Origin: Micromonospora rubida
GTDB taxonomy: Bacteria; Actinomycetota; Actinomycetes; Mycobacteriales; Micromonosporaceae
Direction of reading: 5' to 3'
Length of the DNA stretch: 64,000 nt
Assembly (NCBI RefSeq): GCF_009908295.1
Contig: NZ_JAAALO010000007.1
Span: forward strand, 62,001 to 126,000
Positions 1 through 64,000 of the stretch are shown here, in pieces (within the stretch, counting starts at the first letter, position 1; every line of letters begins with the position of its first letter). The position numbers and the translations under genes were made by a program. The notes beneath the pieces are model-generated. The model was not told where the DNA came from and made no database searches. It was given only the letters and a program-made list of their open reading frames with translations.

Positions 1-2
1 CC

Positions 3-1403
3 TTGGCTGCGAACGGGAATTCCCGTCTCTCCTGCTGGCTGCGCGTCCGCAAGTTCGCCGTGCCGCCCTCCATGATCAAGTCTGCGACCGCCCGTCGTGT
101 CGCGGGGGACTGGGCGGGGGCGTGCGCCGCCGCCCGCGTGGACGTCGACCTGAGCCTGCGGGCCGTTGCTCGCACCCACGGTCACGAACTCGCCGCCAGG
201 GTCCGTGCCGACCTCCGCCGGCTGGCACCTGACCTGCTTCGCTGGCACCTGCCGAGGGTCGCTCCGAACGGACTGCTGCGCCCCGGCCTGACGATCTCCC
301 TGGCCCGGTACCACCCGGCCGGACCCGAGGACGGCAGGGCCGTCCACCTGGTGGCCCGGACCCCGCCGGCCTGGGCGGAGGCCGGCCAGCGGATCAGCCT
401 CACCCTGTGGGACGGCCTCCGGTCCGAGGCCCGCCGTGGCCCGCATCCGCATCCCCGTCCCGACCGGCGGTTCCGTCTCGACCTGCACCGCCACCTCTGG
501 GACACCCGCAGGGCCGGTGAGCTGCGGGTGCGGTCCGGTGCCGACCGGCCACCCACGGCTGGCCCGCTGGAGGCGGTGCGGGTCGAGACGGACCTGGGTA
601 TGCCGCAGGAGCACGGCTGTGCCGTGCACCGTTGGGCGGCCGAGGCCGAGCTGCTGCTCCGCGCCGAGGGTAGGCCCCCTGGCCCCGTCGCCGTCCGGCT
701 CGGAGCCCGACGCCGACTGGTACTGAACCTCCCGACGAACGGGGACGCCACCGGGCAGCCCGCCCTCCGGATCGTCGCGACCGCCGCCCACGGCTGCGCC
801 ACCCCGATGCCGGTGCTGCCGGACGCGGCGACGTGGGTGCTACCCGACCTGACGTTGCTGCGCGCCGGCCTGGTCGAGGCCGATGACCTGCACCCCCTTG
901 TCGCATCGGCGCTCGTCCCCGACCACCAGGCCGCCGGCGCCGGCCGGCCAGGGAGCGACGGGGCCGTTCCGCGCCTGGTCGAGTGCCGGGGCGCCCAGCA
1001 CCGGATCGGCCTCGTGGATGGGATCCTCGTACCGCTGGACCACGATCCGACCGAGATCCGCCGCGAAGAACTGCTGGCCGCACTGACCGGCACGCCGATG
1101 CCGTGTCTGCGGGCGATCGACGAGGCGCACCGCAACCCGGAGTCTCTCGACACCGTCCGCGCGCACCTGGACCACGGCGACACCGCCGGCGCCCTGGCCG
1201 CCGTCGAGGGCCTCCTCGGGCCGGGTGCGCTGCTACGCGACGGCGCCCTCCGGGAAGAGCTGGAGACGGCGGCGCTGCGACGGATCGCGTACGGCCTGTT
1301 CCGGACCGGCCTCGCCGGCTCCGGGCCCGGTCCGGCCAACCGCCCACCAGGGCACCGCCCCCGCCACCATCGGGCACACCCGCGCCACGCCGTGGCCGGC
1401 TGA
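3..1403 (+). CDS. Hypothetical protein of a MoxR/VWA gene cluster (left edge, probably 5'-partial)
   Basis: I do not recognise a named domain. The protein begins around a motif FAVPPSMIKSATARR and carries GDWAGACAAA, RVRADLR and LLRWHLPR segments typical of an uncharacterised actinobacterial protein that travels with MoxR ATPases and VWA proteins. The frame is open to the left edge; codon 1 here is TTG at 3 and an internal ATG lies at 72, but the FAVPP segment before that ATG looks conserved, so the true start is probably upstream of the window. It has no signal peptide or membrane segment. It is followed after 89 bp by the MoxR ATPase gene and the VWA gene in the same direction, so a shared role in an ATPase/VWA chaperone-like complex is inferred from context only. 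Confidence 0.7.
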   Translation: MAANGNSRLSCWLRVRKFAVPPSMIKSATARRVAGDWAGACAAARVDVDLSLRAVARTHGHELAARVRADLRRLAPDLLRWHLPRVAPNGLLRPGLTISLARYHPAGPEDGRAVHLVARTPPAWAEAGQRISLTLWDGLRSEARRGPHPHPRPDRRFRLDLHRHLWDTRRAGELRVRSGADRPPTAGPLEAVRVETDLGMPQEHGCAVHRWAAEAELLLRAEGRPPGPVAVRLGARRRLVLNLPTNGDATGQPALRIVATAAHGCATPMPVLPDAATWVLPDLTLLRAGLVEADDLHPLVASALVPDHQAAGAGRPGSDGAVPRLVECRGAQHRIGLVDGILVPLDHDPTEIRREELLAALTGTPMPCLRAIDEAHRNPESLDTVRAHLDHGDTAGALAAVEGLLGPGALLRDGALREELETAALRRIAYGLFRTGLAGSGPGPANRPPGHRPRHHRAHPRHAVAG

Positions 1404-1492
1404 GCAGCGAGCCCGCTCCTGCCCGCAGGCCCGCCCGCCCGTTCCCCGGCACGTCCCTCTCCGGCCCTCCACGAACCGACAGGTGATCGATC

Positions 1493-2761
1493 ATGCTTAC
1501 CTCCCTTTCGTCCCCGTCCGCCGCCACGGGTGCACCCGGTGGCCCGACCCACGCCCCTCAACTCGACGTCGCCGCCGACCTCCTCGTCCTCCTGCACGTC
1601 ACCGGCACCGAACCGCGCCCCAACGCGCAGTTGGAGGCCCTGACCCTGGCCGTGGCCGCCGACCTGCCGGTGCTGCTGTGGGGAGAACCCGGCATCGGCA
1701 AGACCGCGGCCCTGACACAGCTCGCCGCATCCCTTGACCTGCCGCTGACCACAGTGATCGCCAGCGTGCACGAACCGTCCGACTTCTCCGGCCTGCCCGT
1801 CGTCGGCGACGACCCCGCGACACAGGGCGTCCCGATGGCCCCACCGGACTGGGCGGTGCGTCTGGTGCGGGCCGGCCGGGGCCTGCTGTTCCTCGACGAG
1901 TTGTCCACCGCCCCGCCGGCCGTCCAGGCCGCCCTGCTGCGCCTCGTGCTCGAACGGCGGGTCGGTGCCCTGCGGCTGCCGCCCGAGGTCCGGATCGTGG
2001 CCGCCGCCAACCCGCGATCCTCGGCGGCCGACGGCTGGGAACTCAGCCCACCCCTGGCGAACCGGTTCGTCCATCTGCAATGGGCCTACGACCACCAGGT
2101 CGTCGTACGTGGCCTCGGCGGGACCTGGGCCACGGCACCGCTGCCTCAGCTCGACCCGAGCCGGTTGCCCGAGGCCGTGGCGTTCGCCCGCCGCGCGGTG
2201 TGCGGACTCCTCACCGCCCGCCCCGCGCTCGTGCACCGGCTGCCCAACACCGAAGCCCGCCGGGGCGGCGCCTGGCCGTCGCCCCGTACCTGGGAGATGA
2301 CCCTGCGCCTGGTCGCCTTCGCCACCGCGGCCGGCACCTCGCGTGAGGTGCTGTCCATGCTGGTCAGGGGGGCCGTGGGGGACGGCCCGGGGCTGGAGTT
2401 GCTGGCCAGCCTGGACAGGATGGACCTGCCGGACCCCGAAGCGCTGCTGGCCGACCCGGAGGGGGCGGACCTGCCCGAGCGAGGCGACCTGCGCCAGACC
2501 GTGCTCGACGCGGTGGTGGAGGCGGTCCGGCAACGTCCGGACCGGTCGCGCTGGGACGCGGCGTGGACCGTCCTGGTGCGGGCGATGGAAACCGGGGCCC
2601 CGGACCTGGTGGTCGTCCCCGCGACCACACTCGCCGCGCTGCGCCAGGCTGACTGGGACGTTCCTGCCGCGATCGACAGGCTCGCCGGGGTGGTGTCGGT
2701 GAGCCGGGCGGCCGACCGGGCCGCAGCGCGGATCGCGGCCTCCGCAGGGGCCCGGCAGTGA
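1493..2761 (+). CDS. MoxR-family AAA+ ATPase
   Basis: A 422-residue AAA+ ATPase of the MoxR type. Walker A is GEPGIGKT at residues 64-71, Walker B is LLFLDEL around residues 126-132, sensor 1 is in VAAANPR and the arginine-finger segment is PLANRFV. MoxR proteins work as ATP-driven chaperones that remodel or load metal into partners, often together with a VWA-domain protein encoded next door. The ATG at 1493 starts the recognisable protein. The stop codon overlaps the GTG start of the VWA gene as GTGA, which indicates translational coupling. Cytoplasmic; substrate unknown. Confidence 0.9.
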   Translation: MLTSLSSPSAATGAPGGPTHAPQLDVAADLLVLLHVTGTEPRPNAQLEALTLAVAADLPVLLWGEPGIGKTAALTQLAASLDLPLTTVIASVHEPSDFSGLPVVGDDPATQGVPMAPPDWAVRLVRAGRGLLFLDELSTAPPAVQAALLRLVLERRVGALRLPPEVRIVAAANPRSSAADGWELSPPLANRFVHLQWAYDHQVVVRGLGGTWATAPLPQLDPSRLPEAVAFARRAVCGLLTARPALVHRLPNTEARRGGAWPSPRTWEMTLRLVAFATAAGTSREVLSMLVRGAVGDGPGLELLASLDRMDLPDPEALLADPEGADLPERGDLRQTVLDAVVEAVRQRPDRSRWDAAWTVLVRAMETGAPDLVVVPATTLAALRQADWDVPAAIDRLAGVVSVSRAADRAAARIAASAGARQ

Positions 2762-4044
2762 CCCCGGGCGTGCCGGGCTCGCCGGCCTTGCCGGCCTTGC
2801 CGGGCTCACTGGCCTCACCGGGCTCACTGGATCGCGAGAAGCTCTTCGCCGCCCGGCTGCACGCCGCCCGGGTCCGGCCCTACCTGGCGACGGCGCTGTT
2901 CGCCCTGCACCCCGTGCCGTCGCGGCTGGTGCCGACGATGGCCGTGGACCGGCACTGGCGGTGCTACGTCTCGCCGGCGTTCGTGGACCGGACCCCGCTG
3001 GAGGAACTGGCGGGAGTGTGGGTGCACGAGGTCTCCCACCTGCTGCGCGACCATCACGGACGCAGCGACCGGGTCGCGGCGCAGCGGGGACTGACCGGGC
3101 CGGGAGAACGGCTCCGGATGAACATCGCCGCGGACTGCGAGATCAACGACGACGTGTTCGGGGACGGACTGGCTCGGCCCGAAGGCGCTGTCGAACCGGG
3201 GCTTCTGGGGCTGCCCGAGGGGGAGCTGATGGAGGACTACCTGCGCATGTTCCGGCTCGGGTCGTACCCGCAGAGCCTGGTCTGGCTGGACTGCGGCAGC
3301 GGCGCCGACGGGCTGGAGCGGCAGTGGGACCTGGGGGCAGACGGCGCGTACGGGCTCACCGACCAGGAGTGCGACGCGGTCAGGTTCCGGGTCGCGCAGG
3401 GCATCACCGGCCGCCCGGGGAGCGTCCCACGGGGGTGGCGGCGGTGGGCGGAGGAGGCCTTTCACCCGCCCCAGCCGTGGAGGGACCTGCTGGGGGCGGC
3501 GGTCCGGTCGGCTGTCTCCAGCGTCGGCGCGGGTGGGGACTACACCTACGGCCGGTCGTCCCGACGAGCCGCGAGCCTGCCCGGGGTCGTCCTGCCGGGC
3601 CTGCGGCGTAGGCCGCCCCGGGTCTCCGTGATCATCGACACCTCCGGGTCGGTCAGCGATGCCGAGCTGGGCAGCGTTCTCCTCGAGATCGCGGCGATCG
3701 TCCGCGCCGTTGGCGGCCGGCGCGACCTGGTCAGCGTGGTGTCGTGCGACGCGGCGGCCAGGGCCGTGCACCCGCTGTGCCGCGCCGAGGGAATCCCGCT
3801 GCTGGGCGGCGGGGGAACTGACCTGCGCAGCGGGTTCACGAAGGTGCTCCGGTCACGCCCCCAGCCGGACGTCATCGTGGTGCTGACCGATGGGCAGACA
3901 CCCTGGCCGGACTCCCGGCCGCCGTGCCGGACGGTGGTGGGCCTGTTTCCCCGGCGGCGGCGGGCCCGGTCATGGGACGAGGACAGCCCCGACCACGTGT
4001 CGGACACGCCGCCCGACTGGGCGCGGGTGGTCGACATCGGGTGA
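2758..4044 (+). CDS. VWA-like / putative metallopeptidase-domain protein (DUF2201 type)
   Basis: A 428-residue protein with two parts. The N-terminal part carries an HEVSH zinc-binding signature at residues 90-94 followed by a second cluster HHGRSD, as in the putative metallopeptidase domain of the DUF2201 family. The C-terminal part is a VWA-like domain with the metal-ion-dependent adhesion motif DTSGSVSD near residue 295 and a later TDGQTPWP segment. The GTG start lies inside the stop region of the MoxR gene (GTGA overlap). The pair is the classical MoxR ATPase/VWA partner arrangement. The first 25 residues are low-complexity (Gly/Pro/Ser/Leu), so the start could be somewhat later. Whether the HExxH part is proteolytic is unknown. 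Confidence 0.88.
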   Translation: MTPGVPGSPALPALPGSLASPGSLDREKLFAARLHAARVRPYLATALFALHPVPSRLVPTMAVDRHWRCYVSPAFVDRTPLEELAGVWVHEVSHLLRDHHGRSDRVAAQRGLTGPGERLRMNIAADCEINDDVFGDGLARPEGAVEPGLLGLPEGELMEDYLRMFRLGSYPQSLVWLDCGSGADGLERQWDLGADGAYGLTDQECDAVRFRVAQGITGRPGSVPRGWRRWAEEAFHPPQPWRDLLGAAVRSAVSSVGAGGDYTYGRSSRRAASLPGVVLPGLRRRPPRVSVIIDTSGSVSDAELGSVLLEIAAIVRAVGGRRDLVSVVSCDAAARAVHPLCRAEGIPLLGGGGTDLRSGFTKVLRSRPQPDVIVVLTDGQTPWPDSRPPCRTVVGLFPRRRRARSWDEDSPDHVSDTPPDWARVVDIG

Positions 4045-4342
4045 GCCCCCGCCGCGCCCCTGCTTCACCAGCAGGAAGACGTGATCGGTGCCGGGGCCCT
4101 CCCGGTCGACGAGCCGGATCACAACCTTGCCGAGCTTGCCGGATCCCCGAAGCCGGGACCGGTCCCGAACGATTCGCACCCGCCGAACCTCGCAGTCGAC
4201 CACGTACCCGGGAAAGTGGGTGGTGAGTTACTCCGGGGGCACGATCTGGTGCTGCTCCGGGGGCATGTGCCGCACGACGGCCTGGTGGTCGCCCCGGTTG
4301 GCCGCGGCGGCGAGCTGCCCGCCGCCGCGCCCAGACACCGCG
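4045..4342. other. Convergent intergenic region, no confident gene
   Basis: This 298-bp stretch lies between the convergent VWA and M20 genes. A 77-codon open frame on the minus strand (3970-4203, GTG start) has basic composition and no recognised domain; it overlaps the 3' end of the VWA gene and is probably not a gene. I saw no strong terminator hairpin. Confidence 0.4.
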
Positions 4343-5512
4343 TCAGCGATCCTGTGGACCGCCGTCCTGGTTTCGGCGGATGTCCTCGATCAGTTCCGCC
4401 ACCAACGCCGCCCGCTCCGGCATGGCCGCCACGACGACGTACTCGCCTTCGGAGTGCGCGCCGTCCCCAACAGCGCCGAGACCGTCGAGCGTGGGACAGC
4501 CCACCGCCGCGGTGAAGTTGCCGTCCGACCCGCCGCCCACGTCGGCGCCCCGCAACGGGCCGAGGCCCAGCGCCGGCGCGAGGGCCGCAGCCCTCGCGAA
4601 CAGGGCCGCGGTGGAGGACGCCGGCAGCGGCGGCCGGCTCGCCCCACCGGCGAGGACGACGAACACGTCGGGCAGGATGGGCTTGAGGGAGCGCAGTTCC
4701 CCGTCCACGCGCTCCGCCTCGCACTCGACGGCGACCCGGACGTCGACCCCCAGCCAGGCGTGCGCGGGCACCACGTTGCCGGCGGTGCCGCCACCGGCCA
4801 TGGTCGGCGTGACGATCGTGCCGAGGTCCGGCCGGGCGAGTTCTCCGACGTCGAGCAGCAGGCGACCCAGCACGGTCAGCGCGTTGCGGCCGAGCTCCGG
4901 GTCCAGCCCGGCGTGGGCCGCGCGTCCGTGCACGTCGAAGCGGTACCGGCCGATTCCCTTGCGACTCGTCTTCACCGCTCCGTCGACGGACGGTTCGAGG
5001 ATGAGAGCGGCGTCGCAGCGGTGGGCCGTCTCCTGCACGAGCTTCCGGCTGGTGGGAGAGCCGATCTCCTCGTCGCAGGTCAGCAGGATCTCCAGCCCGG
5101 CGCGATCCGGCAGCGCCGCCACGGCGTGGAAGAGCTGCACGATCCCGGCCTTCATGTCGAAGCAGCCGGGGCCGGTGGCGGTCCCGGCCGCGTCGTCCAG
5201 GGTGAACGGCCAGCGTTCCAGGGTGCCCAGCGGCCAGACGGTGTCGTAGTGGCCGATCAGGGCGACGGTCGGCTGGCCCGGCGCGGCGGGCCAGCGCCAC
5301 CGCAGGTGGGCCCGTCCGTCGACCTCGACGGATTCCGCAGGCCCGCCGATGATCTCCTCGGCGATGCCGGACACCGTCTCCGCCCCGGCCCGGCAGGCCG
5401 ACAGGTCGTTGGACGGCGTCTCGACCGAGACCAGACGGCCGAGTTGCCCCAACATCTCGGCCGTGCGGGTCCGTAGGTCGTGGAGCCGGTCAGTGGATAC
5501 GCTCGTAGGCAT
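4343..5512 (-). CDS. M20-family metallopeptidase (glutamate carboxypeptidase-like)
   Basis: A zinc peptidase of the M20 family, close to CPG2/ArgE-type carboxypeptidases. Visible signatures are GHYDTVWP (first zinc ligands and Asp), CFDMKAG, TCDEEIGS (catalytic Glu and ligand), ILEPS and the late DGAHSEGEYV that supplies the last His ligand. The middle segment GRAAHAGLDPELGRNA is the dimerisation-domain His region. From the ATG at 5512 the protein is 389 residues; an in-frame ATG at 5551 would add 13 residues, and neither start has a strong ribosome binding site. No signal peptide, so cytoplasmic. Probable role: removal of a C-terminal or N-acyl amino acid. Stands alone, convergent with the MoxR/VWA operon. 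Confidence 0.9.
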   Translation of the reverse strand: MPTSVSTDRLHDLRTRTAEMLGQLGRLVSVETPSNDLSACRAGAETVSGIAEEIIGGPAESVEVDGRAHLRWRWPAAPGQPTVALIGHYDTVWPLGTLERWPFTLDDAAGTATGPGCFDMKAGIVQLFHAVAALPDRAGLEILLTCDEEIGSPTSRKLVQETAHRCDAALILEPSVDGAVKTSRKGIGRYRFDVHGRAAHAGLDPELGRNALTVLGRLLLDVGELARPDLGTIVTPTMAGGGTAGNVVPAHAWLGVDVRVAVECEAERVDGELRSLKPILPDVFVVLAGGASRPPLPASSTAALFARAAALAPALGLGPLRGADVGGGSDGNFTAAVGCPTLDGLGAVGDGAHSEGEYVVVAAMPERAALVAELIEDIRRNQDGGPQDR

Positions 5513-5629
5513 CCATGGATCTTTGCCTGGATGAAGCGTGACGGCAATCATGGGGGCACAGCCCGCCAGGATGGTCGCGGCAGCGACCGCGCGTTAGGCT
5601 TGCCCGAGTTGCCGGAGAACGGAGTGAAC

Positions 5630-5659
5630 GTGGCAGGTGACGACGACATCTCCGGGTGA
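5630..5659 (+). promoter_or_regulatory. Possible leader-peptide ORF upstream of the ABC-F gene
   Basis: A GTG codon at 5630, preceded by GGAG at 5621, opens a nine-codon frame ending in TGA at 5657-5659. It lies about 120 nt before the ABC-F start. Antibiotic-resistance ABC-F genes in actinomycetes and firmicutes are often controlled by ribosome-mediated attenuation over such leader peptides. No clear terminator/antiterminator pair was found by eye, so this is only a candidate. Confidence 0.25.
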
Positions 5660-5781
5660 GATCCCGGACCGGCCGCCGACAGACGCTTGATCGCGCTGTC
5701 GCCGCGGCCATCTCGTCGTCCCTGTTTCCCGCCGGGTGCCCGTCTGTGCGCGCCCGGATCACGCTTTCCGAGGATCTCACC

Positions 5782-7419
5782 ATGTCCAACGGTTACATCG
5801 TCTGCTCCGCCCTGTCCTTCGCCTGGCCGGACGACACCCCGGTGTTCAGCGACCTCTCCTTCTCCGTGCCCGGTGGCCGCACCGGCCTGGTGGCGGCCAA
5901 CGGCACGGGGAAGAGCACACTGCTGCGGCTGATCGCCGGGGAACTGCGCCCGACCACCGGATCCGTCACGGTGCGGGGCACGCTCGGCTACCTGCCCCAG
6001 CACCTGCCCTTCAGTGGCGAGCAGAGCGTCGCCCAGCTCCTCGGCGTCGACCAGATCATCGCCGCGCTGCACGCCATCGAGGCCGGCGACGCGAGTGAGG
6101 AGCACTTCACGACAGTCGGCAACGAGTGGGACGTCGAGGAGCGCACCCGCGCCGAGCTGGACCGGCTCGGCCTCGGCGATCTCACCCTGGACCGGAAGCT
6201 GGGCACTCTCAGCGGCGGCCAGGTGGTGTCCCTGGGCCTGGCCGCCCAGCTTCTCAAGCGTCCGGACGTGCTCCTGCTGGACGAGCCGACGAACAACCTC
6301 GACAGCGAGGCGCGGGATCGGCTGACCGCCGTGCTGCGCGCGTGGACCGGCTGCCTCCTGGTCGTCAGCCACGACCGGGCGCTGCTGGACGAGGTGGACC
6401 GCGTCGCCGCCCTGGAGCACGGCGAGATCGAGTGGTACGGCGGCACGTACACCGACTACGAGCAGGCCGTACGCGGCCGGCGCGAGGCAGTCGAACGCCA
6501 GGTGCGCAGCGCCGAGCAGGACCTCAAGCGGCAGAAGCGGGACATGCAACAGGCCCGGGAGCGCGCCGCCCGCCGGGCATCGAACGCGTCCCGCAACCTG
6601 TCCAACGCCGGCCTGGCCCGGATCGTCGCCGGCGGGCTGAAGCGTGATGCCCAGGTCTCGGCGGCCCGGTCGAACGAGACCCACGCGGACCGGGTCGGCG
6701 ACGCCCAGGCCCGCCTGGACCAGGCGAGCCGTGCCGCCCGGCAGGACGACCGGATCGCGATCGAGCTGCCCGGCACCAACGTGCCGGCCGGGCGCACCGT
6801 CTTCCAGGGCGAACACCTGCGGGCCGGGTACGACGGCCGCCCGGTCTTCGCCGGCGAGGGCGTCGACCTGACCATCCGGGGCCCGGAACGCATCGCCCTG
6901 ACCGGCGCCAACGGTGCGGGCAAGTCCACCCTCCTCCGGCTGGTCAGCGGCGACCAGACACCGGTGTCCGGCGTCGCCGCCCGAGCCGACGGCCGCGTCG
7001 CGTACCTGTCCCAGCGGCTCGACCTGCTGGACCCCGCCCGCACGGTCGCCGAGAACCTCGCCGTGTTCGCGCCGGCCCTGCCAGACGCCGACCGGATGAA
7101 CCTGCTCGCCCGGTTCCTGTTCCGCGGCTCCCGCGTCCACCTGCCGGTACGCGTGCTCTCCGGGGGCGAGCGCCTGCGGGCGACGCTCGCCTGCATCCTG
7201 TTCGCCGAACCCGCGCCCCAGCTACTGCTTCTCGACGAACCCACCAACAACCTGGATCTGGTCAGCGTGGGCCAGCTGGAAAGCGCGCTCGTCGCGTACC
7301 AGGGCGCCTTCGTGGTGGTCAGCCACGACGAGCGTTTCCTGACCGAGATCGGGGTGACCCGCTGGTTGAGGCTGGCCGACGGGCACCTGACCGAGACCGG
7401 CGCCCCGGAGGCCGGCTGA
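5782..7419 (+). CDS. ABC-F family ATPase (ribosomal-protection type)
   Basis: A 545-residue protein with two ATP-binding cassettes and no membrane segments, the layout and length of antibiotic-resistance ABC-F proteins such as TlrC/OleB-like ones. The first cassette has Walker A ANGTGKST, signature LSGGQ and Walker B LLLDEPTNNLD; the second has ANGAGKST, LSGGER and a second LLLDEPTNNLD; the interdomain linker (about residues 225-330) is rich in Arg/Gln and would reach the ribosome. I chose the ATG at 5782 because AGGA lies 8-11 nt before it; a longer open frame from 5656 has no such support. Known ABC-F members displace drugs from the ribosome; the drug here is unknown. The gene ends about 70 bp from the truncated end of an oxidoreductase, which suggests it arrived by insertion. 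Confidence 0.88.
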   Translation: MSNGYIVCSALSFAWPDDTPVFSDLSFSVPGGRTGLVAANGTGKSTLLRLIAGELRPTTGSVTVRGTLGYLPQHLPFSGEQSVAQLLGVDQIIAALHAIEAGDASEEHFTTVGNEWDVEERTRAELDRLGLGDLTLDRKLGTLSGGQVVSLGLAAQLLKRPDVLLLDEPTNNLDSEARDRLTAVLRAWTGCLLVVSHDRALLDEVDRVAALEHGEIEWYGGTYTDYEQAVRGRREAVERQVRSAEQDLKRQKRDMQQARERAARRASNASRNLSNAGLARIVAGGLKRDAQVSAARSNETHADRVGDAQARLDQASRAARQDDRIAIELPGTNVPAGRTVFQGEHLRAGYDGRPVFAGEGVDLTIRGPERIALTGANGAGKSTLLRLVSGDQTPVSGVAARADGRVAYLSQRLDLLDPARTVAENLAVFAPALPDADRMNLLARFLFRGSRVHLPVRVLSGGERLRATLACILFAEPAPQLLLLDEPTNNLDLVSVGQLESALVAYQGAFVVVSHDERFLTEIGVTRWLRLADGHLTETGAPEAG

Positions 7420-7453
7420 GGGCTCCCGGCGGCGGCGTGGATAGCCGCCGCCT

Positions 7454-7491
7454 GGCCCCTGCTGCCGGCCGACCAGCCAGCCGCAGGGGCC
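7454..7491 (+). terminator. Hairpin downstream of the ABC-F gene
   Basis: A 9-bp perfect stem, GGCCCCTGC (7454-7462) and GCAGGGGCC (7483-7491), with a 20-nt loop, begins 35 nt after the ABC-F stop. No T-run follows, as is usual in high-GC actinomycetes. It also marks the point where similarity of the neighbouring oxidoreductase fragment stops. Confidence 0.5.
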
Positions 7492-8059
7492 CGGTCCGGT
7501 GCTCGATTCCGGCGAGGGCGAGCAGCTCGCCGGTCTCGCTCGCCTCCAGCACCTGCCGGGCGCCGATGTGCTGTACCGAGCCGTCGGCCAGGCGGACAGC
7601 CACCCCGGTCACGGTGTCGCCGTCGGTCGTCGCGCTGAGCAGGGTGGCCTGGGTGTGCACGACCAGCCGGCCGGAAGCGCGCCAGGGGGCGAGCATCGCG
7701 CGCAGCACCGCCAGCGCGGCGCGCGGCTCGTGGCAGAGCGCGCTGACCCAGCCGTTACCCGGGTTGAGCAGTCCACCGGCCCGGGCCGGGGCCAGGGCGT
7801 ACCAGTCCTGGTAGTACGACCGCACGCCCTGCCGGAACCGGCGGTAGCTGGCGGTGGAGCCGTGGGTCTCGATCCAGCGGTGCTCGTCCGGGGGCACCGC
7901 CTGCGAGGTGAGCTGACCGCCGATCCACGCGTACGGCTCGATGACCGCCACCCGGGCCCCGCCCTCGCAGGCGGCCAGCGCGGCGGCGACGCCACCCACC
8001 CCGCCGCCGACGACCAGCACGTCGGTGTACACCTCGTTGGTCCGTCCGGTGCGGCCCAT
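7492..8059 (-). pseudogene. FAD-dependent oxidoreductase, 3'-truncated remnant
   Basis: The ATG at 8059 overlaps the GntR stop (TGATG), so the gene was once the third member of that operon. The first 190 residues are a normal PF12831-type FAD protein: VLVVGGGVGGVAAALAA dinucleotide-binding motif, then GGQLTSQ, and VLEASETGELLALAGIEH. After that the sequence changes abruptly into a hairpin and then the antisense of the ABC-F gene, with an open frame running meaninglessly to 7319. Full-length relatives are about 450 residues or more, so more than half is missing. FAD oxidoreductases of this kind commonly accompany nanE-type genes. The product is unlikely to be functional. Confidence 0.75.
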
Positions 8060-8766
8060 CAGCCGGTGTCCCCTCGTCGTGCGGTCAGCGCGAAGTGGTA
8101 CCGGTCGCCGCGGTAGAGCGAGACCGCCCGCTCCACCGCCCGGCCGCGACTGTCGAAGCCGATCCGCCGCACCTCCAGCAGCGCCGAGGCGGGCGGGATC
8201 TCCAGCAGCTTGCACTGCCGCTGGTTGGGCACGACGGCGGCGATCCTCTGCTGGGCCACGGTCACCTGGACCTGGTACCGGTCCCGCATGGTCTCGTAGA
8301 GCGCCCCGTCGAGGTTCTCGACCAGCAGTCCGGGGAAGAGATCGGCGGGCAGGTGCACCTCCTCCAGGCACATCGGCGCGCCGTCGGCCATCCGCAGCCG
8401 CTCCACCCGGTAGAGCAGGGAGCCCTCGGGCAGGCCTAGCTCGACGGCCAGGGCTTCCCTGGCGACCACCGCGTCCGTCTCGATCATCCTGCTGCTCGGA
8501 GCCAGCCCCCGGGCCCGCATGTCCTCGGTGAATCCACTGAGGCTGGCGCCCTTGGCGATCCGGGTGTCGGAGGCGAAGGTGCCCTGGCCCCGGATGGTGT
8601 AGATCAACCCGTCGTCGAGCAGTTCGCGCAGGGCCTGGCGCAGCGTCGTCCGGCTCACGCCCAGTTCCTCGGCGAGGTCCCGCTCCCTGGGCAGGGCCGC
8701 GTGGGCCGTCAGCTCGGCGACCCGGCGCCGCAGCTCGGTGCGGGTCTGGCTCAGTTTGGTGGTCAT
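8059..8766 (-). CDS. GntR-family (HutC/FadR-like with UTRA domain) transcriptional regulator
   Basis: A 235-residue regulator: N-terminal winged helix-turn-helix with LPRERDLAEELGVSRTTLRQALRELLDDGLI (residues about 25-55) and GQGTFAS wing, followed by a UTRA ligand-binding domain with LLEVRRIGFDSRGRAVERAVSLYRGDRY near the C terminus. The ATG at 8766 overlaps the stop of the nanE remnant (TGATG). UTRA-type GntR regulators sense phosphorylated sugars; next to a nanE fragment the ligand may be an amino-sugar phosphate such as ManNAc-6-P or GlcNAc-6-P (inference). It is intact although both flanking operon genes are truncated. The perfect inverted repeat at 9315-9336 is its probable operator. Confidence 0.88.
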   Translation of the reverse strand: MTTKLSQTRTELRRRVAELTAHAALPRERDLAEELGVSRTTLRQALRELLDDGLIYTIRGQGTFASDTRIAKGASLSGFTEDMRARGLAPSSRMIETDAVVAREALAVELGLPEGSLLYRVERLRMADGAPMCLEEVHLPADLFPGLLVENLDGALYETMRDRYQVQVTVAQQRIAAVVPNQRQCKLLEIPPASALLEVRRIGFDSRGRAVERAVSLYRGDRYHFALTARRGDTG

Positions 8767-9252
8767 CAAGACTCCACGGGGGAATGCGGGCAGGCGTACG
8801 CGAACCGACGTGTGGTGTTGACCGGGTCGGAGATCGCGGTGCCGACGACGACGGCCCACGCGCCCTCATCGAAGGCTGCCGCGACCTGGGCAGGGGTACG
8901 GTACCGTCCCTCTCCGATAACCGGAATCGGACAACGCCGGCTGATCGCGCCGGCCAGCGCGATGTCCGGGTCGTCCGGTACGTCTGTGCCGGTGGTGTAG
9001 CCGGCCAGCGTCGTACCGACCAGGTCGGCTCCGGCGTCGACCGCGGCGAGTGCGGCGTCCAGAGTGTCCACGTCGGCCATGAACAGCGCGCCGCCGGCGT
9101 GGGTCGCCGCGACCAGATCGGCCAGCTTCTCCCCACCGGGGCGGGGCCGTCCGGTCGCGTCGGCGGCCACGATCCGGGCACCGGCTTCGGTCAGCGCCGT
9201 CACGTCGGCCTCGGTCGGGGTGATGTAGACCGGGCTGCCGGGGGTGCTCCGA
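8766..9252 (-). pseudogene. nanE: N-acylglucosamine-6-phosphate 2-epimerase (nanE), 5'-truncated
   Basis: The reading frame from about 9252 down to 8766 matches the C-terminal two-thirds of NanE, the TIM-barrel enzyme that converts N-acetylmannosamine-6-phosphate to N-acetylglucosamine-6-phosphate: GSPVYITPT, ADATGRPRP, ADVDTLDAALAAVDAGADLVGTTLAGYT, PVIGEGRYRTPAQVAAAF and VVGTAIS. The usual first 60 or so residues, with the start of the barrel, are absent. Instead the frame runs into the first codons of another gene (9253-9283). An open frame with ATG at 9305 exists but gives an unrelated N terminus, so the product is probably inactive. The three remaining genes of this locus still form overlapping stop/start junctions. 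Confidence 0.7.
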
Positions 9253-9283
9253 TACCTACCACACCGATCCTGAGGCGGTCCAC
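9253..9283 (-). pseudogene. Start of a Gfo/Idh/MocA-type dehydrogenase, cut off after about 11 codons
   Basis: On the minus strand a GTG at 9283, preceded by a strong GGGAGG site, opens a frame reading MDRLRIGVVGIG, the N-terminal Rossmann motif of a Gfo/Idh/MocA dehydrogenase. After that motif the sequence switches to the interior of nanE in another frame. This is the signature of an internal deletion that removed most of the dehydrogenase and the 5' end of nanE. Confidence 0.5.
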
Positions 9284-9314
9284 GCCAAACCTCCCACTGT
9301 TGCATACCGACAAC

Positions 9315-9336
9315 CGGTTAGGTATGTACCTAACCG
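9315..9336 (-). promoter_or_regulatory. Perfect inverted repeat, probable GntR operator
   Basis: Arms CGGTTAGGTA (9315-9324) and TACCTAACCG (9327-9336) form a perfect 10-bp inverted repeat with a 2-bp TG centre, 32 bp before the GTG at 9283. The size and even symmetry fit a GntR/HutC-type dimer site; the surviving gntR gene of the operon is the natural candidate to bind it. Confidence 0.7.
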
Positions 9337-9550
9337 CTTGTAGTTGTACACCTCGCCCGGACCCGTGACAAGTCCTGTCCCGCTCTGGAATCCGGCGCTT
9401 GAGCTGCGACGTCGCGGCGATCGGTGGCGGACGGCCCGGTCCCGGTGGCGGGACCGACGCCCGGGCCCGGACGGCGGGCGGAAAGGCCGGCGCGGCGTGG
9501 CATGATGGCGCGACCCCGGGCCGAGCCGGGGAGATCCGACGCGCGGACGG

Positions 9551-11068
9551 GTGAGACGAATGCTGCACTCCGGCCTGAGGCTCGGCGGCCGTTACCGCCT
9601 GGACACCCGGATCGGCGCCGGCGGCATGGGCGAGGTGTGGCGGGCGGTCGACGAGGTGCTCGGCCGGGTCGTCGCGGTGAAGGCCATGCTCCCGGAGGTG
9701 GCCGACGAGCCGGACTTCGCCCGTCGCTTCCTGGCCGAGGCGAAGGCCATGGCCAGTGTGAACCACCCCGCCGTGGCGTCGATCCACGACTACGGACGCA
9801 GCGACGGCGTCACCTTCCTGGTGATGGAGTTCGTCGACGGCGAGTCCCTCGCCGGGGTGCTGCGCCGGTCCGGTCGGCTGGCCCCCGAGGAGGTCATGCG
9901 GCTGATCGCCCAGGCGGCCGACGGCCTGCAGGCCGTGCACGACTGCGGGATCGTGCACCGGGACGTCAAGCCGGCCAACCTGCTGATCCGCCGGAACGGG
10001 TCGGTGCTGATCACCGACTTCGGGATCTCGCGGACCTGGGACGGCACCCACCTCACCGTCTCCGGCGCGGTCCTGGGCACCCCCTCCTACCTCTCGCCGG
10101 AGCAGGTGCTCGGGCAGCCCGCCACCGCTCTCAGCGACGTCTACGCCCTCGGGCTCACCGCCTACGAGTGTCTCGCCGGGCACCGCCCGTTCGCCGGGGA
10201 CAGCCCGTACGCGATGGCCCTGCAACGGGTGCAGTTCGCACCGCGTCCCCTCGACGCTGACCTGCCCCGCCCGGTGCTTGCCGTCGTCGGGCGTGCCCTG
10301 GCCACCGACCCGGCCGGCCGCTGGGCCTGCGCCGCCGATCTGGCGGCCGCCGCCCGGTCCGCCGCCGCCGGGTCTGCCGCCGCCGCCGGGTCCGCCGCAG
10401 ACGGCTGGTCCGCGCCGGGTGGGCATCGGCCGCCGTCGGCAGTGGCCTCGCCGGGCGTCGCGGTGCCGTCCCCGGCGGGACCGGCCTGGCCCGGCACAGC
10501 GCCACCGGTTTCCGCCGGCGGCCCACGGGCGGCGCGCCGGCGGTGGCCGCTGGTCGCCGCGCTGCTGGCGATCGTGCTGGTCGGCGGAGCTGCGGTCTGG
10601 CGGGCCGGCCTCGGCCGTGGCGACGGGCCGGCGTCCGGCACCGGGCCGCAGCAGCCGAGCACCGCCCCGACGGACGACGCCGCCCGGCAGGCCGGGTTCA
10701 CGTCCTGCGGTGCGGCGTTCTGCCCCACCCGCCCGCTCTGCTGGCGAGGGCTGACCTCGATCAGCGGCAACGCCATGCCGCCCCGCCGGGTCGACTGCAC
10801 GGCCGAACACGCCTGGGAGACCTTCGCGGCGACGTACCTGCCCGCCGACGCGGTCGATGTCCCCCAGGACGAGTTGATGGCCCGCGCCGACGTCGGCGCC
10901 GCCTGCTCGGCGTCGGTCATGGCCGCGCGCAGCGGCGGCCGGACCACCACCGGCTGGGTACGCGAGGCGTGGCCGATCCAGCTCACCGGCACCGACGTCT
11001 GGCTCGTGCACTGCCTGGCCCGGCCGGAGACCGGTGACCCGTCCGGTTCCGCCTTCTCGGCCCGCTGA
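9551..11068 (+). CDS. PknB-like membrane Ser/Thr protein kinase
   Basis: A 505-residue receptor-type kinase. The N-terminal catalytic domain (residues about 14-275) shows GAGGMGEVW (glycine loop), VAVKAM (catalytic Lys), HRDVKPANLL (catalytic loop), ITDFGIS (DFG) and LSPEQ. An Ala/Gly/Pro-rich linker follows, then one membrane segment at about residues 331-350, then an extracytoplasmic domain of about 150 residues with several Cys (AAFCPTRPLCW, VDCTAEH, GAACSAS, VHCLARP) that may form disulfides. It has no PASTA repeats, so it differs from PknB itself. The start is GTG at 9551 or ATG at 9560. It stands alone; the outer domain probably senses an unknown signal. Confidence 0.92.
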   Translation: MRRMLHSGLRLGGRYRLDTRIGAGGMGEVWRAVDEVLGRVVAVKAMLPEVADEPDFARRFLAEAKAMASVNHPAVASIHDYGRSDGVTFLVMEFVDGESLAGVLRRSGRLAPEEVMRLIAQAADGLQAVHDCGIVHRDVKPANLLIRRNGSVLITDFGISRTWDGTHLTVSGAVLGTPSYLSPEQVLGQPATALSDVYALGLTAYECLAGHRPFAGDSPYAMALQRVQFAPRPLDADLPRPVLAVVGRALATDPAGRWACAADLAAAARSAAAGSAAAAGSAADGWSAPGGHRPPSAVASPGVAVPSPAGPAWPGTAPPVSAGGPRAARRRWPLVAALLAIVLVGGAAVWRAGLGRGDGPASGTGPQQPSTAPTDDAARQAGFTSCGAAFCPTRPLCWRGLTSISGNAMPPRRVDCTAEHAWETFAATYLPADAVDVPQDELMARADVGAACSASVMAARSGGRTTTGWVREAWPIQLTGTDVWLVHCLARPETGDPSGSAFSAR

Positions 11069-11226
11069 CCACGCCCGACTCGTCGACCGCCGGTCCCGTC
11101 CTGGTCCACGGGCCCATAAGTCCTCGGCCGGCGGCATGGACGGCGGGGTAGCGGGAAGAAGCGCTTCGCGCAGTCAGTGACACGGGCCGGGGAGAGCAGT
11201 CGTATGGGTGGCATCCGGGGCCGGGG

Positions 11227-11946
11227 TTGACCGGACCCGGCGATGGGGACGAATCCGATGGGTCGGTCCTGCCCAGGCGGTTGGTGGTCCGGCTGTTGGT
11301 GGTGCTGACCGTCGCGTCCGGCTGCCTCGACGTGTTCTGTCTGACCCGGCTCAATGGCTTCTTCGCGAGCGTGATCACCGGAAACCTGGTGCAGTCCGGG
11401 CAGGCGATCGCCACGGCGGATGCCGGGTTGTTGGCGAGTGGGGCGGCGGCGGTGGGCGGTTACGCGCTCGGGGTGGCCGGCGCCACCGCGTGCCTGCGGC
11501 GGGCCAAACCGGGGTGGGGCCGCCGCACCGGGGCCGTCGCGGTGGCCGAGGCGGTGCTGCTGGTCGGCGTGGCGGGCGGCTGGGCGGGCACCGGAGCGCG
11601 TCCCGGGTACGCCGGCGGGCTGGCGCTGCTCCTCGCCGCCGCGACGGCCAGTGGGATGCAGAGCGTGGTCACCATCAGCTCCGGGGTGCGGGGCGCGTCG
11701 ACGACGTACCTGACCGGCTCGCTGACCAAGGTGGTCCGCAGCGTGGTGCTCGATCCGCACCGGTTCGCGGCGGGAGCGGGCGGGGTCAGCCGGCTGCTGG
11801 GACTGCTCGGCGGCGCCGTGCTGGGCGGGTGGACGCTGCGGGTGGCGCCGCTGTGGGCGCCCACCCTGGCGGCGGCACTGGTGGTCGGCGTGGTGCTCGT
11901 CGCCGGGGTATCGGCGGGCGTCACCGCCCGGAGGAGGCGCAGGTGA
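11227..11946 (+). CDS. YoaK/DUF1275-family membrane protein
   Basis: A 239-residue integral membrane protein with about six hydrophobic segments. The motif SGCLDVFCLTRLNGFFASVITGN near the N terminus and the later ASGMQSVVTISSGVRGASTTYLTGSLTK match the YoaK/DUF1275 family, whose function is not established. The start codon is TTG at 11227 and is not well supported; an in-frame GTG 57 bp later is possible. It is convergent with the NERD gene, with a hairpin between them. Confidence 0.82.
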   Translation: MTGPGDGDESDGSVLPRRLVVRLLVVLTVASGCLDVFCLTRLNGFFASVITGNLVQSGQAIATADAGLLASGAAAVGGYALGVAGATACLRRAKPGWGRRTGAVAVAEAVLLVGVAGGWAGTGARPGYAGGLALLLAAATASGMQSVVTISSGVRGASTTYLTGSLTKVVRSVVLDPHRFAAGAGGVSRLLGLLGGAVLGGWTLRVAPLWAPTLAAALVVGVVLVAGVSAGVTARRRRR

Positions 11947-12010
11947 GGGCCGTCGTGCGGTGCCGCCGGCCGCGTGGGGTACGCCAGGCCACGGACGGGT
12001 CGGAAACAGA

Positions 12011-12039
12011 TCCTGACACCCACGGGGCCGGTGTCAGGA
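12011..12039. terminator. Bidirectional hairpin between convergent genes
   Basis: Ten-base arms TCCTGACACC (12011-12020) and GGTGTCAGGA (12030-12039) pair perfectly around a 9-nt loop. It lies between the YoaK-type gene and the NERD gene and covers the NERD stop codon, so it can end transcription from both sides. Confidence 0.65.
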
Positions 12040-12864
12040 GGAGCGTCTACGCCGCCGGTTCTGGTGAAAGTGGTGATCGCGGCGGATCAGCGCGACGATC
12101 TCCGCGCCGGCGTCGAGGCTCAGCGGTGACGAGCGCTGCCACATCTCCTGTACGAGGTACTCGGGCTGGGTCGCGACGACGTCGACGGTGAGGTTGTCGC
12201 AGCGGCCGATCTGCGCCCCTTCGTGCATGAGCATCACCGCGCTGCGGACCGGCACCCGATGATGGTTGCGGCTGAGCCAGGCCGCCAGGTCCCCGGCCAC
12301 GTCGTTGACCTGGCGAGCCCAACTTCGCCCCCCACCGTCGATGGCCGCCCCGGTCTCCACGACGTTCCCCCAGCGGTCGAGCTTCTCGAACGACCAGACG
12401 TCCCCGTCGGCGTGCAGCCGAACCCGGCGCAGCTTCACCTCGACGGCCCACACCCCGTGCGGTCCGACGAGGACGTGGTCGGTCTCGCCGCGCCGGTTGC
12501 GGTAGCCGCGCAGCATGACCCACTCGTCGGACAGGCCGGACAGTCCCCAGGCGAGAGCGTCCTCGCCTCTCACCCCGGCGGCCCGCTGCCGTACGACGTG
12601 TCCGATCTGCTGCACGCCATGCTGTGCTTGGAACGCCTGCTGCCGGGCCTGCGTGCTGCGCCGTTGCGCGTCGTTCTCCTCGGGGGTCGGCACGGACAGC
12701 AGGCGCTTCCACAGCGGCTTCGCCCGCCGAGCGGCCCGCAGCTCACCGGCGGCCTGGGCGTCGGCGGCGGCCCAGGCGACCAGATGGGACTGGGCGCTGT
12801 GCAGTTGCTGTTCGGCCTGGCGCAACTGCTGGCCACCGTGGTCGGACAGGTACTCGATCCGCAC
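12034..12864 (-). CDS. NERD (nuclease-related) domain protein
   Basis: A 276-residue cytoplasmic protein. The N-terminal 110 residues are Gln/Ala/Arg-rich and helical, probably a coiled coil. The NERD domain follows, with DEWVMLRGYRNRRGETDHVLVGPHGVWAVEVK, which contains the Asp and the E-x-K of the nuclease-like core, and LAAWLSRNHHRVPVRSAVMLMHEGA. NERD domains are related to restriction-type nucleases and occur in DNA-processing and plasmid proteins. The GTG start at 12864 is preceded by AAGGAGG. It is a single-gene unit with no defence genes next to it, so no specific role can be assigned. Confidence 0.82.
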   Translation of the reverse strand: MRIEYLSDHGGQQLRQAEQQLHSAQSHLVAWAAADAQAAGELRAARRAKPLWKRLLSVPTPEENDAQRRSTQARQQAFQAQHGVQQIGHVVRQRAAGVRGEDALAWGLSGLSDEWVMLRGYRNRRGETDHVLVGPHGVWAVEVKLRRVRLHADGDVWSFEKLDRWGNVVETGAAIDGGGRSWARQVNDVAGDLAAWLSRNHHRVPVRSAVMLMHEGAQIGRCDNLTVDVVATQPEYLVQEMWQRSSPLSLDAGAEIVALIRRDHHFHQNRRRRRSS

Positions 12865-13026
12865 CAGATCCTCCTTGGCCGTCGGTCCCGCGCACCTTTC
12901 CTACCACACGAATCAATGGCCCGAGGTGGCGTGGAGGCCGGGGGGACTGCGGCCTGCGTCCCTCTGGTGGGGGTGGGCTGCTTGGCGGGCGACCGCCTGG
13001 ACCCACCCGGGGAACATCACCATCGA

Positions 13027-15180
13027 TCAGTGTCCGAGTCGGTCGAGGATGCGGGCCGCCACGTCGAGGGTGTTCCCCTCCGGGGCGGCGAGGTAGCCCC
13101 CGATCGCCCCCCGCCAGGACTCCTCGTGCTCGACGACGGGGGCCCGCAGGAGGTCGACGTCCGGCTCCTGCCCGGCCGTCGCAGCCCCGGCCAGCCAGTT
13201 CGCCCACAACTCCCAACGGGGCAGGTAGTAGTCCCGGATGAGGCCCGCCCAGTGCCGTCCGGAGTAGTCGTGCAGTCCGCTCGTCTGGTGTCCCCAGACG
13301 GAGATGAGACTGCGGGCGTCCCGCTCCATGACGTCGGCCTCAGCCGGCGACCCGCCCCACGCGCGGGCGTCGGCGATCCACCGGCCGACCCGGGAGTCGG
13401 CGCGCGTGCCGGCGAGTTCGTCGAGGTCGAGCAGAGCCATCCTGAACCGGGCGAAGTGGCCCAGGACCGCGTCTCCGTCGCGCTCGGCGAAGGCCGCCAC
13501 GATGCCGCGGATGTGGACCCGGCACCCCTGCGCCACCACGTGGCCGACCAGATCGACGACGTCCCGCTCGGTCTGGCCCCGGACCCCCGCCTCCGTCGCC
13601 CGGCCGAGGAGCAACCGCGCGGCCTCGGCGATCCGGGGAAGGCCGCCGAGCACCGTCGGGTCGTTCTCGGCGTCGATGTTCGCCGACTGCCGCTGGGGCT
13701 CCTCGTCCTGCGGGACGAACTCGCCGGCGAGGCGCTGGGCGGCGAACGGCGTTTCGGCCGACCACGGCCGGGCGATGACCGGAGACGGGATGGATCGGGT
13801 ACGTCCGGGCGCGTACAGCGTGTCGGCCAGGATCTGCCAGGCCGTAGCGAAGTCGGCATGCCCGGCCGCGTAGCGCTGCCGTGCGAACGAGCGCAGCCAG
13901 TCGCCGAGCTGCGGAACGTCCCAGGCGAGGTCGGTGGCCAGCTCGTAGAAGACCGCGTTGTTCTCGATCGCCTCCGGCGCGAGCCCGATGCCGGCGAGCC
14001 GGGACGGCCGCGTGCGCCTCAGCTCGTCGACGTCGCGCCGCAGGCCGCTCAGGTCGCCGAAGAGAGCGAAGCGACCGCCGAAGTTGTGGATCGCGCACCA
14101 GACCCAGCGCCGCTCGAACATGCCGTCGCGGCGCCACATGGGTGCGTGCTCGCCCCACAGGTCGAGCAGGATGAGCCGCTCCTCCGGGACGCCGGAGAGG
14201 AACGCGCGCACGCGCTCCGGCCTCCAGAAGTCGCGCTGGTAGTGGAACGGCCATCCGGCGAGCACCCAGGTCGCCTCCGGGTCGCCGGCCGACATCGCCC
14301 GATGGACCGCCCCGCCGACCGACGCCAGATAGTCGGGATCGTCGGACGGCGGCACCGACTCGGTGAACGGGTCGACGGCGTAGTGATGGTCGGTGCCGAA
14401 CAGCTCACGCTGGATGCTCATGAACTCACCGGTCAACCGCGCGAACCGCTCGCTGTCCGGGGCGAGGAGCCGGGTGTGCCAACCCTGCCACTCGATCTCG
14501 CCGGCCGACGGGTCTGCCAGCTCCGGCGGCACGTGCCCGCCGAACATCGGCAGGATCGGTGTCATGCCCAGCGAGCGTTGCCGCTCCAGGATCCGCCGCG
14601 CCAGCTCGACGCGGCGCTCGATCCAGCTCGCCGGCAGCGGCCCGCCGAACGAGTTCATGTTGCCCATCCACGTCCACGGGAAGTGCGCCGCGCTGCCGAT
14701 CCACTCGTCGATCCGGGCCGCGTCGAGCCCGGCACGCCGGAACATCTCCGCCAGCACCGCCTCGTGGCCGACCTGCATGAGCGGGTGGGTGACGCCGTGC
14801 AGCGCCATCCAGTCGATCTCCTGCTCCCAGCGGTCCCAGTCCCAGTACGCCGCCGAGTAGCCGTAGGTTACGGCGTTGAGGTAGTAGCGGACCGGGAACG
14901 GGCTGGTCAGCCGGGTCGGGGGCGCGTCCGGCCACGGCTGCGGCCGGGGGTCGAGCCGCGGCTGGTCCCAGGTCACCTGACGGCCGGCGTGGGCCTTGAG
15001 GTACTGCGAGAACGCGGACGCCGCGGCGACGGCGTCCGAGCCGCGCAGGGTGAGGACGCCGTCGCGGCACTCGTATCCGGCGGCGGCGGCGTCCCCGCCG
15101 GCGGGAACCCCCTCCACCCGCACGTCGTCGGCGGTGCCGGCGACGCGAGCCACGAGAGCGCGAACCTCGTCCACTGTCAC
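13027..15180 (-). CDS. GH89 alpha-N-acetylglucosaminidase
   Basis: A 717-residue glycoside hydrolase of family 89, the family of human NAGLU, close to the usual length. Characteristic segments are YYLNAVTYGYSAAYWDWDRW, EIDWMALHGVTHPL, FPWTWMGNMNSFGGP, HYAVDPFTES and LLDLWGEHAPMW. GH89 enzymes release terminal alpha-linked GlcNAc. There is no signal peptide, so it acts inside the cell on imported oligosaccharides. The GTG start overlaps the stop of the dehydrogenase gene (GTGA), which makes it the last gene of an operon encoding an ABC importer and a Gfo/Idh/MocA enzyme. The substrate could be an alpha-GlcNAc glycoside or a phospho-linked glycoconjugate given the neighbouring phosphodiesterase. 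Confidence 0.93.
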   Translation of the reverse strand: MTVDEVRALVARVAGTADDVRVEGVPAGGDAAAAGYECRDGVLTLRGSDAVAAASAFSQYLKAHAGRQVTWDQPRLDPRPQPWPDAPPTRLTSPFPVRYYLNAVTYGYSAAYWDWDRWEQEIDWMALHGVTHPLMQVGHEAVLAEMFRRAGLDAARIDEWIGSAAHFPWTWMGNMNSFGGPLPASWIERRVELARRILERQRSLGMTPILPMFGGHVPPELADPSAGEIEWQGWHTRLLAPDSERFARLTGEFMSIQRELFGTDHHYAVDPFTESVPPSDDPDYLASVGGAVHRAMSAGDPEATWVLAGWPFHYQRDFWRPERVRAFLSGVPEERLILLDLWGEHAPMWRRDGMFERRWVWCAIHNFGGRFALFGDLSGLRRDVDELRRTRPSRLAGIGLAPEAIENNAVFYELATDLAWDVPQLGDWLRSFARQRYAAGHADFATAWQILADTLYAPGRTRSIPSPVIARPWSAETPFAAQRLAGEFVPQDEEPQRQSANIDAENDPTVLGGLPRIAEAARLLLGRATEAGVRGQTERDVVDLVGHVVAQGCRVHIRGIVAAFAERDGDAVLGHFARFRMALLDLDELAGTRADSRVGRWIADARAWGGSPAEADVMERDARSLISVWGHQTSGLHDYSGRHWAGLIRDYYLPRWELWANWLAGAATAGQEPDVDLLRAPVVEHEESWRGAIGGYLAAPEGNTLDVAARILDRLGH

Positions 15181-16553
15181 AGCTCCTCAAGGGTGTGGTT
15201 CAGCCGCGACCGCTCGGCGGCGAAGGCGACGAAGTGGCTCTCCACGCTCTCCTCCAACGAGCTCGGCGCCGCCTCGACGTCCTCACCGGCCAGCGCGCGC
15301 CGGACGCGCTCGGTGAAGTCCTTCATCAGCCCGGCGTCGCCGCCCCCGTGTCCGGTGAAGGCCTCGGTGACATCGTTGACGTCCCCTTGGTCACCGGCGC
15401 CGACCTGGAACGTCTCGTCGGCCTGGAATGTCTCGTCGGTCTGGTGGGCCTCCACGCTGGGTGGCGTCTCGACGAAGGGCGTCAGGTTGATCCGGCCCGT
15501 GCGCATGTCCGCGGTGATCTGCCCATGGCTGCCCATCAACGTGATCGTCCGGGTGTTCCACGCGGTGAACGCCGAGACCACCAGCGACGCCGTGACGCCG
15601 TTGCCGAACCGCAGTGCCGCCGTCTGGTGGTCGACGACGTCGTTGTCCATCCGGTAGACGCACCGCCCGTAGTCGGTCACCCGCAGGGCGCGTCGGCGGC
15701 CGGCCACGCTCGTGTCGTTCGTGACGACCGTGACGGGCGGCCCGTTGACGGCGGCGAGCTGGTCGACGTACAGGCGTTCGGCGTTGTAGGGGCAGGTGTC
15801 GGCGACCGCGCAGCCGTCGACGCAGCGTTCGGTCGACCCCTTCGGGGCGTGCTCGGCCCGGAAGTGGCGGCGTTCGCCGAAGGAGGCGACCGCCGTGCAC
15901 GGCTCCCCGACCAGCCACCGGAGGATGTCGATGTCGTGGCACGCCTTCGCCAGCAGCATGGGGTTCGACTGGTCGGCACGGTGCCAGTTGCCGCGTACGT
16001 AGCTGTGCGCGAAGTGCCAGTACGCGATGTTCTCGATGTGCGAGATGCCCTGTAGCTCGCCGATCCGGCCCTCGTCGAGCAGACGGCGCAGGGTGCGGAA
16101 GAACGGGGTGTAGCGCAGCACGTGGGCCACGGTCACCGTGCCGGGGCTGTCGCGAGCCGCGGCCGTCAGCCTGTGCAGCTCCTCGGCCGTCGGCGCGATG
16201 GGCTTCTCGAGCAGGACGTGGTGGCCCAGTTCGAGGGCGCGGAGGGTGGGATCGACGTGATCACGGTCCGGCGTCGCGACGATGACGGCGTCCCACGGCC
16301 CACGCGCCGACAGAGCCTGCGGCCAGTCGGTGAACCGTTGGGCCGCCGGGATGGCGTGCGCGTCACCCAGCCGGTCGCGGCGCTCCGCGTCGGGTTCGGC
16401 GACCGCGACGACCCGGGCCGCCTCGGGGCGCTCCAGGCACCACTGGGCGTACGCGTGGGCGCCGCGACCTCCCGCGCCGAGTACGAGCAGTCGCACTGGA
16501 CCCGATCCCGGTGTCACAGGGCCTGTCACGTCGATCATCCTTTCGGTGTTCAC
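15177..16553 (-). CDS. Gfo/Idh/MocA-family dehydrogenase
   Basis: A 458-residue NAD(P)-dependent sugar dehydrogenase or NAD-dependent glycosidase-like enzyme. The N-terminal Rossmann fold has LLVLGAGGRGAHAYA and the characteristic EKP of HHVLLEKPIAPTAEE; CHDIDILRWLVGEP supplies the catalytic HDID motif. A Cys-containing segment RCVDGCAVADTCPYNAERL in the middle is typical of one branch of the family. The GTG start overlaps the permease stop (GTGA) and its own stop overlaps the GH89 start. In this operon it probably oxidises the imported amino sugar or glycoside. Its exact substrate is not visible from the sequence. Confidence 0.88.
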   Translation of the reverse strand: MNTERMIDVTGPVTPGSGPVRLLVLGAGGRGAHAYAQWCLERPEAARVVAVAEPDAERRDRLGDAHAIPAAQRFTDWPQALSARGPWDAVIVATPDRDHVDPTLRALELGHHVLLEKPIAPTAEELHRLTAAARDSPGTVTVAHVLRYTPFFRTLRRLLDEGRIGELQGISHIENIAYWHFAHSYVRGNWHRADQSNPMLLAKACHDIDILRWLVGEPCTAVASFGERRHFRAEHAPKGSTERCVDGCAVADTCPYNAERLYVDQLAAVNGPPVTVVTNDTSVAGRRRALRVTDYGRCVYRMDNDVVDHQTAALRFGNGVTASLVVSAFTAWNTRTITLMGSHGQITADMRTGRINLTPFVETPPSVEAHQTDETFQADETFQVGAGDQGDVNDVTEAFTGHGGGDAGLMKDFTERVRRALAGEDVEAAPSSLEESVESHFVAFAAERSRLNHTLEEL

Positions 16554-17410
16554 TTGTCCGCCCCCGCCGTCAGGCCGGCGACCATGAAGCGCTGGGCGAG
16601 GAAGAAGATGGCGATGACGGGCACGGTCACCGCGATGGAGCCGGCCAGGAGCACGGTCACCGGCACCTGGAAGTCGGTGAGCTGGGCGAGACCGAGCGGA
16701 GCCGTCCATCGGGAGCGGTCCTGGACGAGGAACAGCAACGCGTAGAAGTACTCGTTCCAGGCGATCATGAAGACGTAGATGGCGGTCGCCACGACGCCGG
16801 GCAGCGCGATCGGCAGCACGACCCTGCGCAGCATCGTCGGCAACGAGCACCCGTCGAGCAGCGCCGCCTCCTCGACGCTCTCCGGCAGGGCGAGGAAGTA
16901 GTTGCGCATCATGTACAGCGCGACGGGGACAGTGGCGGCGACGTAGATGACGAGCAGCCCGACGAGCGACCTGGAAAGCCCCAACCGGCTCAGGATGACG
17001 AACTTCGGCACCGCGAGCACGATGCCCGGGAACAGGTAGACGGCGAGGATGATCCCGCTCGTGAAGCGGCGGCCCCGGTACCGCAGGCGCGCGACGGCGT
17101 ACGCCCCGAAGATGCACGCGACGATCGATATCGCGACGGTGGCGAGGGCGACCAGGAGGGAGTTGAGCACGAACCGGCCGAGCCCGAAGCCACCCGCCGA
17201 CTCGTCCTTCATCGCCGTGACGTAGCTGGACAGGTCGATCTCGCCGAGGCCGGGGACGATGTCGAGGGGTTCCAGCAGCACCGCGGAGTACGGGCGCAGC
17301 GAGAGCAGCACCCCGTAGAGCACGGGGCCCACCGCGCAGACGAGCGCGACGGTGATGAGCGTCCACCGCAGGACGTTGACGGGGCGCGAGGGCCGCATGG
17401 CTGAACTCAC
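16550..17410 (-). CDS. Carbohydrate ABC transporter permease (MalG type)
   Basis: A 286-residue inner-membrane permease of the CUT1 (maltose-type) importer class with six membrane segments. The EAA loop EEAALLDGCSLPTMLRRVVLPIALPG, which contacts the ATPase, is near residue 195. The GTG start at 17410 overlaps the stop of the other permease gene (GTGA) and is preceded by AAGGAGG. No ATPase gene lies in the operon, so the transporter probably borrows a shared MsiK-like ATPase, as is usual for actinomycete CUT1 systems (established for MsiK; inferred here). Confidence 0.93.
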   Translation of the reverse strand: MSSAMRPSRPVNVLRWTLITVALVCAVGPVLYGVLLSLRPYSAVLLEPLDIVPGLGEIDLSSYVTAMKDESAGGFGLGRFVLNSLLVALATVAISIVACIFGAYAVARLRYRGRRFTSGIILAVYLFPGIVLAVPKFVILSRLGLSRSLVGLLVIYVAATVPVALYMMRNYFLALPESVEEAALLDGCSLPTMLRRVVLPIALPGVVATAIYVFMIAWNEYFYALLFLVQDRSRWTAPLGLAQLTDFQVPVTVLLAGSIAVTVPVIAIFFLAQRFMVAGLTAGADK

Positions 17411-18363
17411 AATGCCTCCTTCCGCCGGGAGAGCAGGACGTAGCCGGCCAGCAGCACGCAGAGAACCAGCGACATCAGCAGTCCGTAGGCCGCGGCGCTG
17501 CCGATGTCGGACCGGGTGACCAGTTCGGTGTAGACCTTGATCGCCATGACCTGGGTGCCGCCGGCGCCCTCGGTCAACAGGTAGACGTCGTTGAAGTTCT
17601 GGAACGACCAGATGAACCGGATCAGCAGCAACAGCAGGAGCACCCCCCGCAGTTGGGGAAGGATGATGTGGCGCAGGTTCTGCCACCGGGAGGCTCCGTC
17701 CAGCGCCGAGGCCTCCTCGATCCCGCCCGGCACGTTCTGCAACCGCGCGGTGACGAAGAGGAAGGCGAGCGGGAACGACTTCCAGATCTCGAAGGCGATG
17801 ACGACGAGCAGCGACACCGGCACGGGCAGGCCCGCCACGTCGGTCGAGGTGGTGCTGAGGAAGCCGACGGGACTCTGCCAGCCGAGGTACTCCTGGCCGA
17901 TCGCGTTGACGATGCCGTACTGCGGGTTGAGCATCGTGCGCCAGATCATGGCCGCCGCGATGACGGGCAGCACGTACGGGATCAGCAGCAGTGCGCGGAC
18001 GATCCCCTGGCCGCGGAAGGGGCGGCGCAGGGCGAGGGCGAGGAGCAGGCCGACGCCGATGGACCCGATCGTGGTCAGGGTCGCGTAGATGACGGTGGTC
18101 CAGAGCGCGTCCCAGAACGCGTCCGACTGCCAGGCGTCGACGATGTTGTCGAACGTCCACTCGATGGTGGACGGGGACAACCGGGGGATGTCGATGAGTC
18201 TCGTGTCGGAGAACCCGAAGACGAGGACCAGGAGGAAGGGGAGCAGGACGACCAGGGCGATCAGCAGCAGAGTCGGGCCGGTGAGCAGCTGGCCGTTCAG
18301 GTTCTCCCGCTGGGAGCGGCTGAGCCGCTCCCAGCGGGAAGACCGGCGTGTCGGCGTGCTCAC
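17407..18363 (-). CDS. Carbohydrate ABC transporter permease (MalF type)
   Basis: A 318-residue permease with six predicted membrane segments and the EAA loop EEASALDGASRWQNLRHIILPQLRG near residue 225. An Arg/Ser-rich cytoplasmic N terminus precedes the first membrane segment. The GTG start overlaps the stop of the solute-binding-protein gene as GTGA. Together with the MalG-type permease it forms the channel of the importer encoded at 16.5-19.7 kb. Confidence 0.93.
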   Translation of the reverse strand: MSTPTRRSSRWERLSRSQRENLNGQLLTGPTLLLIALVVLLPFLLVLVFGFSDTRLIDIPRLSPSTIEWTFDNIVDAWQSDAFWDALWTTVIYATLTTIGSIGVGLLLALALRRPFRGQGIVRALLLIPYVLPVIAAAMIWRTMLNPQYGIVNAIGQEYLGWQSPVGFLSTTSTDVAGLPVPVSLLVVIAFEIWKSFPLAFLFVTARLQNVPGGIEEASALDGASRWQNLRHIILPQLRGVLLLLLLIRFIWSFQNFNDVYLLTEGAGGTQVMAIKVYTELVTRSDIGSAAAYGLLMSLVLCVLLAGYVLLSRRKEAL

Positions 18364-19736
18364 AGGTCGGCCTGGACCTTCTTGACCTCCTCGGCCATCC
18401 CCTTCGTCACCTGTGCGGGCGACTCCCCGCCGTAGAGACGCTCAAGGAACTGCGCGAGCACGTTCTCCGCGGTGACCGCCCCGGCCAGGGGCGAGTCCTT
18501 CGTGCCCATGCCCCACAGGCTCACGGCGTTGACGCCGTCGCGAATCTGGGTGACCATCTCCGGGCCGTACAGCTCGGCGACGGAGCTCTTGGCCTCGGGC
18601 CCGATGCCGAGCTTGCCCCACGCGTCGAGGTAGGCGTTCGGGTCGGCCTTGGTCCCGTTGCGCAGCGGGATCCGGCCCTCGGTCGCCGAGGCGAGCGTGT
18701 CCGAGTAGCCCTCCTCCATCATGAACTTGATGAACTCCTTCGCCCCGGCCGTGTTGGCGCCCTCGGGGATGCCGTAGCCGAGCGTGGCGCCGTACTGCGC
18801 CGGATGGCTCTGGTCGAGCACGGTGATGAACCCGGAGTTCTTCGAGAGGAACGCCGGGTCGGCCTTGCACTGCGGGCACGTCGTCGGGTTGGCCTTGTCG
18901 AGGCCGGCCAGCTCGTCGAGGATGTGGGTCGAGAAGAGCAGCATCGAGGACTTGCCGGCGAGGTACGCCGCCCGCGCGCTGGTCACGTCGAAGTCGCCCT
19001 GAGCGCTCGAGTCGCGCAGGACCTTGAACTGCTCGGCCGCCCGGGTGCACTCGGGGGAGTCGATCGTGACGTTGCCGTCCTGCACGAGCTGACAGCCCGC
19101 GCTCTGGAACATGGAGTAGATGCCCTCGGTGCCGGACGGGGTGCCGGCCTGGGTGCCCAGGGCGATGCCGGTCACCCCGGTCGCCTTCATCGTGGTGGCG
19201 GCCTTCGCCACCTCCTCGAGGCTGGCGGGCACCTTGACGTCGGCGGCCTGGAGGAGGTCCTTGCGGTACACCAGGAGGTGCACCCAGCCGTCGCTCGGCA
19301 CGGCGCCGACCTTGCCGTCCAGGCTGAACGCCTTCAGGGCGTTCGCGTTGAACGTGTCGGCGCCGAGCTCCTCGACGACCTCCTCGGCGGCCTTCGTGTT
19401 CAGCAGCCCCTGGGAACGCCAGGCGGCCGTGGTCGTGGCGCCGTGCAACATCACGTCCGGTACGTCCCCGGAGGCGGCACCGGTCGCCAGGGACTGCTTC
19501 TGGTCGGTCTCGCTGAGCGGTACGACCTTCACGGCGATGCCGGTCTTCTCGGTGAACCGGGCCGCGACCTTCTCCTGCGCGGCGACCCGCTGCGGGGTCG
19601 TCTGCGGCGTCCAGAAGGTGATCTCTTTGGCCTTCTCGGCCTCCGAATCGCCCGATGCGCCGCAGGCGGCGAGGGTGGTGAGCGCGGTCGCGGCGGCGAT
19701 CGCCGCCGCGAACCGGCGCCTGGTCAGGTGGGTCAT
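18360..19736 (-). CDS. Extracellular sugar-binding lipoprotein of an ABC importer
   Basis: A 458-residue solute-binding protein of the family-1 (carbohydrate) type. The N terminus has a twin-arginine-like TRRRF, a hydrophobic stretch and the lipobox LAAC, so it is a lipoprotein anchored outside the membrane. Typical fold segments are ITFWTPQTTPQR, KAFSLDGKVGAVPSDGWVHLLVYRKDLL and NTAGAKEFIKFMMEEGY. The ATG at 19736 is preceded by AAGGAAAGG. It heads the importer operon and lies 34 bp after the phosphodiesterase gene, so all may be one transcript. Confidence 0.92.
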   Translation of the reverse strand: MTHLTRRRFAAAIAAATALTTLAACGASGDSEAEKAKEITFWTPQTTPQRVAAQEKVAARFTEKTGIAVKVVPLSETDQKQSLATGAASGDVPDVMLHGATTTAAWRSQGLLNTKAAEEVVEELGADTFNANALKAFSLDGKVGAVPSDGWVHLLVYRKDLLQAADVKVPASLEEVAKAATTMKATGVTGIALGTQAGTPSGTEGIYSMFQSAGCQLVQDGNVTIDSPECTRAAEQFKVLRDSSAQGDFDVTSARAAYLAGKSSMLLFSTHILDELAGLDKANPTTCPQCKADPAFLSKNSGFITVLDQSHPAQYGATLGYGIPEGANTAGAKEFIKFMMEEGYSDTLASATEGRIPLRNGTKADPNAYLDAWGKLGIGPEAKSSVAELYGPEMVTQIRDGVNAVSLWGMGTKDSPLAGAVTAENVLAQFLERLYGGESPAQVTKGMAEEVKKVQADL

Positions 19737-19770
19737 GTCGGGCCTTTCCTTGATGTGCGTGTGGTGACGA

Positions 19771-21108
19771 TCAGGACCGCTCGACTGCCCCGCGCATGAC
19801 GTGCCCCTGTGAGGTGGCCGGCGGCTGCACGCCGAGGAGTGCGCTGATGGTGGCGGCCACGTCGACCAGGCCGACGTTGCGCAGCGGGACGTCGCGACGG
19901 ATCCCGGCGCCGGAGAGCACCATCGGGACCCGCGCCTCCGGCAGCGCGCCGTGCGAGGCGCGCGGGGCGCCGTCGGCGAGCGTCGAGAGATGGTACGGCT
20001 CGACCGGCTCCACGACGAGGTCACCGAGCTTGTCGCTGGCGCTCATCCGGCGCAGGTCCCGCTGGTCACGGACGGCCGCGATCCCCGGGATGCCCTTGAT
20101 GATCCTGGCGATGCGGCGCGCGTTCTGCGGGGTGTCCGCCCTGCCGCTCAGGGTGATGTCGGCGGTACGGGGCGAGGCCACGATGACGATCTCGCTCGCC
20201 GGGTCCGGCACGCCGCCCGAGGAGGAGATGACCTGGACGGTGAGGCCCGTCCCGGACAGCCGGTCGAGCACCTCGGGCAGCAGCGGAACGGTCCACTCCC
20301 GGGCGCCGTGGTCGGCGGTGACGAGGAAGGCCGTCCGGTCCAGGATGCCGGCCTCGCGGGCGGCGTCGCGGACCCGCCCGATCTGGGCGTCCACCCGGGC
20401 CAGGGCGGCGGGCAGCTCGGGGTCGGAGAATCCGCCGTCGTGCAGCACGCCGTCGACGTCGTCGCAGTAGACGGTGATCAGGTCCGGGATCGCGGCCGGG
20501 TCGACCATCGTGCCGCCGGAGTTGACGGGCTCGCCACGCAGCAGCGCGATCGCCTGGTCGGCGCGGGTCTCGCAGTTTCCGCCCGGCTGGGTGTACAGCG
20601 CGGCGGGGTCACCGTACGTGGCCCCGTAGTTCTGCACCGCGTACCACTGGAGGTAGGCCGAGGTGCGGTCCTGCCGCTTCAGCGACTGGGCGATCGTCTC
20701 GACGCCGGGCTCGATGTACCGCTCCTGGGAGACGCCGCGACCGGTTTCGTGGTTGTAGTAGTAGCCGGTGTTGCGGTGCACGGCGGGGTACGCGCCGGTC
20801 GCCGTCGTCGTCCGTGACGAGTTGGAGTACGACGAGTACGACCCGTCTGCGACGCCGTGGGCGCCGTTCTCGATCAGCGCCCGGATGTTGGGCAGCTCCG
20901 CCAGATCGGCGTAGCGGCCGTCGAGGAAACGGGGGTCGAAACCGTCGAAATCGAACATGATCACGTGCTGCGCGGGCCGCGTTCGGCTCTTCGCCGTGTC
21001 GGACGACGCCGACGCCGTACCCGCTGGCAGCACCGCCGCCGCGAGCAGTGCGACCGTGCCCGCCGCGACGCCTCTGGCCGCGTTCGAGCGCCTGATCGGA
21101 TGCGCCAC
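19771..21108 (-). CDS. Secreted alkaline-phosphatase-superfamily phosphodiesterase (nucleotide pyrophosphatase type)
   Basis: A 445-residue exported enzyme: N-terminal signal peptide (RRSNAARGVAAGTVALLAAAV, cleavage near ASAS), then a type I phosphodiesterase/nucleotide pyrophosphatase fold. HVIMFDFDGFDPR gives the first metal-binding Asp, SNSSRTTTATGAYP contains the Thr nucleophile, and LVTADHGAREWTVP and RASHGALPEARVPMVL give further His/Asp ligands. The GTG start at 21108 follows AGGAGG by 6 nt. It is the first gene before the GlcNAc-type importer and divergent from the Lrp gene. It may cut a phosphodiester-linked glycan outside the cell so that the sugar can be imported (inference). Confidence 0.88.
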   Translation of the reverse strand: MAHPIRRSNAARGVAAGTVALLAAAVLPAGTASASSDTAKSRTRPAQHVIMFDFDGFDPRFLDGRYADLAELPNIRALIENGAHGVADGSYSSYSNSSRTTTATGAYPAVHRNTGYYYNHETGRGVSQERYIEPGVETIAQSLKRQDRTSAYLQWYAVQNYGATYGDPAALYTQPGGNCETRADQAIALLRGEPVNSGGTMVDPAAIPDLITVYCDDVDGVLHDGGFSDPELPAALARVDAQIGRVRDAAREAGILDRTAFLVTADHGAREWTVPLLPEVLDRLSGTGLTVQVISSSGGVPDPASEIVIVASPRTADITLSGRADTPQNARRIARIIKGIPGIAAVRDQRDLRRMSASDKLGDLVVEPVEPYHLSTLADGAPRASHGALPEARVPMVLSGAGIRRDVPLRNVGLVDVAATISALLGVQPPATSQGHVMRGAVERS

Positions 21109-21173
21109 CTTCTGCCTCCTCAACCCCGTGCTGGCCGTGGACGAGAGTCTGCCGGAGGCACGAGGCAGATTGT

Positions 21174-21199
21174 CAAGATCATGGTGCGAGATGCAAGAT
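21174..21199. promoter_or_regulatory. Direct repeat CAAGAT in the Lrp/phosphodiesterase divergent region
   Basis: CAAGAT occurs at 21174-21179 and 21194-21199, exactly 20 bp apart, i.e. on the same face of the helix. On the minus strand the first copy is part of TTGACA, a good -35 hexamer for the phosphodiesterase operon. Paired sites with helical spacing suit an Lrp-type regulator; the divergent Lrp gene is the likely binder. Confidence 0.4.
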
Positions 21200-22228
21200 T
21201 CCGGTATGAAGAACCGCTCAGGTGACGGGATCGACGGATCCTTGGACGAACTCGACCGCCGGATCGTCGGTGCCCTGCTCTCCCATCCGCGGGCCACCCA
21301 CGCGCAGATCGGCGAGGCGGTGTTCACGTCGGAGGCGACCGTGTCCCGGCGGATCCCGCGGCTGCTCCGCAGCGGAGCGGTCCGGGTCATCGGCGTCATG
21401 GACGGCGAGGCGACCCGCCGGGCGCGATCGCTGTTCGTCCGGCTGCGCTGCCGCCCGGACGCCGCCAGCCGTTCGGCCGAGCACCTGGCCCGGTGGGAGG
21501 AATGCGGATCGGTCAAGCTGCTCACCGGCAGCGTGGACTGCCTCGCCGAGGTTTCCTACACCTCCAACGAGCACCTGCTCCAGCTCATGTTCAAGCAGCT
21601 GCCAGGCCTGGACGGCGTTCTCGCCGTCTGGAGCAACCAGGTGATCCGCAGGTTCGCCACGCCACACAACTGGAGCCCGAGCCTGCTGCCGGCCGAGGTG
21701 GTCGACAGGCTACGGGCGCAACGGATGGATCGCTGGGACGAGCAGTCACTCGTCGAGGCGCCGCCGCGGCTCAGCCCGCTCGACGAGATGATCGTCGGCA
21801 GCCTCGCCGCCGATGGCCGCCAGGGTTGGCAGCAGCTGGCCGAGCGGTGCGGCGCGAGCCCTGCCACCGTACGGCGGCGGGCCGAGGCGATGATGGCGGC
21901 CGGGTTCCTGCGCATGCGGACGGTTGTCGAGCCCAGCGTGGTCGGTCTCGCGGTGAACGCGTTCATCTTCCTCAGCATCAACCCCACCCAGCTCGGGCAG
22001 GCCGGTGAACTGCTCGCCGCGCACCCGGCCGTCCTCATGATCGCCGCGACGACCGGGGACCGGAACCTGTGCGGCGAGGTCGCGCTGGAGAATGACGCCG
22101 CGCTCTACGAGTTCCTGTCCGGCACCATAGGCCAGCTACCCGGCCTGCAACACGCGGACATCGCCGTTGCCCTACGTTCCGTCAAGCGGGCGGGGATGGT
22201 CCTGCCGCTCATGCCGGGCAGTCGTTGA
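21191..22228 (+). CDS. Double-module Lrp/AsnC-family transcriptional regulator
   Basis: About 345 residues, twice the length of ordinary Lrp. The first half has a helix-turn-helix LDELDRRIVGALLSHPRATHAQIGEAVFTSEATVSRR; the second half has another, LSPLDEMIVGSLAADGRQGWQQLAERCGASPATVRRR, each followed by an AsnC-type ligand-binding domain. The start is ATG at 21191 or 21206; neither has a strong ribosome site. It diverges from the phosphodiesterase/importer/GH89 operon and is the only regulator there, so it probably controls it. That would be unusual, since Lrp proteins normally sense amino acids and sugar operons usually carry LacI, ROK or GntR regulators. Confidence 0.87.
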   Translation: MQDSGMKNRSGDGIDGSLDELDRRIVGALLSHPRATHAQIGEAVFTSEATVSRRIPRLLRSGAVRVIGVMDGEATRRARSLFVRLRCRPDAASRSAEHLARWEECGSVKLLTGSVDCLAEVSYTSNEHLLQLMFKQLPGLDGVLAVWSNQVIRRFATPHNWSPSLLPAEVVDRLRAQRMDRWDEQSLVEAPPRLSPLDEMIVGSLAADGRQGWQQLAERCGASPATVRRRAEAMMAAGFLRMRTVVEPSVVGLAVNAFIFLSINPTQLGQAGELLAAHPAVLMIAATTGDRNLCGEVALENDAALYEFLSGTIGQLPGLQHADIAVALRSVKRAGMVLPLMPGSR

Positions 22229-22246
22229 CCGGCATGCCAGGACGGC

Positions 22247-23500
22247 CTACCCGTCGCGGAGGGCTCGGCGGGAGAGCCCGAAGCTGAACGCGGCGCCCAG
22301 CGTCGCCGCGGTGGCCAGGAAGAGCACCCCGCTTCCGAACGCTTCCACCACCAGCCCCGCCGCCACGCCGGACAGCGGGAAGAGGCTCAACGCCGCGAAG
22401 AGGATGGCACTCATCACCCGGCCGAGCAGGTGGGCGGCGGTGTGCTGCTGGACGACGGTGATGATCAGAACGTTGGTCACGGTGCTGGCGACCCCGGCGA
22501 CGACCAGCGCGACGACGGCACCGGCGTAACCGGCGAACGGCACGAGCGCCACCGCCCCGGCCATCACCAGCCCGGAGAGCATGGCCGTGGCACCGCGCCG
22601 TCGTAGCCCGGCCAACCCCGCGGTGAAGAACCCGCCGGCCAGCGAGCCTCCGGTGAACGCGGCCAGCAGGCCACCGAAGCCACCGGCCCCGGCGGCCAGG
22701 TCGGTGCTGGCCAGCGAGGGCAGCCCCACCCGGATCATCCCGCCGACGGTCAGGTTGGCCGCGGCGGTCACCGCCAGGACGGTCCGCAGCAGCGGCGACC
22801 CGCGCAGCAGCTGCCAGAACGTCAACCGAGGCGGCGGTGGCGTCCCGTCGGTGGGCCGGGCGACCGGAGAGACCCGGCGATGGTGCACCCCGATGGCCGC
22901 GAGACAGCCGGCCGAGACCGCGAAGGTGAGCGCGTCGACGCCGAACGCGACGCCCGGCGAGAGCGCGACGACGAGCAGCCCGGCGACCCCGGGCCCGACC
23001 AGGCCGGCGGCGAAGCCGGCGGTGCTGTGCAGCGCGTTGCCGGCCGCCAACTGGTCGGCGGGGAGCAACCGGGGCGTGATGGCGTAGGCGGCCGGCTGGA
23101 ACAGGCCGGCCCCCAGGCCGGTGCCGGCGACCAGCACCCCGAGCAGGACGAGATCCGGGTCGCCGGCGACGGCGGCCACCGCGATCGCGGCGGTGAACAC
23201 CAACCTGCCGAGGTCGGATACCAGCATTACCTGCCAGGGGCCGATCCGGTCGGCGAGGGTCCCGCCCAGCGGCGTGGTCGCCAGCCGGCACAGGCCGTAG
23301 ACCGCGACCAGCAGCCCGAGTTCCCGGGCGCCCCCGCCGACCTGGTAGACCAGCCAGGGCAGCGCGACGGCGTGGAACGCGTCGCCGAAGACCGACACCG
23401 ACTCGGCGACGAAGAGCAGCCGGTAGTCGCGGGACCGCAGCGGCTCCAGACTGAGCCGGGGCCACAGCCGCCGGGGGGTTCGGGTGGCGGAGTCAGCCAT
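22247..23500 (-). CDS. MFS exporter of the RiPP cluster
   Basis: A major-facilitator efflux protein of about 417 residues with 12 membrane segments, similar in layout to the enterobactin-exporter (MFS_3) branch: SRDYRLLFVAESVSVFGDAFHAVALPWLVYQ, then LGGTLADRIGPWQVMLVSDLGR with the loop 2-3 motif. The ATG at 23500 overlaps the end of the P450 gene by 8 nt; a start at 23530 would lie deeper in that gene. As the last gene of the radical-SAM/P450 cluster it is the likely exporter of the finished peptide and may give self-resistance. Confidence 0.88.
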   Translation of the reverse strand: MADSATRTPRRLWPRLSLEPLRSRDYRLLFVAESVSVFGDAFHAVALPWLVYQVGGGARELGLLVAVYGLCRLATTPLGGTLADRIGPWQVMLVSDLGRLVFTAAIAVAAVAGDPDLVLLGVLVAGTGLGAGLFQPAAYAITPRLLPADQLAAGNALHSTAGFAAGLVGPGVAGLLVVALSPGVAFGVDALTFAVSAGCLAAIGVHHRRVSPVARPTDGTPPPPRLTFWQLLRGSPLLRTVLAVTAAANLTVGGMIRVGLPSLASTDLAAGAGGFGGLLAAFTGGSLAGGFFTAGLAGLRRRGATAMLSGLVMAGAVALVPFAGYAGAVVALVVAGVASTVTNVLIITVVQQHTAAHLLGRVMSAILFAALSLFPLSGVAAGLVVEAFGSGVLFLATAATLGAAFSFGLSRRALRDG

Positions 23501-24698
23501 GCGTGGCCACCGGCAACGATTCCAGCCCACGGAGCATGATCGTGTTCCGCCAGCGCAGGTCCGCGTCGGTGCCGGCCAACGTCAGCACCGGAAAGCGGCT
23601 GAGCAGCGCGTCCAGCGCCACCTCGCCCTCGAGTTTGCCGAGGAACGCGCCGACGCACCGGTGCAGCCCGTGGCCGAAGGCAAGGTGCCCGGCGTCGCCC
23701 CGGTCCAGGACGAGCCGGTCGGCGTCGGGGAACCGGTCGGGGTCGCGGTTCGCCCCGCCCAGCGACACCAGGACCAGTTCCCCGGCGGGAATCTCGACCC
23801 CGTCGACGTCCACCGGCTCGGTGGTGAACCGCAGGGTCGCCATGCTCACCGGGGACTCGTAGCGGAGGAACTCGTCGACCGCCATCGGCAGCGCGGCCCG
23901 GTTCCGCCGCAACCAGGCGTGCTGGTCGGGGTTGCGGAGCAGGGCGAGGGTGGCGGTGCCGAGCAGGTTCACGGTCGTCTCATGGCCCCCGATCAGCAGC
24001 AGGAACACCATGCCCACGATCTCGTCGTCGGTGAGCTGACCCTGGTCGCGGGCCGCGAGCAGGACGGTCAGCAGGTCGTCGCGGGGGTCCGTGCGCCGCC
24101 TCGCGAGCACGACGGCGATGTGGTCGGTCAGCTCCCGCATCGCCCGCCCGAAGGCCTCCGGGTCGTCGCCGTGGGTCAGGATCGCCGTCGACCAGCTCCG
24201 ATAGGCGGCCCGGTCCTCCGGCGGGAAGCCGATCAACTCGCAGATGACCAGCATGGGCAGCGGGAAGGCGAAGTCCGTCACGAGATCGACGGTGTCGCGG
24301 TCGGCGATCCCGTCGAGCAACGTGGTGGTGACCCGCTCCACCAGCTGGCGCATGGCCGCCACCCGCCGGGCGGTGAAGAACCCGTGGATCAGCCGACGTA
24401 GCCGGGTGTGGTCGGGCGGGTCGCTGTTGAGCATGTGGACCATGTCGCTGCCGAGCGTCACGCCCGCCACCCGGTCGTCGGCCAGCTCCTGCGCCCGGCG
24501 GACGTCCTGCCCGAACCTCGGGTCGGCCAGCACCGCCCGCACGTCGCGGTACCGGGCGACCACCCACATGGGCAGGCCCTCGTCGCTGTGCAGGATCGAC
24601 ACCGGACCGTTGGCCCGGATCCGGGCCAACGTCGGGTACGGGTCGACGATGAACGGGGCCTGCCGTGGCGGCGTCAGCTCGTCCTCGGCGGTGCTCAT
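23493..24698 (-). CDS. Cytochrome P450 (CYP107-like) of the RiPP cluster
   Basis: A 401-residue soluble bacterial P450. The I-helix oxygen-binding motif is GGHETT near residue 240, the ExxR motif lies in EFLRYESP, and the haem-binding loop is FGHGLHRCVG near residue 337-346 with the Cys ligand. The ATG at 24698 follows GAGGAG. It lies 48 bp downstream of DUF5825 in the same operon. The predicted precursor peptide has no Trp or Tyr and only one His, so aromatic crosslinking is unlikely; hydroxylation of Pro, Val or a methylated side chain is more plausible (inference). Confidence 0.93.
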   Translation of the reverse strand: MSTAEDELTPPRQAPFIVDPYPTLARIRANGPVSILHSDEGLPMWVVARYRDVRAVLADPRFGQDVRRAQELADDRVAGVTLGSDMVHMLNSDPPDHTRLRRLIHGFFTARRVAAMRQLVERVTTTLLDGIADRDTVDLVTDFAFPLPMLVICELIGFPPEDRAAYRSWSTAILTHGDDPEAFGRAMRELTDHIAVVLARRRTDPRDDLLTVLLAARDQGQLTDDEIVGMVFLLLIGGHETTVNLLGTATLALLRNPDQHAWLRRNRAALPMAVDEFLRYESPVSMATLRFTTEPVDVDGVEIPAGELVLVSLGGANRDPDRFPDADRLVLDRGDAGHLAFGHGLHRCVGAFLGKLEGEVALDALLSRFPVLTLAGTDADLRWRNTIMLRGLESLPVATHG

Positions 24699-24746
24699 GG
24701 GTCTCCTCGGGGTGACACGGTCGGGGGAGCTGGACGGTCGGGGGAG

Positions 24747-25406
24747 CTAGACGAGCAGGGCGGGGAAGGGCCAGCGGTGGGCGCGGGTCGGCAACCACCA
24801 CAGGTGACCGGCCTGCTCGACGACCAGGTGGGCCCCGACGAGGTCACGGCGCACCTCGGCCGGCACCTCCGTCGCGGCGACGCCCTCCACCAGCGCCGTG
24901 ATCGCCGTCAGGTGACCCGGCTCGTCGATCGTCACCACCTCCAGGGAGCCGGACCGCCGGTCGCGGATCTCCACGAACCCGGGTCCGCGCCGGTAGACGC
25001 ACCGGCAGAGGAAGAACGCCTCCCACCAGCGGGTGGTGACCGTGCCTTCGGGGTCCCCGTCGAGCCGTGCCGGCGGGTGGAGGTGGGTGAACAGGTCGCT
25101 GCCGTGGCACCCGTCCCGGCAGCGTGCCGTCCAGTCCACCGCGACCCCGTGGGCGGTCAGCTCGCGGATCAGCACGAGGGAACGCGCCGAGGTGGCGTCG
25201 GCGTCCCCGCACAGGTCCACCGGGTGGGTGAGCCGCGCGTGCCGTGCGCCGTCGCGGTACCAGCCGGCCACCGTCGGGCCGCACGGCCCGACGAGCCGGT
25301 GCGTGCCGAGCGCCATCCCGGGCAGCCGCGCGGCGGCCGGATCGTAGTCCCGGGACAGCTCGACCTGGAGCTCGGTCGCCCCGAAGTCAACCCGCTGCGA
25401 CGGCAT
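24747..25406 (-). CDS. DUF5825-family protein, companion of RiPP radical SAM methyltransferases
   Basis: A 219-residue protein of unknown mechanism. It matches the DUF5825 pattern: an N-terminal beta-rich part (FGATELQVELSRDYDPAAARLPGM), a middle WTARCRDGCHGSDLFTHLHPP segment with Cys and His residues, and RWWEAFFLCRCVYRRGPGFVEIRDRRSG. Members are regularly encoded next to B12-dependent radical SAM C-methyltransferases of RiPP pathways. The ATG at 25406 overlaps the 3' end of the radical SAM gene by 20 nt, so the two are translationally linked. It may be a precursor-recognition or accessory subunit; this is inference from context. Confidence 0.8.
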   Translation of the reverse strand: MPSQRVDFGATELQVELSRDYDPAAARLPGMALGTHRLVGPCGPTVAGWYRDGARHARLTHPVDLCGDADATSARSLVLIRELTAHGVAVDWTARCRDGCHGSDLFTHLHPPARLDGDPEGTVTTRWWEAFFLCRCVYRRGPGFVEIRDRRSGSLEVVTIDEPGHLTAITALVEGVAATEVPAEVRRDLVGAHLVVEQAGHLWWLPTRAHRWPFPALLV

Positions 25407-27285
25407 GCCGGTCCTCCCCGCCGCGCGCGGTGGCGTCCGCCGCAGCCCGATGATGGTCGATCCGGGCCAGCACCTGGTTGTGCGACTCCACGGCGGTGTG
25501 CACCCAGCAGCCCCCCTCCCGGAACACGATGCCCAGCTCTGACCAGTGGTCGAGCAGTGGTTGCACCACCGCCGCCCCGCCGGGTGTCCGCGCGGCCAGC
25601 GTGGTGGCGGTCCGGGGCTGTTCCAGCAGCCGGAACAGCCCGACCTCGACGGGCGAGGTCAGCTCGCACACCGACCAGTCGTACGCGGCCCGCCGGCTGA
25701 CCAGCACGATCCGGTCGTCGATCTCCTGGCAGGTGAGCCGGCTGACCGGGTACTTGGCCCGCCACCGCTCGATCGCCGCGTCCAGCGCCGCCGCCTCGTC
25801 CGGGCCGATGCCCTGGGCGACGGTGGTGAAGATGTACGCCAGGTCGGCGAGTTCCCCGGCGGGCAGGTCGTAGATCTGCCGGTACTGCGGGGCCGGCTCC
25901 AGCACCGGGAAGCCCAGTTCCGGCTGGTTGAAGTACGGGCTGAACCGCTCGATGGCGATCCGCGCCGCTCCCATCGGCGGATCGAGGTGGTGCAGCGCCG
26001 GCAGCTGCGCGATGACCTCGGTGTAGTCCTCGGCCGTCTCGCCGGGGAACCCGTACAGGTAGTTCCAGCTCGTCGTCACCCCGGCGCTCTGCGCCTCGCG
26101 CAGCGCCCGGACGTTCTGGCAGCCGGTCACGCCCTTGTCCATCAGCCGCAGGACGTGGGTGCTGAGGTTCTCCACCCCCGGCTGGACCTGCACCGCCCCG
26201 GCCTCACCCAGCCGTCGGAAGTGGTGCCGGCGCAGGTTGGCCTTGACCTCGAAGTGCAGGCGGACGTCGTAGTCCGACTCGGCCAACCGGAGCAGCACCG
26301 AGTCGAAGTACGCCATGTCCAGGATGTTGTCGACCACGATGAAGTCGAGCAGCTGGTGCCGGCGGGCCAGGTCCAACACCTCGTCGAGGAAGCGACCCGG
26401 GCTCTTGCTGCGGAACTGCATCGACGAGCCGTTGAGACCGCAGAACGTGCAGTGGTGCTTCTCGCCCCACCAGCAGCCGCGCGAGCCCTCGACGATCAAC
26501 TTCGGCGCCACCCACTCGGCCGCCGCCGAGGCGTCCAGGCGTTCGACGAAGCCGGTGTAGTCCGGGGTGACGATCCGCGCCGGCGGCAACGGTTGCGCCG
26601 ACATCGGGTTGGCCCGCGCGGCACCCGTCGCGTCCCGCCAGCACAGCCCGGGGACGTCCGCGAGGTCGTCCGCCGCGCCGCCGAGCACGTCGAGCAGGCG
26701 GGGGAAGGCCACCTCCCCTTCGCCCCGGACGACGAAGTCGAGGAACGGGAAGTTGCGGTGCAGCGCCGCGCCCTGCACCCCGTCGCAGTTGGCCCCGCCG
26801 AGCACGGTCCGCACCGCGGGCCGGCGCTGCTTGAGCAGGCGGGCGGTGGCCAGGCTGGCGGTGTTCTGCTGGAAGGTGCTGGTGAACCCGACGACGTCCG
26901 GCGCGGCGGCGTCCAGCTCGGCGACCAGCGTCTCCACGAACTCGGGCACCAGCTCGTGCAGCGCGGCGGTCATCGCCGTCTCGGCCGGGCTCGATCCCGC
27001 GTCGGCCAGCAGCCGGCGAAGCGGCGTGAAGTCGCGCCGCTCGCCGTAGAGCGCGCCGGCGAACACCCAGTCCCCGGCGCCCTGGAAGTAGGACGTCTCG
27101 GAGAAGTACTGGTATTCGGCCAGGCCGAGGGGAAGGCGGTCCACCACCCAGTCGACGAAGTCCAGGTTGGCGTAGCGGACCTGCACGTCGTGGCCGGCGG
27201 CGCCGGCCGCGGTACGCAGGATGCCCAGGGCGAGCGACGGGACGTCGAGCGATCCCCACGGCATGTGCACCAGGACGACCTTCAT
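25387..27285 (-). CDS. B12-binding radical SAM C-methyltransferase for RiPP maturation (rSAM_ocin_1 type)
   Basis: A 632-residue enzyme. The N-terminal half is a cobalamin-binding fold (VVLVHMPWGSLDVPSLALGILR; DVVGFTSTFQQNTASLATARLL; FVVRGEGEVAFPRLL). The radical SAM core carries the family-specific cluster motif GCWWGEKHHCTFCGLN, i.e. C-x7-C-x2-C, near residue 270-281, followed by FIVVDNILDMAYFD and YLYGFPGETAEDYTEV. This is the ribosomal-peptide-maturation radical SAM protein 1 family, annotated as C-methyltransferases that use methylcobalamin and SAM to methylate unactivated carbons. The ATG at 27285 follows AAAGGAG. It lies 94 bp after a 49-residue peptide gene, its likely substrate, with a hairpin in between. 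Confidence 0.93.
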   Translation of the reverse strand: MKVVLVHMPWGSLDVPSLALGILRTAAGAAGHDVQVRYANLDFVDWVVDRLPLGLAEYQYFSETSYFQGAGDWVFAGALYGERRDFTPLRRLLADAGSSPAETAMTAALHELVPEFVETLVAELDAAAPDVVGFTSTFQQNTASLATARLLKQRRPAVRTVLGGANCDGVQGAALHRNFPFLDFVVRGEGEVAFPRLLDVLGGAADDLADVPGLCWRDATGAARANPMSAQPLPPARIVTPDYTGFVERLDASAAAEWVAPKLIVEGSRGCWWGEKHHCTFCGLNGSSMQFRSKSPGRFLDEVLDLARRHQLLDFIVVDNILDMAYFDSVLLRLAESDYDVRLHFEVKANLRRHHFRRLGEAGAVQVQPGVENLSTHVLRLMDKGVTGCQNVRALREAQSAGVTTSWNYLYGFPGETAEDYTEVIAQLPALHHLDPPMGAARIAIERFSPYFNQPELGFPVLEPAPQYRQIYDLPAGELADLAYIFTTVAQGIGPDEAAALDAAIERWRAKYPVSRLTCQEIDDRIVLVSRRAAYDWSVCELTSPVEVGLFRLLEQPRTATTLAARTPGGAAVVQPLLDHWSELGIVFREGGCWVHTAVESHNQVLARIDHHRAAADATARGGEDRHAVAAG

Positions 27286-27314
27286 CGCCGGTCTCCTTTC
27301 GACGGGGCGGACAT

Positions 27315-27347
27315 CGTTCCGGGGCAGCGCAGCAGCGCCCCGGAACG
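27315..27347 (-). terminator. Strong hairpin between precursor gene and radical SAM gene
   Basis: Arms CGTTCCGGGGC (27315-27325) and GCCCCGGAACG (27337-27347) pair perfectly over 11 bp with an 11-nt loop. It sits 32 nt after the precursor stop and 30 nt before the radical SAM start. There is no T-run. In RiPP operons such a hairpin often acts as a partial terminator or stabiliser, making precursor transcripts exceed enzyme transcripts. Confidence 0.65.
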
Positions 27348-27378
27348 ACGCCTCGGACGTGCCGTCACCGTTGCCGGG

Positions 27379-27528
27379 TCACTTGCCGGTGGGTCGGGGT
27401 GCCTCGGTCACCTGGGGCCGCGCGGCCGGGACCGCCCGGTCAAGATCGAGGAGCATCTTGACGATGACGGCGCCGCGGTCCCGCTCGCCCGTGCTGATCG
27501 GGTCGTGCCGCACAGTGCGTCGCTTCAT
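27379..27528 (-). CDS. Candidate RiPP precursor peptide, 49 residues
   Basis: A small gene with a very strong ribosome site (GGAGGGAGGTGA, 27534-27545) before the ATG at 27528. The first part is charged (MKRRTVRHDPISTGERDRG), followed by a helical hydrophobic stretch AVIVKMLLDLDRAV that looks like a recognition helix, and a Pro-rich C-terminal tail from PAARPQ to PRPTGK that is the likely core. It has no Cys, Trp, Tyr or Phe, one His and four Thr. It lies immediately before the B12 radical SAM methyltransferase, DUF5825, P450 and exporter genes, with a hairpin after its stop. Its 5' part overlaps the 3' end of the S9 peptidase frame by 89 nt. It is below normal gene-calling length. The precursor role is inferred from position, ribosome site, size and composition. 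Confidence 0.72.
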   Translation of the reverse strand: MKRRTVRHDPISTGERDRGAVIVKMLLDLDRAVPAARPQVTEAPRPTGK

Positions 27529-29404
27529 TCCATTCACCTCCCTCCGGTTGGTCCGGGGTCGGACCCCGCCGGTCGCGGTGGTCCTGGCTGGGGGACGCCG
27601 GAGTCCGGACGCCCGGCGGCAGCACCGTGGCGGCGTACCGGAGCAGGGCGGAGAAGACGGTCGTCTGGTCGGCGGCGTCCCCGTGGTGCCCGCCGGTGGT
27701 CCAGACCACCTCGTGCGGCACCGACCGGTCCCGCAGCGCGGCCACGTACCGCCGGACCGCCTCCGCCGGGCAGCGTTCGTCGTCGGTCGCGGCGGCGACG
27801 AAGAGCGGCCCGCGGACCCGGTCCAGGTACGTCATCGGGTTGGCGGCCCGGTACCGGTCGGGAACCTCGGCGGGGGTGCCACCGAAGAGTTCCTCGTCCG
27901 CCTCGCGCAGGGCGGGCAGCGCCGTGCGGTGGGCCGTGGAGTAGTCGGCCACCGGGGACACCGCCAGCCCGACCGCCCAGTCGTCGGGCTCGACGCCCAT
28001 CGCGAGCAGGACCAGGTAGCCGCCCCAGGAGTAGCCACACAGCCCGATCCGTCCCGGCTCCGTGACACCGAGGTCGACCAGGTGCCGGCGTACCGCGCCG
28101 AGGTCCTCCAGCTGCGCCAGGCCGACCCGGTGGCCGAAGTCGTGCCGCCACCGTGGACCGTAGCCCGTGGACCCCCGGTAGTTGGTGCGCACGACGGCGT
28201 AACCGGCGCCGGTGAGCAGCTCCACCCGTGGGTCGTAGCTGTCCCGGTCGTGCAGGAACGGCCCACCGTGGAGCAGGAAGATCATCGGCCATGGCCCGGT
28301 TCCGGGCGGGGTGGCCAGGAAACTGTGGATCCGACCGTACGGTCGGGAGGTCCACACCTCGCCACGTCCGGACGCGGTCGGCGGGGCCGGTGCCGGGTGG
28401 CGGTCGGCGGCCGGGTCGACGACCAGCCGGCGCGGCGGCACCGCCTCCCGGCTCCACACGTAGTGGATCCCGCCCTCGGGCGAGCAGGCCAGGTCGAGGA
28501 TGGTCCCGGGCGGGGTGGGCAGGACGCTCGGCGCGCCGCCGACGAGGTCGGACAGGAGTAGCCGGCTGCGCCCCGACCGATCCTGTTGGATCAGCACCCG
28601 GCGGCCGTCGACGTACCAGTGCGCGGTGATCTCCGTGTCGAACGCCAACTGCTCGTGCGGCCGGATGTCGTGCCCCGCCCGCCAGGTGGCGACGGTGTAG
28701 CGCCCGCCCGCCTCGACGACCACCAGCAGGGTGGGGTCGTTCCCCGAACCCGGGCGGAACTCCAGTGCCCACACCCGGCGGTGCCGGTCACCGGCCAGGA
28801 CCTCGGTGCGGCCGTCGGTGAGCCGCACCACGGTGACCGCGGTGGGGCCGTCCGGTCGTCCGGCCAGGGCGAGCAGGGTGCCGTCCGCGCTCAGGTCCAC
28901 CAGGGGCACGTAGCCCGGGGCGGTCGCCAGCAGGTGCGCCGGCCCGCCGGGCGTCCCGAGGAAGTACCGGGACTCCGCGCCGAACCCGACACAGACGACC
29001 GCCAGCTTTCCGGCGTGGTCGAAGGCGATGCCGTACGGCCGGCCTGGTGGCACCCCGGTCAATGCGGGGGCGGCCGGCCCGTCCTCGAACGGCTGGCGTC
29101 GCCAGAGCCCCACGCCGTCCGGGTCGGTGTCGAACCACCAGACGTGGCCGCCGTCCGGCTCCAGGTCACAGGCGTCCACCCCGTGCCGTGCCTGGGTCAG
29201 GACCCGGCGACCACCGGTGGCGCGGTCCCAGGAGACGACCTGGGAACGGCCACCGACGTCGTCGAGTTCGATGGCCCGGAGCGAATCGTTGGCGGCGAAT
29301 GCCGGTGCGCGCAGTGGAATCACGACGACCCCGTTCCTACGGACGGCCGGAGGACCGATGGTAATCGAACCCTGACTATGTGTAAACGTCGAGATCCGCC
29401 GCAT
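27440..29404 (-). CDS. S9 (prolyl oligopeptidase-family) serine peptidase of the RiPP cluster
   Basis: About 654 residues: an N-terminal beta-propeller (residues about 20-400, repeated blades such as SADGTLLALAGRPDG) and a C-terminal alpha/beta-hydrolase with GLCGYSWGGYLVLL (Ser nucleophile), ATDDERCP (Asp) and TTGGHHGD (His). No signal peptide. S9 family members act as leader peptidases in some RiPP pathways (class III lanthipeptides), and the candidate precursor has a Pro-rich region at the leader/core boundary, so leader removal is a reasonable proposal. The start is uncertain: ATG at 29404 has a weak ribosome site and GTG codons near 29320 are alternatives. The last 30 or so codons overlap the precursor gene and are low-complexity Arg/His-rich, so the conserved part ends before them. 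Confidence 0.85.
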   Translation of the reverse strand: MRRISTFTHSQGSITIGPPAVRRNGVVVIPLRAPAFAANDSLRAIELDDVGGRSQVVSWDRATGGRRVLTQARHGVDACDLEPDGGHVWWFDTDPDGVGLWRRQPFEDGPAAPALTGVPPGRPYGIAFDHAGKLAVVCVGFGAESRYFLGTPGGPAHLLATAPGYVPLVDLSADGTLLALAGRPDGPTAVTVVRLTDGRTEVLAGDRHRRVWALEFRPGSGNDPTLLVVVEAGGRYTVATWRAGHDIRPHEQLAFDTEITAHWYVDGRRVLIQQDRSGRSRLLLSDLVGGAPSVLPTPPGTILDLACSPEGGIHYVWSREAVPPRRLVVDPAADRHPAPAPPTASGRGEVWTSRPYGRIHSFLATPPGTGPWPMIFLLHGGPFLHDRDSYDPRVELLTGAGYAVVRTNYRGSTGYGPRWRHDFGHRVGLAQLEDLGAVRRHLVDLGVTEPGRIGLCGYSWGGYLVLLAMGVEPDDWAVGLAVSPVADYSTAHRTALPALREADEELFGGTPAEVPDRYRAANPMTYLDRVRGPLFVAAATDDERCPAEAVRRYVAALRDRSVPHEVVWTTGGHHGDAADQTTVFSALLRYAATVLPPGVRTPASPSQDHRDRRGPTPDQPEGGEWNEATHCAARPDQHGRAGPRRRHRQDAPRS

Positions 29405-29552
29405 TGCCTTGAGCGCTACCGACTTAATCGGCTTGGCGGGATGCACCGGAAACCGGGCACTTCCGCCCACTCGTCCGCTTTGGCCGGTCGACATGCACGC
29501 TCTTGGTGGGCGGTGACAGAATCGGCTGGTGTCCTGAATGGAGGAGGTCGCG

Positions 29553-29999
29553 GTGACCGGTGTCGAATTGATCGCGGCGGCGTTGGCGGCGGGGGCGGGT
29601 GCGGGGACCAGCGCCGCGGTGGTGGATGTCTATACGGGGCTGCGTGACGCGTTGCGGCGTCGGCTGACAGGTCGCCGTGCCGCCGAGCAACTCCTGGAGG
29701 CCGACGAGGCCGATCCGGGGGTGTGGGAGAGACGGATCGGCGCGGAGCTGGCCGATTCCGGGGCGGACCGGGACGAGGAGATCCTGACCGCAGCCGGCAG
29801 GCTTCTCGATCTGGTGGACCCGGAAGGCTCCCGGGCCGGCAGATACCCGGTGGATCTGCGCGGGGCGCGGGGTGCGCAGATCGGCGACGGCACCCTACGT
29901 GTGGACACCACCTACGGGCCGACCGCGGGCATCATGACCGGCCCGGTCAGCGTCAGCTACGGGCAGCTGCCGGTCCCCCCGGCCCGGCCGGAGGCGTAG
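29553..29999 (+). CDS. N-terminal segment of a STAND/NLR-like protein, or separate small adaptor
   Basis: A 148-residue frame. GTG at 29553 is the best start because GGAGGAGG (29540-29547) is ideally placed; ATG at 29538 lies before that site. It opens with a small-residue hydrophobic stretch GVELIAAALAAGAGAGTSAAVVD, then a charged helical region with GRLLDLVDPEGSRAGRYPVDLRGARGAQIGDG, and a C-terminal motif TTYGPTAGIMTGPVSVSYG. AQIGDG resembles the short amyloid-type signalling motifs (RHIM-like) found at the boundary of bacterial effector and NLR proteins. It stops with TAG 16 nt after a slippery heptamer, and the next frame (-1) continues with a related TYGP motif and an NB-ARC domain. It may be the true N terminus of that protein. 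Confidence 0.65.
   Translation: MTGVELIAAALAAGAGAGTSAAVVDVYTGLRDALRRRLTGRRAAEQLLEADEADPGVWERRIGAELADSGADRDEEILTAAGRLLDLVDPEGSRAGRYPVDLRGARGAQIGDGTLRVDTTYGPTAGIMTGPVSVSYGQLPVPPARPEA
29975..29981 (+). other. Slippery heptamer C CCC CCG at a frame boundary
   Basis: In the frame of the upstream ORF the codons GTC CCC CCG contain the canonical -1 heptamer pattern X XXY YYZ (29975-29981). A -1 slip here moves translation exactly into the NB-ARC/TPR frame and avoids the TAG at 29997. It may be programmed frameshifting, a phase-variable homopolymer, a decayed gene, or a base-count error in a C-run. Confidence 0.45.
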
Positions 30000-32134
30000 C
30001 GGGGTCGCCCGCCCCCGGCACCGACCCCACCGGCCCCACCGCAGCGGTACATCTCGGCGCCACCTACGGTCCGGTGGGCCAGTTTCACGCACCCGTGACG
30101 ATCAACGCCGGTCGAGTGGTGCGGTGGCCACACCGCGTCGGGGTGGTCCCGACGATGGCCGACGGCTACCGGCACCGGCGGATCACCACCGAGCTGGAGC
30201 AGGCAACAGCGGGTGGCGGGGCAGCGGCGCTCACGCGGGTGCTGTCCGGGCTGGGTGGGGTGGGCAAGACCCAACTGGCCGCCGCCCACGCCCACCATGT
30301 GTGGTCGCGGCAACGGGTCGATCTGCTGGTATGGGTCACCGCCGCCACCCGGCAGGGCGTTGTCGCCGCGTACGCCCAGGGTGCGTACGGAGTCCTCGAC
30401 ACCGCCGACGAGGAGGGGGAACAGGCCGCCACCCGGTTCCTGGCGTGGCTGGCGACGACCGACCGGCGGTGGCTGATCGTGCTCGACGACCTGCGGGCCC
30501 CCGCCGACCTCACCGGTTTGTGGCCGCCCGCCACGCCCACCGGCACGGTGCTGGTGACCACCCGCCGCCGCGATGCCGCTCTCGCCGGCGGCGAGCGCCG
30601 GCTGCTCGACGTCGACGTGTTCACCCCTGGCGAAGCGACCGCGTACCTGCGGCACAAACTGCCGCACGAGCCCGTCGACCAACTCCACCAGCTCGCCGCC
30701 GACCTCGGCCACCTTCCGTTGGCGCTGGCTCAGGCCACCGCCTACCTCACCGACCGGGGGCTGGACTGCGCAGCGTACCGAGCTCGGCTGGCCGATCGTC
30801 AACGCGCGCTCGCCCACCTGCTGCCCGAGCCCGAGGCGCTGCCCGACGAGCACCGCGCGACGGTCGCGGCGACCTGGTGGTTGTCGATCACCGCCGCCGA
30901 TCTGCTCCACCCACGAGGGCTGGCCCGGCCGCTGTTGGAGCTGGCCGCGATGTTGGACCCCAACGGGACCCCCGTCGGCCTGTTCACCACCTCGGCGATC
31001 ACCGACTACCTCAGTGGCCTCGACCGGGGCGGAAACGCCGAGCCAGTCGACCGGGAGGCGGTCGCCGACGCCCTGCGCAACCTGCACCGCCTCAGCCTCG
31101 TCACGCACGGCGCCAGCCGGCTCCAGGTCCACGCCCTCGTCCAACGGGCCACCCGCGACCAACTCACGCCGGGCCAACTCGACACCGCCGCCCGGGTCGT
31201 CGCCGCCGCGCTGCTGGAGCTCTGGCCGGACCCGGAACGGGACGACCCGGCCGGCAGCCAGGTCCTGCGCGCGAACACCGCAGCACTGTACGAGCACCCC
31301 CGCCAGGCCCTGCTCGACCTCCACTGCCATGCCGTGCTGTTCCGGGCCGGACGCAGTCTCGGCGACACCGGCCAACCCGCCGCCGCCGTGGCCTACTTCA
31401 CCGATCTGCACACCGACTGCCTGCGAGTGCTCGGCCCAGACCACCCGGACACCCTGACCGTCCTTCACAACGTCGCCCAGTGGCGGGGTGAGGCCGGCGA
31501 CCCCGCCGGCGCGGTCGAAGTCTTCACGCGGGTGCTGACCGAGCAGCTCCGAGTGCTGGGCCCCGACCACCCCGACACGCTGACCACTCGCAACAACCTG
31601 GCCTACAGCCAGGGCCGAGCCGGTGACCCGGCCGGCGCGGTCGAAGCCTTCATCCAGGTGCTGGCCGATCGCCTGCGGGTCATGGGCCCCGACCACCCCG
31701 ACACCCTCTCCACCCGCAACAATCTGGCCTACTGGCGGGGTGCGGCCGGTGACCCGGCCGGGGCGGTGGAATCCCTCCGGCAGGTGCTGGCCGACCGGTC
31801 GCGGGTGTTGGGCCCCGACCACCGACATACGCTGAGCACCAGCAGCAACCTGGCCTACTGGCGGGGTGCGGCCGGTGACCCGGCCGGCGCGGTGGAATCC
31901 CTTCAGCAGGTGCTGGCCGACTACCTCCGTGTGCTCGGCCCTGACCACCCACACACCCTGACCACCCGGCGCAACCTGGCCTACTGGCGGAGCGAGGCCG
32001 GTGACCGCGCCGGGGCCGTCGAGGCGACCGAGCACGTGCTCGCCGATCAGCTTCGAGTGCTCGGCCCCGGCCACCCCGACACTCTTGTCTCCCGACGGAA
32101 CCTCGCCCGGTGGCGAGACAACGATGAGGGCTGA
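29981..32134 (+). CDS. NB-ARC/TPR STAND ATPase (NLR-like), frame -1 to the preceding ORF
   Basis: The frame is given from the first codon after the slippery site; no in-frame start with a ribosome site exists before GTG 30074 or 30095. It begins with AAVHLGATYGPVGQFHAPVTINAG, then an NB-ARC ATPase: Walker A GLGGVGKT, Walker B WLIVLDDL, LVTTRRRDAAL, and GLxLALAQATAYL-like LPLALAQATAYL. A winged-helix region with LLELAAMLDPNGTPVGLFTTSAI follows, and then at least six kinesin-light-chain-type TPRs to the C terminus. Such STAND proteins are signal-transducing switches, often in immunity, cell death or regulation; TPRs bind the trigger. The effector is either the 148-residue segment upstream or absent. 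Convergent with acr3. Confidence 0.8.
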   Translation, partial: GPAGGVAGSPAPGTDPTGPTAAVHLGATYGPVGQFHAPVTINAGRVVRWPHRVGVVPTMADGYRHRRITTELEQATAGGGAAALTRVLSGLGGVGKTQLAAAHAHHVWSRQRVDLLVWVTAATRQGVVAAYAQGAYGVLDTADEEGEQAATRFLAWLATTDRRWLIVLDDLRAPADLTGLWPPATPTGTVLVTTRRRDAALAGGERRLLDVDVFTPGEATAYLRHKLPHEPVDQLHQLAADLGHLPLALAQATAYLTDRGLDCAAYRARLADRQRALAHLLPEPEALPDEHRATVAATWWLSITAADLLHPRGLARPLLELAAMLDPNGTPVGLFTTSAITDYLSGLDRGGNAEPVDREAVADALRNLHRLSLVTHGASRLQVHALVQRATRDQLTPGQLDTAARVVAAALLELWPDPERDDPAGSQVLRANTAALYEHPRQALLDLHCHAVLFRAGRSLGDTGQPAAAVAYFTDLHTDCLRVLGPDHPDTLTVLHNVAQWRGEAGDPAGAVEVFTRVLTEQLRVLGPDHPDTLTTRNNLAYSQGRAGDPAGAVEAFIQVLADRLRVMGPDHPDTLSTRNNLAYWRGAAGDPAGAVESLRQVLADRSRVLGPDHRHTLSTSSNLAYWRGAAGDPAGAVESLQQVLADYLRVLGPDHPHTLTTRRNLAYWRSEAGDRAGAVEATEHVLADQLRVLGPGHPDTLVSRRNLARWRDNDEG
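31427..32134 (+). repeat. 126-bp tandem repeat encoding TPR units
   Basis: Six units begin at 31427, 31553, 31679, 31805, 31931 and 32057, each encoding a 42-residue kinesin-light-chain-type TPR of the form VLGPDHPDTL...RNNLAYWRG.AGDPAGAVE. The period is exactly 126 bp and units three to five are very alike at DNA level, so the array could gain or lose units by recombination. Confidence 0.9.
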
Positions 32135-32153
32135 CCGACGCGACCCAGGCAGG

Positions 32154-33248
32154 TCAGGGCCGGGGTGGCGGGGTGGTGGTGAAGAACCGTCGGCGTGCCC
32201 ACAGGGAGACGTAGACGAGGCCGACGAGGACGGGTACCTCGATGAGTGGCCCGACGACGCCGGCGAGGGCCTGGCCGGAGGCGACGCCGAAGGTGCCGAT
32301 GGCCACGGCGATGGCGAGTTCGAAGTTGTTGCCGGCGGCGGTGAAGGCCAGGGTGGTGGTGCGCTCGTAGTTCAGGCCGATGGCCCGGCCGAGCAGGTAG
32401 GAGCCGGCCCACATGAGGGCGAAGTAGACCAGCAGCGGCAGGGCGATGCGGGCGACGTCGAGTGGCCGCTTGGTGATGGCGTCGCCCTGCAGGGCGAACA
32501 GGATCACGATGGTGAACAGCAGGCCGTAGAGGGCGGTCGGGCTGATCTTGGGCAGGAAGCGGGACTCGTACCAGTCGCGGCCCTTCGCACGTTCGCCGAG
32601 ACGGCGGGTGAGGTACCCGGCGAGCAGCGGGATGCCGAGGAAGATGAGCACGTTGCGGGCGATGTCCCAGCCGGAGACGTTCAGTTCGGCGCCGGACAGG
32701 CCGAGCCAGTCGGGGAGCACGGCCAGGTAGAACCAGCCGAGCAGCCCGAACGCGAGGACCTGGAAGACGGAGTTGAGGGCGACCAGGACGGCGGCGGCCT
32801 CGCGGTCGCCGCAGGCCAGGTCGTTCCAGATGATGACCATGGCGATGCAGCGGGCCAGGCCGACGATGATCAGGCCGGTGCGGTACTCGGGCTGGTCGGC
32901 CAGGAAGATCCAGGCGAGGGCGAACATCACCGCGGGCCCGACGGCCCAGTTGAGGACGAGTGACGAGACCAGCAGCCGGCGGTCGCCGGTGACGGTGCCG
33001 AGGCGGTCGTAGCGGACCTTGGCCAGCACCGGGTACATCATGATCAGCAGGCCGAGGGCGATGGGCAGGGAGATCCCGCCGATCTTGACGGCGTCCAGCG
33101 CGGTGTTGAGGCCGGGGACGAGTCGGCCGAGGAGGAGGCCGGCGACCATCGCCAGGCCGATCCAGATGGGCAGGAACTGGTCGAGGCGGGGCAGGCGTCC
33201 GACCACCGCGGTGGTGGGGTCGGCGTGGGCGGCGGTGCTCACGGGCAC
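32154..33248 (-). CDS. acr3: ACR3-family arsenite efflux transporter
   Basis: A 364-residue membrane protein with ten predicted segments. Hallmarks of ACR3 are GLARCIAMVIIWNDLACGD, with the conserved Cys of membrane segment 4, and the late TAAGNNFELAIAVAIGTFG with the conserved Glu. ACR3 carriers extrude As(III) using the proton motive force. The start is GTG at 33248 (GTG at 33242 is also possible). It lies 94 bp downstream of arsR in the same direction, the usual arsR-acr3 order. Confidence 0.95.
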   Translation of the reverse strand: MPVSTAAHADPTTAVVGRLPRLDQFLPIWIGLAMVAGLLLGRLVPGLNTALDAVKIGGISLPIALGLLIMMYPVLAKVRYDRLGTVTGDRRLLVSSLVLNWAVGPAVMFALAWIFLADQPEYRTGLIIVGLARCIAMVIIWNDLACGDREAAAVLVALNSVFQVLAFGLLGWFYLAVLPDWLGLSGAELNVSGWDIARNVLIFLGIPLLAGYLTRRLGERAKGRDWYESRFLPKISPTALYGLLFTIVILFALQGDAITKRPLDVARIALPLLVYFALMWAGSYLLGRAIGLNYERTTTLAFTAAGNNFELAIAVAIGTFGVASGQALAGVVGPLIEVPVLVGLVYVSLWARRRFFTTTPPPRP

Positions 33249-33342
33249 TCCCGTCGGGATTCGGCGTGGACAGCGCCCCGACGCCGGGGGCCGCTGAGGC
33301 CGCCGCCCAGGTCCGGGGTGCGTCCGGTGGGCAGGGCGCGGC

Positions 33343-33720
33343 TCACGCGACCGGGGTCAATTCGACGGTGAGGAGCAGGGCGAGCTGGCGCAGGATGGCC
33401 GGCCGGGCCCGGTAGTACACCCACGTGCCGCGCCGCTCGGCGTCGACCAGGCCGGCCTCGCGCAGCGTCTTCAGGTGATGCGAGATGGTGGGCCCGCTCA
33501 GGTCGAACGAGGGGGTCAGTTCGCAGACGCAAACCTCTCCGCCCTCGGCCGAGGCGATCATCGACATCAACTGCAACCGCACCGGGTCGCCGAGCGCCTT
33601 GAACGCGGGCGCGAGAACCGCTGCGGTCTCCGCCGGCACCCGCCGCTGCGCCAACGGCGGGCAGCACGGCTCATCGGCGGTGAGATCGACGGCGGGAGGC
33701 GACACCCCTTGCTTTGACAT
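33343..33720 (-). CDS. arsR: ArsR-family arsenite-responsive repressor
   Basis: A 125-residue winged-helix repressor: FKALGDPVRLQLMSMIA, then EVCVCELTPSFDLSGPTISHHLKTLREAGLVDAERRGTWVYYR. The CVC pair in the recognition-side helix is the classical As(III)-binding pair of ArsR; another Cys pair, CCPP, sits near residue 19-20 and may add a third ligand. It represses acr3 and probably the divergent acetyltransferase gene. ATG at 33720 overlaps one copy of an ATGTCAA repeat, suggesting that the operator reaches the start codon and that the leader is very short. Confidence 0.95.
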   Translation of the reverse strand: MSKQGVSPPAVDLTADEPCCPPLAQRRVPAETAAVLAPAFKALGDPVRLQLMSMIASAEGGEVCVCELTPSFDLSGPTISHHLKTLREAGLVDAERRGTWVYYRARPAILRQLALLLTVELTPVA

Positions 33721-33765
33721 GCCTCTAGGTTGACATCCATCTAATCAGCGTGCAAGTCTCTGATT
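33714..33765. promoter_or_regulatory. Divergent ars control region with repeats
   Basis: TTGACAT occurs twice, at 33714-33720 and 33730-33736 (16 bp apart; on the minus strand the first covers the arsR start), and an inverted repeat AATCAG (33743-33748) / CTGATT (33760-33765) follows. Placed between divergent arsR and arsN-like genes, these are the likely ArsR binding sites. Confidence 0.45.
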
Positions 33766-33899
33766 CGACGGGCGTCGAGACAGGCGTCGTGGAGGGGAGT
33801 CTTCATGGTGGGCAGGGCTCGGCGGTCGCCGGAAACCCGGCCGGAGTCGGCCTCGCGTCGTCATGGGCCGCCCCGCCCCCACCCGAGCGGAGCCTGCTG

Positions 33900-34397
33900 A
33901 TGGCCGACATCACCGTCCGACCCATGACGGCCGACGACACCGAGCGTGTCCTGGACATCTACCAGACCGGGCTCGACGGCGGCGACGCCAGCTTCGAAAC
34001 CACCGCACCCACCTGGGCGGCGTTCGACGCGGGCAGGCTTCCCGACCACCGCCTCGTGGCCGTCGACGGCCACGACACCGTCCTCGGCTGGATCGCCGTC
34101 TCACCGACCTCGACCCGCGCCGTCTACGCCGGGGTGGTGGAACACTCCGTCTACGTCGATCCGGCCGCCCGGGGCCGAGGGGTGGCCCGGCGGCTGCTGG
34201 ACGCGCTGATCGCCTCGACCGAGACCGCCGGCATCTGGACCATCCAGTCCGGCGTCTTCCCCGAGAACGCCGCCAGCCTGACCCTCCACGAGCGGGCCGG
34301 ATTCCGGGTCGTCGGCGTCCGCGAACGGGTGGGCCGCCGCCACGGTCGGTGGCGCGACGTCGTCCTCCTCGAGCGCCGCAGCCCCGTCATCAGCTGA
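33900..34397 (+). CDS. GNAT acetyltransferase, ArsN1/phosphinothricin-acetyltransferase-like
   Basis: A 165-residue GNAT enzyme: VRPMTADDTERVLDIYQTGLDGGDASFETTAPTWAAFDAG, then VEHSVYVDPAARGRGVARRLLDALIA (acetyl-CoA binding R-G-x-G segment) and FPENAASLTLHERAGFRVVGVRERVGRRHGRWRDVVLLER. This is the phosphinothricin/methionine-sulfoximine acetyltransferase pattern. In ars operons this family is ArsN1, which acetylates the amino group of arsinothricin-type compounds. The ATG at 33900 starts the domain; a longer open frame from 33750 adds low-quality sequence. Divergent from arsR, followed 71 bp later by a flavoprotein gene. Confidence 0.85.
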   Translation: MADITVRPMTADDTERVLDIYQTGLDGGDASFETTAPTWAAFDAGRLPDHRLVAVDGHDTVLGWIAVSPTSTRAVYAGVVEHSVYVDPAARGRGVARRLLDALIASTETAGIWTIQSGVFPENAASLTLHERAGFRVVGVRERVGRRHGRWRDVVLLERRSPVIS

Positions 34398-34468
34398 ACC
34401 CTGTCCCCAAAGCGGTTCACCCACCCACCCCCTTGATCCGACAGTTCTCAGCACAGAGGAGTTACCTG

Positions 34469-35881
34469 ATGAGCGCTATGGACAACCTGCCCGTCGTGGT
34501 GATCGGCGCCGGCCCGGTCGGGCTGGCCGCCGCCGCGCACCTGCACGAGCGCGGCCTACCCTGCACCGTCCTCGAAGCCGGCGAGAGCCCGGGGGCGGCG
34601 GTACGACAGTGGGGGCATGTCCACCTGTTCTCCCCGTGGCGGTACAACATCGACCCCGCAGCCCGCCGGCTCCTCGCCGACGCCGGCTGGGTCGCCCCCG
34701 ACCCCGACGCCCTGCCCACCGGCGCCGAGCTGGTCAGCGACTACCTCCAGCCCCTCGCGGAGCTGCCGGGCCTCAAGCCGAACCTGCGCTACGGCGCCCG
34801 GGTCGAGGCGATCTCCCGCCTCGGCCTGGACCGGCTGCGCACCGCCGGCCGCGACACCACGCCGTTCCTGATCCGCCTCGCCGGCGGCGACGAGATGCTC
34901 GCCCGGGCGGTCGTCGACGCCTCCGGCACCTGGCACACCCCGAACGTCCTCGGCGCCTCCGGCCTGCCCGCCCGCGGCGAGACGGCCGCCGCCGCGTTCC
35001 TGGAGCACGCCCTGCCGGACGTGCTCGGCGCGGACCGGGACCGGTTCGCCGGCCGGCACACCCTCGTCGTCGGCGCAGGCCACTCCGCCGCCAACACCCT
35101 GCTGTCCCTCGCGGAACTGGCTGCCGGCCAGCCCGGCACCGAGGTGACCTGGGCGATCCGGACCGCCTCGCCGTCGCGCACCTACGGGGGCGGCGACGCC
35201 GACGCCCTGCCCGCGCGCGGCGCCCTCGGCTCCCGGCTGCGCGAGCATGTCGACGCCGGCCGGATCCGGCTGCTCACCGGCTTCTCCGTGCACGCTCTCA
35301 TCCCCACCGACGACCGCGTCGCGGTGGTCGTCCGGCACACCGACGGCAGCGAGGAGGCAGTCACCGTGGACCGGATCGTCGCCGCCACCGGCTTCCGCCC
35401 CGACCACTCCATCACCAGGGAACTGCGCCTGGACCTGGACCCGGTCATGGGCGCCACCCGCGCGCTCGCGCCGCTGATCGACCCGAACGAGCACTCCTGC
35501 GGCACCGTCCCCCCGCATGGCGTGGACGAGTTGTCCCACCCGGAGGCCGGCTACTACGCGGTCGGCATGAAGAGCTACGGCCGGGCGCCGACGTTCCTCA
35601 TGGCCACTGGCTACGAGCAGGTCCGCTCCGTCGTCGCCGCGCTCGCCGGCGACTGGGACGCCGCCCGCGACGTCCAGCTCGACCTGCCCGAGACCGGCGT
35701 GTGCAACACCAACACCGACGACTCCACCGGCGGCGACTGCTGCGGGCCGGCCCCCGTCGCCGAGCCGGCCGGACGGGGCCTGGCCACCGGCATCTCCGGC
35801 GGGCTCCTGTCCACACCGCTGAACCTGGTCACCCTCAGCGCCGCCCCCACCGGCCAGACCGGCGGCTGCTGCTCCAACTGA
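34469..35881 (+). CDS. FAD/NAD(P)-binding flavoprotein of the ars operon with C-terminal Cys pairs
   Basis: A 470-residue flavoprotein: N-terminal VVVIGAGPVGLAAAAHLHERG (FAD), then WGHVHLFSPWRYNID, a second dinucleotide motif TLVVGAGHSAAN (NADPH) and IVAATGFRPDHSI. This is the monooxygenase-like protein often found in actinomycete arsenic operons (ArsO/ArsT-like; exact reaction not established). The last 55 residues are unusual: VCNTNTDDSTGGDCCGP and a terminal GGCCSN, i.e. two vicinal Cys pairs plus one more Cys, which could bind As(III) or carry electrons. ATG at 34469 follows AGAGGAG. Confidence 0.85.
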   Translation: MSAMDNLPVVVIGAGPVGLAAAAHLHERGLPCTVLEAGESPGAAVRQWGHVHLFSPWRYNIDPAARRLLADAGWVAPDPDALPTGAELVSDYLQPLAELPGLKPNLRYGARVEAISRLGLDRLRTAGRDTTPFLIRLAGGDEMLARAVVDASGTWHTPNVLGASGLPARGETAAAAFLEHALPDVLGADRDRFAGRHTLVVGAGHSAANTLLSLAELAAGQPGTEVTWAIRTASPSRTYGGGDADALPARGALGSRLREHVDAGRIRLLTGFSVHALIPTDDRVAVVVRHTDGSEEAVTVDRIVAATGFRPDHSITRELRLDLDPVMGATRALAPLIDPNEHSCGTVPPHGVDELSHPEAGYYAVGMKSYGRAPTFLMATGYEQVRSVVAALAGDWDAARDVQLDLPETGVCNTNTDDSTGGDCCGPAPVAEPAGRGLATGISGGLLSTPLNLVTLSAAPTGQTGGCCSN

Positions 35882-35969
35882 TGCCCGCGACCAACAGCGG
35901 CACGGTGCCCGCTGGCCACCCGGCCGGCGGGCACCCACCACCCACGGCCGCCGGATCCTCGCCGTGCTC

Positions 35970-36130
35970 GCCATCAGCCAACCGTCGGCCATCCCGCAGG
36001 AGATGCAGATCGCGGGGCTGCCGCGCAATGGCTCGGCAACCGTGACATTGCCGAACGTCTATTGTTTCCCTCCGGCAATGACGGCAGCCCGTCCCGGATC
36101 CACTGCAAGCTCAGCACGCATTGTTGCGGC
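35970..36130 (+). pseudogene. Remnant of a LuxR-type helix-turn-helix regulator
   Basis: Reading with one frame change, the DNA gives PQEMQIAGL and then LGNRDIAERLLF...SRIHCKLS, which matches the C-terminal LuxR helix-turn-helix (canonical form: PQExQIAxLAAxGLSNRDIAERLFLSxRTVxSHLxRIxxKLG). The frame change lies near 36015-36025 and a short insertion sits at the turn. No upstream domain of a regulator is present. Just before it (35881-35970), after a TGATG overlap with the flavoprotein stop, a second short frame reads RRILAVLAISQ, which resembles the start of an MFS transporter such as those common in ars operons. Both appear to be broken pieces meeting at a deletion or recombination scar. Confidence 0.5.
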
Positions 36131-36558
36131 GCGTCGGCCCGCGTCGTCAGTGGTCCGCAGTCCTGCCGACGCGGCCCTCGTGAGCCGGTGGCGGGCGGCG
36201 TGACGGTTCGACCCCCGGTGTGTGGGCATGGTGGTGGCGAGGGGGTGCGGCGGCCATCTCGTGTGTCGTTACGTCGACCCTGTCCTGAGGTCAGGAGTGT
36301 CTCGCGTTCCGCCGTGGACGTGCCGGCCGACCGAAACGAGCCGGAAGCATCTGTCTGGTCAGGATATTCTTCCGGTACGCACTCCAATCGACCATTCTGG
36401 ATGCCGATAATCAGAGGACAGCGTACGGCACGGTGAGTCCGAATCATATATCTAAACATCTATGCCTCCTGGCCCTAGCATCTGTGTCAGGCAGATGCAA
36501 AGTTGTCGGTCGATGTGTCACAAGCCCGTCGACTGGGGATCGCAAGGAGGCTGGAGAT
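36131..36558. other. Intergenic region before the subtilase gene
   Basis: No gene is supported in these 428 bp. The part from about 36350 to 36540 is AT-richer than its surroundings and holds the probable promoter of the subtilase, including CGAATCATATATCTAAAC near 36438. AAGGAGG at 36543-36549 is the ribosome site of the next gene. Confidence 0.4.
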
Positions 36559-38778
36559 ATGACAGGATCGTCTCGGCGCCGTTGGCGCCTTGGAATGGCG
36601 GCCACCGCGGCCACCACCGTGATGGCCCTCGGGACACCGGCGATGGCGGCGCCGGCGGAGGGGGAGGTCCTCCACGCGGAGGGTGCCACCGCTGTCGCCG
36701 ACTCGTACATCGTGGTCTTCAAGGACACCGCGGTGACCCGTTCCCTGGTCACCGACCGTGCCAGAGACCTCGCCGCCCGGCACAGCGGCACGGTGGCCCG
36801 GACGTACCAGAACACGGTGCGTGGTTTCGAGGCGCGACTGTCGGCACAGCAGGCCCGTCGACTCGCCGCCGACCCGGCGGTCAAGTACGTCGAGCAGAAC
36901 CGCACCGTGTCGATCGCGGGCACCCAGACGCCCACCCCGTCCTGGGGCATCGACCGCATCGACCAGCGCAACCTCCCGCTGAACAGCACCTACACCTACC
37001 CGAACAACGGCGCAGGCGTGCGGGCGTACATCATCGACACCGGCATCCGGTTCACCCACAGTGACCTGGGCGGCCGGGCGGTCACCGGGTTCGACGCCAT
37101 CGACGGCGGCAGCGCCGACGACGGCAACGGGCACGGCACGCACGTGGCCGGCACCGTCGGCGGAACCGCCCACGGGGTGGCCAAGGGCGTCACCCTGGTC
37201 GGGGTGCGGGTGCTGGACAACGCCGGTAGCGGCACCTACGCCCAGGTCATCGCGGGCATCGACTGGGTGACCGGGGACCACGACCCGGGCGAACTGGCCG
37301 TGGCGAACATGAGCCTCGGCGGTTCCGTCGACCAGGGGTTGAACGACGCGGTCGCCGCCTCGATCGCCGACGGCGTCAGCTACGGCGTCGCGGCCGGCAA
37401 CGAGACCACCGACGCGTGCACCAAGTCGCCGGCCAGCACCCCGACCGCGATCACCGTCGGCGCCACCACCTCCACCGACGCCAAGGCCAGCTACTCCAAT
37501 TACGGCACCTGCCTGGACATCTTCGCCCCCGGAACGTCGATCACCTCGGCCTGGAACACCAGCGACACCGCGACCAACACGATCAGCGGCACGTCGATGG
37601 CGGCCCCGCACGTCACCGGCGCGGCCGCGCTGGTGCTCGCCGCCAACCCGTCGTACACCCCGCAGCAGGTCCGCGACAAGCTGTACAACGACGCCACCAG
37701 CGACGTGGTGACCGGCGGCGGCACCGGCTCGCCGAACAAGCTGCTCTACACCGGCAACATCATCCCGCCGACCCAGGACTTCAACATCGCGGTCGCGCCG
37801 GCCGCCGGGGCGGTCAACCCGGGCGGCTCGCTCACCGCGACGGTCAGCACGACCACGACGATCGGCAGCCCGCAGACGGTGGCCCTGACCGCGACCGGCC
37901 TGCCCGCCGGCGTCACCGCGAGCTTCAGCCCGTCGTCGGTCACCTCGGGCGGCTCGGCGACCCTGACGCTCAGCACCGCCGGCACGGCGGCGCCGGGCAC
38001 CTACTCCGTGACCATCGTCGGCACCGGCCCGGTGACGACCCAGAGCACCTCGTACGCGCTGACGGTCAACGGCCCGCCGGGCTGCTCGCAGACCAACGGC
38101 ACGGACGTGGCGATCTCGGACAACAGCACGGTGGAGAGCTCGGTCACCATCTCCGGCTGCGCCGGCACCGCCTCGGCGGCGAGCACGGTCGCGGTGGACA
38201 TCGTGCACACGTACATCGGTGACCTGGTGGTGAGCCTGGTCGCGCCGGACGGCTCGGTCTACGCCCTGCACAACCGGACCGGTGGCTCGACCGACAACAT
38301 CAACCAGACCTACCCGGTCGACCTCTCCAGCGAGACCAGCAACGGCACCTGGCGGCTGCGGGTGCAGGACGCGGCCTCCGGGGACACCGGCTACCTCAAC
38401 AGCTGGACGCTCAAGCTCGACGGCGCCGTGACCCCGGGGTGCAGCGGCACCAACGGCACGGACGTGACGATCTCGGACAACAGCACGGTGAACAGCACCA
38501 TCGCGATCACCGGCTGCGCCGGCAACGCCAGCGCGACGAGCACGGTCGCGGTGGACATCGTGCACACGTACATCGGTGACCTGGTGGTGAGCCTGGTCGC
38601 GCCGGACGGCTCGGTCTACGCCCTGCACAACCGGACCGGTGGCTCGACCGACAACATCAACCAGACGTACACGGTCAACCTCGCCAGCGAGACCCGCGCC
38701 GGCACCTGGACGTTGCGGGTGCAGGACGCCGCCGCCGGGGACGTCGGCTACATCAACAGCTGGACGGTGACCCTGTAA
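36559..38778 (+). CDS. Secreted S8 subtilisin-like protease with Ig-like domain and two P-domains
   Basis: A 739-residue exported protease. Order: signal peptide (RRRWRLGMAATAATTVMALG, cleavage near AMAA), I9 propeptide inhibitor (SYIVVFKDTAV ... VKYVEQNRTVS, about residues 50-120), catalytic S8 domain with IIDTGI (Asp), NGHGTHVAG (His) and GTSMAAPHVTG (Ser), then an Ig-like domain of the NPGGSLTATVST type (about residues 410-510), then two tandem proprotein-convertase P-domains of 119 residues each. The two P-domains share a perfectly identical 129-bp DNA segment. ATG at 36559 is preceded by AAGGAGG. Likely an extracellular protease; the P-domains may stabilise or target it. Confidence 0.95.
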   Translation: MTGSSRRRWRLGMAATAATTVMALGTPAMAAPAEGEVLHAEGATAVADSYIVVFKDTAVTRSLVTDRARDLAARHSGTVARTYQNTVRGFEARLSAQQARRLAADPAVKYVEQNRTVSIAGTQTPTPSWGIDRIDQRNLPLNSTYTYPNNGAGVRAYIIDTGIRFTHSDLGGRAVTGFDAIDGGSADDGNGHGTHVAGTVGGTAHGVAKGVTLVGVRVLDNAGSGTYAQVIAGIDWVTGDHDPGELAVANMSLGGSVDQGLNDAVAASIADGVSYGVAAGNETTDACTKSPASTPTAITVGATTSTDAKASYSNYGTCLDIFAPGTSITSAWNTSDTATNTISGTSMAAPHVTGAAALVLAANPSYTPQQVRDKLYNDATSDVVTGGGTGSPNKLLYTGNIIPPTQDFNIAVAPAAGAVNPGGSLTATVSTTTTIGSPQTVALTATGLPAGVTASFSPSSVTSGGSATLTLSTAGTAAPGTYSVTIVGTGPVTTQSTSYALTVNGPPGCSQTNGTDVAISDNSTVESSVTISGCAGTASAASTVAVDIVHTYIGDLVVSLVAPDGSVYALHNRTGGSTDNINQTYPVDLSSETSNGTWRLRVQDAASGDTGYLNSWTLKLDGAVTPGCSGTNGTDVTISDNSTVNSTIAITGCAGNASATSTVAVDIVHTYIGDLVVSLVAPDGSVYALHNRTGGSTDNINQTYTVNLASETRAGTWTLRVQDAAAGDVGYINSWTVTL
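38181..38666 (+). repeat. Perfect 129-bp direct repeat inside the P-domains
   Basis: Positions 38181-38309 and 38538-38666 are identical base for base, 357 bp apart (119 codons). Flanking P-domain sequence is similar but diverged, so the identical core reflects recent duplication or gene conversion. Confidence 0.92.
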
Positions 38779-38812
38779 CACCACGCCGACCGGTTCCCGC
38801 CGGTCCCGACGT

Positions 38813-38860
38813 CCGGAGCTCCGGCCCAGGCCGGAGCTCCGGCCCAGGCCGGAGCTCCGG
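38813..38860. terminator. Three tandem 12-bp palindromes between convergent genes
   Basis: CCGGAGCTCCGG occurs at 38813-38824, 38831-38842 and 38849-38860, separated by CCCAGG both times (18-bp period). Each copy is self-complementary and neighbouring copies can pair to form larger stems. Placed 35 bp after the subtilase stop and 30 bp from the SDR stop, it is a probable bidirectional terminator. Confidence 0.65.
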
Positions 38861-38889
38861 ATCGACGTGTGCGGCACTGTTCGGGTGGG

Positions 38890-39624
38890 TCAGGCGGCGC
38901 CTCCGTTGACATACAGCACCTGGCCGTTGATCCAGCGGGCCGCGCCGGCGAGGAAGGCCACCACGTCGGCGGTGTCGGTCGGGTCGCCGAGCCGGTTCAT
39001 CGGCGACATCGCCGCCATCTGGGCGATCATCTGCTCGTCCTTGCCATCGAGGAAGAGCGCGGTGGTGGTGGCGCCGGGCGCGACCGCGTTCACGGTGATG
39101 TCGCGTCCCCGCAGCTCCCGGGCCAGGATCAGGGTGATCGAGTCCATCGCGGCCTTGCTCGCCGCGTAGGCGGCGTAGCCGGGCAGGGACAGCCGGGGCG
39201 TCGTGCTGGAGATGTTGATGATCGCGCCTCCGGGGCGGACCCGGCGGGCCGCCTGCTGGTCGACCACGAAGGTGCCGCGGACATTGGTGCGGTGTACCCG
39301 GTCCAGGTCTGCGAGGTCCAGTTCGGCTATGGGGGAGTGGATCACTATCCCGGCCGAGTGCACGACGACGTCTATCCCGCCGTACGTTCGTTCGGCGGTG
39401 TCGAAGAGGTCGGCCACCGCGAACTCGTCGGCGACGTCGGCCTGCACCGCGACGGCGTCTCCGCCGGCGGCGATGACCTCGGCCACGGCCTCCTGCGCCT
39501 CGACCTTGCTCGTGGCGTAGTTGAGCACAACCGCGTAGCCGTCCGCCGCCAACCGTTCCACGACCTGTCGGCCGATACCATGGGAGCCGCCGGTGACGAT
39601 CGCGACACGCTGCGAGACGGTCAT
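38890..39624 (-). CDS. Short-chain dehydrogenase/reductase
   Basis: A 244-residue classical SDR: TGGSHGIG cofactor motif (residues 11-18), VVVHSAG (NNAG variant), ISS with the catalytic Ser and YAAYAASKAA (YxxxK). The C terminus ARWINGQVLYVNGGAA is typical of 3-oxoacyl-ACP-reductase-like members. The residues after the first beta strand (LNYATSK) favour NADPH. ATG at 39624 is preceded by AAGGAGAG. It is monocistronic, so substrate cannot be inferred. An inverted repeat at 39687-39706 in its upstream region may be an operator. Confidence 0.92.
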   Translation of the reverse strand: MTVSQRVAIVTGGSHGIGRQVVERLAADGYAVVLNYATSKVEAQEAVAEVIAAGGDAVAVQADVADEFAVADLFDTAERTYGGIDVVVHSAGIVIHSPIAELDLADLDRVHRTNVRGTFVVDQQAARRVRPGGAIINISSTTPRLSLPGYAAYAASKAAMDSITLILARELRGRDITVNAVAPGATTTALFLDGKDEQMIAQMAAMSPMNRLGDPTDTADVVAFLAGAARWINGQVLYVNGGAA

Positions 39625-39928
39625 GATTAGCTCTCCTTGATCCTTGAGGGGCCGTCGCGGTGGGGCTGCTCCGGAGACCGGATTAGATCAAACGAAGACC
39701 TTTGATGTGGACCGCCACCCCACCTGCCTCTCCGCCATGTTCCGCCGGGCACCGGCAGAGCGCCGCTCACAGCGGGCCTCGCCGTCTCGCTCGTCGACGG
39801 CGGCGATCGTGACGCTCAGCGACGAACTCATCGGTCACCGGCGTGGCTTCCCGCCGTCCGGCGAGAGTTAGGACCCGCGTGCGCTGGGTAGGCGGTCTGC
39901 GCCCCTATTCGGCGGCTGTGGAGGTCGT
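39625..39928. other. Intergenic region with an ATCAAA/TTTGAT inverted repeat
   Basis: No gene is supported in these 304 bp. ATCAAA (39687-39692) and TTTGAT (39701-39706) form a 6-bp inverted repeat with 8-bp spacer, in a locally AT-rich patch that probably holds the SDR promoter. A 75-codon open frame ending at 39871 has no recognisable domain. Confidence 0.4.
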
Positions 39929-40294
39929 ATGACGGCGAGCAACGCCTTCTTCGAGCAGTTGACGGACGTCGGCACCGATCCGCGGTTCTGCAAGGTGCGC
40001 GGCACCGTCCGGTTCGACATCCGGGACGGTGACCGGGTGGAGCAGTGGCTGCTGGACATTGATGATGGGCGGCTACGGGTGACGCGGGGTGCTGGTCCCG
40101 CCGGGACCGTCATCACCACGTCCGCGGCGGTCGCAGATGCGATGGCGCGGGGCGAGCTGAACGGCCTCGCCGCGATCACGCGGGGTGAGATCCTGGTCGA
40201 CGGGGACCTCGGCCTGGCGCTGCGGATCGGTCGGCTGTTCCCGGTGCCGCCCGCTGCGCAGCGGCAGGCAGTCCCCCAGCGCGGGGAAAAGTGA
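39929..40294 (+). CDS. SCP2 sterol-binding-domain protein
   Basis: A 121-residue protein consisting of one SCP2-type lipid-binding fold: VRGTVRFDIRDGDRVEQWLLDIDDGRLRVTRG, GTVITTSAAVADAMARGELNGLAAITRGEILVDGDLGLALRIGRLF. GGAGG precedes the ATG at 39929. Its stop is 3 nt from the start of the debranching-enzyme gene, so the two are one transcription unit. SCP2 proteins bind hydrophobic ligands; the role beside a glycogen-type enzyme is unknown. Confidence 0.88.
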   Translation: MTASNAFFEQLTDVGTDPRFCKVRGTVRFDIRDGDRVEQWLLDIDDGRLRVTRGAGPAGTVITTSAAVADAMARGELNGLAAITRGEILVDGDLGLALRIGRLFPVPPAAQRQAVPQRGEK

Positions 40295-40297
40295 CCG

Positions 40298-42396
40298 ATG
40301 GAGGACACTCCGGGCACCGTGTCGTGCATCGACGGCAGCACCTTCATCGTGTCGGACTCCAGTGGTGATGTGGACGCCGCGCCCGCCACCCCGGTCGGGT
40401 TGTTCGCCGCCGACACCCGTTTCCTGTCCCGATGGGTGCTCACCGTCAACGGGGAGCGGTTGACCGCGTTGTCGGTGGATGACAGCCAGTACTACGAGGT
40501 GGCGTTCTTCGTGGTGCCGGGCGGGCGGGTCGACTACGTGGAGGCCGACGTGTCGGCGATCCGACGGCGGCGGATCGGGCCGGATCTGACCGAGTCGCTG
40601 ACGGTGTTCAACTACGGCGAGCAGGACGTCGACCTCGACGTGCGGTTGGAGGTGGCGGCCGACTTCGCCGACATCTTCGACATCAAGTTCAACATCCGCG
40701 ACAAGGCTGGCAGTTACTACACCCACATCGGTCCCGGCGAGTTGCGTCTGGGCTATCGGCGCGGCACGTTCCAGCGGGAGGTGTCCGTCTCGGCGAGTGA
40801 GCCGACCACCTTCGATCCGCGCGGTCTCCGGTTCAGGCCGCGGGTGCGGCCAGGACAGCAGTGGTCGACGCAGCTGCGGGTGGTCATGCGGACGCTGCGC
40901 CCGGACGGCCTCGACCTCCGTTCCGCGGTACGGGCCCTGCGCCCGGACGATTCCACCCTGCCGGACAGCGTGCGCGCCTGGGTCGCGGCGGCCCCGCAAC
41001 TGGACACCGAGAACACCGCGCTCCAGCAGGTGTACCAGCGCAGCCTGGTGGACCTGGCGGCGCTGCGCTTCGCTCCGCTCTCGCTCGGTGGCGCGACCGT
41101 GCCCGCAGCTGGGCTGCCCTGGTTCATGACCCTGTTCGGCCGGGACAGCCTGCTCACCTGCCTACAGACGCTGCCCTTCACTCCGTCGCTGGCCCCGCCG
41201 ACGTTGCGGGTCCTCGCCTGGCTGCAGGGCGCCCGGACCGACGATGTCCTGGAGGAGGACCCCGGCCGGATCCTGCACGAGTTGCGCTACGGCGAGTCGG
41301 CCGCGTTCGAGGAGCAGCCGCACTCGCCGTACTACGGCACCGTGGACGCCTCGCCGCTGTTCGTGGTGCTACTCGACGAGTACGAGCGGTGGAGCGGCGA
41401 CGCGGAGCTGGTGACCGAGTTGGAGCAGGAGGCCCGAGCGGCCCTGGCGTGGATCGACCAGTACGCGGATCTGACGTCCACCGGCTACGTCTGGTACGAA
41501 CGACGCAACCGGGTCACCGGCCTGGAGAACCAGTGCTGGAAGGACTCCTGGGACAGCATCTCATACGCCGACGGCAGACTGCCGGGTTTCCCCAGGGCCA
41601 CCTGCGAGGTGCAGGGCTACGCCTACGACGCCAAGATCCGCGGGGCGCGGCTGGCCCGTACGTTCTGGGGCGACCCGGCCTTTGCCGACCGGCTGGAACG
41701 CGAGGCGGCGGCCCTCAAGGACCGCTTCAACCGGGACTTCTGGCTCGACGACCGCGGCCACTACGCCCTGGCCCTCGACCGCGACGGCACCCCCGTCGAC
41801 AGTCTGTCCTCCAACATCGGGCACCTGCTGTGGAGCGGCATCGTGCCGCCGGAGAGGGCCCCGCAGGTCGTCGAGCACCTGATGAGCCCGGCGCTGTTCT
41901 CCGGCTGGGGAGTACGCACCCTGGCCGAGGGGCAACGCCGCTACAACCCACTCGGATACCACAACGGCACCGTGTGGCCGTTCGACAACTCGTTCATCGC
42001 CTGGGGTCTGCGCCGCTACGGCTTCGCCGCCGAGGCCGGCCGCATCGCCGAGGGGATCATCGACGCCGCCGCCTACTTCCAGGGTCGGCTTCCCGAAGCC
42101 TTCGGCGGCTTCGCCCGCGACACCACCCGATACCCGGTCCGTTACCCGACCGCCGGCAGCCCCCAGGCCTGGTCCAGCGGGGCCTCGCTGCTGCTCATCC
42201 GGACCATGCTCGGCATCGACCCCCACGAGAACCATCTCGCCGTGGACCCTGCGCTGCCACCCAGTTTCAGCCGGATGGCGCTGCTGGACATCCCGGCCGC
42301 TGGGGCAAGGTCGACGCCTTCGCCCGCCACCGTCCGGACCATCTACCGACCGACGACACCGGCCACCACCTCGCACCCCCACCCCCACTGGAGTAG
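40298..42396 (+). CDS. Amylo-alpha-1,6-glucosidase-like glycogen debranching enzyme, frameshifted at the 3' end
   Basis: About 700 residues in the restored form: N-terminal GDE_N_bis-type beta domain (FIVSDSSGDV, GLFAADTRFLSRWVLTVNG, NYGEQDVDLDVRLEVAADFADIF) and a C-terminal (alpha/alpha)6 barrel with GLPWFMTLFGRDSLLT, CEVQGYAYDA, NIGHLLWSG and YHNGTVWPFDNSFIAWGL. Near 42292-42296 the frame reads LLDIPAAGARST, whereas the family ends in LLDIPGRWGKVDAFAR; that ending is present in the next frame and stops at TAG 42394-42396. One base (probably a C in CCCGG) is missing. Without correction the frame runs on antisense through the P-type ATPase to 44080 and would add about 590 meaningless residues. 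It may still be active because only the last residues are affected. Confidence 0.85.
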
Positions 42397-42451
42397 ACCC
42401 CGGGTGAGGGGTGGAGGCCGGGTCGTCCGCCCGAGGACGCCCGGCGGATCG

Positions 42452-45226
42452 TCAGAGGGCTCCCGCATACGCTTCCGCCGCGCTCCGGCGGCGCAGCCTG
42501 GCGCGGGTCACGGCCTTGACGAGTTCGCCGGCCATCAGGATCGTGGCTCCTACCGCCACGCACACCAGCCACTGGCCGGCGGTGAGGTCGACGGTGGCGA
42601 AGAAGCGGCGCAGGGGAGCCAGCTCGACGACCAGGACCACAAGCACGACGACGACCGCGACGGCGATGAACGCCGACGGGTTCCGCAGGGTCTCGCGGGC
42701 GAAGACACTGCGGGTGAAGTGCCGGACGTTGAGCAGGTTGAACACCTGGAAGAACACGAAGGTGACGAAGGCCATGGTGCCGGCGACGGTGGCCAGCCCC
42801 GGCGCGGGTTCGGGGCCGGGCGCCAGCACCAGAATCGCGAGGGTTCCGGCGGCCATCACCACACTGGCCAGCAGGATCCGCCCGAGTCGGCGCCGGGTGA
42901 GGATGCGCTCGCCGGCGGGCCGTGGTGGCCGGCTCATCGCGTCCTGACTGATCGGGTCGACGCCGATCGACATCGCCGGTGGGCCGTCCATGACGAGGTT
43001 GACGAAGAGGATCTGCAGGGCGGTGAACGGCGTACCGCCGGCGATGCCGGTCAGCGACGCGACCAGGAACGTCAGCACGAAGCCGAACGCGGTCGACACC
43101 TGGAAGCGCGTGAAGTTGACGATGTTGTCGTAGATGCCGCGGCCCTCGCGGACGGCGCGGACGATGGTGGCGAAGTTGTCATCGGTGAGGACCATCGTCG
43201 CGGCCTCGTTGGTGACCTCGGTCCCGGTGCGGCCCATCGCGATCCCGATGTCCGCCCTGCGCAGGGCGGGGGCGTCGTTGACCCCGTCGCCGGTCATCGC
43301 CACCACGTCACCGCGCGCCTGCAACGTCCGAACGATGCGGATCTTGTGTTCGGGGGAGACGCGAGCGATCACCCCGATGTCGTCGAGTCGGCGGGCCAGC
43401 TCGGCGTCGTCCTCGATCCGATCGAGGTCGGTGCCGCTCACCGCCGTCCCCGGGATGCCCAGCTCGGCGGCGATCGAGCCGGCCGTGACGACATGGTCCC
43501 CGGTGATCATCCGGACGCGGATGCCGGCGGCCCGGCACTCGGCGATGGCCTGTCGCGCCTCGGGCCGGGGCGGATCGACGATCCCCACCAGCGCGACCAG
43601 GACCACCCGGTCGAGCATGTCCTTGGGATCATCGGTGGGTTCGAACCCATCCGCCGGAAAGTCCTGCGCGCCGACCGCCAGCACCCGCATGCCCTGCTCG
43701 GCGAGCATCGCGTTGGCCTGGTCGTAGTGGGCCCGGGCGACATCGTCGAAGGGCAGGATCTCCGCACCGCCGAGGTGGCGGTCGGCGCGGGCCGCCAGCA
43801 CGTCCGGGGCGCCCTTGACGAAGGACCGGATCATCTCGCGGCCGTGCTCGTCGGTCCACCGGTGGAACGTCGCCATGAACTTGTAGTCGGCGTCGAACGG
43901 AATCTCCAGCAGCCGGGGGCGCTCTTGGCGCAGGACGGCCACGTCGATGCCGCCCTTCTCGGCGAGCACCACCATGGCGCCCTCGGTGGGGTCGCCGACC
44001 AGGTCGCCGTCACGCAGCACGGCGTCGTTGCACAGCGCCATGGCGATCAACGCCTCGTCGAGCGTCCCGGGCAGCGGTGAGCCGTCGGTGGTGCGGATTC
44101 GTCCGTCGGTGCGGTAGCCCTCCCCGGAGACGGTGAACCGCCGACCCGCCAGCAGTATCTCCCGGGCCGTCATCTGGTTCAGGGTCAACGTGCCGGTCTT
44201 GTCGGTGCAGATCTGCGAGGTGCTGCCCAGCGTCTCCACCGACGCCAGCCGCTTGACGATGGCGCCGCGCCTGGCCAGCCGGCCGGTGCCCATGGCCAGC
44301 GTGAACGCCACCACCGCGGGCAGCCCTTCCGGGATGGCGGCCACCGCCAGCGAGACCGCGCTGATGAACAGGTCCCCGAAGTCCTGCCCGCGCACCAGGC
44401 CCAGCACGAACACGATCACGATGACCGCGCCGGCGACGAGGGCCAGGGTTCGCCCGAGCGCGTCGATCTGGCGCTGCAACGGCGTCGGTCCCGGCTTCGC
44501 CTGTTGCAGCATGCCGGCGATGCGGCCGGTCTCGGTCGCCATTCCGGTCGCGGTGACCACGGCAGCTCCCCGGCCCCGGGTGACCATGGTGTTCATGAAC
44601 AGCGCGGTCGTCCGGTCTCCCAACGGAGCCTGCTCGTCGATCTCCGCGTCCGCCGCCTTCGCCACCGCCTGCGCCTCGCCCGTCAGCGACGACTCCTGCA
44701 CCTCCAGCGAGGCCGACCTCAGCAACCGGCTGTCTGCGGGCACCCGGGCGCCCGCCTCCACCGCGATCACATCCCCGGGCACCAACTGCGCGGCGTCCAA
44801 CCGCACCAGCCGTCCGTTCCGGCGAACCGTCGCGGTCGTGACCAGCATCCGCCGCAGCGCCTCCAGCGACGCCTCCGCCCGCGACTCCTGGACGAAGCCG
44901 ATCGTCGCGTTGAACAGCACCACCACGGCGATCGCGGCCGGTGTCTCCCATTCCCGACTCACGACGAGGCTGACCAGCGCCGAGACGAGCAGAATCAGGA
45001 TCAACGCATCCTGGAACTGCCGCAGGAACGCGCGCAACCGCGACTCCCGCGCCGCTTCGGTCAGCCGGTTCGGACCGTGGCGCTCCAACCGGCGGGCCGC
45101 CTCCTCCGACGACAGGCCGGTCGCCGGGTCCACTCCCAACTCCCGGACGACACGCTCGGCGGGAACGGCGTACCAGGCGTGCGCCTGAGGCGTTGACGGG
45201 GCCATTGTCCCATTATTCCCGGCCAT
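42452..45226 (-). CDS. P-type cation-transporting ATPase (SERCA/PMR1-like, P2 class)
   Basis: A 924-residue pump. N-terminal cation-ATPase domain (WYAVPAERVVRELGVDPATGLSSEEAARRL), actuator SLTGEA, membrane-4 motif AIPEGLPAVV, phosphorylation site CTDKTGTLTLNQM, nucleotide-binding KGAPDVL, hinge TGDGVNDAPAL, and C-terminal segments LFVNLVMDGPPAMSIG with the membrane-6 Asp. The PEGLP, NFTRFQVST and NLVMDGPPA motifs favour Ca2+ or Mn2+ transport. ATG at 45226 follows GGAGGG closely; ATG at 45205 is an alternative. It lies 58 bp after the universal stress protein gene in the same direction, a pairing common in actinobacteria. Confidence 0.93.
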   Translation of the reverse strand: MAGNNGTMAPSTPQAHAWYAVPAERVVRELGVDPATGLSSEEAARRLERHGPNRLTEAARESRLRAFLRQFQDALILILLVSALVSLVVSREWETPAAIAVVVLFNATIGFVQESRAEASLEALRRMLVTTATVRRNGRLVRLDAAQLVPGDVIAVEAGARVPADSRLLRSASLEVQESSLTGEAQAVAKAADAEIDEQAPLGDRTTALFMNTMVTRGRGAAVVTATGMATETGRIAGMLQQAKPGPTPLQRQIDALGRTLALVAGAVIVIVFVLGLVRGQDFGDLFISAVSLAVAAIPEGLPAVVAFTLAMGTGRLARRGAIVKRLASVETLGSTSQICTDKTGTLTLNQMTAREILLAGRRFTVSGEGYRTDGRIRTTDGSPLPGTLDEALIAMALCNDAVLRDGDLVGDPTEGAMVVLAEKGGIDVAVLRQERPRLLEIPFDADYKFMATFHRWTDEHGREMIRSFVKGAPDVLAARADRHLGGAEILPFDDVARAHYDQANAMLAEQGMRVLAVGAQDFPADGFEPTDDPKDMLDRVVLVALVGIVDPPRPEARQAIAECRAAGIRVRMITGDHVVTAGSIAAELGIPGTAVSGTDLDRIEDDAELARRLDDIGVIARVSPEHKIRIVRTLQARGDVVAMTGDGVNDAPALRRADIGIAMGRTGTEVTNEAATMVLTDDNFATIVRAVREGRGIYDNIVNFTRFQVSTAFGFVLTFLVASLTGIAGGTPFTALQILFVNLVMDGPPAMSIGVDPISQDAMSRPPRPAGERILTRRRLGRILLASVVMAAGTLAILVLAPGPEPAPGLATVAGTMAFVTFVFFQVFNLLNVRHFTRSVFARETLRNPSAFIAVAVVVVLVVLVVELAPLRRFFATVDLTAGQWLVCVAVGATILMAGELVKAVTRARLRRRSAAEAYAGAL

Positions 45227-45284
45227 ATCCCTCCGCACCTCGCAAAGATCAAGCCTGCTGTCGGCGGGTATCGGGGCAGGGGTC

Positions 45285-46175
45285 TCAGCTTGCGGGGGCG
45301 GTTCCCGGTTGGTGGAGGATGGCCACGGGAGCGTGCGCGTGATGGAGCACGGCGTGGCTGACCGAGCCGAGCAGCAGGCCGGCGAGCGCGCCTCGGCCGC
45401 GGGCTCCGACAACCACCAGTTGGGCCGTCTTCGACTCCTCCACCAGCACCCCGGCCGGCGAGCCCCGCATCAGCCGCTGCCGGACCGGTACGTCCGGGTA
45501 CCGCGCCGCGAAGCCGGCGACGGACTCGGCGAGAACGCGTTCCTCCTCCGCGGCGAGCGCCTCCAGGTCGTACACCAGCGGCAGGATGTCACCCGGGCCG
45601 AGCGGCGCCGGGTAGAGCCAGGCGCGCACCGCCACCAGCGGGACGCCCCGGCGGGCCGCCTCGTCGAAGGCGAACTCGACCGCGTCGGCGGAGGACTCGG
45701 AGCCGTCCACGCCGACCACCACCGGGCCGTCGGCGCGCGACCCGCCGCGCACCACAAGCACGGGGCACGCCGCGCGGGCGGACAACTGCACGGTGGCCGA
45801 GCCGATCAGCAGCCCGGCGAAGCCGCCCAGGCCGCGACTGCCCAGCACCAGCAACGAAGCGTCGCGCGACTCGGCGAGGAGCACCGGAGCCGGCGACCCG
45901 TCGACCACCGCGCCGGTGACCTCCACCGCCGGGGCGATCCTGCCAGCCTCGGTCACCGCCTCGGCGACGTACCGCTCGGCCTGGTTGCGCAGCCCGGCAC
46001 CGGCCGGGGCGCCGGGGGCCGGTTCGACCGTGACACGCATCAGCGGCCAGATGAACGCGTGGACGATCCGCAAGGGGCGCCGGCGGCCGGCAGCCTCCCG
46101 AGCAGCGGTACGGACCGCGTCCAGCGCGATGGCAGAACCGTCGACACCCACCACGACCGGGGCACTGCTGTCCAT
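45285..46175 (-). CDS. Tandem universal stress protein
   Basis: A 296-residue protein with two Usp domains. The first begins PVVVGVDGSAIALDAVRTA and ends LLVLGSRGLGGFAGLLIGSATVQLSARAACPVLVV; the second begins PVVVGVDGSESSADAVEFAF and ends LVVVGARGRGALAGLLLGSVSHAVLHHAHAPVAIL. Both keep the G-2x-G-9x-G(S/T)-type ATP-binding motif. ATG at 46175 follows GAAGGGAG. In Actinobacteria such proteins belong to dormancy and stress regulons and often sit beside P-type ATPases, as here. Confidence 0.94.
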   Translation of the reverse strand: MDSSAPVVVGVDGSAIALDAVRTAAREAAGRRRPLRIVHAFIWPLMRVTVEPAPGAPAGAGLRNQAERYVAEAVTEAGRIAPAVEVTGAVVDGSPAPVLLAESRDASLLVLGSRGLGGFAGLLIGSATVQLSARAACPVLVVRGGSRADGPVVVGVDGSESSADAVEFAFDEAARRGVPLVAVRAWLYPAPLGPGDILPLVYDLEALAAEEERVLAESVAGFAARYPDVPVRQRLMRGSPAGVLVEESKTAQLVVVGARGRGALAGLLLGSVSHAVLHHAHAPVAILHQPGTAPAS

Positions 46176-46413
46176 GACAGCTCCCTTCCTTCGCTCCCGC
46201 TGTCCCAACGCGCGCTGATGTTGATCAGGCCGGTCACCAAGGTTACCCAGCTCACGGGGGGTGGCCGGCCGCCGGCCCGACCGGGGTGACCTGGTCAACT
46301 CCCGGCCGTCGCCCCGTCGCCCCGTCGTAGACGTCGGTCGCGGCCACCGGTGGGCTTCCACGCGGCCGGGCGGGGCACCGGGCAGCCTCGACCCCGGCGC
46401 CCCGCCCGACGGA

Positions 46414-48000
46414 CTATCGGGGGGCGCTGCCGAACGCGCTGGACAGGTACGCGCGGGAGTCCGCGATCGCGCCCTCGATGATGCGGGCCGCCTCCCGGGC
46501 CTCCTCAGGCCCGTGACCGGCCTGCACCTGGAGCCGGAACCGGGACGACCCGGTCGGCGTGACCGGGAACTCCACCATGAACGCGAGGACCCCCCGGTCG
46601 AAGAGCAGCCGGTTCGCGGTTCGGGCGAGCTTCTCGTTGCCGATCAGCAGCGGGACGATCGGCGAAGGCTCCCCCATGCAGGTCAGGCCCCGGCCGGTCA
46701 GCTCGTCGCGGAGCGCGTGGATCGCGGTGAACAGCCGGGCCCGCAGCTCGTCGCCCTCGGGGGACCGGATGATCCGCGCGGCCTCCCGAACCACCGCGGT
46801 CTGCACCGGCGAGAGCGCGTTCGAGAAGAAGTGCGAACCCCCGAACATCTTCACGTACTGCTTCAGGGCCGGGGAGTTGGACGCCACGAAGCCGCCGTTG
46901 GAGCAGAACGTCTTCGAGAACGCGCCCATCACGATGTCGACCTCGCCGAGCAGGTTCTGCATCCCCAGCACGCCCGTGCCGCCCGGCCCCATCGAGCCGA
47001 GGTCGTGCGCGACGTCGACCAGCAGGGTGGCGTCGTGCTCCCGGCAGACCCGCTGGAGGGTCACCAGGTCCGGCCAGTCGGCGTCCACCGAGAAGAGGCC
47101 GTCGGTGACCACCAGGATGCCGTTGCGGGTGTCGTGGGACCGGATGTCGACCAGGTGCTGGCGGACCGCCTCGACGTTGAGGTGCTCGTAGCGCACCACG
47201 TTGCGGGTTGCCGCCCGGGCGCCCTGCTGGAGGCAGGAGTGCGCGAGCCGGTCGATCAGCACGTGGTCGGACTGGCGGACCAGACCGACTACCGCGCCGA
47301 AGCCCGCCGCCCACCCGGTCGGGAAGAGCGTGACGTGCTCCAGCCCCACCAGCTCGCCGAGGGCGACCTCCAGCTCGTCGGAGATGCGGGTGTTGCCGAG
47401 CACCATCGGCGAGCCGGCGCTGTGCGGGCCGTAGTCGCGCATCGCCCGGGTCGCCGCCTCCCGGATCGCCGGGTGGGTGTTGAACGACAGGTAGTCCTGC
47501 GAGTTGAAGTTGATGCCCCGGGTCCGCCGGCCCAGGTCGTTGGTGATCTGGGCGACGCTGTCCGGGGCCGCCTCCAGCACCCGGGAGTACTGCCAGGTCT
47601 CCGTACGGCGGCGGGCCTGCACCCAGCCGTAGAAGTCCTCGGTGCGGGCGAGCAGGTTCCGGCCGGCGGGGCGGTAGAAGTCGTACGCGTTCTTGTCCAG
47701 CGCGTACTCCTCGTCCGGGTCGACGGGGCTGTGCAGGTGGGCCGGCTCCCACATCTCCGTCAGGTCCGCGACGATCTGGGCGAGCTCGCCGTCGGCCCCG
47801 GACCGGTCGAGGGCCGCGAAGTCGTCCCACGGGATGTGGGCGGCCCAGTTGCGGGTCATGTCGGAGACCTCGGCCGCGGTGCGCGTCATGGCCTCGACGT
47901 CCCCGTGCCGGGCCGCGTGCAGGATGACCTCGATCAGCTCGCCGTCGTCACGCTGGTGCAGGTCGGTGGTGGTCACGGTGTCGGCTCCCTGGTGCGGCAT
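46414..48000 (-). CDS. Alpha-oxoamine synthase-like PLP enzyme (8-amino-7-oxononanoate synthase family)
   Basis: About 528 residues. An N-terminal extension of about 110 residues precedes a fold-type I PLP domain of the alpha-oxoamine synthase family: INFNSQDYLSFNTHPAIREAA, GPHSAGSPMVLGNTRISDELE, LLVDVAHDLGSMGPGGTGVLG and the PLP lysine in VMGAFSKTFCSNGGFVASN. These enzymes join an acyl-CoA or acyl-ACP to an amino acid with loss of CO2. The ATG at 48000 overlaps the stop of the FAD gene (TGATG); GTG at 47976 has a better ribosome site (GGGAGC). The coupled FAD monooxygenase suggests a small-molecule pathway in which the aminoketone is oxidised. No further pathway genes are adjacent. Confidence 0.88.
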   Translation of the reverse strand: MPHQGADTVTTTDLHQRDDGELIEVILHAARHGDVEAMTRTAAEVSDMTRNWAAHIPWDDFAALDRSGADGELAQIVADLTEMWEPAHLHSPVDPDEEYALDKNAYDFYRPAGRNLLARTEDFYGWVQARRRTETWQYSRVLEAAPDSVAQITNDLGRRTRGINFNSQDYLSFNTHPAIREAATRAMRDYGPHSAGSPMVLGNTRISDELEVALGELVGLEHVTLFPTGWAAGFGAVVGLVRQSDHVLIDRLAHSCLQQGARAATRNVVRYEHLNVEAVRQHLVDIRSHDTRNGILVVTDGLFSVDADWPDLVTLQRVCREHDATLLVDVAHDLGSMGPGGTGVLGMQNLLGEVDIVMGAFSKTFCSNGGFVASNSPALKQYVKMFGGSHFFSNALSPVQTAVVREAARIIRSPEGDELRARLFTAIHALRDELTGRGLTCMGEPSPIVPLLIGNEKLARTANRLLFDRGVLAFMVEFPVTPTGSSRFRLQVQAGHGPEEAREAARIIEGAIADSRAYLSSAFGSAPR

Positions 48001-49322
48001 CAGGCGAAGAGGTTCTGCTGGTACATGCGGGACGTCGCGGCGAAGTCGTCGAAGACCGCGTAGCCGGCCGAGGACTCCTTGGCGGCGTCGTTGAGCAGGA
48101 AGAGGTTGGACGCCTGGAAGAACTCCGAGACCGGCGCGACGTCGGCGTGCGTGGCGATGAACCGGTCGGTCTCCTCCTGGTTGCCGCGCAACGCGACGAA
48201 CAGTTGCAGCTCGTCGTGCCGGTACGGCCGCATCTCCGCGAACGTGCACACGTAGTCGTAGTAGGCGGCGGCGTTCTGGCTGCGTCGGCGGCCCTCGTAC
48301 GCGGCCATCGACTCGTCGATCGACGTCTCCCCGGTCAGCCACCGGCCCAGGGCGGCGCTGACCAGCTCCGCGTCGCGGAAGGCGTGGGTCATGCCGATCG
48401 CGGTGCACTGGTCCTTCGCGGACTCGGCGTCGCCGACGAGCACCCAGCCGGGCCCGTGCAGCGGCCGGAGGAAGGCCGACTGGTCCAGGGTGCCGTAGAT
48501 CCGCTCCTCCCGCGTCCCCCGGGTGCGGACCACCTCGCCCAGCTCGGGGCTGACGAAGTCCAGCGCCCGCTGCGTGTTGCCCGGCACGTCGGCGCGGAAC
48601 TCCCGGGACCACTCGCTCGGCCCCCAGACCAGGACCATGTTCTGCGCGAAGTTGGTCGGCACCACCGCGCAGCCGAGCCGGCCCCGCCGGTGGATCTGCC
48701 CGGATCCGAGATCGAACCCGGACCAGTAGCTCCAGTAGGCGAACGTGCACCGGGGCCGCTCGTCGTACTTGGGCAGATCGAGGGCGCGGGCGACGAACGA
48801 GTTCCGGCCGTCGGCACCGACCACGATCCGGGCCCGCTCCTCGAACACCTGGCCGTCGGCCGCCCGCCCCCGGACGCCGACGACCCGGCCGTCGGAGACG
48901 ATCAGCTCCCGTACGGTGAAGTTGGTGCGGACCTCGGCGCCGGCCTTGGCCGCGGCCTCGACGAGGATCTCGTCCAGCACCCGGCGGCGGACGGAGGCGT
49001 AGCTCTGCACCACGCCCGAGTCGTCGCCGTGCAGGTCCCGGAAGTGCTCGCGCAGCAGGTCCGTCGGCACCGATCCGGTCAGTCGGATGCCGTCGTTGAC
49101 GATGTCGATGGTCGTGTGCGTGGGGGTGACCGCGGTGACCTGGTCCAACAGGCCCCAGCGGTTGAGGTAGGACATCCCGTGCGGCCACAGGAAGTGCGTC
49201 GAGATGACGTCACTGGGGAACGATGACCGATCCACCACGAGCACCCGGTGCCCTTGCCTGGCGAGCAGCAGGGCGGTGGAGGCACCCGCGCAGCGGGCGC
49301 CGACCACTATCGCGTCGTACAT
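48000..49322 (-). CDS. FAD-dependent monooxygenase / geranylgeranyl-reductase-like oxidoreductase
   Basis: A 440-residue class A flavoprotein. The N-terminal FAD motif is DAIVVGARCAGASTALLLARQG, with VVDRSSFPSDVISTHFLWPHGMSYLNRWGLLD; the second FAD segment is GDAESAKDQCTAIGMTHAFRDAELVSAAL. The middle resembles hydroxylase/halogenase-type proteins but lacks the halogenase WxWxIP motif. ATG at 49322 follows GGAGGA. It is the first gene of a two-gene operon with the alpha-oxoamine synthase, and is divergent from the serine hydrolase. Confidence 0.9.
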   Translation of the reverse strand: MYDAIVVGARCAGASTALLLARQGHRVLVVDRSSFPSDVISTHFLWPHGMSYLNRWGLLDQVTAVTPTHTTIDIVNDGIRLTGSVPTDLLREHFRDLHGDDSGVVQSYASVRRRVLDEILVEAAAKAGAEVRTNFTVRELIVSDGRVVGVRGRAADGQVFEERARIVVGADGRNSFVARALDLPKYDERPRCTFAYWSYWSGFDLGSGQIHRRGRLGCAVVPTNFAQNMVLVWGPSEWSREFRADVPGNTQRALDFVSPELGEVVRTRGTREERIYGTLDQSAFLRPLHGPGWVLVGDAESAKDQCTAIGMTHAFRDAELVSAALGRWLTGETSIDESMAAYEGRRRSQNAAAYYDYVCTFAEMRPYRHDELQLFVALRGNQEETDRFIATHADVAPVSEFFQASNLFLLNDAAKESSAGYAVFDDFAATSRMYQQNLFA

Positions 49323-49659
49323 GATTCGCAGTTCCTCCGATGGGGGTTCGGCTGCCCAGCCGGCCGACCATCCGGCGCGGCAGCGACCGGTACGGCCCGG
49401 CAACCGCCCAGAAGGTCGCCGGCCGAGCGGGATTTAGACCGCCACCGTACACAGTGGACACACAGGGATCGCCGGGCGGTCGAGGTTGTTGCCCCGCGGA
49501 ATTTCCGCGTTTCCTCTCCCACTCAGGTCGTAAACCGATTGCGTCCCTGCGCCAGATGGCGCGGCGGCGCTGCTCCAGCAGGCTGTGCCGAGGGCATTCG
49601 AGTGACGCCGAACGGACCTCCTCCGGACACCCGAAAGCCACGGAAGGCAGCAGACGGCC
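49323..49659. promoter_or_regulatory. Divergent control region with a 15-bp palindrome
   Basis: The 337 bp between the FAD monooxygenase and the serine hydrolase contain CGCGGAATTTCCGCG at 49495-49509 (7-bp arms, 1-bp centre), a likely regulator site. No regulator gene is next to it. The region holds no supported gene. Confidence 0.5.
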
Positions 49660-51720
49660 ATGTTCCACGAAGACGCACCCGACCCGCTCACCTCACGACC
49701 TCGCCCACCCCGATCCGGGTCCCGCCCCCTGCGCCGCGTGGCGTTCCTGGCGGCACTGTTCGCCGTCGCCGCGACGGCGGTCGCGGGCTGCGGCGCCGGC
49801 ACGTCGCAGACCACCCCGGCCCCGCCCGTCGCCGTCCCGGCCGCCCCCGGCGTGTCGACCGACCCGGCCGCCCTGAACGGCAGGGACGTCAACGCCTGGC
49901 TCGACGGCCTGCTCCCGGCCGCACTCCAACGGACCGGCATCGCCGGAGCCGCGGTCGCCGTCGTCCGCGACGGCAAGATCCTCACCGCACGGGGATACGG
50001 CCACGCCGACACGGGCACCGACGACGGCGCGGTCCCCGTGCCCGTCGACCCCGACCGGCACCTGTTCCGGGCGGGGTCGGTGTCGAAGCTCGTCACGGCG
50101 ACCGCCGTCATGCAGCTCGTCGAGAAGGGCCAGCTCGACCTCGACGCCGACATCCGCGGTTATCTCGACTTCACCCTGCCCCGCAGCTTCGACCGGGCCA
50201 TCACCCTGCGGCACCTGCTGACCCACACCGCCGGGTTCGAGGAGCGGGTCGCCGGCCTGATCGACCTGACGGGCGCCGGCGCCGACCTGCGCAAGGCCCT
50301 GGTGACCGACCCGCCCGAGCAGATCTACGAGCCGGGCACCGTGCCCGCCTACTCCAACTACGGCAACGGGCTCGCCGGGTACATCGTCGAGCGGGTGAGC
50401 GGGACGCGCTTCGAGGAGTACGTCGAGCGCAACGTCCTCGCCCGCGCCGGCATGACGTCGTCGACCTTCGCCCAGCCGCTGCCGCCGCGCCTGCGGGACC
50501 GCGTGTCGAACGGGTACGACGACGCCTCCGCCCCGGCCGCATCGTTCGAGACCGTCGGCGTCCCACCCGCCGGGGCGCTGACCGCGCCGGCGACGGACAT
50601 GGCCCGCTTCATGCTCGCCCACCTCGGCACGGAGGCCGGTGGCGTCCCTCTGCTCAGCCCCCCGACCCTCGAACTCATGCATCGGCCGGCGCTCGACGCG
50701 GCCTCGCTCGGCACCCTCGCCGACGGCCCCCGGATGACTCTCGGGTTCTTCGAGGAGGACCGCAACGGCCACCGGATCCTCGGCCACGGCGGCGACACCA
50801 ACTACTTCCACTCCCACCTGCAGATCTACCCCGACGACCGGGCCGGCATCTTCATCTCGCTCAACAGCAACGGACGCGGCGCGATGGACAGCCACGACCT
50901 GCGGCAGGCGGTCCTGTCGGGGTTCGCCGACCGCTACTTCCCGCCGACCAAGCCCCTGCCGGTCCGGGCCGTCGACGCGGCGACCACCGCCGAGCACGCC
51001 GCGTTGGCCGCCGGCACCTACGAGAGCTCGCGGGCGATGCGCAGCACCTTCCTGACCGCGATCGGCCTGGTCGGCCGTACGACGGTGAGCGTCCACGACG
51101 GCGGACGGCTGCTGTTCGAGCCCGGCCCGCTGTCCGACTCTCCCGCCCTGTACGAGGAGATCACCCCCCACGTCTGGCGGGAGGTCGGTGGGCAGCGCGT
51201 CATCTCGATGCGGGTGGCCGACGGCAGGGTGCGGGCGATCGGCTTCGACTCCGCGTTCGCCCTCCTGCCGGTCGAGCCTGCCCGCAGCTCCGCCCTCGCC
51301 GTCCCGGTGATCGCCGCCTCGACTGTCGTGCTCGTGCTCGCGGTCCTGTCCTGGCCGGTCGGCGCGGTCGTCCGCCGCCGCCTCGGCCGCGCCCCCCGCG
51401 ACCCCGCCGGGCGCACCGCGCGGGTCCTGAGCCGCGTCGCCGTCGCCGGCGCCGTCCTCGCCCTCGTCGGCTGGGGGGTGAGCATCGTCAGCATCATGGG
51501 CCTCCAGGACGTCCCGAGCGCCGCCCTGCGGGCCGTGCAGGCGCTACAACTGATCGGTCTGCTCGGCGTGCTGCCCGCCGCCGTCCGGCTCGTCGACGAC
51601 ATCCGCCGCCGTGCCGGCTGGCACCGGACCGCCGCCAGCGGCCTGATCCTGCTCGCGCTCGCCGGTACGGGGTGGTTCGCCGTCGAGTTCATGCTGCTCG
51701 CCCCGGACATCTCCTACTGA
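49660..51720 (+). CDS. Class C beta-lactamase-like serine hydrolase with C-terminal membrane segments
   Basis: A 686-residue penicillin-binding-protein/beta-lactamase-superfamily hydrolase. The N-terminal signal ends in a lipobox-like VAGC near residue 42. The catalytic part has GSVSKL (SxxK), YSNYGN (YxN) and LGHGGDTNYFHS (HxG in place of KTG), so it is an esterase/peptidase-type member. After residue 540 come about four hydrophobic membrane segments (VPVIAASTVVLVLAVLSWPVG and others), a pattern seen in large membrane-anchored members. It lies 43 bp upstream of a histidine kinase gene in the same direction and may be part of the same signalling unit. Confidence 0.9.
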   Translation: MFHEDAPDPLTSRPRPPRSGSRPLRRVAFLAALFAVAATAVAGCGAGTSQTTPAPPVAVPAAPGVSTDPAALNGRDVNAWLDGLLPAALQRTGIAGAAVAVVRDGKILTARGYGHADTGTDDGAVPVPVDPDRHLFRAGSVSKLVTATAVMQLVEKGQLDLDADIRGYLDFTLPRSFDRAITLRHLLTHTAGFEERVAGLIDLTGAGADLRKALVTDPPEQIYEPGTVPAYSNYGNGLAGYIVERVSGTRFEEYVERNVLARAGMTSSTFAQPLPPRLRDRVSNGYDDASAPAASFETVGVPPAGALTAPATDMARFMLAHLGTEAGGVPLLSPPTLELMHRPALDAASLGTLADGPRMTLGFFEEDRNGHRILGHGGDTNYFHSHLQIYPDDRAGIFISLNSNGRGAMDSHDLRQAVLSGFADRYFPPTKPLPVRAVDAATTAEHAALAAGTYESSRAMRSTFLTAIGLVGRTTVSVHDGGRLLFEPGPLSDSPALYEEITPHVWREVGGQRVISMRVADGRVRAIGFDSAFALLPVEPARSSALAVPVIAASTVVLVLAVLSWPVGAVVRRRLGRAPRDPAGRTARVLSRVAVAGAVLALVGWGVSIVSIMGLQDVPSAALRAVQALQLIGLLGVLPAAVRLVDDIRRRAGWHRTAASGLILLALAGTGWFAVEFMLLAPDISY

Positions 51721-51763
51721 CCCGCCGACGCGCGCCGACCCCCGACGAAGGATGCTCATCGCC

Positions 51764-53134
51764 ATGGCAGATCACCCCGGCGTTGGCCGAGCGCCCGCCG
51801 ACACCCCCGGCTCGCCAAGACTGACCCTGCGGCTGGACGAACGACTCACCAGGCTCGGGGTGACCGGACGGTTCGCGCGGGACTGCCTGCTGGCGGCCGG
51901 TGTCACCGTGGCGACGTTCGCGCTGCTGACGATGTTCCTCCGGTTCGCCGCTCCCATCGACGGGCTCACCGTCGACCCGGCGCGGGCCCGGGTGCTCGCC
52001 GCCGCCGCCTGCGTGCAGGCGCTGGCGCTGTGCCTGCGTCGGGTACGTCCGCGGCTCTGCCTCGGGCTCGTCGTCGGCCTGCAGGTCGTGATCACCGCGG
52101 CGGTCCCGTCCGAGGCGACGGTCCGTGGGGTCGCAACGCTCGTCGTGGCCTACACCGTCGGCACCCTCTTCCCCGCCAGGACGGCGCTGCTGCTGGCCGG
52201 CGCGGCCGCGGTGGCCGAGGCGTCGGGGGCGGTCGCGGTCACCGCCGGGGTGGCCCCCGACATCCTCGTCGCGGCGCTCGGCCATCTCGCCTCGGGTGCC
52301 CTGTCCTACCTGGGGGCGACCTTCGTCGGCAGCTACGTCGCCACCCACCGGCGTTACCTGGAACTGGTGCGGGAGCGGGCAGACGACGCGATCCGGGCAC
52401 ACCGGGAGAAGGTGCGGGCGGCGATCGGCGCGGAGCGCGCCCGGATGGCCCGGGAGCTGCACGACGTCGCCGCCCACCACCTGTCCGGCATGGTGGTGCA
52501 GGCGGCGGCGGTCGAGCGGCTGATCGACCGCGATCCCGCGGCGGCGAAGGCCGGCGTCGCGTGGATCCGCGGGCAGGGCAAGGAGACCCTCGACAACCTG
52601 AGACTCGTCGTCGGTGTGCTCCGGGGGCGGTCGGTCGACAGGGACGGCGGAGACGCCGCCGGGCACGACGAGGACAACAACGCCCCGGTGCCGGGACTGG
52701 TCAGCCTCGACGACCTCGTGCGCACCGCACGCGACCTCGGCACCTCCGTCGAGTTCGTCGGGGAGGGACCGCCGCGCGAGGTGTCCCCGATCGCCGACGT
52801 CGCGCTGTACCGGATGGTGCAGGAGTGCCTGTCCAACGCCCGCCAGCACGCCCCCGGAGCCCCGGTGCGCGTGGAGCTGCGCTTCCTGCCGCGCGAGGTC
52901 GCGCTCGGGGTGTCGAACGAACCCGCCACGCGCGCGCCCGAACCCGCGGCGCGGACCAGCGGCGGAGTCGGCCTGGTCGGCATGCGGGAGCGCGCACAGC
53001 TGATCGGTGCGCGGTTCGCCGCCGGCCCGACGCCGACCGGCGGGTGGTCTGTCACAGTGACGGTGCCGACGGGACGCGACGACGCGCCCGCCGGTTCGGC
53101 GGCGACGGCCACGAAGGGAGAGGACCCGGCATGA
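51764..53134 (+). CDS. NarL-type sensor histidine kinase (HisKA_3)
   Basis: About 456 residues. The first half has about six hydrophobic segments (LLAAGVTVATFALLTMFLRF onward), forming a membrane sensor without a large outer loop. The dimerisation/phosphoacceptor box is RARMARELHDVAAHHLSGMVVQA with the His in ELHD, and the ATPase part has NARQHAP (N box) and GGVGLVGMRERA (G box). I chose ATG 51764 because GAAGGA lies before it; ATG 51752 is too close to that site. The stop overlaps the response regulator start as ATGA. Confidence 0.92.
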   Translation: MADHPGVGRAPADTPGSPRLTLRLDERLTRLGVTGRFARDCLLAAGVTVATFALLTMFLRFAAPIDGLTVDPARARVLAAAACVQALALCLRRVRPRLCLGLVVGLQVVITAAVPSEATVRGVATLVVAYTVGTLFPARTALLLAGAAAVAEASGAVAVTAGVAPDILVAALGHLASGALSYLGATFVGSYVATHRRYLELVRERADDAIRAHREKVRAAIGAERARMARELHDVAAHHLSGMVVQAAAVERLIDRDPAAAKAGVAWIRGQGKETLDNLRLVVGVLRGRSVDRDGGDAAGHDEDNNAPVPGLVSLDDLVRTARDLGTSVEFVGEGPPREVSPIADVALYRMVQECLSNARQHAPGAPVRVELRFLPREVALGVSNEPATRAPEPAARTSGGVGLVGMRERAQLIGARFAAGPTPTGGWSVTVTVPTGRDDAPAGSAATATKGEDPA

Positions 53135-53787
53135 TCACGGTGATGCTCGTCGACGACCAGGCGGTCGTGCGGGCCGGTTTCCGCGTCATCCTGGAGCAGG
53201 CGGGGGACATCGAGGTCGTGGCGGAGGCGTCCAGCGGATCCTCGGCCGTCGAGCTGGCCCGCCGGCTGCACCCGGACGTCATCTGCATGGACGTCCGGAT
53301 GCCCGGCGGCGACGGGATCGCCGCGACCCGCCAGATCGTCGCCGACGCCGCCGGGGCGCCGCCGGCCGTGCTCGTGGTGACGACCTTCGACCTCGACGAG
53401 TACGTCTTCGGCGCGCTCGAGTCCGGGGCGAGCGGATTCATCCTCAAGGACTGCGAGCCCGACGACCTCATCGACGCGGTCCGCCGCCTCGCCAACGGAT
53501 ACGGGCTCGTCGACCAGGCCGTCACCCATCGGGTGATCTCGGAGTTCGCGCGGCGCAGGCCGGCGCCCTCGTCCGACGCGGCGGCGGCACACCAGCTCAC
53601 CGCGCGGGAGAGGGAGATCGTGGGGCTGCTCGCCCAGGGCCTGTCGAACGTCGAGATCGCCGGTGAGCTGTTCATCGAGACCAGCACGGTCAAGTCCCAT
53701 CTCGGGCGGGCCATGGCCAAGATCGGCGTACGCGACCGGTTGCAGACGGTGGTCTGGGCGTACCAGAACGGTCTGGTCCCGCGCTGA
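53131..53787 (+). CDS. NarL/LuxR-type response regulator
   Basis: A 218-residue regulator. The receiver has VMLVDDQ (acidic pocket), DVICMDVRMPGGDG (phosphoacceptor Asp) and the conserved Thr and Lys in VVTTFDLDEYV and FILKD. The C-terminal LuxR helix-turn-helix is LTAREREIVGLLAQGLSNVEIAGELFIETSTVKSHLGRAMAKIGV. It is co-translated with the kinase (ATGA). Targets may include the upstream hydrolase gene. Confidence 0.95.
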   Translation: MITVMLVDDQAVVRAGFRVILEQAGDIEVVAEASSGSSAVELARRLHPDVICMDVRMPGGDGIAATRQIVADAAGAPPAVLVVTTFDLDEYVFGALESGASGFILKDCEPDDLIDAVRRLANGYGLVDQAVTHRVISEFARRRPAPSSDAAAAHQLTAREREIVGLLAQGLSNVEIAGELFIETSTVKSHLGRAMAKIGVRDRLQTVVWAYQNGLVPR

Positions 53788-53810
53788 CCGAGATCCGCGC
53801 CAACAGCCGA

Positions 53811-53843
53811 CCGTGGCTGGCCGCACGGCGCGGCCAGCCACGG
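53811..53843. terminator. Strong bidirectional hairpin terminator
   Basis: Fourteen-base arms CCGTGGCTGGCCGC (53811-53824) and GCGGCCAGCCACGG (53830-53843) pair perfectly around a 5-nt loop, between the convergent response regulator and GH92 genes. Confidence 0.85.
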
Positions 53844-53848
53844 GGGCG

Positions 53849-56800
53849 TCAGGTTCCGTAGACCTCGACCTCGTACAGTCGGGCGGCGGTGTCGGTGGTC
53901 TGGGTGGCGGTGAGAACGTTCAGGCGCACATACCGGCCGTCCGTCGAGACCTGGTGGCTGGTGATGTCGGCCGTGTTGCCCCTGACCTGCGCCACCGTCG
54001 TCCAGGTCGCGCCGTCGGCGGACAGTTGCAGGTCGAAGTCCCTGGTGTTCCACGCACGGTTCTCGCCGCCGGCCCCGGCGTGGTGGATGTCGATCGACCC
54101 GACCCGGCGGTTCGCGCCCAGGTCGACGCGCAGGGATCTGGTGCCGCCGTTGGCGCACCACTTGTCGGAGCCGCCGCCCGAGGTGCTGCCGTTGACGGCC
54201 TTCTCGGCCCCCTCGCTCGCGGCGCACTGGGAGTCCGCGGTGGCCGGCCGGTTCAGTGCGAGATTGGTCTGGTTGTTCGTGCCGTACACCTCGAACTCGT
54301 CGATGCGCGCCGCGTTGTTGCCGTTGTTGGTGGGCGTGGTGACGTTCAGCCGGACGAAACGGGCGGGTGCCGCGAGGATCGGGTGGTAGGTCCGGCTCGA
54401 CCGGTTGCCGGCCACCGAGACGCGCGTCGTCCAGGCGCTGCCGTCGGTGCTGGTCTGGATCGTGAAGTCGCCGGTGTTCCAGCCGGTGGTCTCGCCGCCG
54501 AGTCCGGCGTGCTTGACCACGAACGAGCGGACCGTCTGGCTCGATCCCAGGTCGACCTGGAGGAACTTGGTGCCGGCGGCGAGCGAGCACCACTTGCTGG
54601 CACCGCCGAGCCGGCTGTCGACGGCTTTGTCGGGGCCCTCGGTGGAGTTGCACCCGGCCGACCCGGTGGCTGGCTTCCCGGCGGCCAGGTTGGGTCCCAA
54701 CTCGGGGGCGGCGGCCGGTGGGGCGGACCCGTCGGTGAACGACGGCGGCGCGTCGACGGGACTGGTGCCCCACGACGAGGGTGCGGCTCCCATCGCGTAC
54801 GACAGCGTCGCCCCACCGGCGAGGTCGCCGTACCGCAGCCAGGTGCGCTGCGTCGCCGAGCCGTTCCGGGACAGGCTCTGCACGTACTGGTTGCCCTGCC
54901 CGGCGTTGGCGGCGTTGATCTGGAGGTCACCGGTCGGACGGTCGACCAGGATCGACGGGAAGATCGGCCCGTGCAGGGCCAGGGTGTCCGCGCCGGGCGT
55001 GGGCGGGTACATGCCGAGCGCGGACCAGACGTACCAGGCCGAGGTCGCGCCGAGGTCGTCGTTGCCGGGCAGCCCGCCGGCGCCGGTGGTGAACGACTCG
55101 TTCATGATCCGCCGGACCGCGGTGCTGGTGCCGGCCGGCGCGGCGGCGAAGTGGTAGGCCCACGGCACGCCGTGCTCCGGCTCGTTGCCGATGTAGAAGT
55201 ACGGCTGCGACTGGCCGCCGTTGGTCTGGGTGAAGTGGTGGTCGAGCCGCTGGATCGCGGTCTGCCGGTCACCCATCAGGTCGATCATGCCGCCGAGGTT
55301 GTAGGGGATCATCCAGGTGTACTGCGACGCGTTGCCCTCGACGTAGTTCGACTGGCTGGCCGGGTCGAGCGGCCACGGCCAGGTGCCGTCGGCGTTGCGC
55401 GGGTGGACGTACCCCGACTCGGTGTTGAACACGTTGCGCCACCACTGGGCGCGCGCCATGTGGGTGTCGTACGTGGCCGTGTCGCCCAGGGCCCGGGCGA
55501 ACTGGGCGACCGCGAAGTCGCTCGCCGAGTACTCCAACGAGTCGGAGGGGTCGCCGTCGATGTACTGGCGCTGCACGTAACCGCTCTGCCGCCCCCGGAC
55601 CGGGCTGCCCTGGGTCGTGCCGCCGGCGGAGCTCTTCTTCATCAGCGCCAGCGCGGCGGCGGTGTCGAAGTCGCGGACGCCGAACTGGTAGAGGCTGCCC
55701 ACGACGATCGGGCCGGGGTCCCCGGTCATGACGAACGCCTCGCTGGTGTTGTGCGACCACTTGGGCAGCAGGCCGCCCTGCTGCCCGTCGAGCACCATGG
55801 ACTTGGCGATGTCGGCCGCCTCGTCGGGTGCGAGGAACGCGATCAGCGCCCCCCAGGAACGGTAGATGTCCCAGCCGGAGTAGTTCTGGTAGACGGGGTG
55901 GCCGGCGGTGCGGATGACGTTGTCGAATCCGCGGTACTGCCCGTTGACGTCGTTGGACACGTTGGGGTTGATGAAGACGCGGTACAGCGCGGTGTAGAAC
56001 TTCTGCAGGTCGGCGCCGGAGCCGCCGGTGACCTGCACCCGGTTGAGCATGGCGTTCCACTGGGCGGCGGCCTGGGCGCGCGTCGCGTCGAAGCCGAAGC
56101 CGGGTTGTTCGCCGGCGAGATTGGCCTGGGCGCCGGCCTGGCTGACGAACGATATGCCCACCCTGACCTGCACGACGGGGTTGCTGGACGTGTCGAAGGT
56201 CAGGTAGCCGCCGGAGTTCGTGCCGCTGGCGCTGGCCGAGCCGGCGTTCACCGTTGCGCCCAACCAGGTGCCGACCCCGGTCGGGGCGCGGTCGAACTCC
56301 ATCCGGTAGAAGATCTGGTAGGTCTTCGCGGTGCCACAGAAGCCGCCGCCGGTGACGCTGCCCGTCACGGAGGATCCACTGATGGTGATCGAACCGTTCC
56401 GGTTGCCGGTGGCGCTGCGACTGGTGTTGACCAACACTCTGGCCGTGGTGGTGGACGGGTACGTCAGGCGGAGGGCGGCCGTGCGCGTGGTCGCCGTGGC
56501 CTCCACCCTCGTGTTGCCGTAGTTGCTGAGCACCGCCTGGTAGAAGCCGGGGCTGGCCTGCTCCTGGCTCTTGTCCTGGGTGGCCCGGTAGGACGTCCAG
56601 GACGTCCCGGGCGAGGACCCGAGGGCCCCGGTGATCGGCAGGATGCCGAGGTCCTCGTTGTTGGAGCAGCCCGCGCCGTTGAAGTGGGTGAGGCTGAACT
56701 CCTCGATCTCGGTGTCGCTGTGGCGGTAGCCGGAGGGCGAGGCCGTCGGTGTGTCAGGGCTGAGCTGCACCATGCCGAAGGGCTGGACCGGGCCGGGGAT

Positions 56801-56992
56801 CGTACTGCCACCGGCGCCGCCGCCCACCGGGTTGGGGGCGTTGCTGTCGTCGGTGCCGATGAACGGATTGACGTACTGCGTGAGGTCGGCCGCCGCGGCC
56901 TCGGCGGGCGGGACGACGGCTACGAGCACGGACGCGGCGGTGATGGCGGCGGCCAGCAGGCCGAGCAGACGGGACGGGCCTGGTCGGTGCAT
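53849..56992 (-). CDS. Secreted GH92 alpha-mannosidase with two F5/8-type carbohydrate-binding domains
   Basis: A 1047-residue exported glycosidase. Signal peptide (RLLGLLAAAITAASVLVAVV, cleavage near AEAA), then the GH92 beta domain (LTQYVNPFIGTDD, GYRHSD, FSLTHFNGAGCSN) and catalytic barrel (GWDIYRSWGALIAFL, DGQQGGLLPKW, YIGNEPEHGVPWAYHF with the catalytic Glu, GGLPGNDDLGATSAWYVWSALGMYP with the Asp pair). Two C-terminal F5/8-type C (discoidin-like) domains follow at about residues 760-900 and 910-1047. GH92 enzymes are Ca2+-dependent exo-alpha-mannosidases. ATG at 56992 follows GAGGAGG; an earlier in-frame ATG at 57058 lies in the AT-rich promoter area. Monocistronic. Confidence 0.94.
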   Translation of the reverse strand: MHRPGPSRLLGLLAAAITAASVLVAVVPPAEAAAADLTQYVNPFIGTDDSNAPNPVGGGAGGSTIPGPVQPFGMVQLSPDTPTASPSGYRHSDTEIEEFSLTHFNGAGCSNNEDLGILPITGALGSSPGTSWTSYRATQDKSQEQASPGFYQAVLSNYGNTRVEATATTRTAALRLTYPSTTTARVLVNTSRSATGNRNGSITISGSSVTGSVTGGGFCGTAKTYQIFYRMEFDRAPTGVGTWLGATVNAGSASASGTNSGGYLTFDTSSNPVVQVRVGISFVSQAGAQANLAGEQPGFGFDATRAQAAAQWNAMLNRVQVTGGSGADLQKFYTALYRVFINPNVSNDVNGQYRGFDNVIRTAGHPVYQNYSGWDIYRSWGALIAFLAPDEAADIAKSMVLDGQQGGLLPKWSHNTSEAFVMTGDPGPIVVGSLYQFGVRDFDTAAALALMKKSSAGGTTQGSPVRGRQSGYVQRQYIDGDPSDSLEYSASDFAVAQFARALGDTATYDTHMARAQWWRNVFNTESGYVHPRNADGTWPWPLDPASQSNYVEGNASQYTWMIPYNLGGMIDLMGDRQTAIQRLDHHFTQTNGGQSQPYFYIGNEPEHGVPWAYHFAAAPAGTSTAVRRIMNESFTTGAGGLPGNDDLGATSAWYVWSALGMYPPTPGADTLALHGPIFPSILVDRPTGDLQINAANAGQGNQYVQSLSRNGSATQRTWLRYGDLAGGATLSYAMGAAPSSWGTSPVDAPPSFTDGSAPPAAAPELGPNLAAGKPATGSAGCNSTEGPDKAVDSRLGGASKWCSLAAGTKFLQVDLGSSQTVRSFVVKHAGLGGETTGWNTGDFTIQTSTDGSAWTTRVSVAGNRSSRTYHPILAAPARFVRLNVTTPTNNGNNAARIDEFEVYGTNNQTNLALNRPATADSQCAASEGAEKAVNGSTSGGGSDKWCANGGTRSLRVDLGANRRVGSIDIHHAGAGGENRAWNTRDFDLQLSADGATWTTVAQVRGNTADITSHQVSTDGRYVRLNVLTATQTTDTAARLYEVEVYGT

Positions 56993-57315
56993 GCTCCGGG
57001 TCCTCCTCGGGCGTGGGGTGGCGCCTTCCGGTGACACCTTACTATTTACAACTATCAATGAATTGTTCTAAGCCCTGAACTCCCCGGTGTCAACGGGCCC
57101 GCGGTCGTCGAGTCGGACCCGCGGGACCGGCGCGCAGGCCCCGCCGGGCCCTGCGAGGTCACGCCGACAGGCCTGCGCCGCACGGCGGCCACCAGCCACG
57201 TGTCCGGCTCAGGACGGGGCTCCCGCGTCCGACCCGGCCCGCCGGAGCGCTCTCCCGCGTCCGTATCATCCGCTTACTGTTCTGCGGGAGCCAAGGGTTA
57301 CGAAAGGCGTGAGAC
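56993..57315. promoter_or_regulatory. Divergent promoter region of GH92 and VOC genes
   Basis: The segment 57035-57075 is strikingly AT-rich for this genome and contains ACAA...TTGT and ATCAATGA elements, probably the GH92 promoter/operator. The remainder up to 57315 is GC-rich with no supported gene. Confidence 0.4.
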
Positions 57316-57735
57316 GTGGCGGTAGCAGGGTTCTCAGGGATCCACCACATCGCACTGAACGTGCGCGACCTCGACGCCTCGGTTCGTTGGTACAGCGCCA
57401 CCCTGGACTTCTCGCCGCTGTTTCGGTGGGACACCGACAGCTTCGACCGGCAGCTGATGCGCCACCCGAGCGGTGTCGTCATCGGGTTGACGACGCACAA
57501 GCACGCGGATGCCGGCGCGGAATTCAGTGAACGTCGGACGGGGCTCGACCACCTGGCGTTCGCGGTGCGGACGCGGGCCGAGCTGGAGGCATGGGCCTCC
57601 CGGCTGACCGAAGCCGGCGTCGCGCACTCCGGGATCACGGTTACGCCACCGATGGGCTTCACGCTGATCGCGTTCCGGGACCCGGACAACATCCAGCTCG
57701 AGATGTACCTCGCGGAGGACGCCCCGGATCGCTGA
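57316..57735 (+). CDS. VOC-family (glyoxalase/dioxygenase-like) protein
   Basis: A 139-residue vicinal-oxygen-chelate protein with two beta-alpha-beta-beta-beta modules: GIHHIALNVRDLDASVRWYSATLDF, GLDHLAFAVRTRAELEAWASRLTEAGV and FRDPDNIQLEMYL. Metal ligands are expected at the His of IHHIAL, the His of LDHLAF and the Glu of QLEMY. The GTG at 57316 follows GAAAGG. Single gene; substrate unknown. Confidence 0.9.
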   Translation: MAVAGFSGIHHIALNVRDLDASVRWYSATLDFSPLFRWDTDSFDRQLMRHPSGVVIGLTTHKHADAGAEFSERRTGLDHLAFAVRTRAELEAWASRLTEAGVAHSGITVTPPMGFTLIAFRDPDNIQLEMYLAEDAPDR

Positions 57736-57962
57736 GCGGCGGCGGCCTCGTCGCGCGATGGTCGGTTGCGTTCGGCCTGACGGCGAAGTGTGGGTCGTCT
57801 GACGCTGAGTGACCTTATTGGCCCGCAGGGCTCCGTGTTGCCCGAGTCTGCGTCGGTTCCGCCAGCCATTCGACAGCGCCGCCGCCTCGGCGGCCCAGGC
57901 CGCGGTTCGAGGGCCGGCGGAGCGGCGCGGTGAAGGGGGGCCGCATCCGCGTGTGCCCACGC

Positions 57963-57992
57963 TTGATGCCATGTGACGTGCGCCGCTAGCCT
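57963..57992 (+). promoter_or_regulatory. Possible sigma70-type promoter upstream of the NRPS gene
   Basis: TTGATG at 57963-57968 and TAGCCT at 57987-57992 with an 18-bp spacer fit an actinomycete HrdB-type promoter. It lies about 50 bp before the small ORF and 270 bp before the NRPS start. The rest of 57736-58044 shows no supported gene. Confidence 0.4.
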
Positions 57993-58044
57993 GTCGAGGA
58001 TCATTCGTCGCGGGCGGCCCAGAGTCGCGCCTCAGGGGGTTCAT

Positions 58045-58254
58045 GTGCCGGAAGCCGCATTGCTCCACATGGTCCGGGCGGCGGCCTCTGACGGTGTGCG
58101 AGTGCGTCTCGGGACGATCTCCGATCCGGACGGTCGAGTCACTGACTGTCACCGGCAGAGGCGGATCGGGCGCTGCGTCAGCCGTTCCGCTCGCGCTCGG
58201 CGGACCGCATCAGACGACCGCCATGACGTCCTCGACGCCGATCGGGTGAGGTGA
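58045..58254 (+). CDS. Small ORF directly upstream of the NRPS gene
   Basis: A 69-codon frame from GTG 58045, preceded by GGGGG at a proper distance, ending TGA 3 nt before the NRPS GTG. The first half (PEAALLHMVRAAASDGVRVRLGTISDPDGRV) looks protein-like; the second half is Arg-rich. No domain is recognised. It overlaps another short frame from ATG 58043. It may be a leader for translational coupling or no gene at all. Confidence 0.3.
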   Translation: MPEAALLHMVRAAASDGVRVRLGTISDPDGRVTDCHRQRRIGRCVSRSARARRTASDDRHDVLDADRVR

Positions 58255-58257
58255 ACC

Positions 58258-61200
58258 GTGTTGTCCGCGAAGGAAAACGCGCTGTGGACGCTGGAGCGGT
58301 TGCTGCCGGAGACCGGCGTGAACAACGTGCCGCTGGCGCTGGTGACGACGCAACGGCTGGACACCGCAGCGGTACAGGCCACGTTGGATCAGTTGGCGCG
58401 GCGGCATCGGGCGCTGCGGACCCGGTTCGTCGAGGTGGACGGGCTGCCGGCGCGGGTGGTGGCGGAGTCCGTCACGGTGCCGCTCGAGGTGGCGGAGGCG
58501 GTGGCCGACGACGCCGGCCAGGTGTGCCGGACCGTCCTGGGGCGGCCGTTCGACCTCGCCGGCGACATCCCGGTCCGCGCGGTCCTGGTGCGAAGCCCGG
58601 ACCGGCACCACCTCTGCCTGTGCCTGCACCATCTCGCGGTTGACGCGGTGTCGGGCGCGGTGCTGATCGAGGAGTTCGCGGCGCTGTATCCGGCGATGCT
58701 CGCCGACGGCCGGCCGCCGGCGGCGCTCGCCGGGCCCGGACCGGCCCCGGAGCCCGCCGAGCCGACGGCGGCGGCGCTCGCCTTCTGGCAGCGGCACCTT
58801 GCGGACCTGCCGGGCGTCCCGGCGGCGCTGGATTTCGGCCGGCCGGACCCGGCGACGCCGACGTTCGCCGGTGGCGCCGTCACCCGGCGACTCTCCACGG
58901 CGGCGATCGACGGTATGCGAGACCTGCGGCGGGCGTGCCGCGCGACCGACAACATCGTGTTGTTGACGCTGTACTACGTGCTCCTGATGCGGCATGGCGC
59001 GGGCCGGGACGTGGTCGTGGGGGTCCCGGTCGATCTGCGGGACGGCGCGGCCCGTCGGGCCGTCGGCTACCACATGAACACGCTGCCGCTGCGGCTGGCG
59101 GTGGCACCGGAACGCACGTTCCATGAGTTGGTGCGGGAGGTCCGCCGGTTGTTCGTCACCGCGATGGACCACGCCGATGTCTCCTACGAGGCACTGGAGA
59201 CGTCGCACACGCGCAACGACGCCGCGTGGTGGGTGCCGCCGTTCCGTCACATGTTCAACCACCGGCCGCCCCCGGAGCCGATAACCGGCGGCCGGGACGA
59301 GCTGGCGGCGGAGATGTGGGAGATCGACAGCGACCACAGCAGGGTCGACCTCGAACTGGTGGTGATGCGCGAGGGTGACGGCGTCACGCTGAAGGCGGTC
59401 TACGGTTCGGACGTCCACGACGCGGACGACATCGCCGCGCTGCTGGCGCGGTACGAGGCCGTGTTGGAACGCCTGCCGGCCCAGGTCGACCGGCCGATCG
59501 GTGGGCTCGACGTCTGGAGCGCCGCGGATCGGGCGGTGGTCGACGACGCCAACGCGACGGTGGTCGACGACGCCAACGCGACGACGGTTGACGACCCGCC
59601 GAGGACGGTGGCGGAGGAAATCGCCGCGCGGGCGGCGGCCCAGCCGGAATCGGTGGCGATGATCGATCGCGACGGCGTGACGTGGACGTACCGCGACGTG
59701 GCGGTGCGGACGGCGGGTGTCGCCGCGCTGCTGGCGCGGGCCGGGGTGGGCCGGGGCACGATCGTCGGCCTCTACGCCGAACGGGGCTTCGCGTGCGCGG
59801 TGGCCGCGTTGGGCATCTGGCAGGCGGGGGCGGCGTACCTGCCGCTCGATCCGGACCAGCCGGCCGCGCGACTCGCGTACGAGCTCACGGATGCCGAGGT
59901 CGACGTGCTGCTGGCGGACCGGGAGCCGCCGGCGGGCGTGGTTCCCGCCGGCTGCCGGGTGATCGAGCTCGGCACGGCTGATCCGGACGAGCGCGCCGGG
60001 CCGGCGCCGGCACCGGCCGATGTGGACGAGCGCGGCGGGCGGGCGCCGGGACCGACCGATCCGGCGTACGTCATCTACACCTCCGGCTCGACCGGGTTGC
60101 CGAAGGGCGTCGTGATCAGCCACGCCAACCTGGCGAACGTGGTGCGGCACTTCATCGCCGACATCGGCGTGACCAGCCAGGACGCCCTGCTGTGGCTGAC
60201 GACCTACGCGTTCGACATCTCCGCCCTCGAGGTGTTCCTGCCGCTGGTCGCCGGCGCGCGGGTGGTCGTCGCCGACGACGCCGCCCGCAGCGACGGCGCG
60301 GTCCTGCTCGACCTGGTGCAGCGCTACGACGTGTCGGTGTTGCAGGCGACGCCGACGACGTGGCGGCTGGTCGTCCAGGACGCGAAGGGCCGGCTGCGGG
60401 GTCGGCGGGTGCTCTGCGGCGGTGAGCCGCTGCCGGCGCATCTGGCGCGGGCGCTGCTCGCGACCGGCTGCACGCTGTGGAACGTGTACGGGCCGACCGA
60501 GACGACGATCTGGTCCACCAGCACACTGGTCACCGACGTCGACGGGGGCGTGACGGTGGGGCGGCCGATCGCGAACACCACCGTGATCGTCGCCGACGGG
60601 GATGGCCGACCGCAGCCGCCCGGTATGCCGGGCGAGGTGTGCATCGGCGGCGACGGCGTCGCCATCGGCTACCTGCGTCGCCCCGAGTTGACGGCGCAGC
60701 GGTTCGGTGAGCTCGGTGGTGCGGGCCGTTTCTACCGTACCGGTGATGTGGGCCGCTGGCGTCACGACGGCACGCTCGAACTGCGCGGCCGCACCGACCG
60801 CCAGGTCAAGCTGCGGGGCCACCGGATCGAGCTCGGCGAGGTGGAGGCGGTGCTGGAGCAGCATCCGCGGGTGAGCGCCGCCGCGGTGGTGCTGGCCGGC
60901 GATCCGAGCGCCGACGGCGCCCTGGTGGCCTTCGTGCGCGGTGCCGACGCGGACATCGCCGACGACGTGTGGCGTTTCGCGAAGGACCAGCTCGCGTCGT
61001 ACGCGGTCCCCACCGATGTGGCGGTGCTGGAAGCGATGCCGACGACCGGCAACGACAAGGTGGACTATCCGACGCTGACCGCGATGGCCGAACAGCGGGC
61101 AGCGGCCCGGAGGACCAATTCGGCTGAGGGCGCTCCGGTGGTCGACGGCCTGGTCGGTGAGTTCGTGGCGTTGTGGCGGAGCATTCTCAGGGCACCGCAG

Positions 61201-61377
61201 CTGCACGAGCAGTCGAATTTCTTCCGCAGCGGCGGTCATTCGCTGCTCGCCGCGAAACTGGCGCAACAGGTCACCAGGTCGACCGGGGTGAATGTGCCGT
61301 TGGCGGCGGTCTTCTCGGCGCCGACACCGCAGGCGCTGGCCGGGTTCGTGCTGAACCAGCAATCGGATGGGGCATGA
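58258..61377 (+). CDS. Nonribosomal peptide synthetase module C-A-T, glycine-like specificity
   Basis: A 1039-residue single module. Condensation domain (about 1-425) with LHHLAVDAVSG, the HHxxxD active site near residue 123 (last residue A instead of the common G). Adenylation domain (about 440-945) with YVIYTSGSTGLPKG, NVYGPTETT, YRTGDVGRW and GNDKVD. Carrier domain with FFRSGGHSLLAAKL, the Ser near residue 994 taking phosphopantetheine. Reading the ten specificity positions by alignment to GrsA gives D-I-L-Q-L-G-V-I-W-K, one change from a known glycine code (inference). There is no thioesterase. GTG at 58258 follows GAGGTGA. It is coupled by ATGA to the LLM gene and belongs to the same cluster as the ketosynthase at the right edge. 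Confidence 0.94.
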   Translation: MLSAKENALWTLERLLPETGVNNVPLALVTTQRLDTAAVQATLDQLARRHRALRTRFVEVDGLPARVVAESVTVPLEVAEAVADDAGQVCRTVLGRPFDLAGDIPVRAVLVRSPDRHHLCLCLHHLAVDAVSGAVLIEEFAALYPAMLADGRPPAALAGPGPAPEPAEPTAAALAFWQRHLADLPGVPAALDFGRPDPATPTFAGGAVTRRLSTAAIDGMRDLRRACRATDNIVLLTLYYVLLMRHGAGRDVVVGVPVDLRDGAARRAVGYHMNTLPLRLAVAPERTFHELVREVRRLFVTAMDHADVSYEALETSHTRNDAAWWVPPFRHMFNHRPPPEPITGGRDELAAEMWEIDSDHSRVDLELVVMREGDGVTLKAVYGSDVHDADDIAALLARYEAVLERLPAQVDRPIGGLDVWSAADRAVVDDANATVVDDANATTVDDPPRTVAEEIAARAAAQPESVAMIDRDGVTWTYRDVAVRTAGVAALLARAGVGRGTIVGLYAERGFACAVAALGIWQAGAAYLPLDPDQPAARLAYELTDAEVDVLLADREPPAGVVPAGCRVIELGTADPDERAGPAPAPADVDERGGRAPGPTDPAYVIYTSGSTGLPKGVVISHANLANVVRHFIADIGVTSQDALLWLTTYAFDISALEVFLPLVAGARVVVADDAARSDGAVLLDLVQRYDVSVLQATPTTWRLVVQDAKGRLRGRRVLCGGEPLPAHLARALLATGCTLWNVYGPTETTIWSTSTLVTDVDGGVTVGRPIANTTVIVADGDGRPQPPGMPGEVCIGGDGVAIGYLRRPELTAQRFGELGGAGRFYRTGDVGRWRHDGTLELRGRTDRQVKLRGHRIELGEVEAVLEQHPRVSAAAVVLAGDPSADGALVAFVRGADADIADDVWRFAKDQLASYAVPTDVAVLEAMPTTGNDKVDYPTLTAMAEQRAAARRTNSAEGAPVVDGLVGEFVALWRSILRAPQLHEQSNFFRSGGHSLLAAKLAQQVTRSTGVNVPLAAVFSAPTPQALAGFVLNQQSDGA

Positions 61378-62438
61378 CGATGAGGCTCGGACTCAGTCTC
61401 GGTATGTTGCACGACCGGACCAGTCTCGACGATCTGTTGGCGTTGGCGCAGGCGGCGGACCAGTTGGGGTACGACGCGCTGTGGATCGCCGAGGCGTACA
61501 GCAGCGACGTGCCGACGCTGCTGGGCTGGCTGGCCCCGCAGACCGAGCGGATCGACCTGGGTGCCGCGGTCATGCAGATTCCGGCGCGGGCGCCGACGAT
61601 GACGGCGATGACCGCGGCGACGCTCGACCTGGCCAGCGGCGGCCGGTTCCGACTGGGGTTGGGGATCTCCGGCCCGGTGGTGTCCGAGGGCTGGTACGGG
61701 GTGCCCTTCGGACAGCCGTTGACCCGCACCCGGGAGTACGTGGCCGTGGTTCGCGCGGCGCTGACCCGCAGGCCGGTCCGGTTCGCCGGGCGGCACACGA
61801 CGTTGCCGCTGCCCGGGGCGCCGGGCGAGCCGCAACGGTTGACGATGCGCCCCCTGCGAAGTGACCTGCCGATCTACCTGGCGGCGTTGGGGCCGAAGAA
61901 TCTGGAACTGGCCGGGGAGATCGCCGACGGATCGCTGTCGCTCTTCCTGCCGCCGGAGGGCGTCGCGGAGACGCTGGCGCATATCGCGACGGGCCGGGAG
62001 CGGGCGTCGGGCGACAGGTCCGAATTCGATCTGGTCGCCACGTTGCCAATGGCCGTCGGTGATGACCTGGAGGCGTGCGCGAACAGGGTGAGGCCGTATG
62101 CCGCCCAATTCCTGGGCGTGGGTGGAAACGCCCGCAACTTCTACGTCGAACAGGCCGAGAGGCTCGGTTACGGAGACGCGGCGCACAGGGTGCGGAAACT
62201 GTTCCAGGAAGGCGATCCGGACGCCCTCGCGGCGGTACCGTTCGAATTCCTCGACCGCACGTGCCTAATTGGCCCCGCCGAGCGGATCGAGGCCAGGGTT
62301 CGGGCGTATGCCGCAGCCGGTCTCGGCACGCTGTCGGTCGCGCCACGCGGCGCCACGATGGGCGAGCGAATCGCCGGTCTGCGGGAGATGGCGGCTATCT
62401 GGCGGCGTTGTGGTTTTCCGCTGCGGCGTACTGGATGA
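61374..62438 (+). CDS. LLM-class (luciferase-like, flavin or F420) oxidoreductase of the NRPS-PKS cluster
   Basis: A 354-residue TIM-barrel oxidoreductase: MRLGLSLGMLHDRTSLDDLLALAQAADQLGYDALWIAEAYSSDVPTLLGWLA at the N terminus, ATLDLASGGRFRLGLGISGP and DLPIYLAALGPKNLELAGEIADG. This is the F420/FMN-dependent LLM family; the N terminus resembles F420-dependent members. ATG at 61374 overlaps the NRPS stop (ATGA). LLM enzymes in such clusters act as monooxygenases or reductases on carrier-bound intermediates. Its 3' end overlaps the convergent thioesterase gene by 44 bp. Confidence 0.92.
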   Translation: MTMRLGLSLGMLHDRTSLDDLLALAQAADQLGYDALWIAEAYSSDVPTLLGWLAPQTERIDLGAAVMQIPARAPTMTAMTAATLDLASGGRFRLGLGISGPVVSEGWYGVPFGQPLTRTREYVAVVRAALTRRPVRFAGRHTTLPLPGAPGEPQRLTMRPLRSDLPIYLAALGPKNLELAGEIADGSLSLFLPPEGVAETLAHIATGRERASGDRSEFDLVATLPMAVGDDLEACANRVRPYAAQFLGVGGNARNFYVEQAERLGYGDAAHRVRKLFQEGDPDALAAVPFEFLDRTCLIGPAERIEARVRAYAAAGLGTLSVAPRGATMGERIAGLREMAAIWRRCGFPLRRTG

Positions 62439-63459
62439 GCCAGTCACGGAATTCGGCGGTCGCGAATATCTCCGTGTGTGAGGAGCTGTACCGGATGTCG
62501 ACGCCGCCGTCGAACATGGTGGCGAGGTGTGCCATGACCTTGTCCTTGCTCTCGGCGATCGAGGTCAGGTAGGAGTCGGTGAACCAGGCGGTCGCCGTGG
62601 TGGCGACCGGGGCGAGCGTGCTGCCACCGGTGAGGCCGATCAGGTCGGCGACGACTCCGAGCCCGCGGTAGAGGACGCGCTCCATCGGGTCCTGGTGGGG
62701 GCGGGGATCGTCCATGCGTTCCAGCACCTGGGCGAGCGGCGTGTCGGCCGCGGGTTTGCGCAGCAGGCGGGCGGCCGGTTCGGGACGGCGCTTGAGCTGG
62801 TGCAGCCGGAACATGACGGCATCGCGTCTCGACGCGGCGAGGTGCCGCAGGTCCGGGTCGATGAAGAACATCCGCTCGACCGTCTCACCCTGGCCTTCCA
62901 GCAGGTTCGCCATCGCGACGGCGACGACGGCGCCGGCGCAGTATCCGGCGAGCCGGTAGGGACCCGCCGGCTGGGCGGCGCGGAGCTGGGCGCTGTACCG
63001 GGCGGCGAGCTCCTCGATCGACGCGGGCGTGGGCTCGTCGTACCACCCGGGGGCGCGCAGACCGATCAGGGGGGTCGGCAACCCGATCCCGTCGAGGTGT
63101 TTGAGGAACCAGTTCACCTCGCCGTCGGCACCGTGCACCAGCCACGTCGCGGTACCGCTTCCCCCCGGGAGGCGCAATTGCGGGCCGGGTCGGTTGATCG
63201 GCTGGTCGGCGATGAACTGACCGAGCTGTGCCGGGGTAAACACGCTGAGTGCCGCCTGATCGAGGCGGAGGTGAAAAATCTCGAACAGGTCGCGGCCGAT
63301 GCGTTCCCATTCCGCGTCGATGATGCCTAACTCACCGAGAGTGACATGTATCGGCGGCAGCTGTAACAATCCCATCGCCTCGGCGACGACCATTTGGCTG
63401 CCGACTGTCGCGTAATCGGCAAATTCGCTACTCAAGCGGCTCAGGGAGTCTTGTGGCAC
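62395..63459 (-). CDS. Thioesterase with a carrier-like N-terminal domain and Cys at the nucleophile position
   Basis: A 354-residue protein. The C-terminal two-thirds is an alpha/beta-hydrolase thioesterase like those that end NRPS/PKS lines: TWLVHGADGEVNWFL, PTPLIGLRAPGWYDEP, PYRLAGYCAGAVVAVAMANLLEGQG, with GYCAG where GxSxG is usual, and the late HTEIF as the catalytic-His region. The N-terminal 90 residues (LGELGIIDAEWERIGRDLFEIFHLRLDQAALSVFTPAQLGQFIADQ) look like an acyl-carrier fold in which the phosphopantetheine motif is lost (DAE instead of DSL). GTG at 63459 has no ribosome site but lies 6 nt after a TACACT -10 element, so the mRNA may be leaderless. Confidence 0.88.
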   Translation of the reverse strand: MPQDSLSRLSSEFADYATVGSQMVVAEAMGLLQLPPIHVTLGELGIIDAEWERIGRDLFEIFHLRLDQAALSVFTPAQLGQFIADQPINRPGPQLRLPGGSGTATWLVHGADGEVNWFLKHLDGIGLPTPLIGLRAPGWYDEPTPASIEELAARYSAQLRAAQPAGPYRLAGYCAGAVVAVAMANLLEGQGETVERMFFIDPDLRHLAASRRDAVMFRLHQLKRRPEPAARLLRKPAADTPLAQVLERMDDPRPHQDPMERVLYRGLGVVADLIGLTGGSTLAPVATTATAWFTDSYLTSIAESKDKVMAHLATMFDGGVDIRYSSSHTEIFATAEFRDWLIQYAAAENHNAAR

Positions 63460-63464
63460 GCGTC

Positions 63465-63470
63465 AGTGTA
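63465..63470 (-). promoter_or_regulatory. -10 element of a probably leaderless thioesterase transcript
   Basis: TACACT on the minus strand (63470 to 63465) ends 6 nt before the GTG start at 63459, placing the transcription start at or next to the start codon. The -35 position is weak. Confidence 0.45.
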
Positions 63471-63506
63471 GCTGGGAACCGATGGGGAGTCGTGGCGCAG
63501 TGGCCG

Positions 63507-63535
63507 TTGACACGCCCTGGACACGCGGCTATCGT
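63507..63535 (+). promoter_or_regulatory. Sigma70-type promoter of the polyketide synthase gene
   Basis: TTGACA at 63507-63512 and TATCGT at 63530-63535 with a 17-bp spacer, about 43 bp before the ketosynthase start; a near-consensus promoter. Confidence 0.6.
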
Positions 63536-63577
63536 CCCGGAGGCTGGTTGGCCCAAAAGTATTGTAAGGGAGTGTTG

Positions 63578-64000
63578 GTGACAGACACTCACGGCGCATC
63601 CGACAACGCCATTGCTATTGTCGGAGTGGCGGCACGGTTACCGGGCGCACGCAATGTCCGTGAGTTTTGGCGCAACCTCCAAGCCGGCGTGGAGTCTGTC
63701 GAGCGGCTCGACCCCGAGGTGGCGCGCGCGCGGCAACTGCCGTCCGAAGCGGCAGACGCACCGGGCTTCCAGCCGGTGACGAGTACCGCCGCCGATCTCG
63801 ACCTGTTCGATCCTGAGTTCTTCGGATTCACGCAACGTGAGGCCGAGCTTTGCGATCCGCAGTTCCGGCTGTTCCTTGAGCTTTCCTACACCGCGCTCAC
63901 CGACGCCGGCTACGACCCGCGCGGGATCGGGCAGCGGGTGGGCGTCTTCGGGGGCGCGACCACGAACCGGTACCGGATCGACTACCTCGAACGCAACCGC
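63578..64000 (+). CDS. Modular polyketide synthase, ketosynthase N terminus (runs off the right edge)
   Basis: The first 141 codons of a type I PKS. After a short Asp/His/Ser leader comes the ketosynthase start AIAIVGVAARLPGARNVREFWRNLQAGVESVERLD, then DLFDPEFFGFTQREAELCDPQFRLFLELSYTALTDAGYDPRGIG and VGVFGGATTNRY. The active-site Cys lies beyond the window. The segment before AREA-type DPQ reads LCDPQFR instead of MDPQQR, a variation seen in KS domains of hybrid lines. GTG at 63578 follows AAGGGAG; GTG at 63572 is also possible. With the NRPS module, LLM enzyme and thioesterase it forms one NRPS-PKS cluster. Confidence 0.93.
   Translation, partial: MTDTHGASDNAIAIVGVAARLPGARNVREFWRNLQAGVESVERLDPEVARARQLPSEAADAPGFQPVTSTAADLDLFDPEFFGFTQREAELCDPQFRLFLELSYTALTDAGYDPRGIGQRVGVFGGATTNRYRIDYLERNR

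Follow-up and report, generated by a model that had tools for sequence, protein, structure and literature searches.

Which product is made by a compact cassette of six genes in Micromonospora rubida, and how does it relate to characterised peptide pathways? The window, that is the whole stretch of 64,000 nucleotides analysed here, comes from contig NZ_JAAALO010000007.1 (genome size 7.47 Mb; closest matches, Micromonospora). The cassette occupies positions 22247-29404, on the minus strand, and is transcribed in the order S9 peptidase, precursor, B12 radical SAM enzyme (rSAM), DUF5825 protein, P450 and MFS protein, with the following features:

27440..29404, minus strand: S9 prolyl-oligopeptidase-type peptidase, putative leader protease (PF00326; GYSWGG nucleophile motif)
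27379..27528, minus strand: precursor peptide gene, 49 aa, MKRRTVRHDPISTGERDRGAVIVKMLLDLDRAVPAARPQVTEAPRPTGK (15-row alignment, DNA conservation, dN/dS)
27311..27351, minus strand: hairpin in the interval between precursor stop and rSAM start (stem scan, covariation)
25387..27285, minus strand: B12-binding radical SAM C-methyltransferase, 632 aa (TIGR03975; TsrM/TokK-like model)
24747..25406, minus strand: DUF5825 protein, 219 aa (PF19142; model; structural matches)
23493..24698, minus strand: cytochrome P450, CYP107-like (PF00067; solved relatives; motifs)
22247..23500, minus strand: predicted MFS exporter (PF07690)

The six genes and families named in the first-pass annotation are indeed present. 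Family scans agree for five of them, with E values of 1.2e-33 for the S9 protein (PF00326), 3.7e-68 for the DUF5825 protein (PF19142), 1.3e-29 for the P450 (PF00067) and 6e-29 for the MFS protein (PF07690), the rSAM being described below; the precursor gave no match to known families in the same scan. The S9 frame, which may start at 29404 or 29494, terminates at 27440, within the precursor gene, with an overlap of 89 nt, and the rSAM and DUF5825 genes overlap by 20 nt. The MFS gene has a possible ATG start at 23500, overlapping the P450 stop, while a GTG at 23530 opens its longest frame. When positions 15001-37000 of the window were compared by blastn with ten related loci (eight distinct clusters, given that L106 repeats L012 and L109 repeats L007), the matches were confined to about 22.24-29.39 kb. 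The identity of this block went from 95% (L012) down to 70% (L023), and the match to L011 consisted of three pieces. No homology of the flanking DNA was detected at E 1e-10 in these ten loci, and the four flanking proteins, compared with 92 loci, gave a single weak match, to L041, a cluster without P450. Since homology stops at the cassette edges, in these relatives the six genes are kept together amid differing surroundings.

Relatives of the rSAM were taken from 563 stretches found in one contig scan, of which the best 80 were used; the counts therefore describe close relatives only. Their records belong to Micromonospora, Salinispora, Catenuloplanes, Actinophytocola, Streptomyces and Kitasatospora. 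Among these best 80 of 563, the S9 gene is found upstream of the rSAM in 72 loci (two of the eight lacking it, L066 and L082, are cut by the contig end) and the DUF5825 gene downstream in all but L048, which ends there (79 loci). All four genes, S9, precursor, rSAM and DUF5825, were seen in 69, and a P450 and an MFS gene follow downstream in 14, the MFS gene being present in every P450-type locus (14/14).

The four-gene core is known from the clavusporins (Zhang, Li, Overton and Seyedsayamdost, Nat. Chem. Biol. 2025, cited here via PMC12257519, PMC12026744 and PMC12951456). In the passages on clavusporins in these papers, the B12-rSAM/DUF5825 pair C-methylates amino acids during clavusporin biosynthesis (PMC12257519), and MpcP is the prolyl oligopeptidase, tied to leader removal (PMC12951456). 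As far as those passages describe it, the clavusporin system shares with the window an S9 prolyl oligopeptidase, a short NDP-type precursor, a B12-rSAM and a DUF5825 protein in the same order; in the branch of the window, a P450 and, downstream, an MFS gene are also present. The first-pass annotation recognised no characterised product with this precursor and enzyme set. That claim stands in part: the P450 branch looks new, but the four-gene core is associated with clavusporins in the same passages (PMC12257519, PMC12951456), so the gene set is less novel than claimed. The second B12-rSAM of the YHxYxY-type MNIO clusters is likewise paired with DUF5825, the pair being what they have in common with the window cassette, which differs from the clusters outlined there in having neither an MNIO nor a YHxYxY precursor (PMC12257519, in the passage concerned).

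Streptomyces clavuligerus pSCL4 (L112) contains genes for an MFS protein, an S9 peptidase, an unannotated precursor (MQKDVIHNDPLAGDEENRKPSVGITITVPFRNAEDADED), an rSAM and a DUF5825 protein; it has no P450, and its MFS gene lies upstream of S9, whereas that of the window is downstream. We take L112 to be the clavusporin locus, and the V/I/T/G/S-rich run of its precursor is presumably the clavusporin core. A run of at least six such residues is found in 55 of the 58 precursors from loci without P450, which mostly read MQKD[I/V]IHNDPLAGDEENRKPGIGITVTVPFRNAE.. or MRKNIIENDPISGNRDQ..VTVTVTV, and in none of the 14 P450-type precursors; on inspection, the window precursor has none either. The precursors of the branch are also longer, 48-53 aa as compared to mostly 39 aa for the clavusporin type. 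Judging from gene content and motifs, the window cassette is a member of the broad clavusporin-type family (four genes in order, [ND]P[L/I/V] motif) and does not encode clavusporins proper (no V/I/T/G/S run). Because the run is missing from the branch precursors, the methylated residues are not transferable by analogy.

The correspondence between P450 and precursor is strict. Among the best 80 of 563 rSAM relatives, MKRR-type precursors were found in all 14 P450 loci and in none of the 58 others with a precursor. A quick maximum-likelihood tree built from 85 rSAMs places the window, the 14 P450 loci and L021 in one set, with an SH-aLRT support of 95, and the P450 label requires 2 changes on this tree, as compared to a mean of 14.0 over 500 shuffles, none of which was as low. 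L021 (Streptomyces toxytricini) lies inside the branch yet is without S9 and P450, and its precursor candidate is diverged. A search of the genus with the precursor profile matched 9 of 151 genomes, the window's own included; the other eight all carry the six genes, and five of these eight matches duplicate loci already in the set. With the three additional clusters beyond the 14 loci (L102, L104 and L108), 18 distinct P450-type clusters are available, the window and 17 others. The class-wide search matched 3 of 394 genomes, again including the window's own. The other two matches were weak (E 4.5e-4 and 6.7e-4) and, as tblastn with the six window proteins revealed no rSAM, DUF5825, S9 or P450 gene nearby, they were taken as chance. 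These results bear on the simplest alternative, that of a plain clavusporin cluster making a linear C-methylated surfactant peptide, with P450 and MFS as minor accessories. It would explain why the four-gene core and the N-terminal NDP[L/I] signature are common to the window and S. clavuligerus L112; we consider it unlikely, given the separate type of branch precursor without the V/I/T/G/S run and the presence of the P450 in 14/14 MKRR-precursor relatives and in eight genus genomes. A P450 that always accompanies the MKRR precursor is no optional extra. The P450 branch, with a precursor family of its own (MKRR..DPI..ERDRGAV), looks new on these sequence comparisons; a literature search returned nothing on it, the founding clavusporin paper, which may describe the branch, being outside that search.

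The peptide ORF at 27379-27528 is real and conserved beyond chance. As regards its conservation beside homologous rSAM genes, on which the first-pass annotation had made its proposal depend, an upstream ORF of the NDP[L/I] type, with an N-terminal [ND]P[L/I/V] motif (DP in 66, NP in 6), was found in 72 of the best 80 of 563 loci, and the HDPI of the window precursor fits this motif; the outcome thus favours that proposal. In the remaining eight (L021, L058, L061, L066, L067, L079, L082 and L086) no precursor ORF was assigned by the search, although L066 begins 37 nt before the rSAM gene, L061 and L067 are masked there, and L021 has the diverged candidate. The 15-row alignment shows that MKRR, DPI, E15-R16, R18-GAV, D28 and A32 are invariant and that the first 32 residues are conserved, whereas the Pro/Lys-rich tail is variable. 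All 14 P450 loci share the signature MKRR[S/T][V/I]..DPI....ER.RGAV, and a precursor with the four conserved blocks was found again in the 17 further distinct clusters. Conservation is also marked at the DNA level: in four Micromonospora-type comparisons, no full bin was better conserved than a 50-nt bin inside the precursor gene (100, 100, 100 and 98% identity), and identity was 86-98% in the next bin and 90, 74, 70 and 56% two bins on.

Such a pattern might be expected if the ORF served solely as a leader for translational coupling, with the true substrate elsewhere. The DNA is near-invariant in close relatives at synonymous sites too (0 differences in 36 codons with respect to L007 and L102), and the ORF overlaps the S9 frame as a regulatory stretch would. 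This reading is nevertheless extremely improbable. Close relatives are too alike for dN/dS to be informative, but with respect to three more distant copies the ratio is 0.26-0.33 (dN and dS of 0.166 and 0.502 for L008, 0.165 and 0.582 for L104, 0.175 and 0.678 for L011), which indicates purifying selection on the protein. In addition, the family is held together at the protein level in 72 of the best 80 of 563 loci, with very different DNA, and S. clavuligerus has a candidate precursor in the right place.

The rSAM scored 641.7 bits against TIGR03975 (RiPP maturation radical SAM C-methyltransferase; cut-off 281.85) and contains the PF04055 domain and the B12-binding PF02310 domain (E 3.1e-12). 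For the models, 41 rSAM and 44 DUF5825 sequences, chosen for spread from the 80 loci, were aligned; the cysteines of the Cx7Cx2C motif (C271, C279 and C282) are invariant in the 41 rSAMs. The model (pLDDT 86.7) matched the fold of TsrM (Z 20.1, 428 residues, 4.0 A), TokK (19.5), OxsB (19.4) and CysS (18.7). The substrates of these enzymes are free tryptophan, carrier-bound molecules or nucleotides, whereas the window rSAM is proposed to receive a peptide presented by DUF5825. An rSAM that cross-links or rearranges its substrate, like the B12-rSAM PbsB of a biphenomycin-like pathway, with the P450 adding a second cross-link, is conceivable in that the hydrophobic residues of the precursor core could be bridged and a B12-rSAM joining ortho-tyrosines is reported in a passage of PMC12257519. 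However, the core of the window precursor is devoid of Phe, Tyr and Trp, and the enzyme is an unequivocal TIGR03975 member with a DUF5825 partner, the pair for which the same passages report C-methylation (PMC12257519); we regard this alternative as very unlikely.

The DUF5825 protein was modelled with a pLDDT of 91.7, and its residues from about 136 to 204 as a winged helix resembling a RiPP recognition element (RRE). Over residues 136-200, the matches of this C-terminal domain were 5v1v (Z 5.7, 62 residues, 2.5 A), 5v1u (5.6), the non-RRE structure 3h92 (5.2) and 5lq4 (4.9); they are weak and partly tied, in a range (5.7-4.9) that the structure tool assigns to common arrangements. 5v1v and 5v1u are TbiB1 solved with its leader peptide and 5lq4 is ThcOx; both proteins carry RREs. 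A Foldseek search with the DUF5825 model gave no significant match (best E 0.64; TbiB1 at rank 34, E 1.7), a search of the PqqD/RRE families with the C-terminal domain gave no match, and at the sequence level this domain could be linked neither to a solved protein nor to a Pfam family. The model, a confident one, points weakly to a resemblance between the C-terminal domain and leader-binding RREs, and this too looks new. The C-terminal part of the rSAM (residues 517-596) has its strands and helices in a matching order according to DSSP, and hhalign detected no profile similarity between the two domains (Prob 0.1%).

The closest solved sequences of the S9 protein are acylamino-acid-releasing enzymes (E 1e-28), and the GxSxGG motif is conserved in 67 of the 72 S9 proteins from the best 80 of 563 loci. 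Among solved sequences, the P450 comes closest to TamI, PikC, a vitamin D hydroxylase and EryF (CYP107A1), with E values from 1e-103 to 1e-88; the heme Cys, ExxR and GGHET motifs are present in 14/14 relatives. TamI, PikC, vitamin D hydroxylase and EryF hydroxylate aliphatic carbons. The biarylitide-type P450 RiPPs, as outlined in the passages of PMC12951456 that treat them, resemble the window in that a small precursor lies close to a P450 and sometimes to a prolyl oligopeptidase. Biarylitide precursors are described there as among the smallest known, with aromatic cross-links, and a B12-rSAM is not in the set given for them (PMC12951456); the window has one, and its precursor contains no aromatic residue except His. 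Since Phe, Tyr and Trp are missing, aromatic cross-linking of the biarylitide kind is unlikely, and hydroxylation of an aliphatic residue would be the simplest reading of the P450 role.

Between precursor and rSAM, the longest stem was better than that of every one of 40 dinucleotide shuffles in all P450-type sequences except L011 (17 of 18) and in 56 of the 59 remaining sequences, some of which are near copies; the median stem score was 13. In rSAM-internal stretches of equal length this occurred in 0/72 (20 shuffles each; median 5). Compensatory changes were found in 7 of 13 pairs (17 sequences, L011 excluded), in stretches chosen by the stem finder, a choice that favours the structure. RNAfold on the whole interval, as compared to mononucleotide shuffles, gave mixed results (z of -2.7 for the window, 0.4 for L007, -0.4 for L102 and -0.6 for L108); for this reason, the claim is based on the stem scan and covariation. 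The hairpin, with its compensatory changes, is conserved throughout the family, and this looks new. No T-run follows it and a terminator scan found no such site, so that an intrinsic terminator was discarded; Rfam gave no match in 21-31 kb. In other RiPP operons, stem-loops behind precursor genes favour the precursor mRNA, and by analogy the hairpin is probably an RNA processing or stability element with this effect.

Taken as a whole, the cassette is best explained, and with good probability, as a clavusporin-like B12-rSAM/DUF5825 RiPP operon of a branch with a P450 and a downstream MFS, including the course of maturation set out here. This reading follows from the families, the co-occurrence of S9, DUF5825 and P450, the grouping in the tree, the cassette edges, the TsrM/TokK-like fold and the clavusporin passages in the papers cited above; the first-pass annotation of a RiPP cluster is well supported, its components being a leader peptidase of the S9 family, a B12-rSAM for C-methylation with DUF5825 as its partner, an oxidase and an exporter. 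The product is very probably a small ribosomal peptide that is C-methylated, oxidised, cut out and exported, where C-methylation and oxidation are deduced from the enzyme families. The precursor would be translated at a high level, aided by the hairpin that follows its gene and by the overlap that this gene shares with S9. Its N-terminal leader (MKRR..DPI..ERDR) would be held by the C-terminal winged helix of DUF5825 and, as the models suggest, perhaps also by the rSAM, whose C-terminal domain looks similar. The rSAM would then methylate unactivated carbons in the GAV[I/V]V... region, as its family and the clavusporins suggest, and the P450 may hydroxylate or cross-link a side chain. The S9 peptidase would cleave after proline, for which the conserved DP motif and the prolines of the C-terminal part are candidates, and the MFS protein would export the product. 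We also put forward, tentatively and as something rather short of an even chance, that the products of the P450 branch constitute a new structural class, in which the rSAM C-methylates in partnership with DUF5825 as a leader-binding, hitherto unrecognised RRE protein, CYP107-type oxidation or cross-linking follows at non-aromatic residues, and the hairpin sets the ratio of precursor to enzymes.

Neither the C-methylation of unactivated carbons nor P450 oxidation is easy to achieve by chemical means, and a compact cassette joining the two on one ribosomal peptide would be a tractable system. If true, the RRE role of DUF5825 would explain why this rSAM family needs DUF5825, providing a direct and testable reason for their obligatory pairing.

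The precursor gene and the frame of the S9 peptidase overlap at window 27440-27528, and this stretch of DNA is nearly invariant in close relatives, synonymous sites included. The two frames overlap also in L112, the S. clavuligerus pSCL4 locus. Among the loci drawn from the best 80 of 563 rSAM relatives, L048, L071, L072, L081 and L083 contain S9 homologues that, in the frames as chosen here, lack the nucleophile motif GxSxGG.

In L047, from the same set of relatives, a single rSAM gene is preceded by two tandem precursors, which are unlike each other and are located at -402 and -216 relative to it. The cluster of Streptomyces toxytricini (L021 5613-10545) belongs to the rSAM branch of the window, has lost both S9 and P450, and has a diverged peptide, MKKRTVQSTDSAAGSGRWMVWAAPAARK. 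Its neighbours, judged by eye only, were taken for ATP-grasp-like, adenylating and alpha/beta-hydrolase-like frames.

Directly downstream of the MFS exporter gene, the window shows a divergent frame (20957-22228) with two AsnC/Lrp-type halves, which the relatives compared do not share.

The genome of the window contains a second pair of rSAM (44% identical) and DUF5825 genes, at G000:C33:42593-44994 (L100 6588-8995). This pair has no S9, and none of the listed small ORFs upstream of it is an NDP-type precursor. Three more TIGR03975-like rSAM genes are found inside 12 kb at G000:C1:816506-828183 (L101), one of them adjoined by a P450 gene (26% identical), and this locus is perhaps a further RiPP cluster with a P450.
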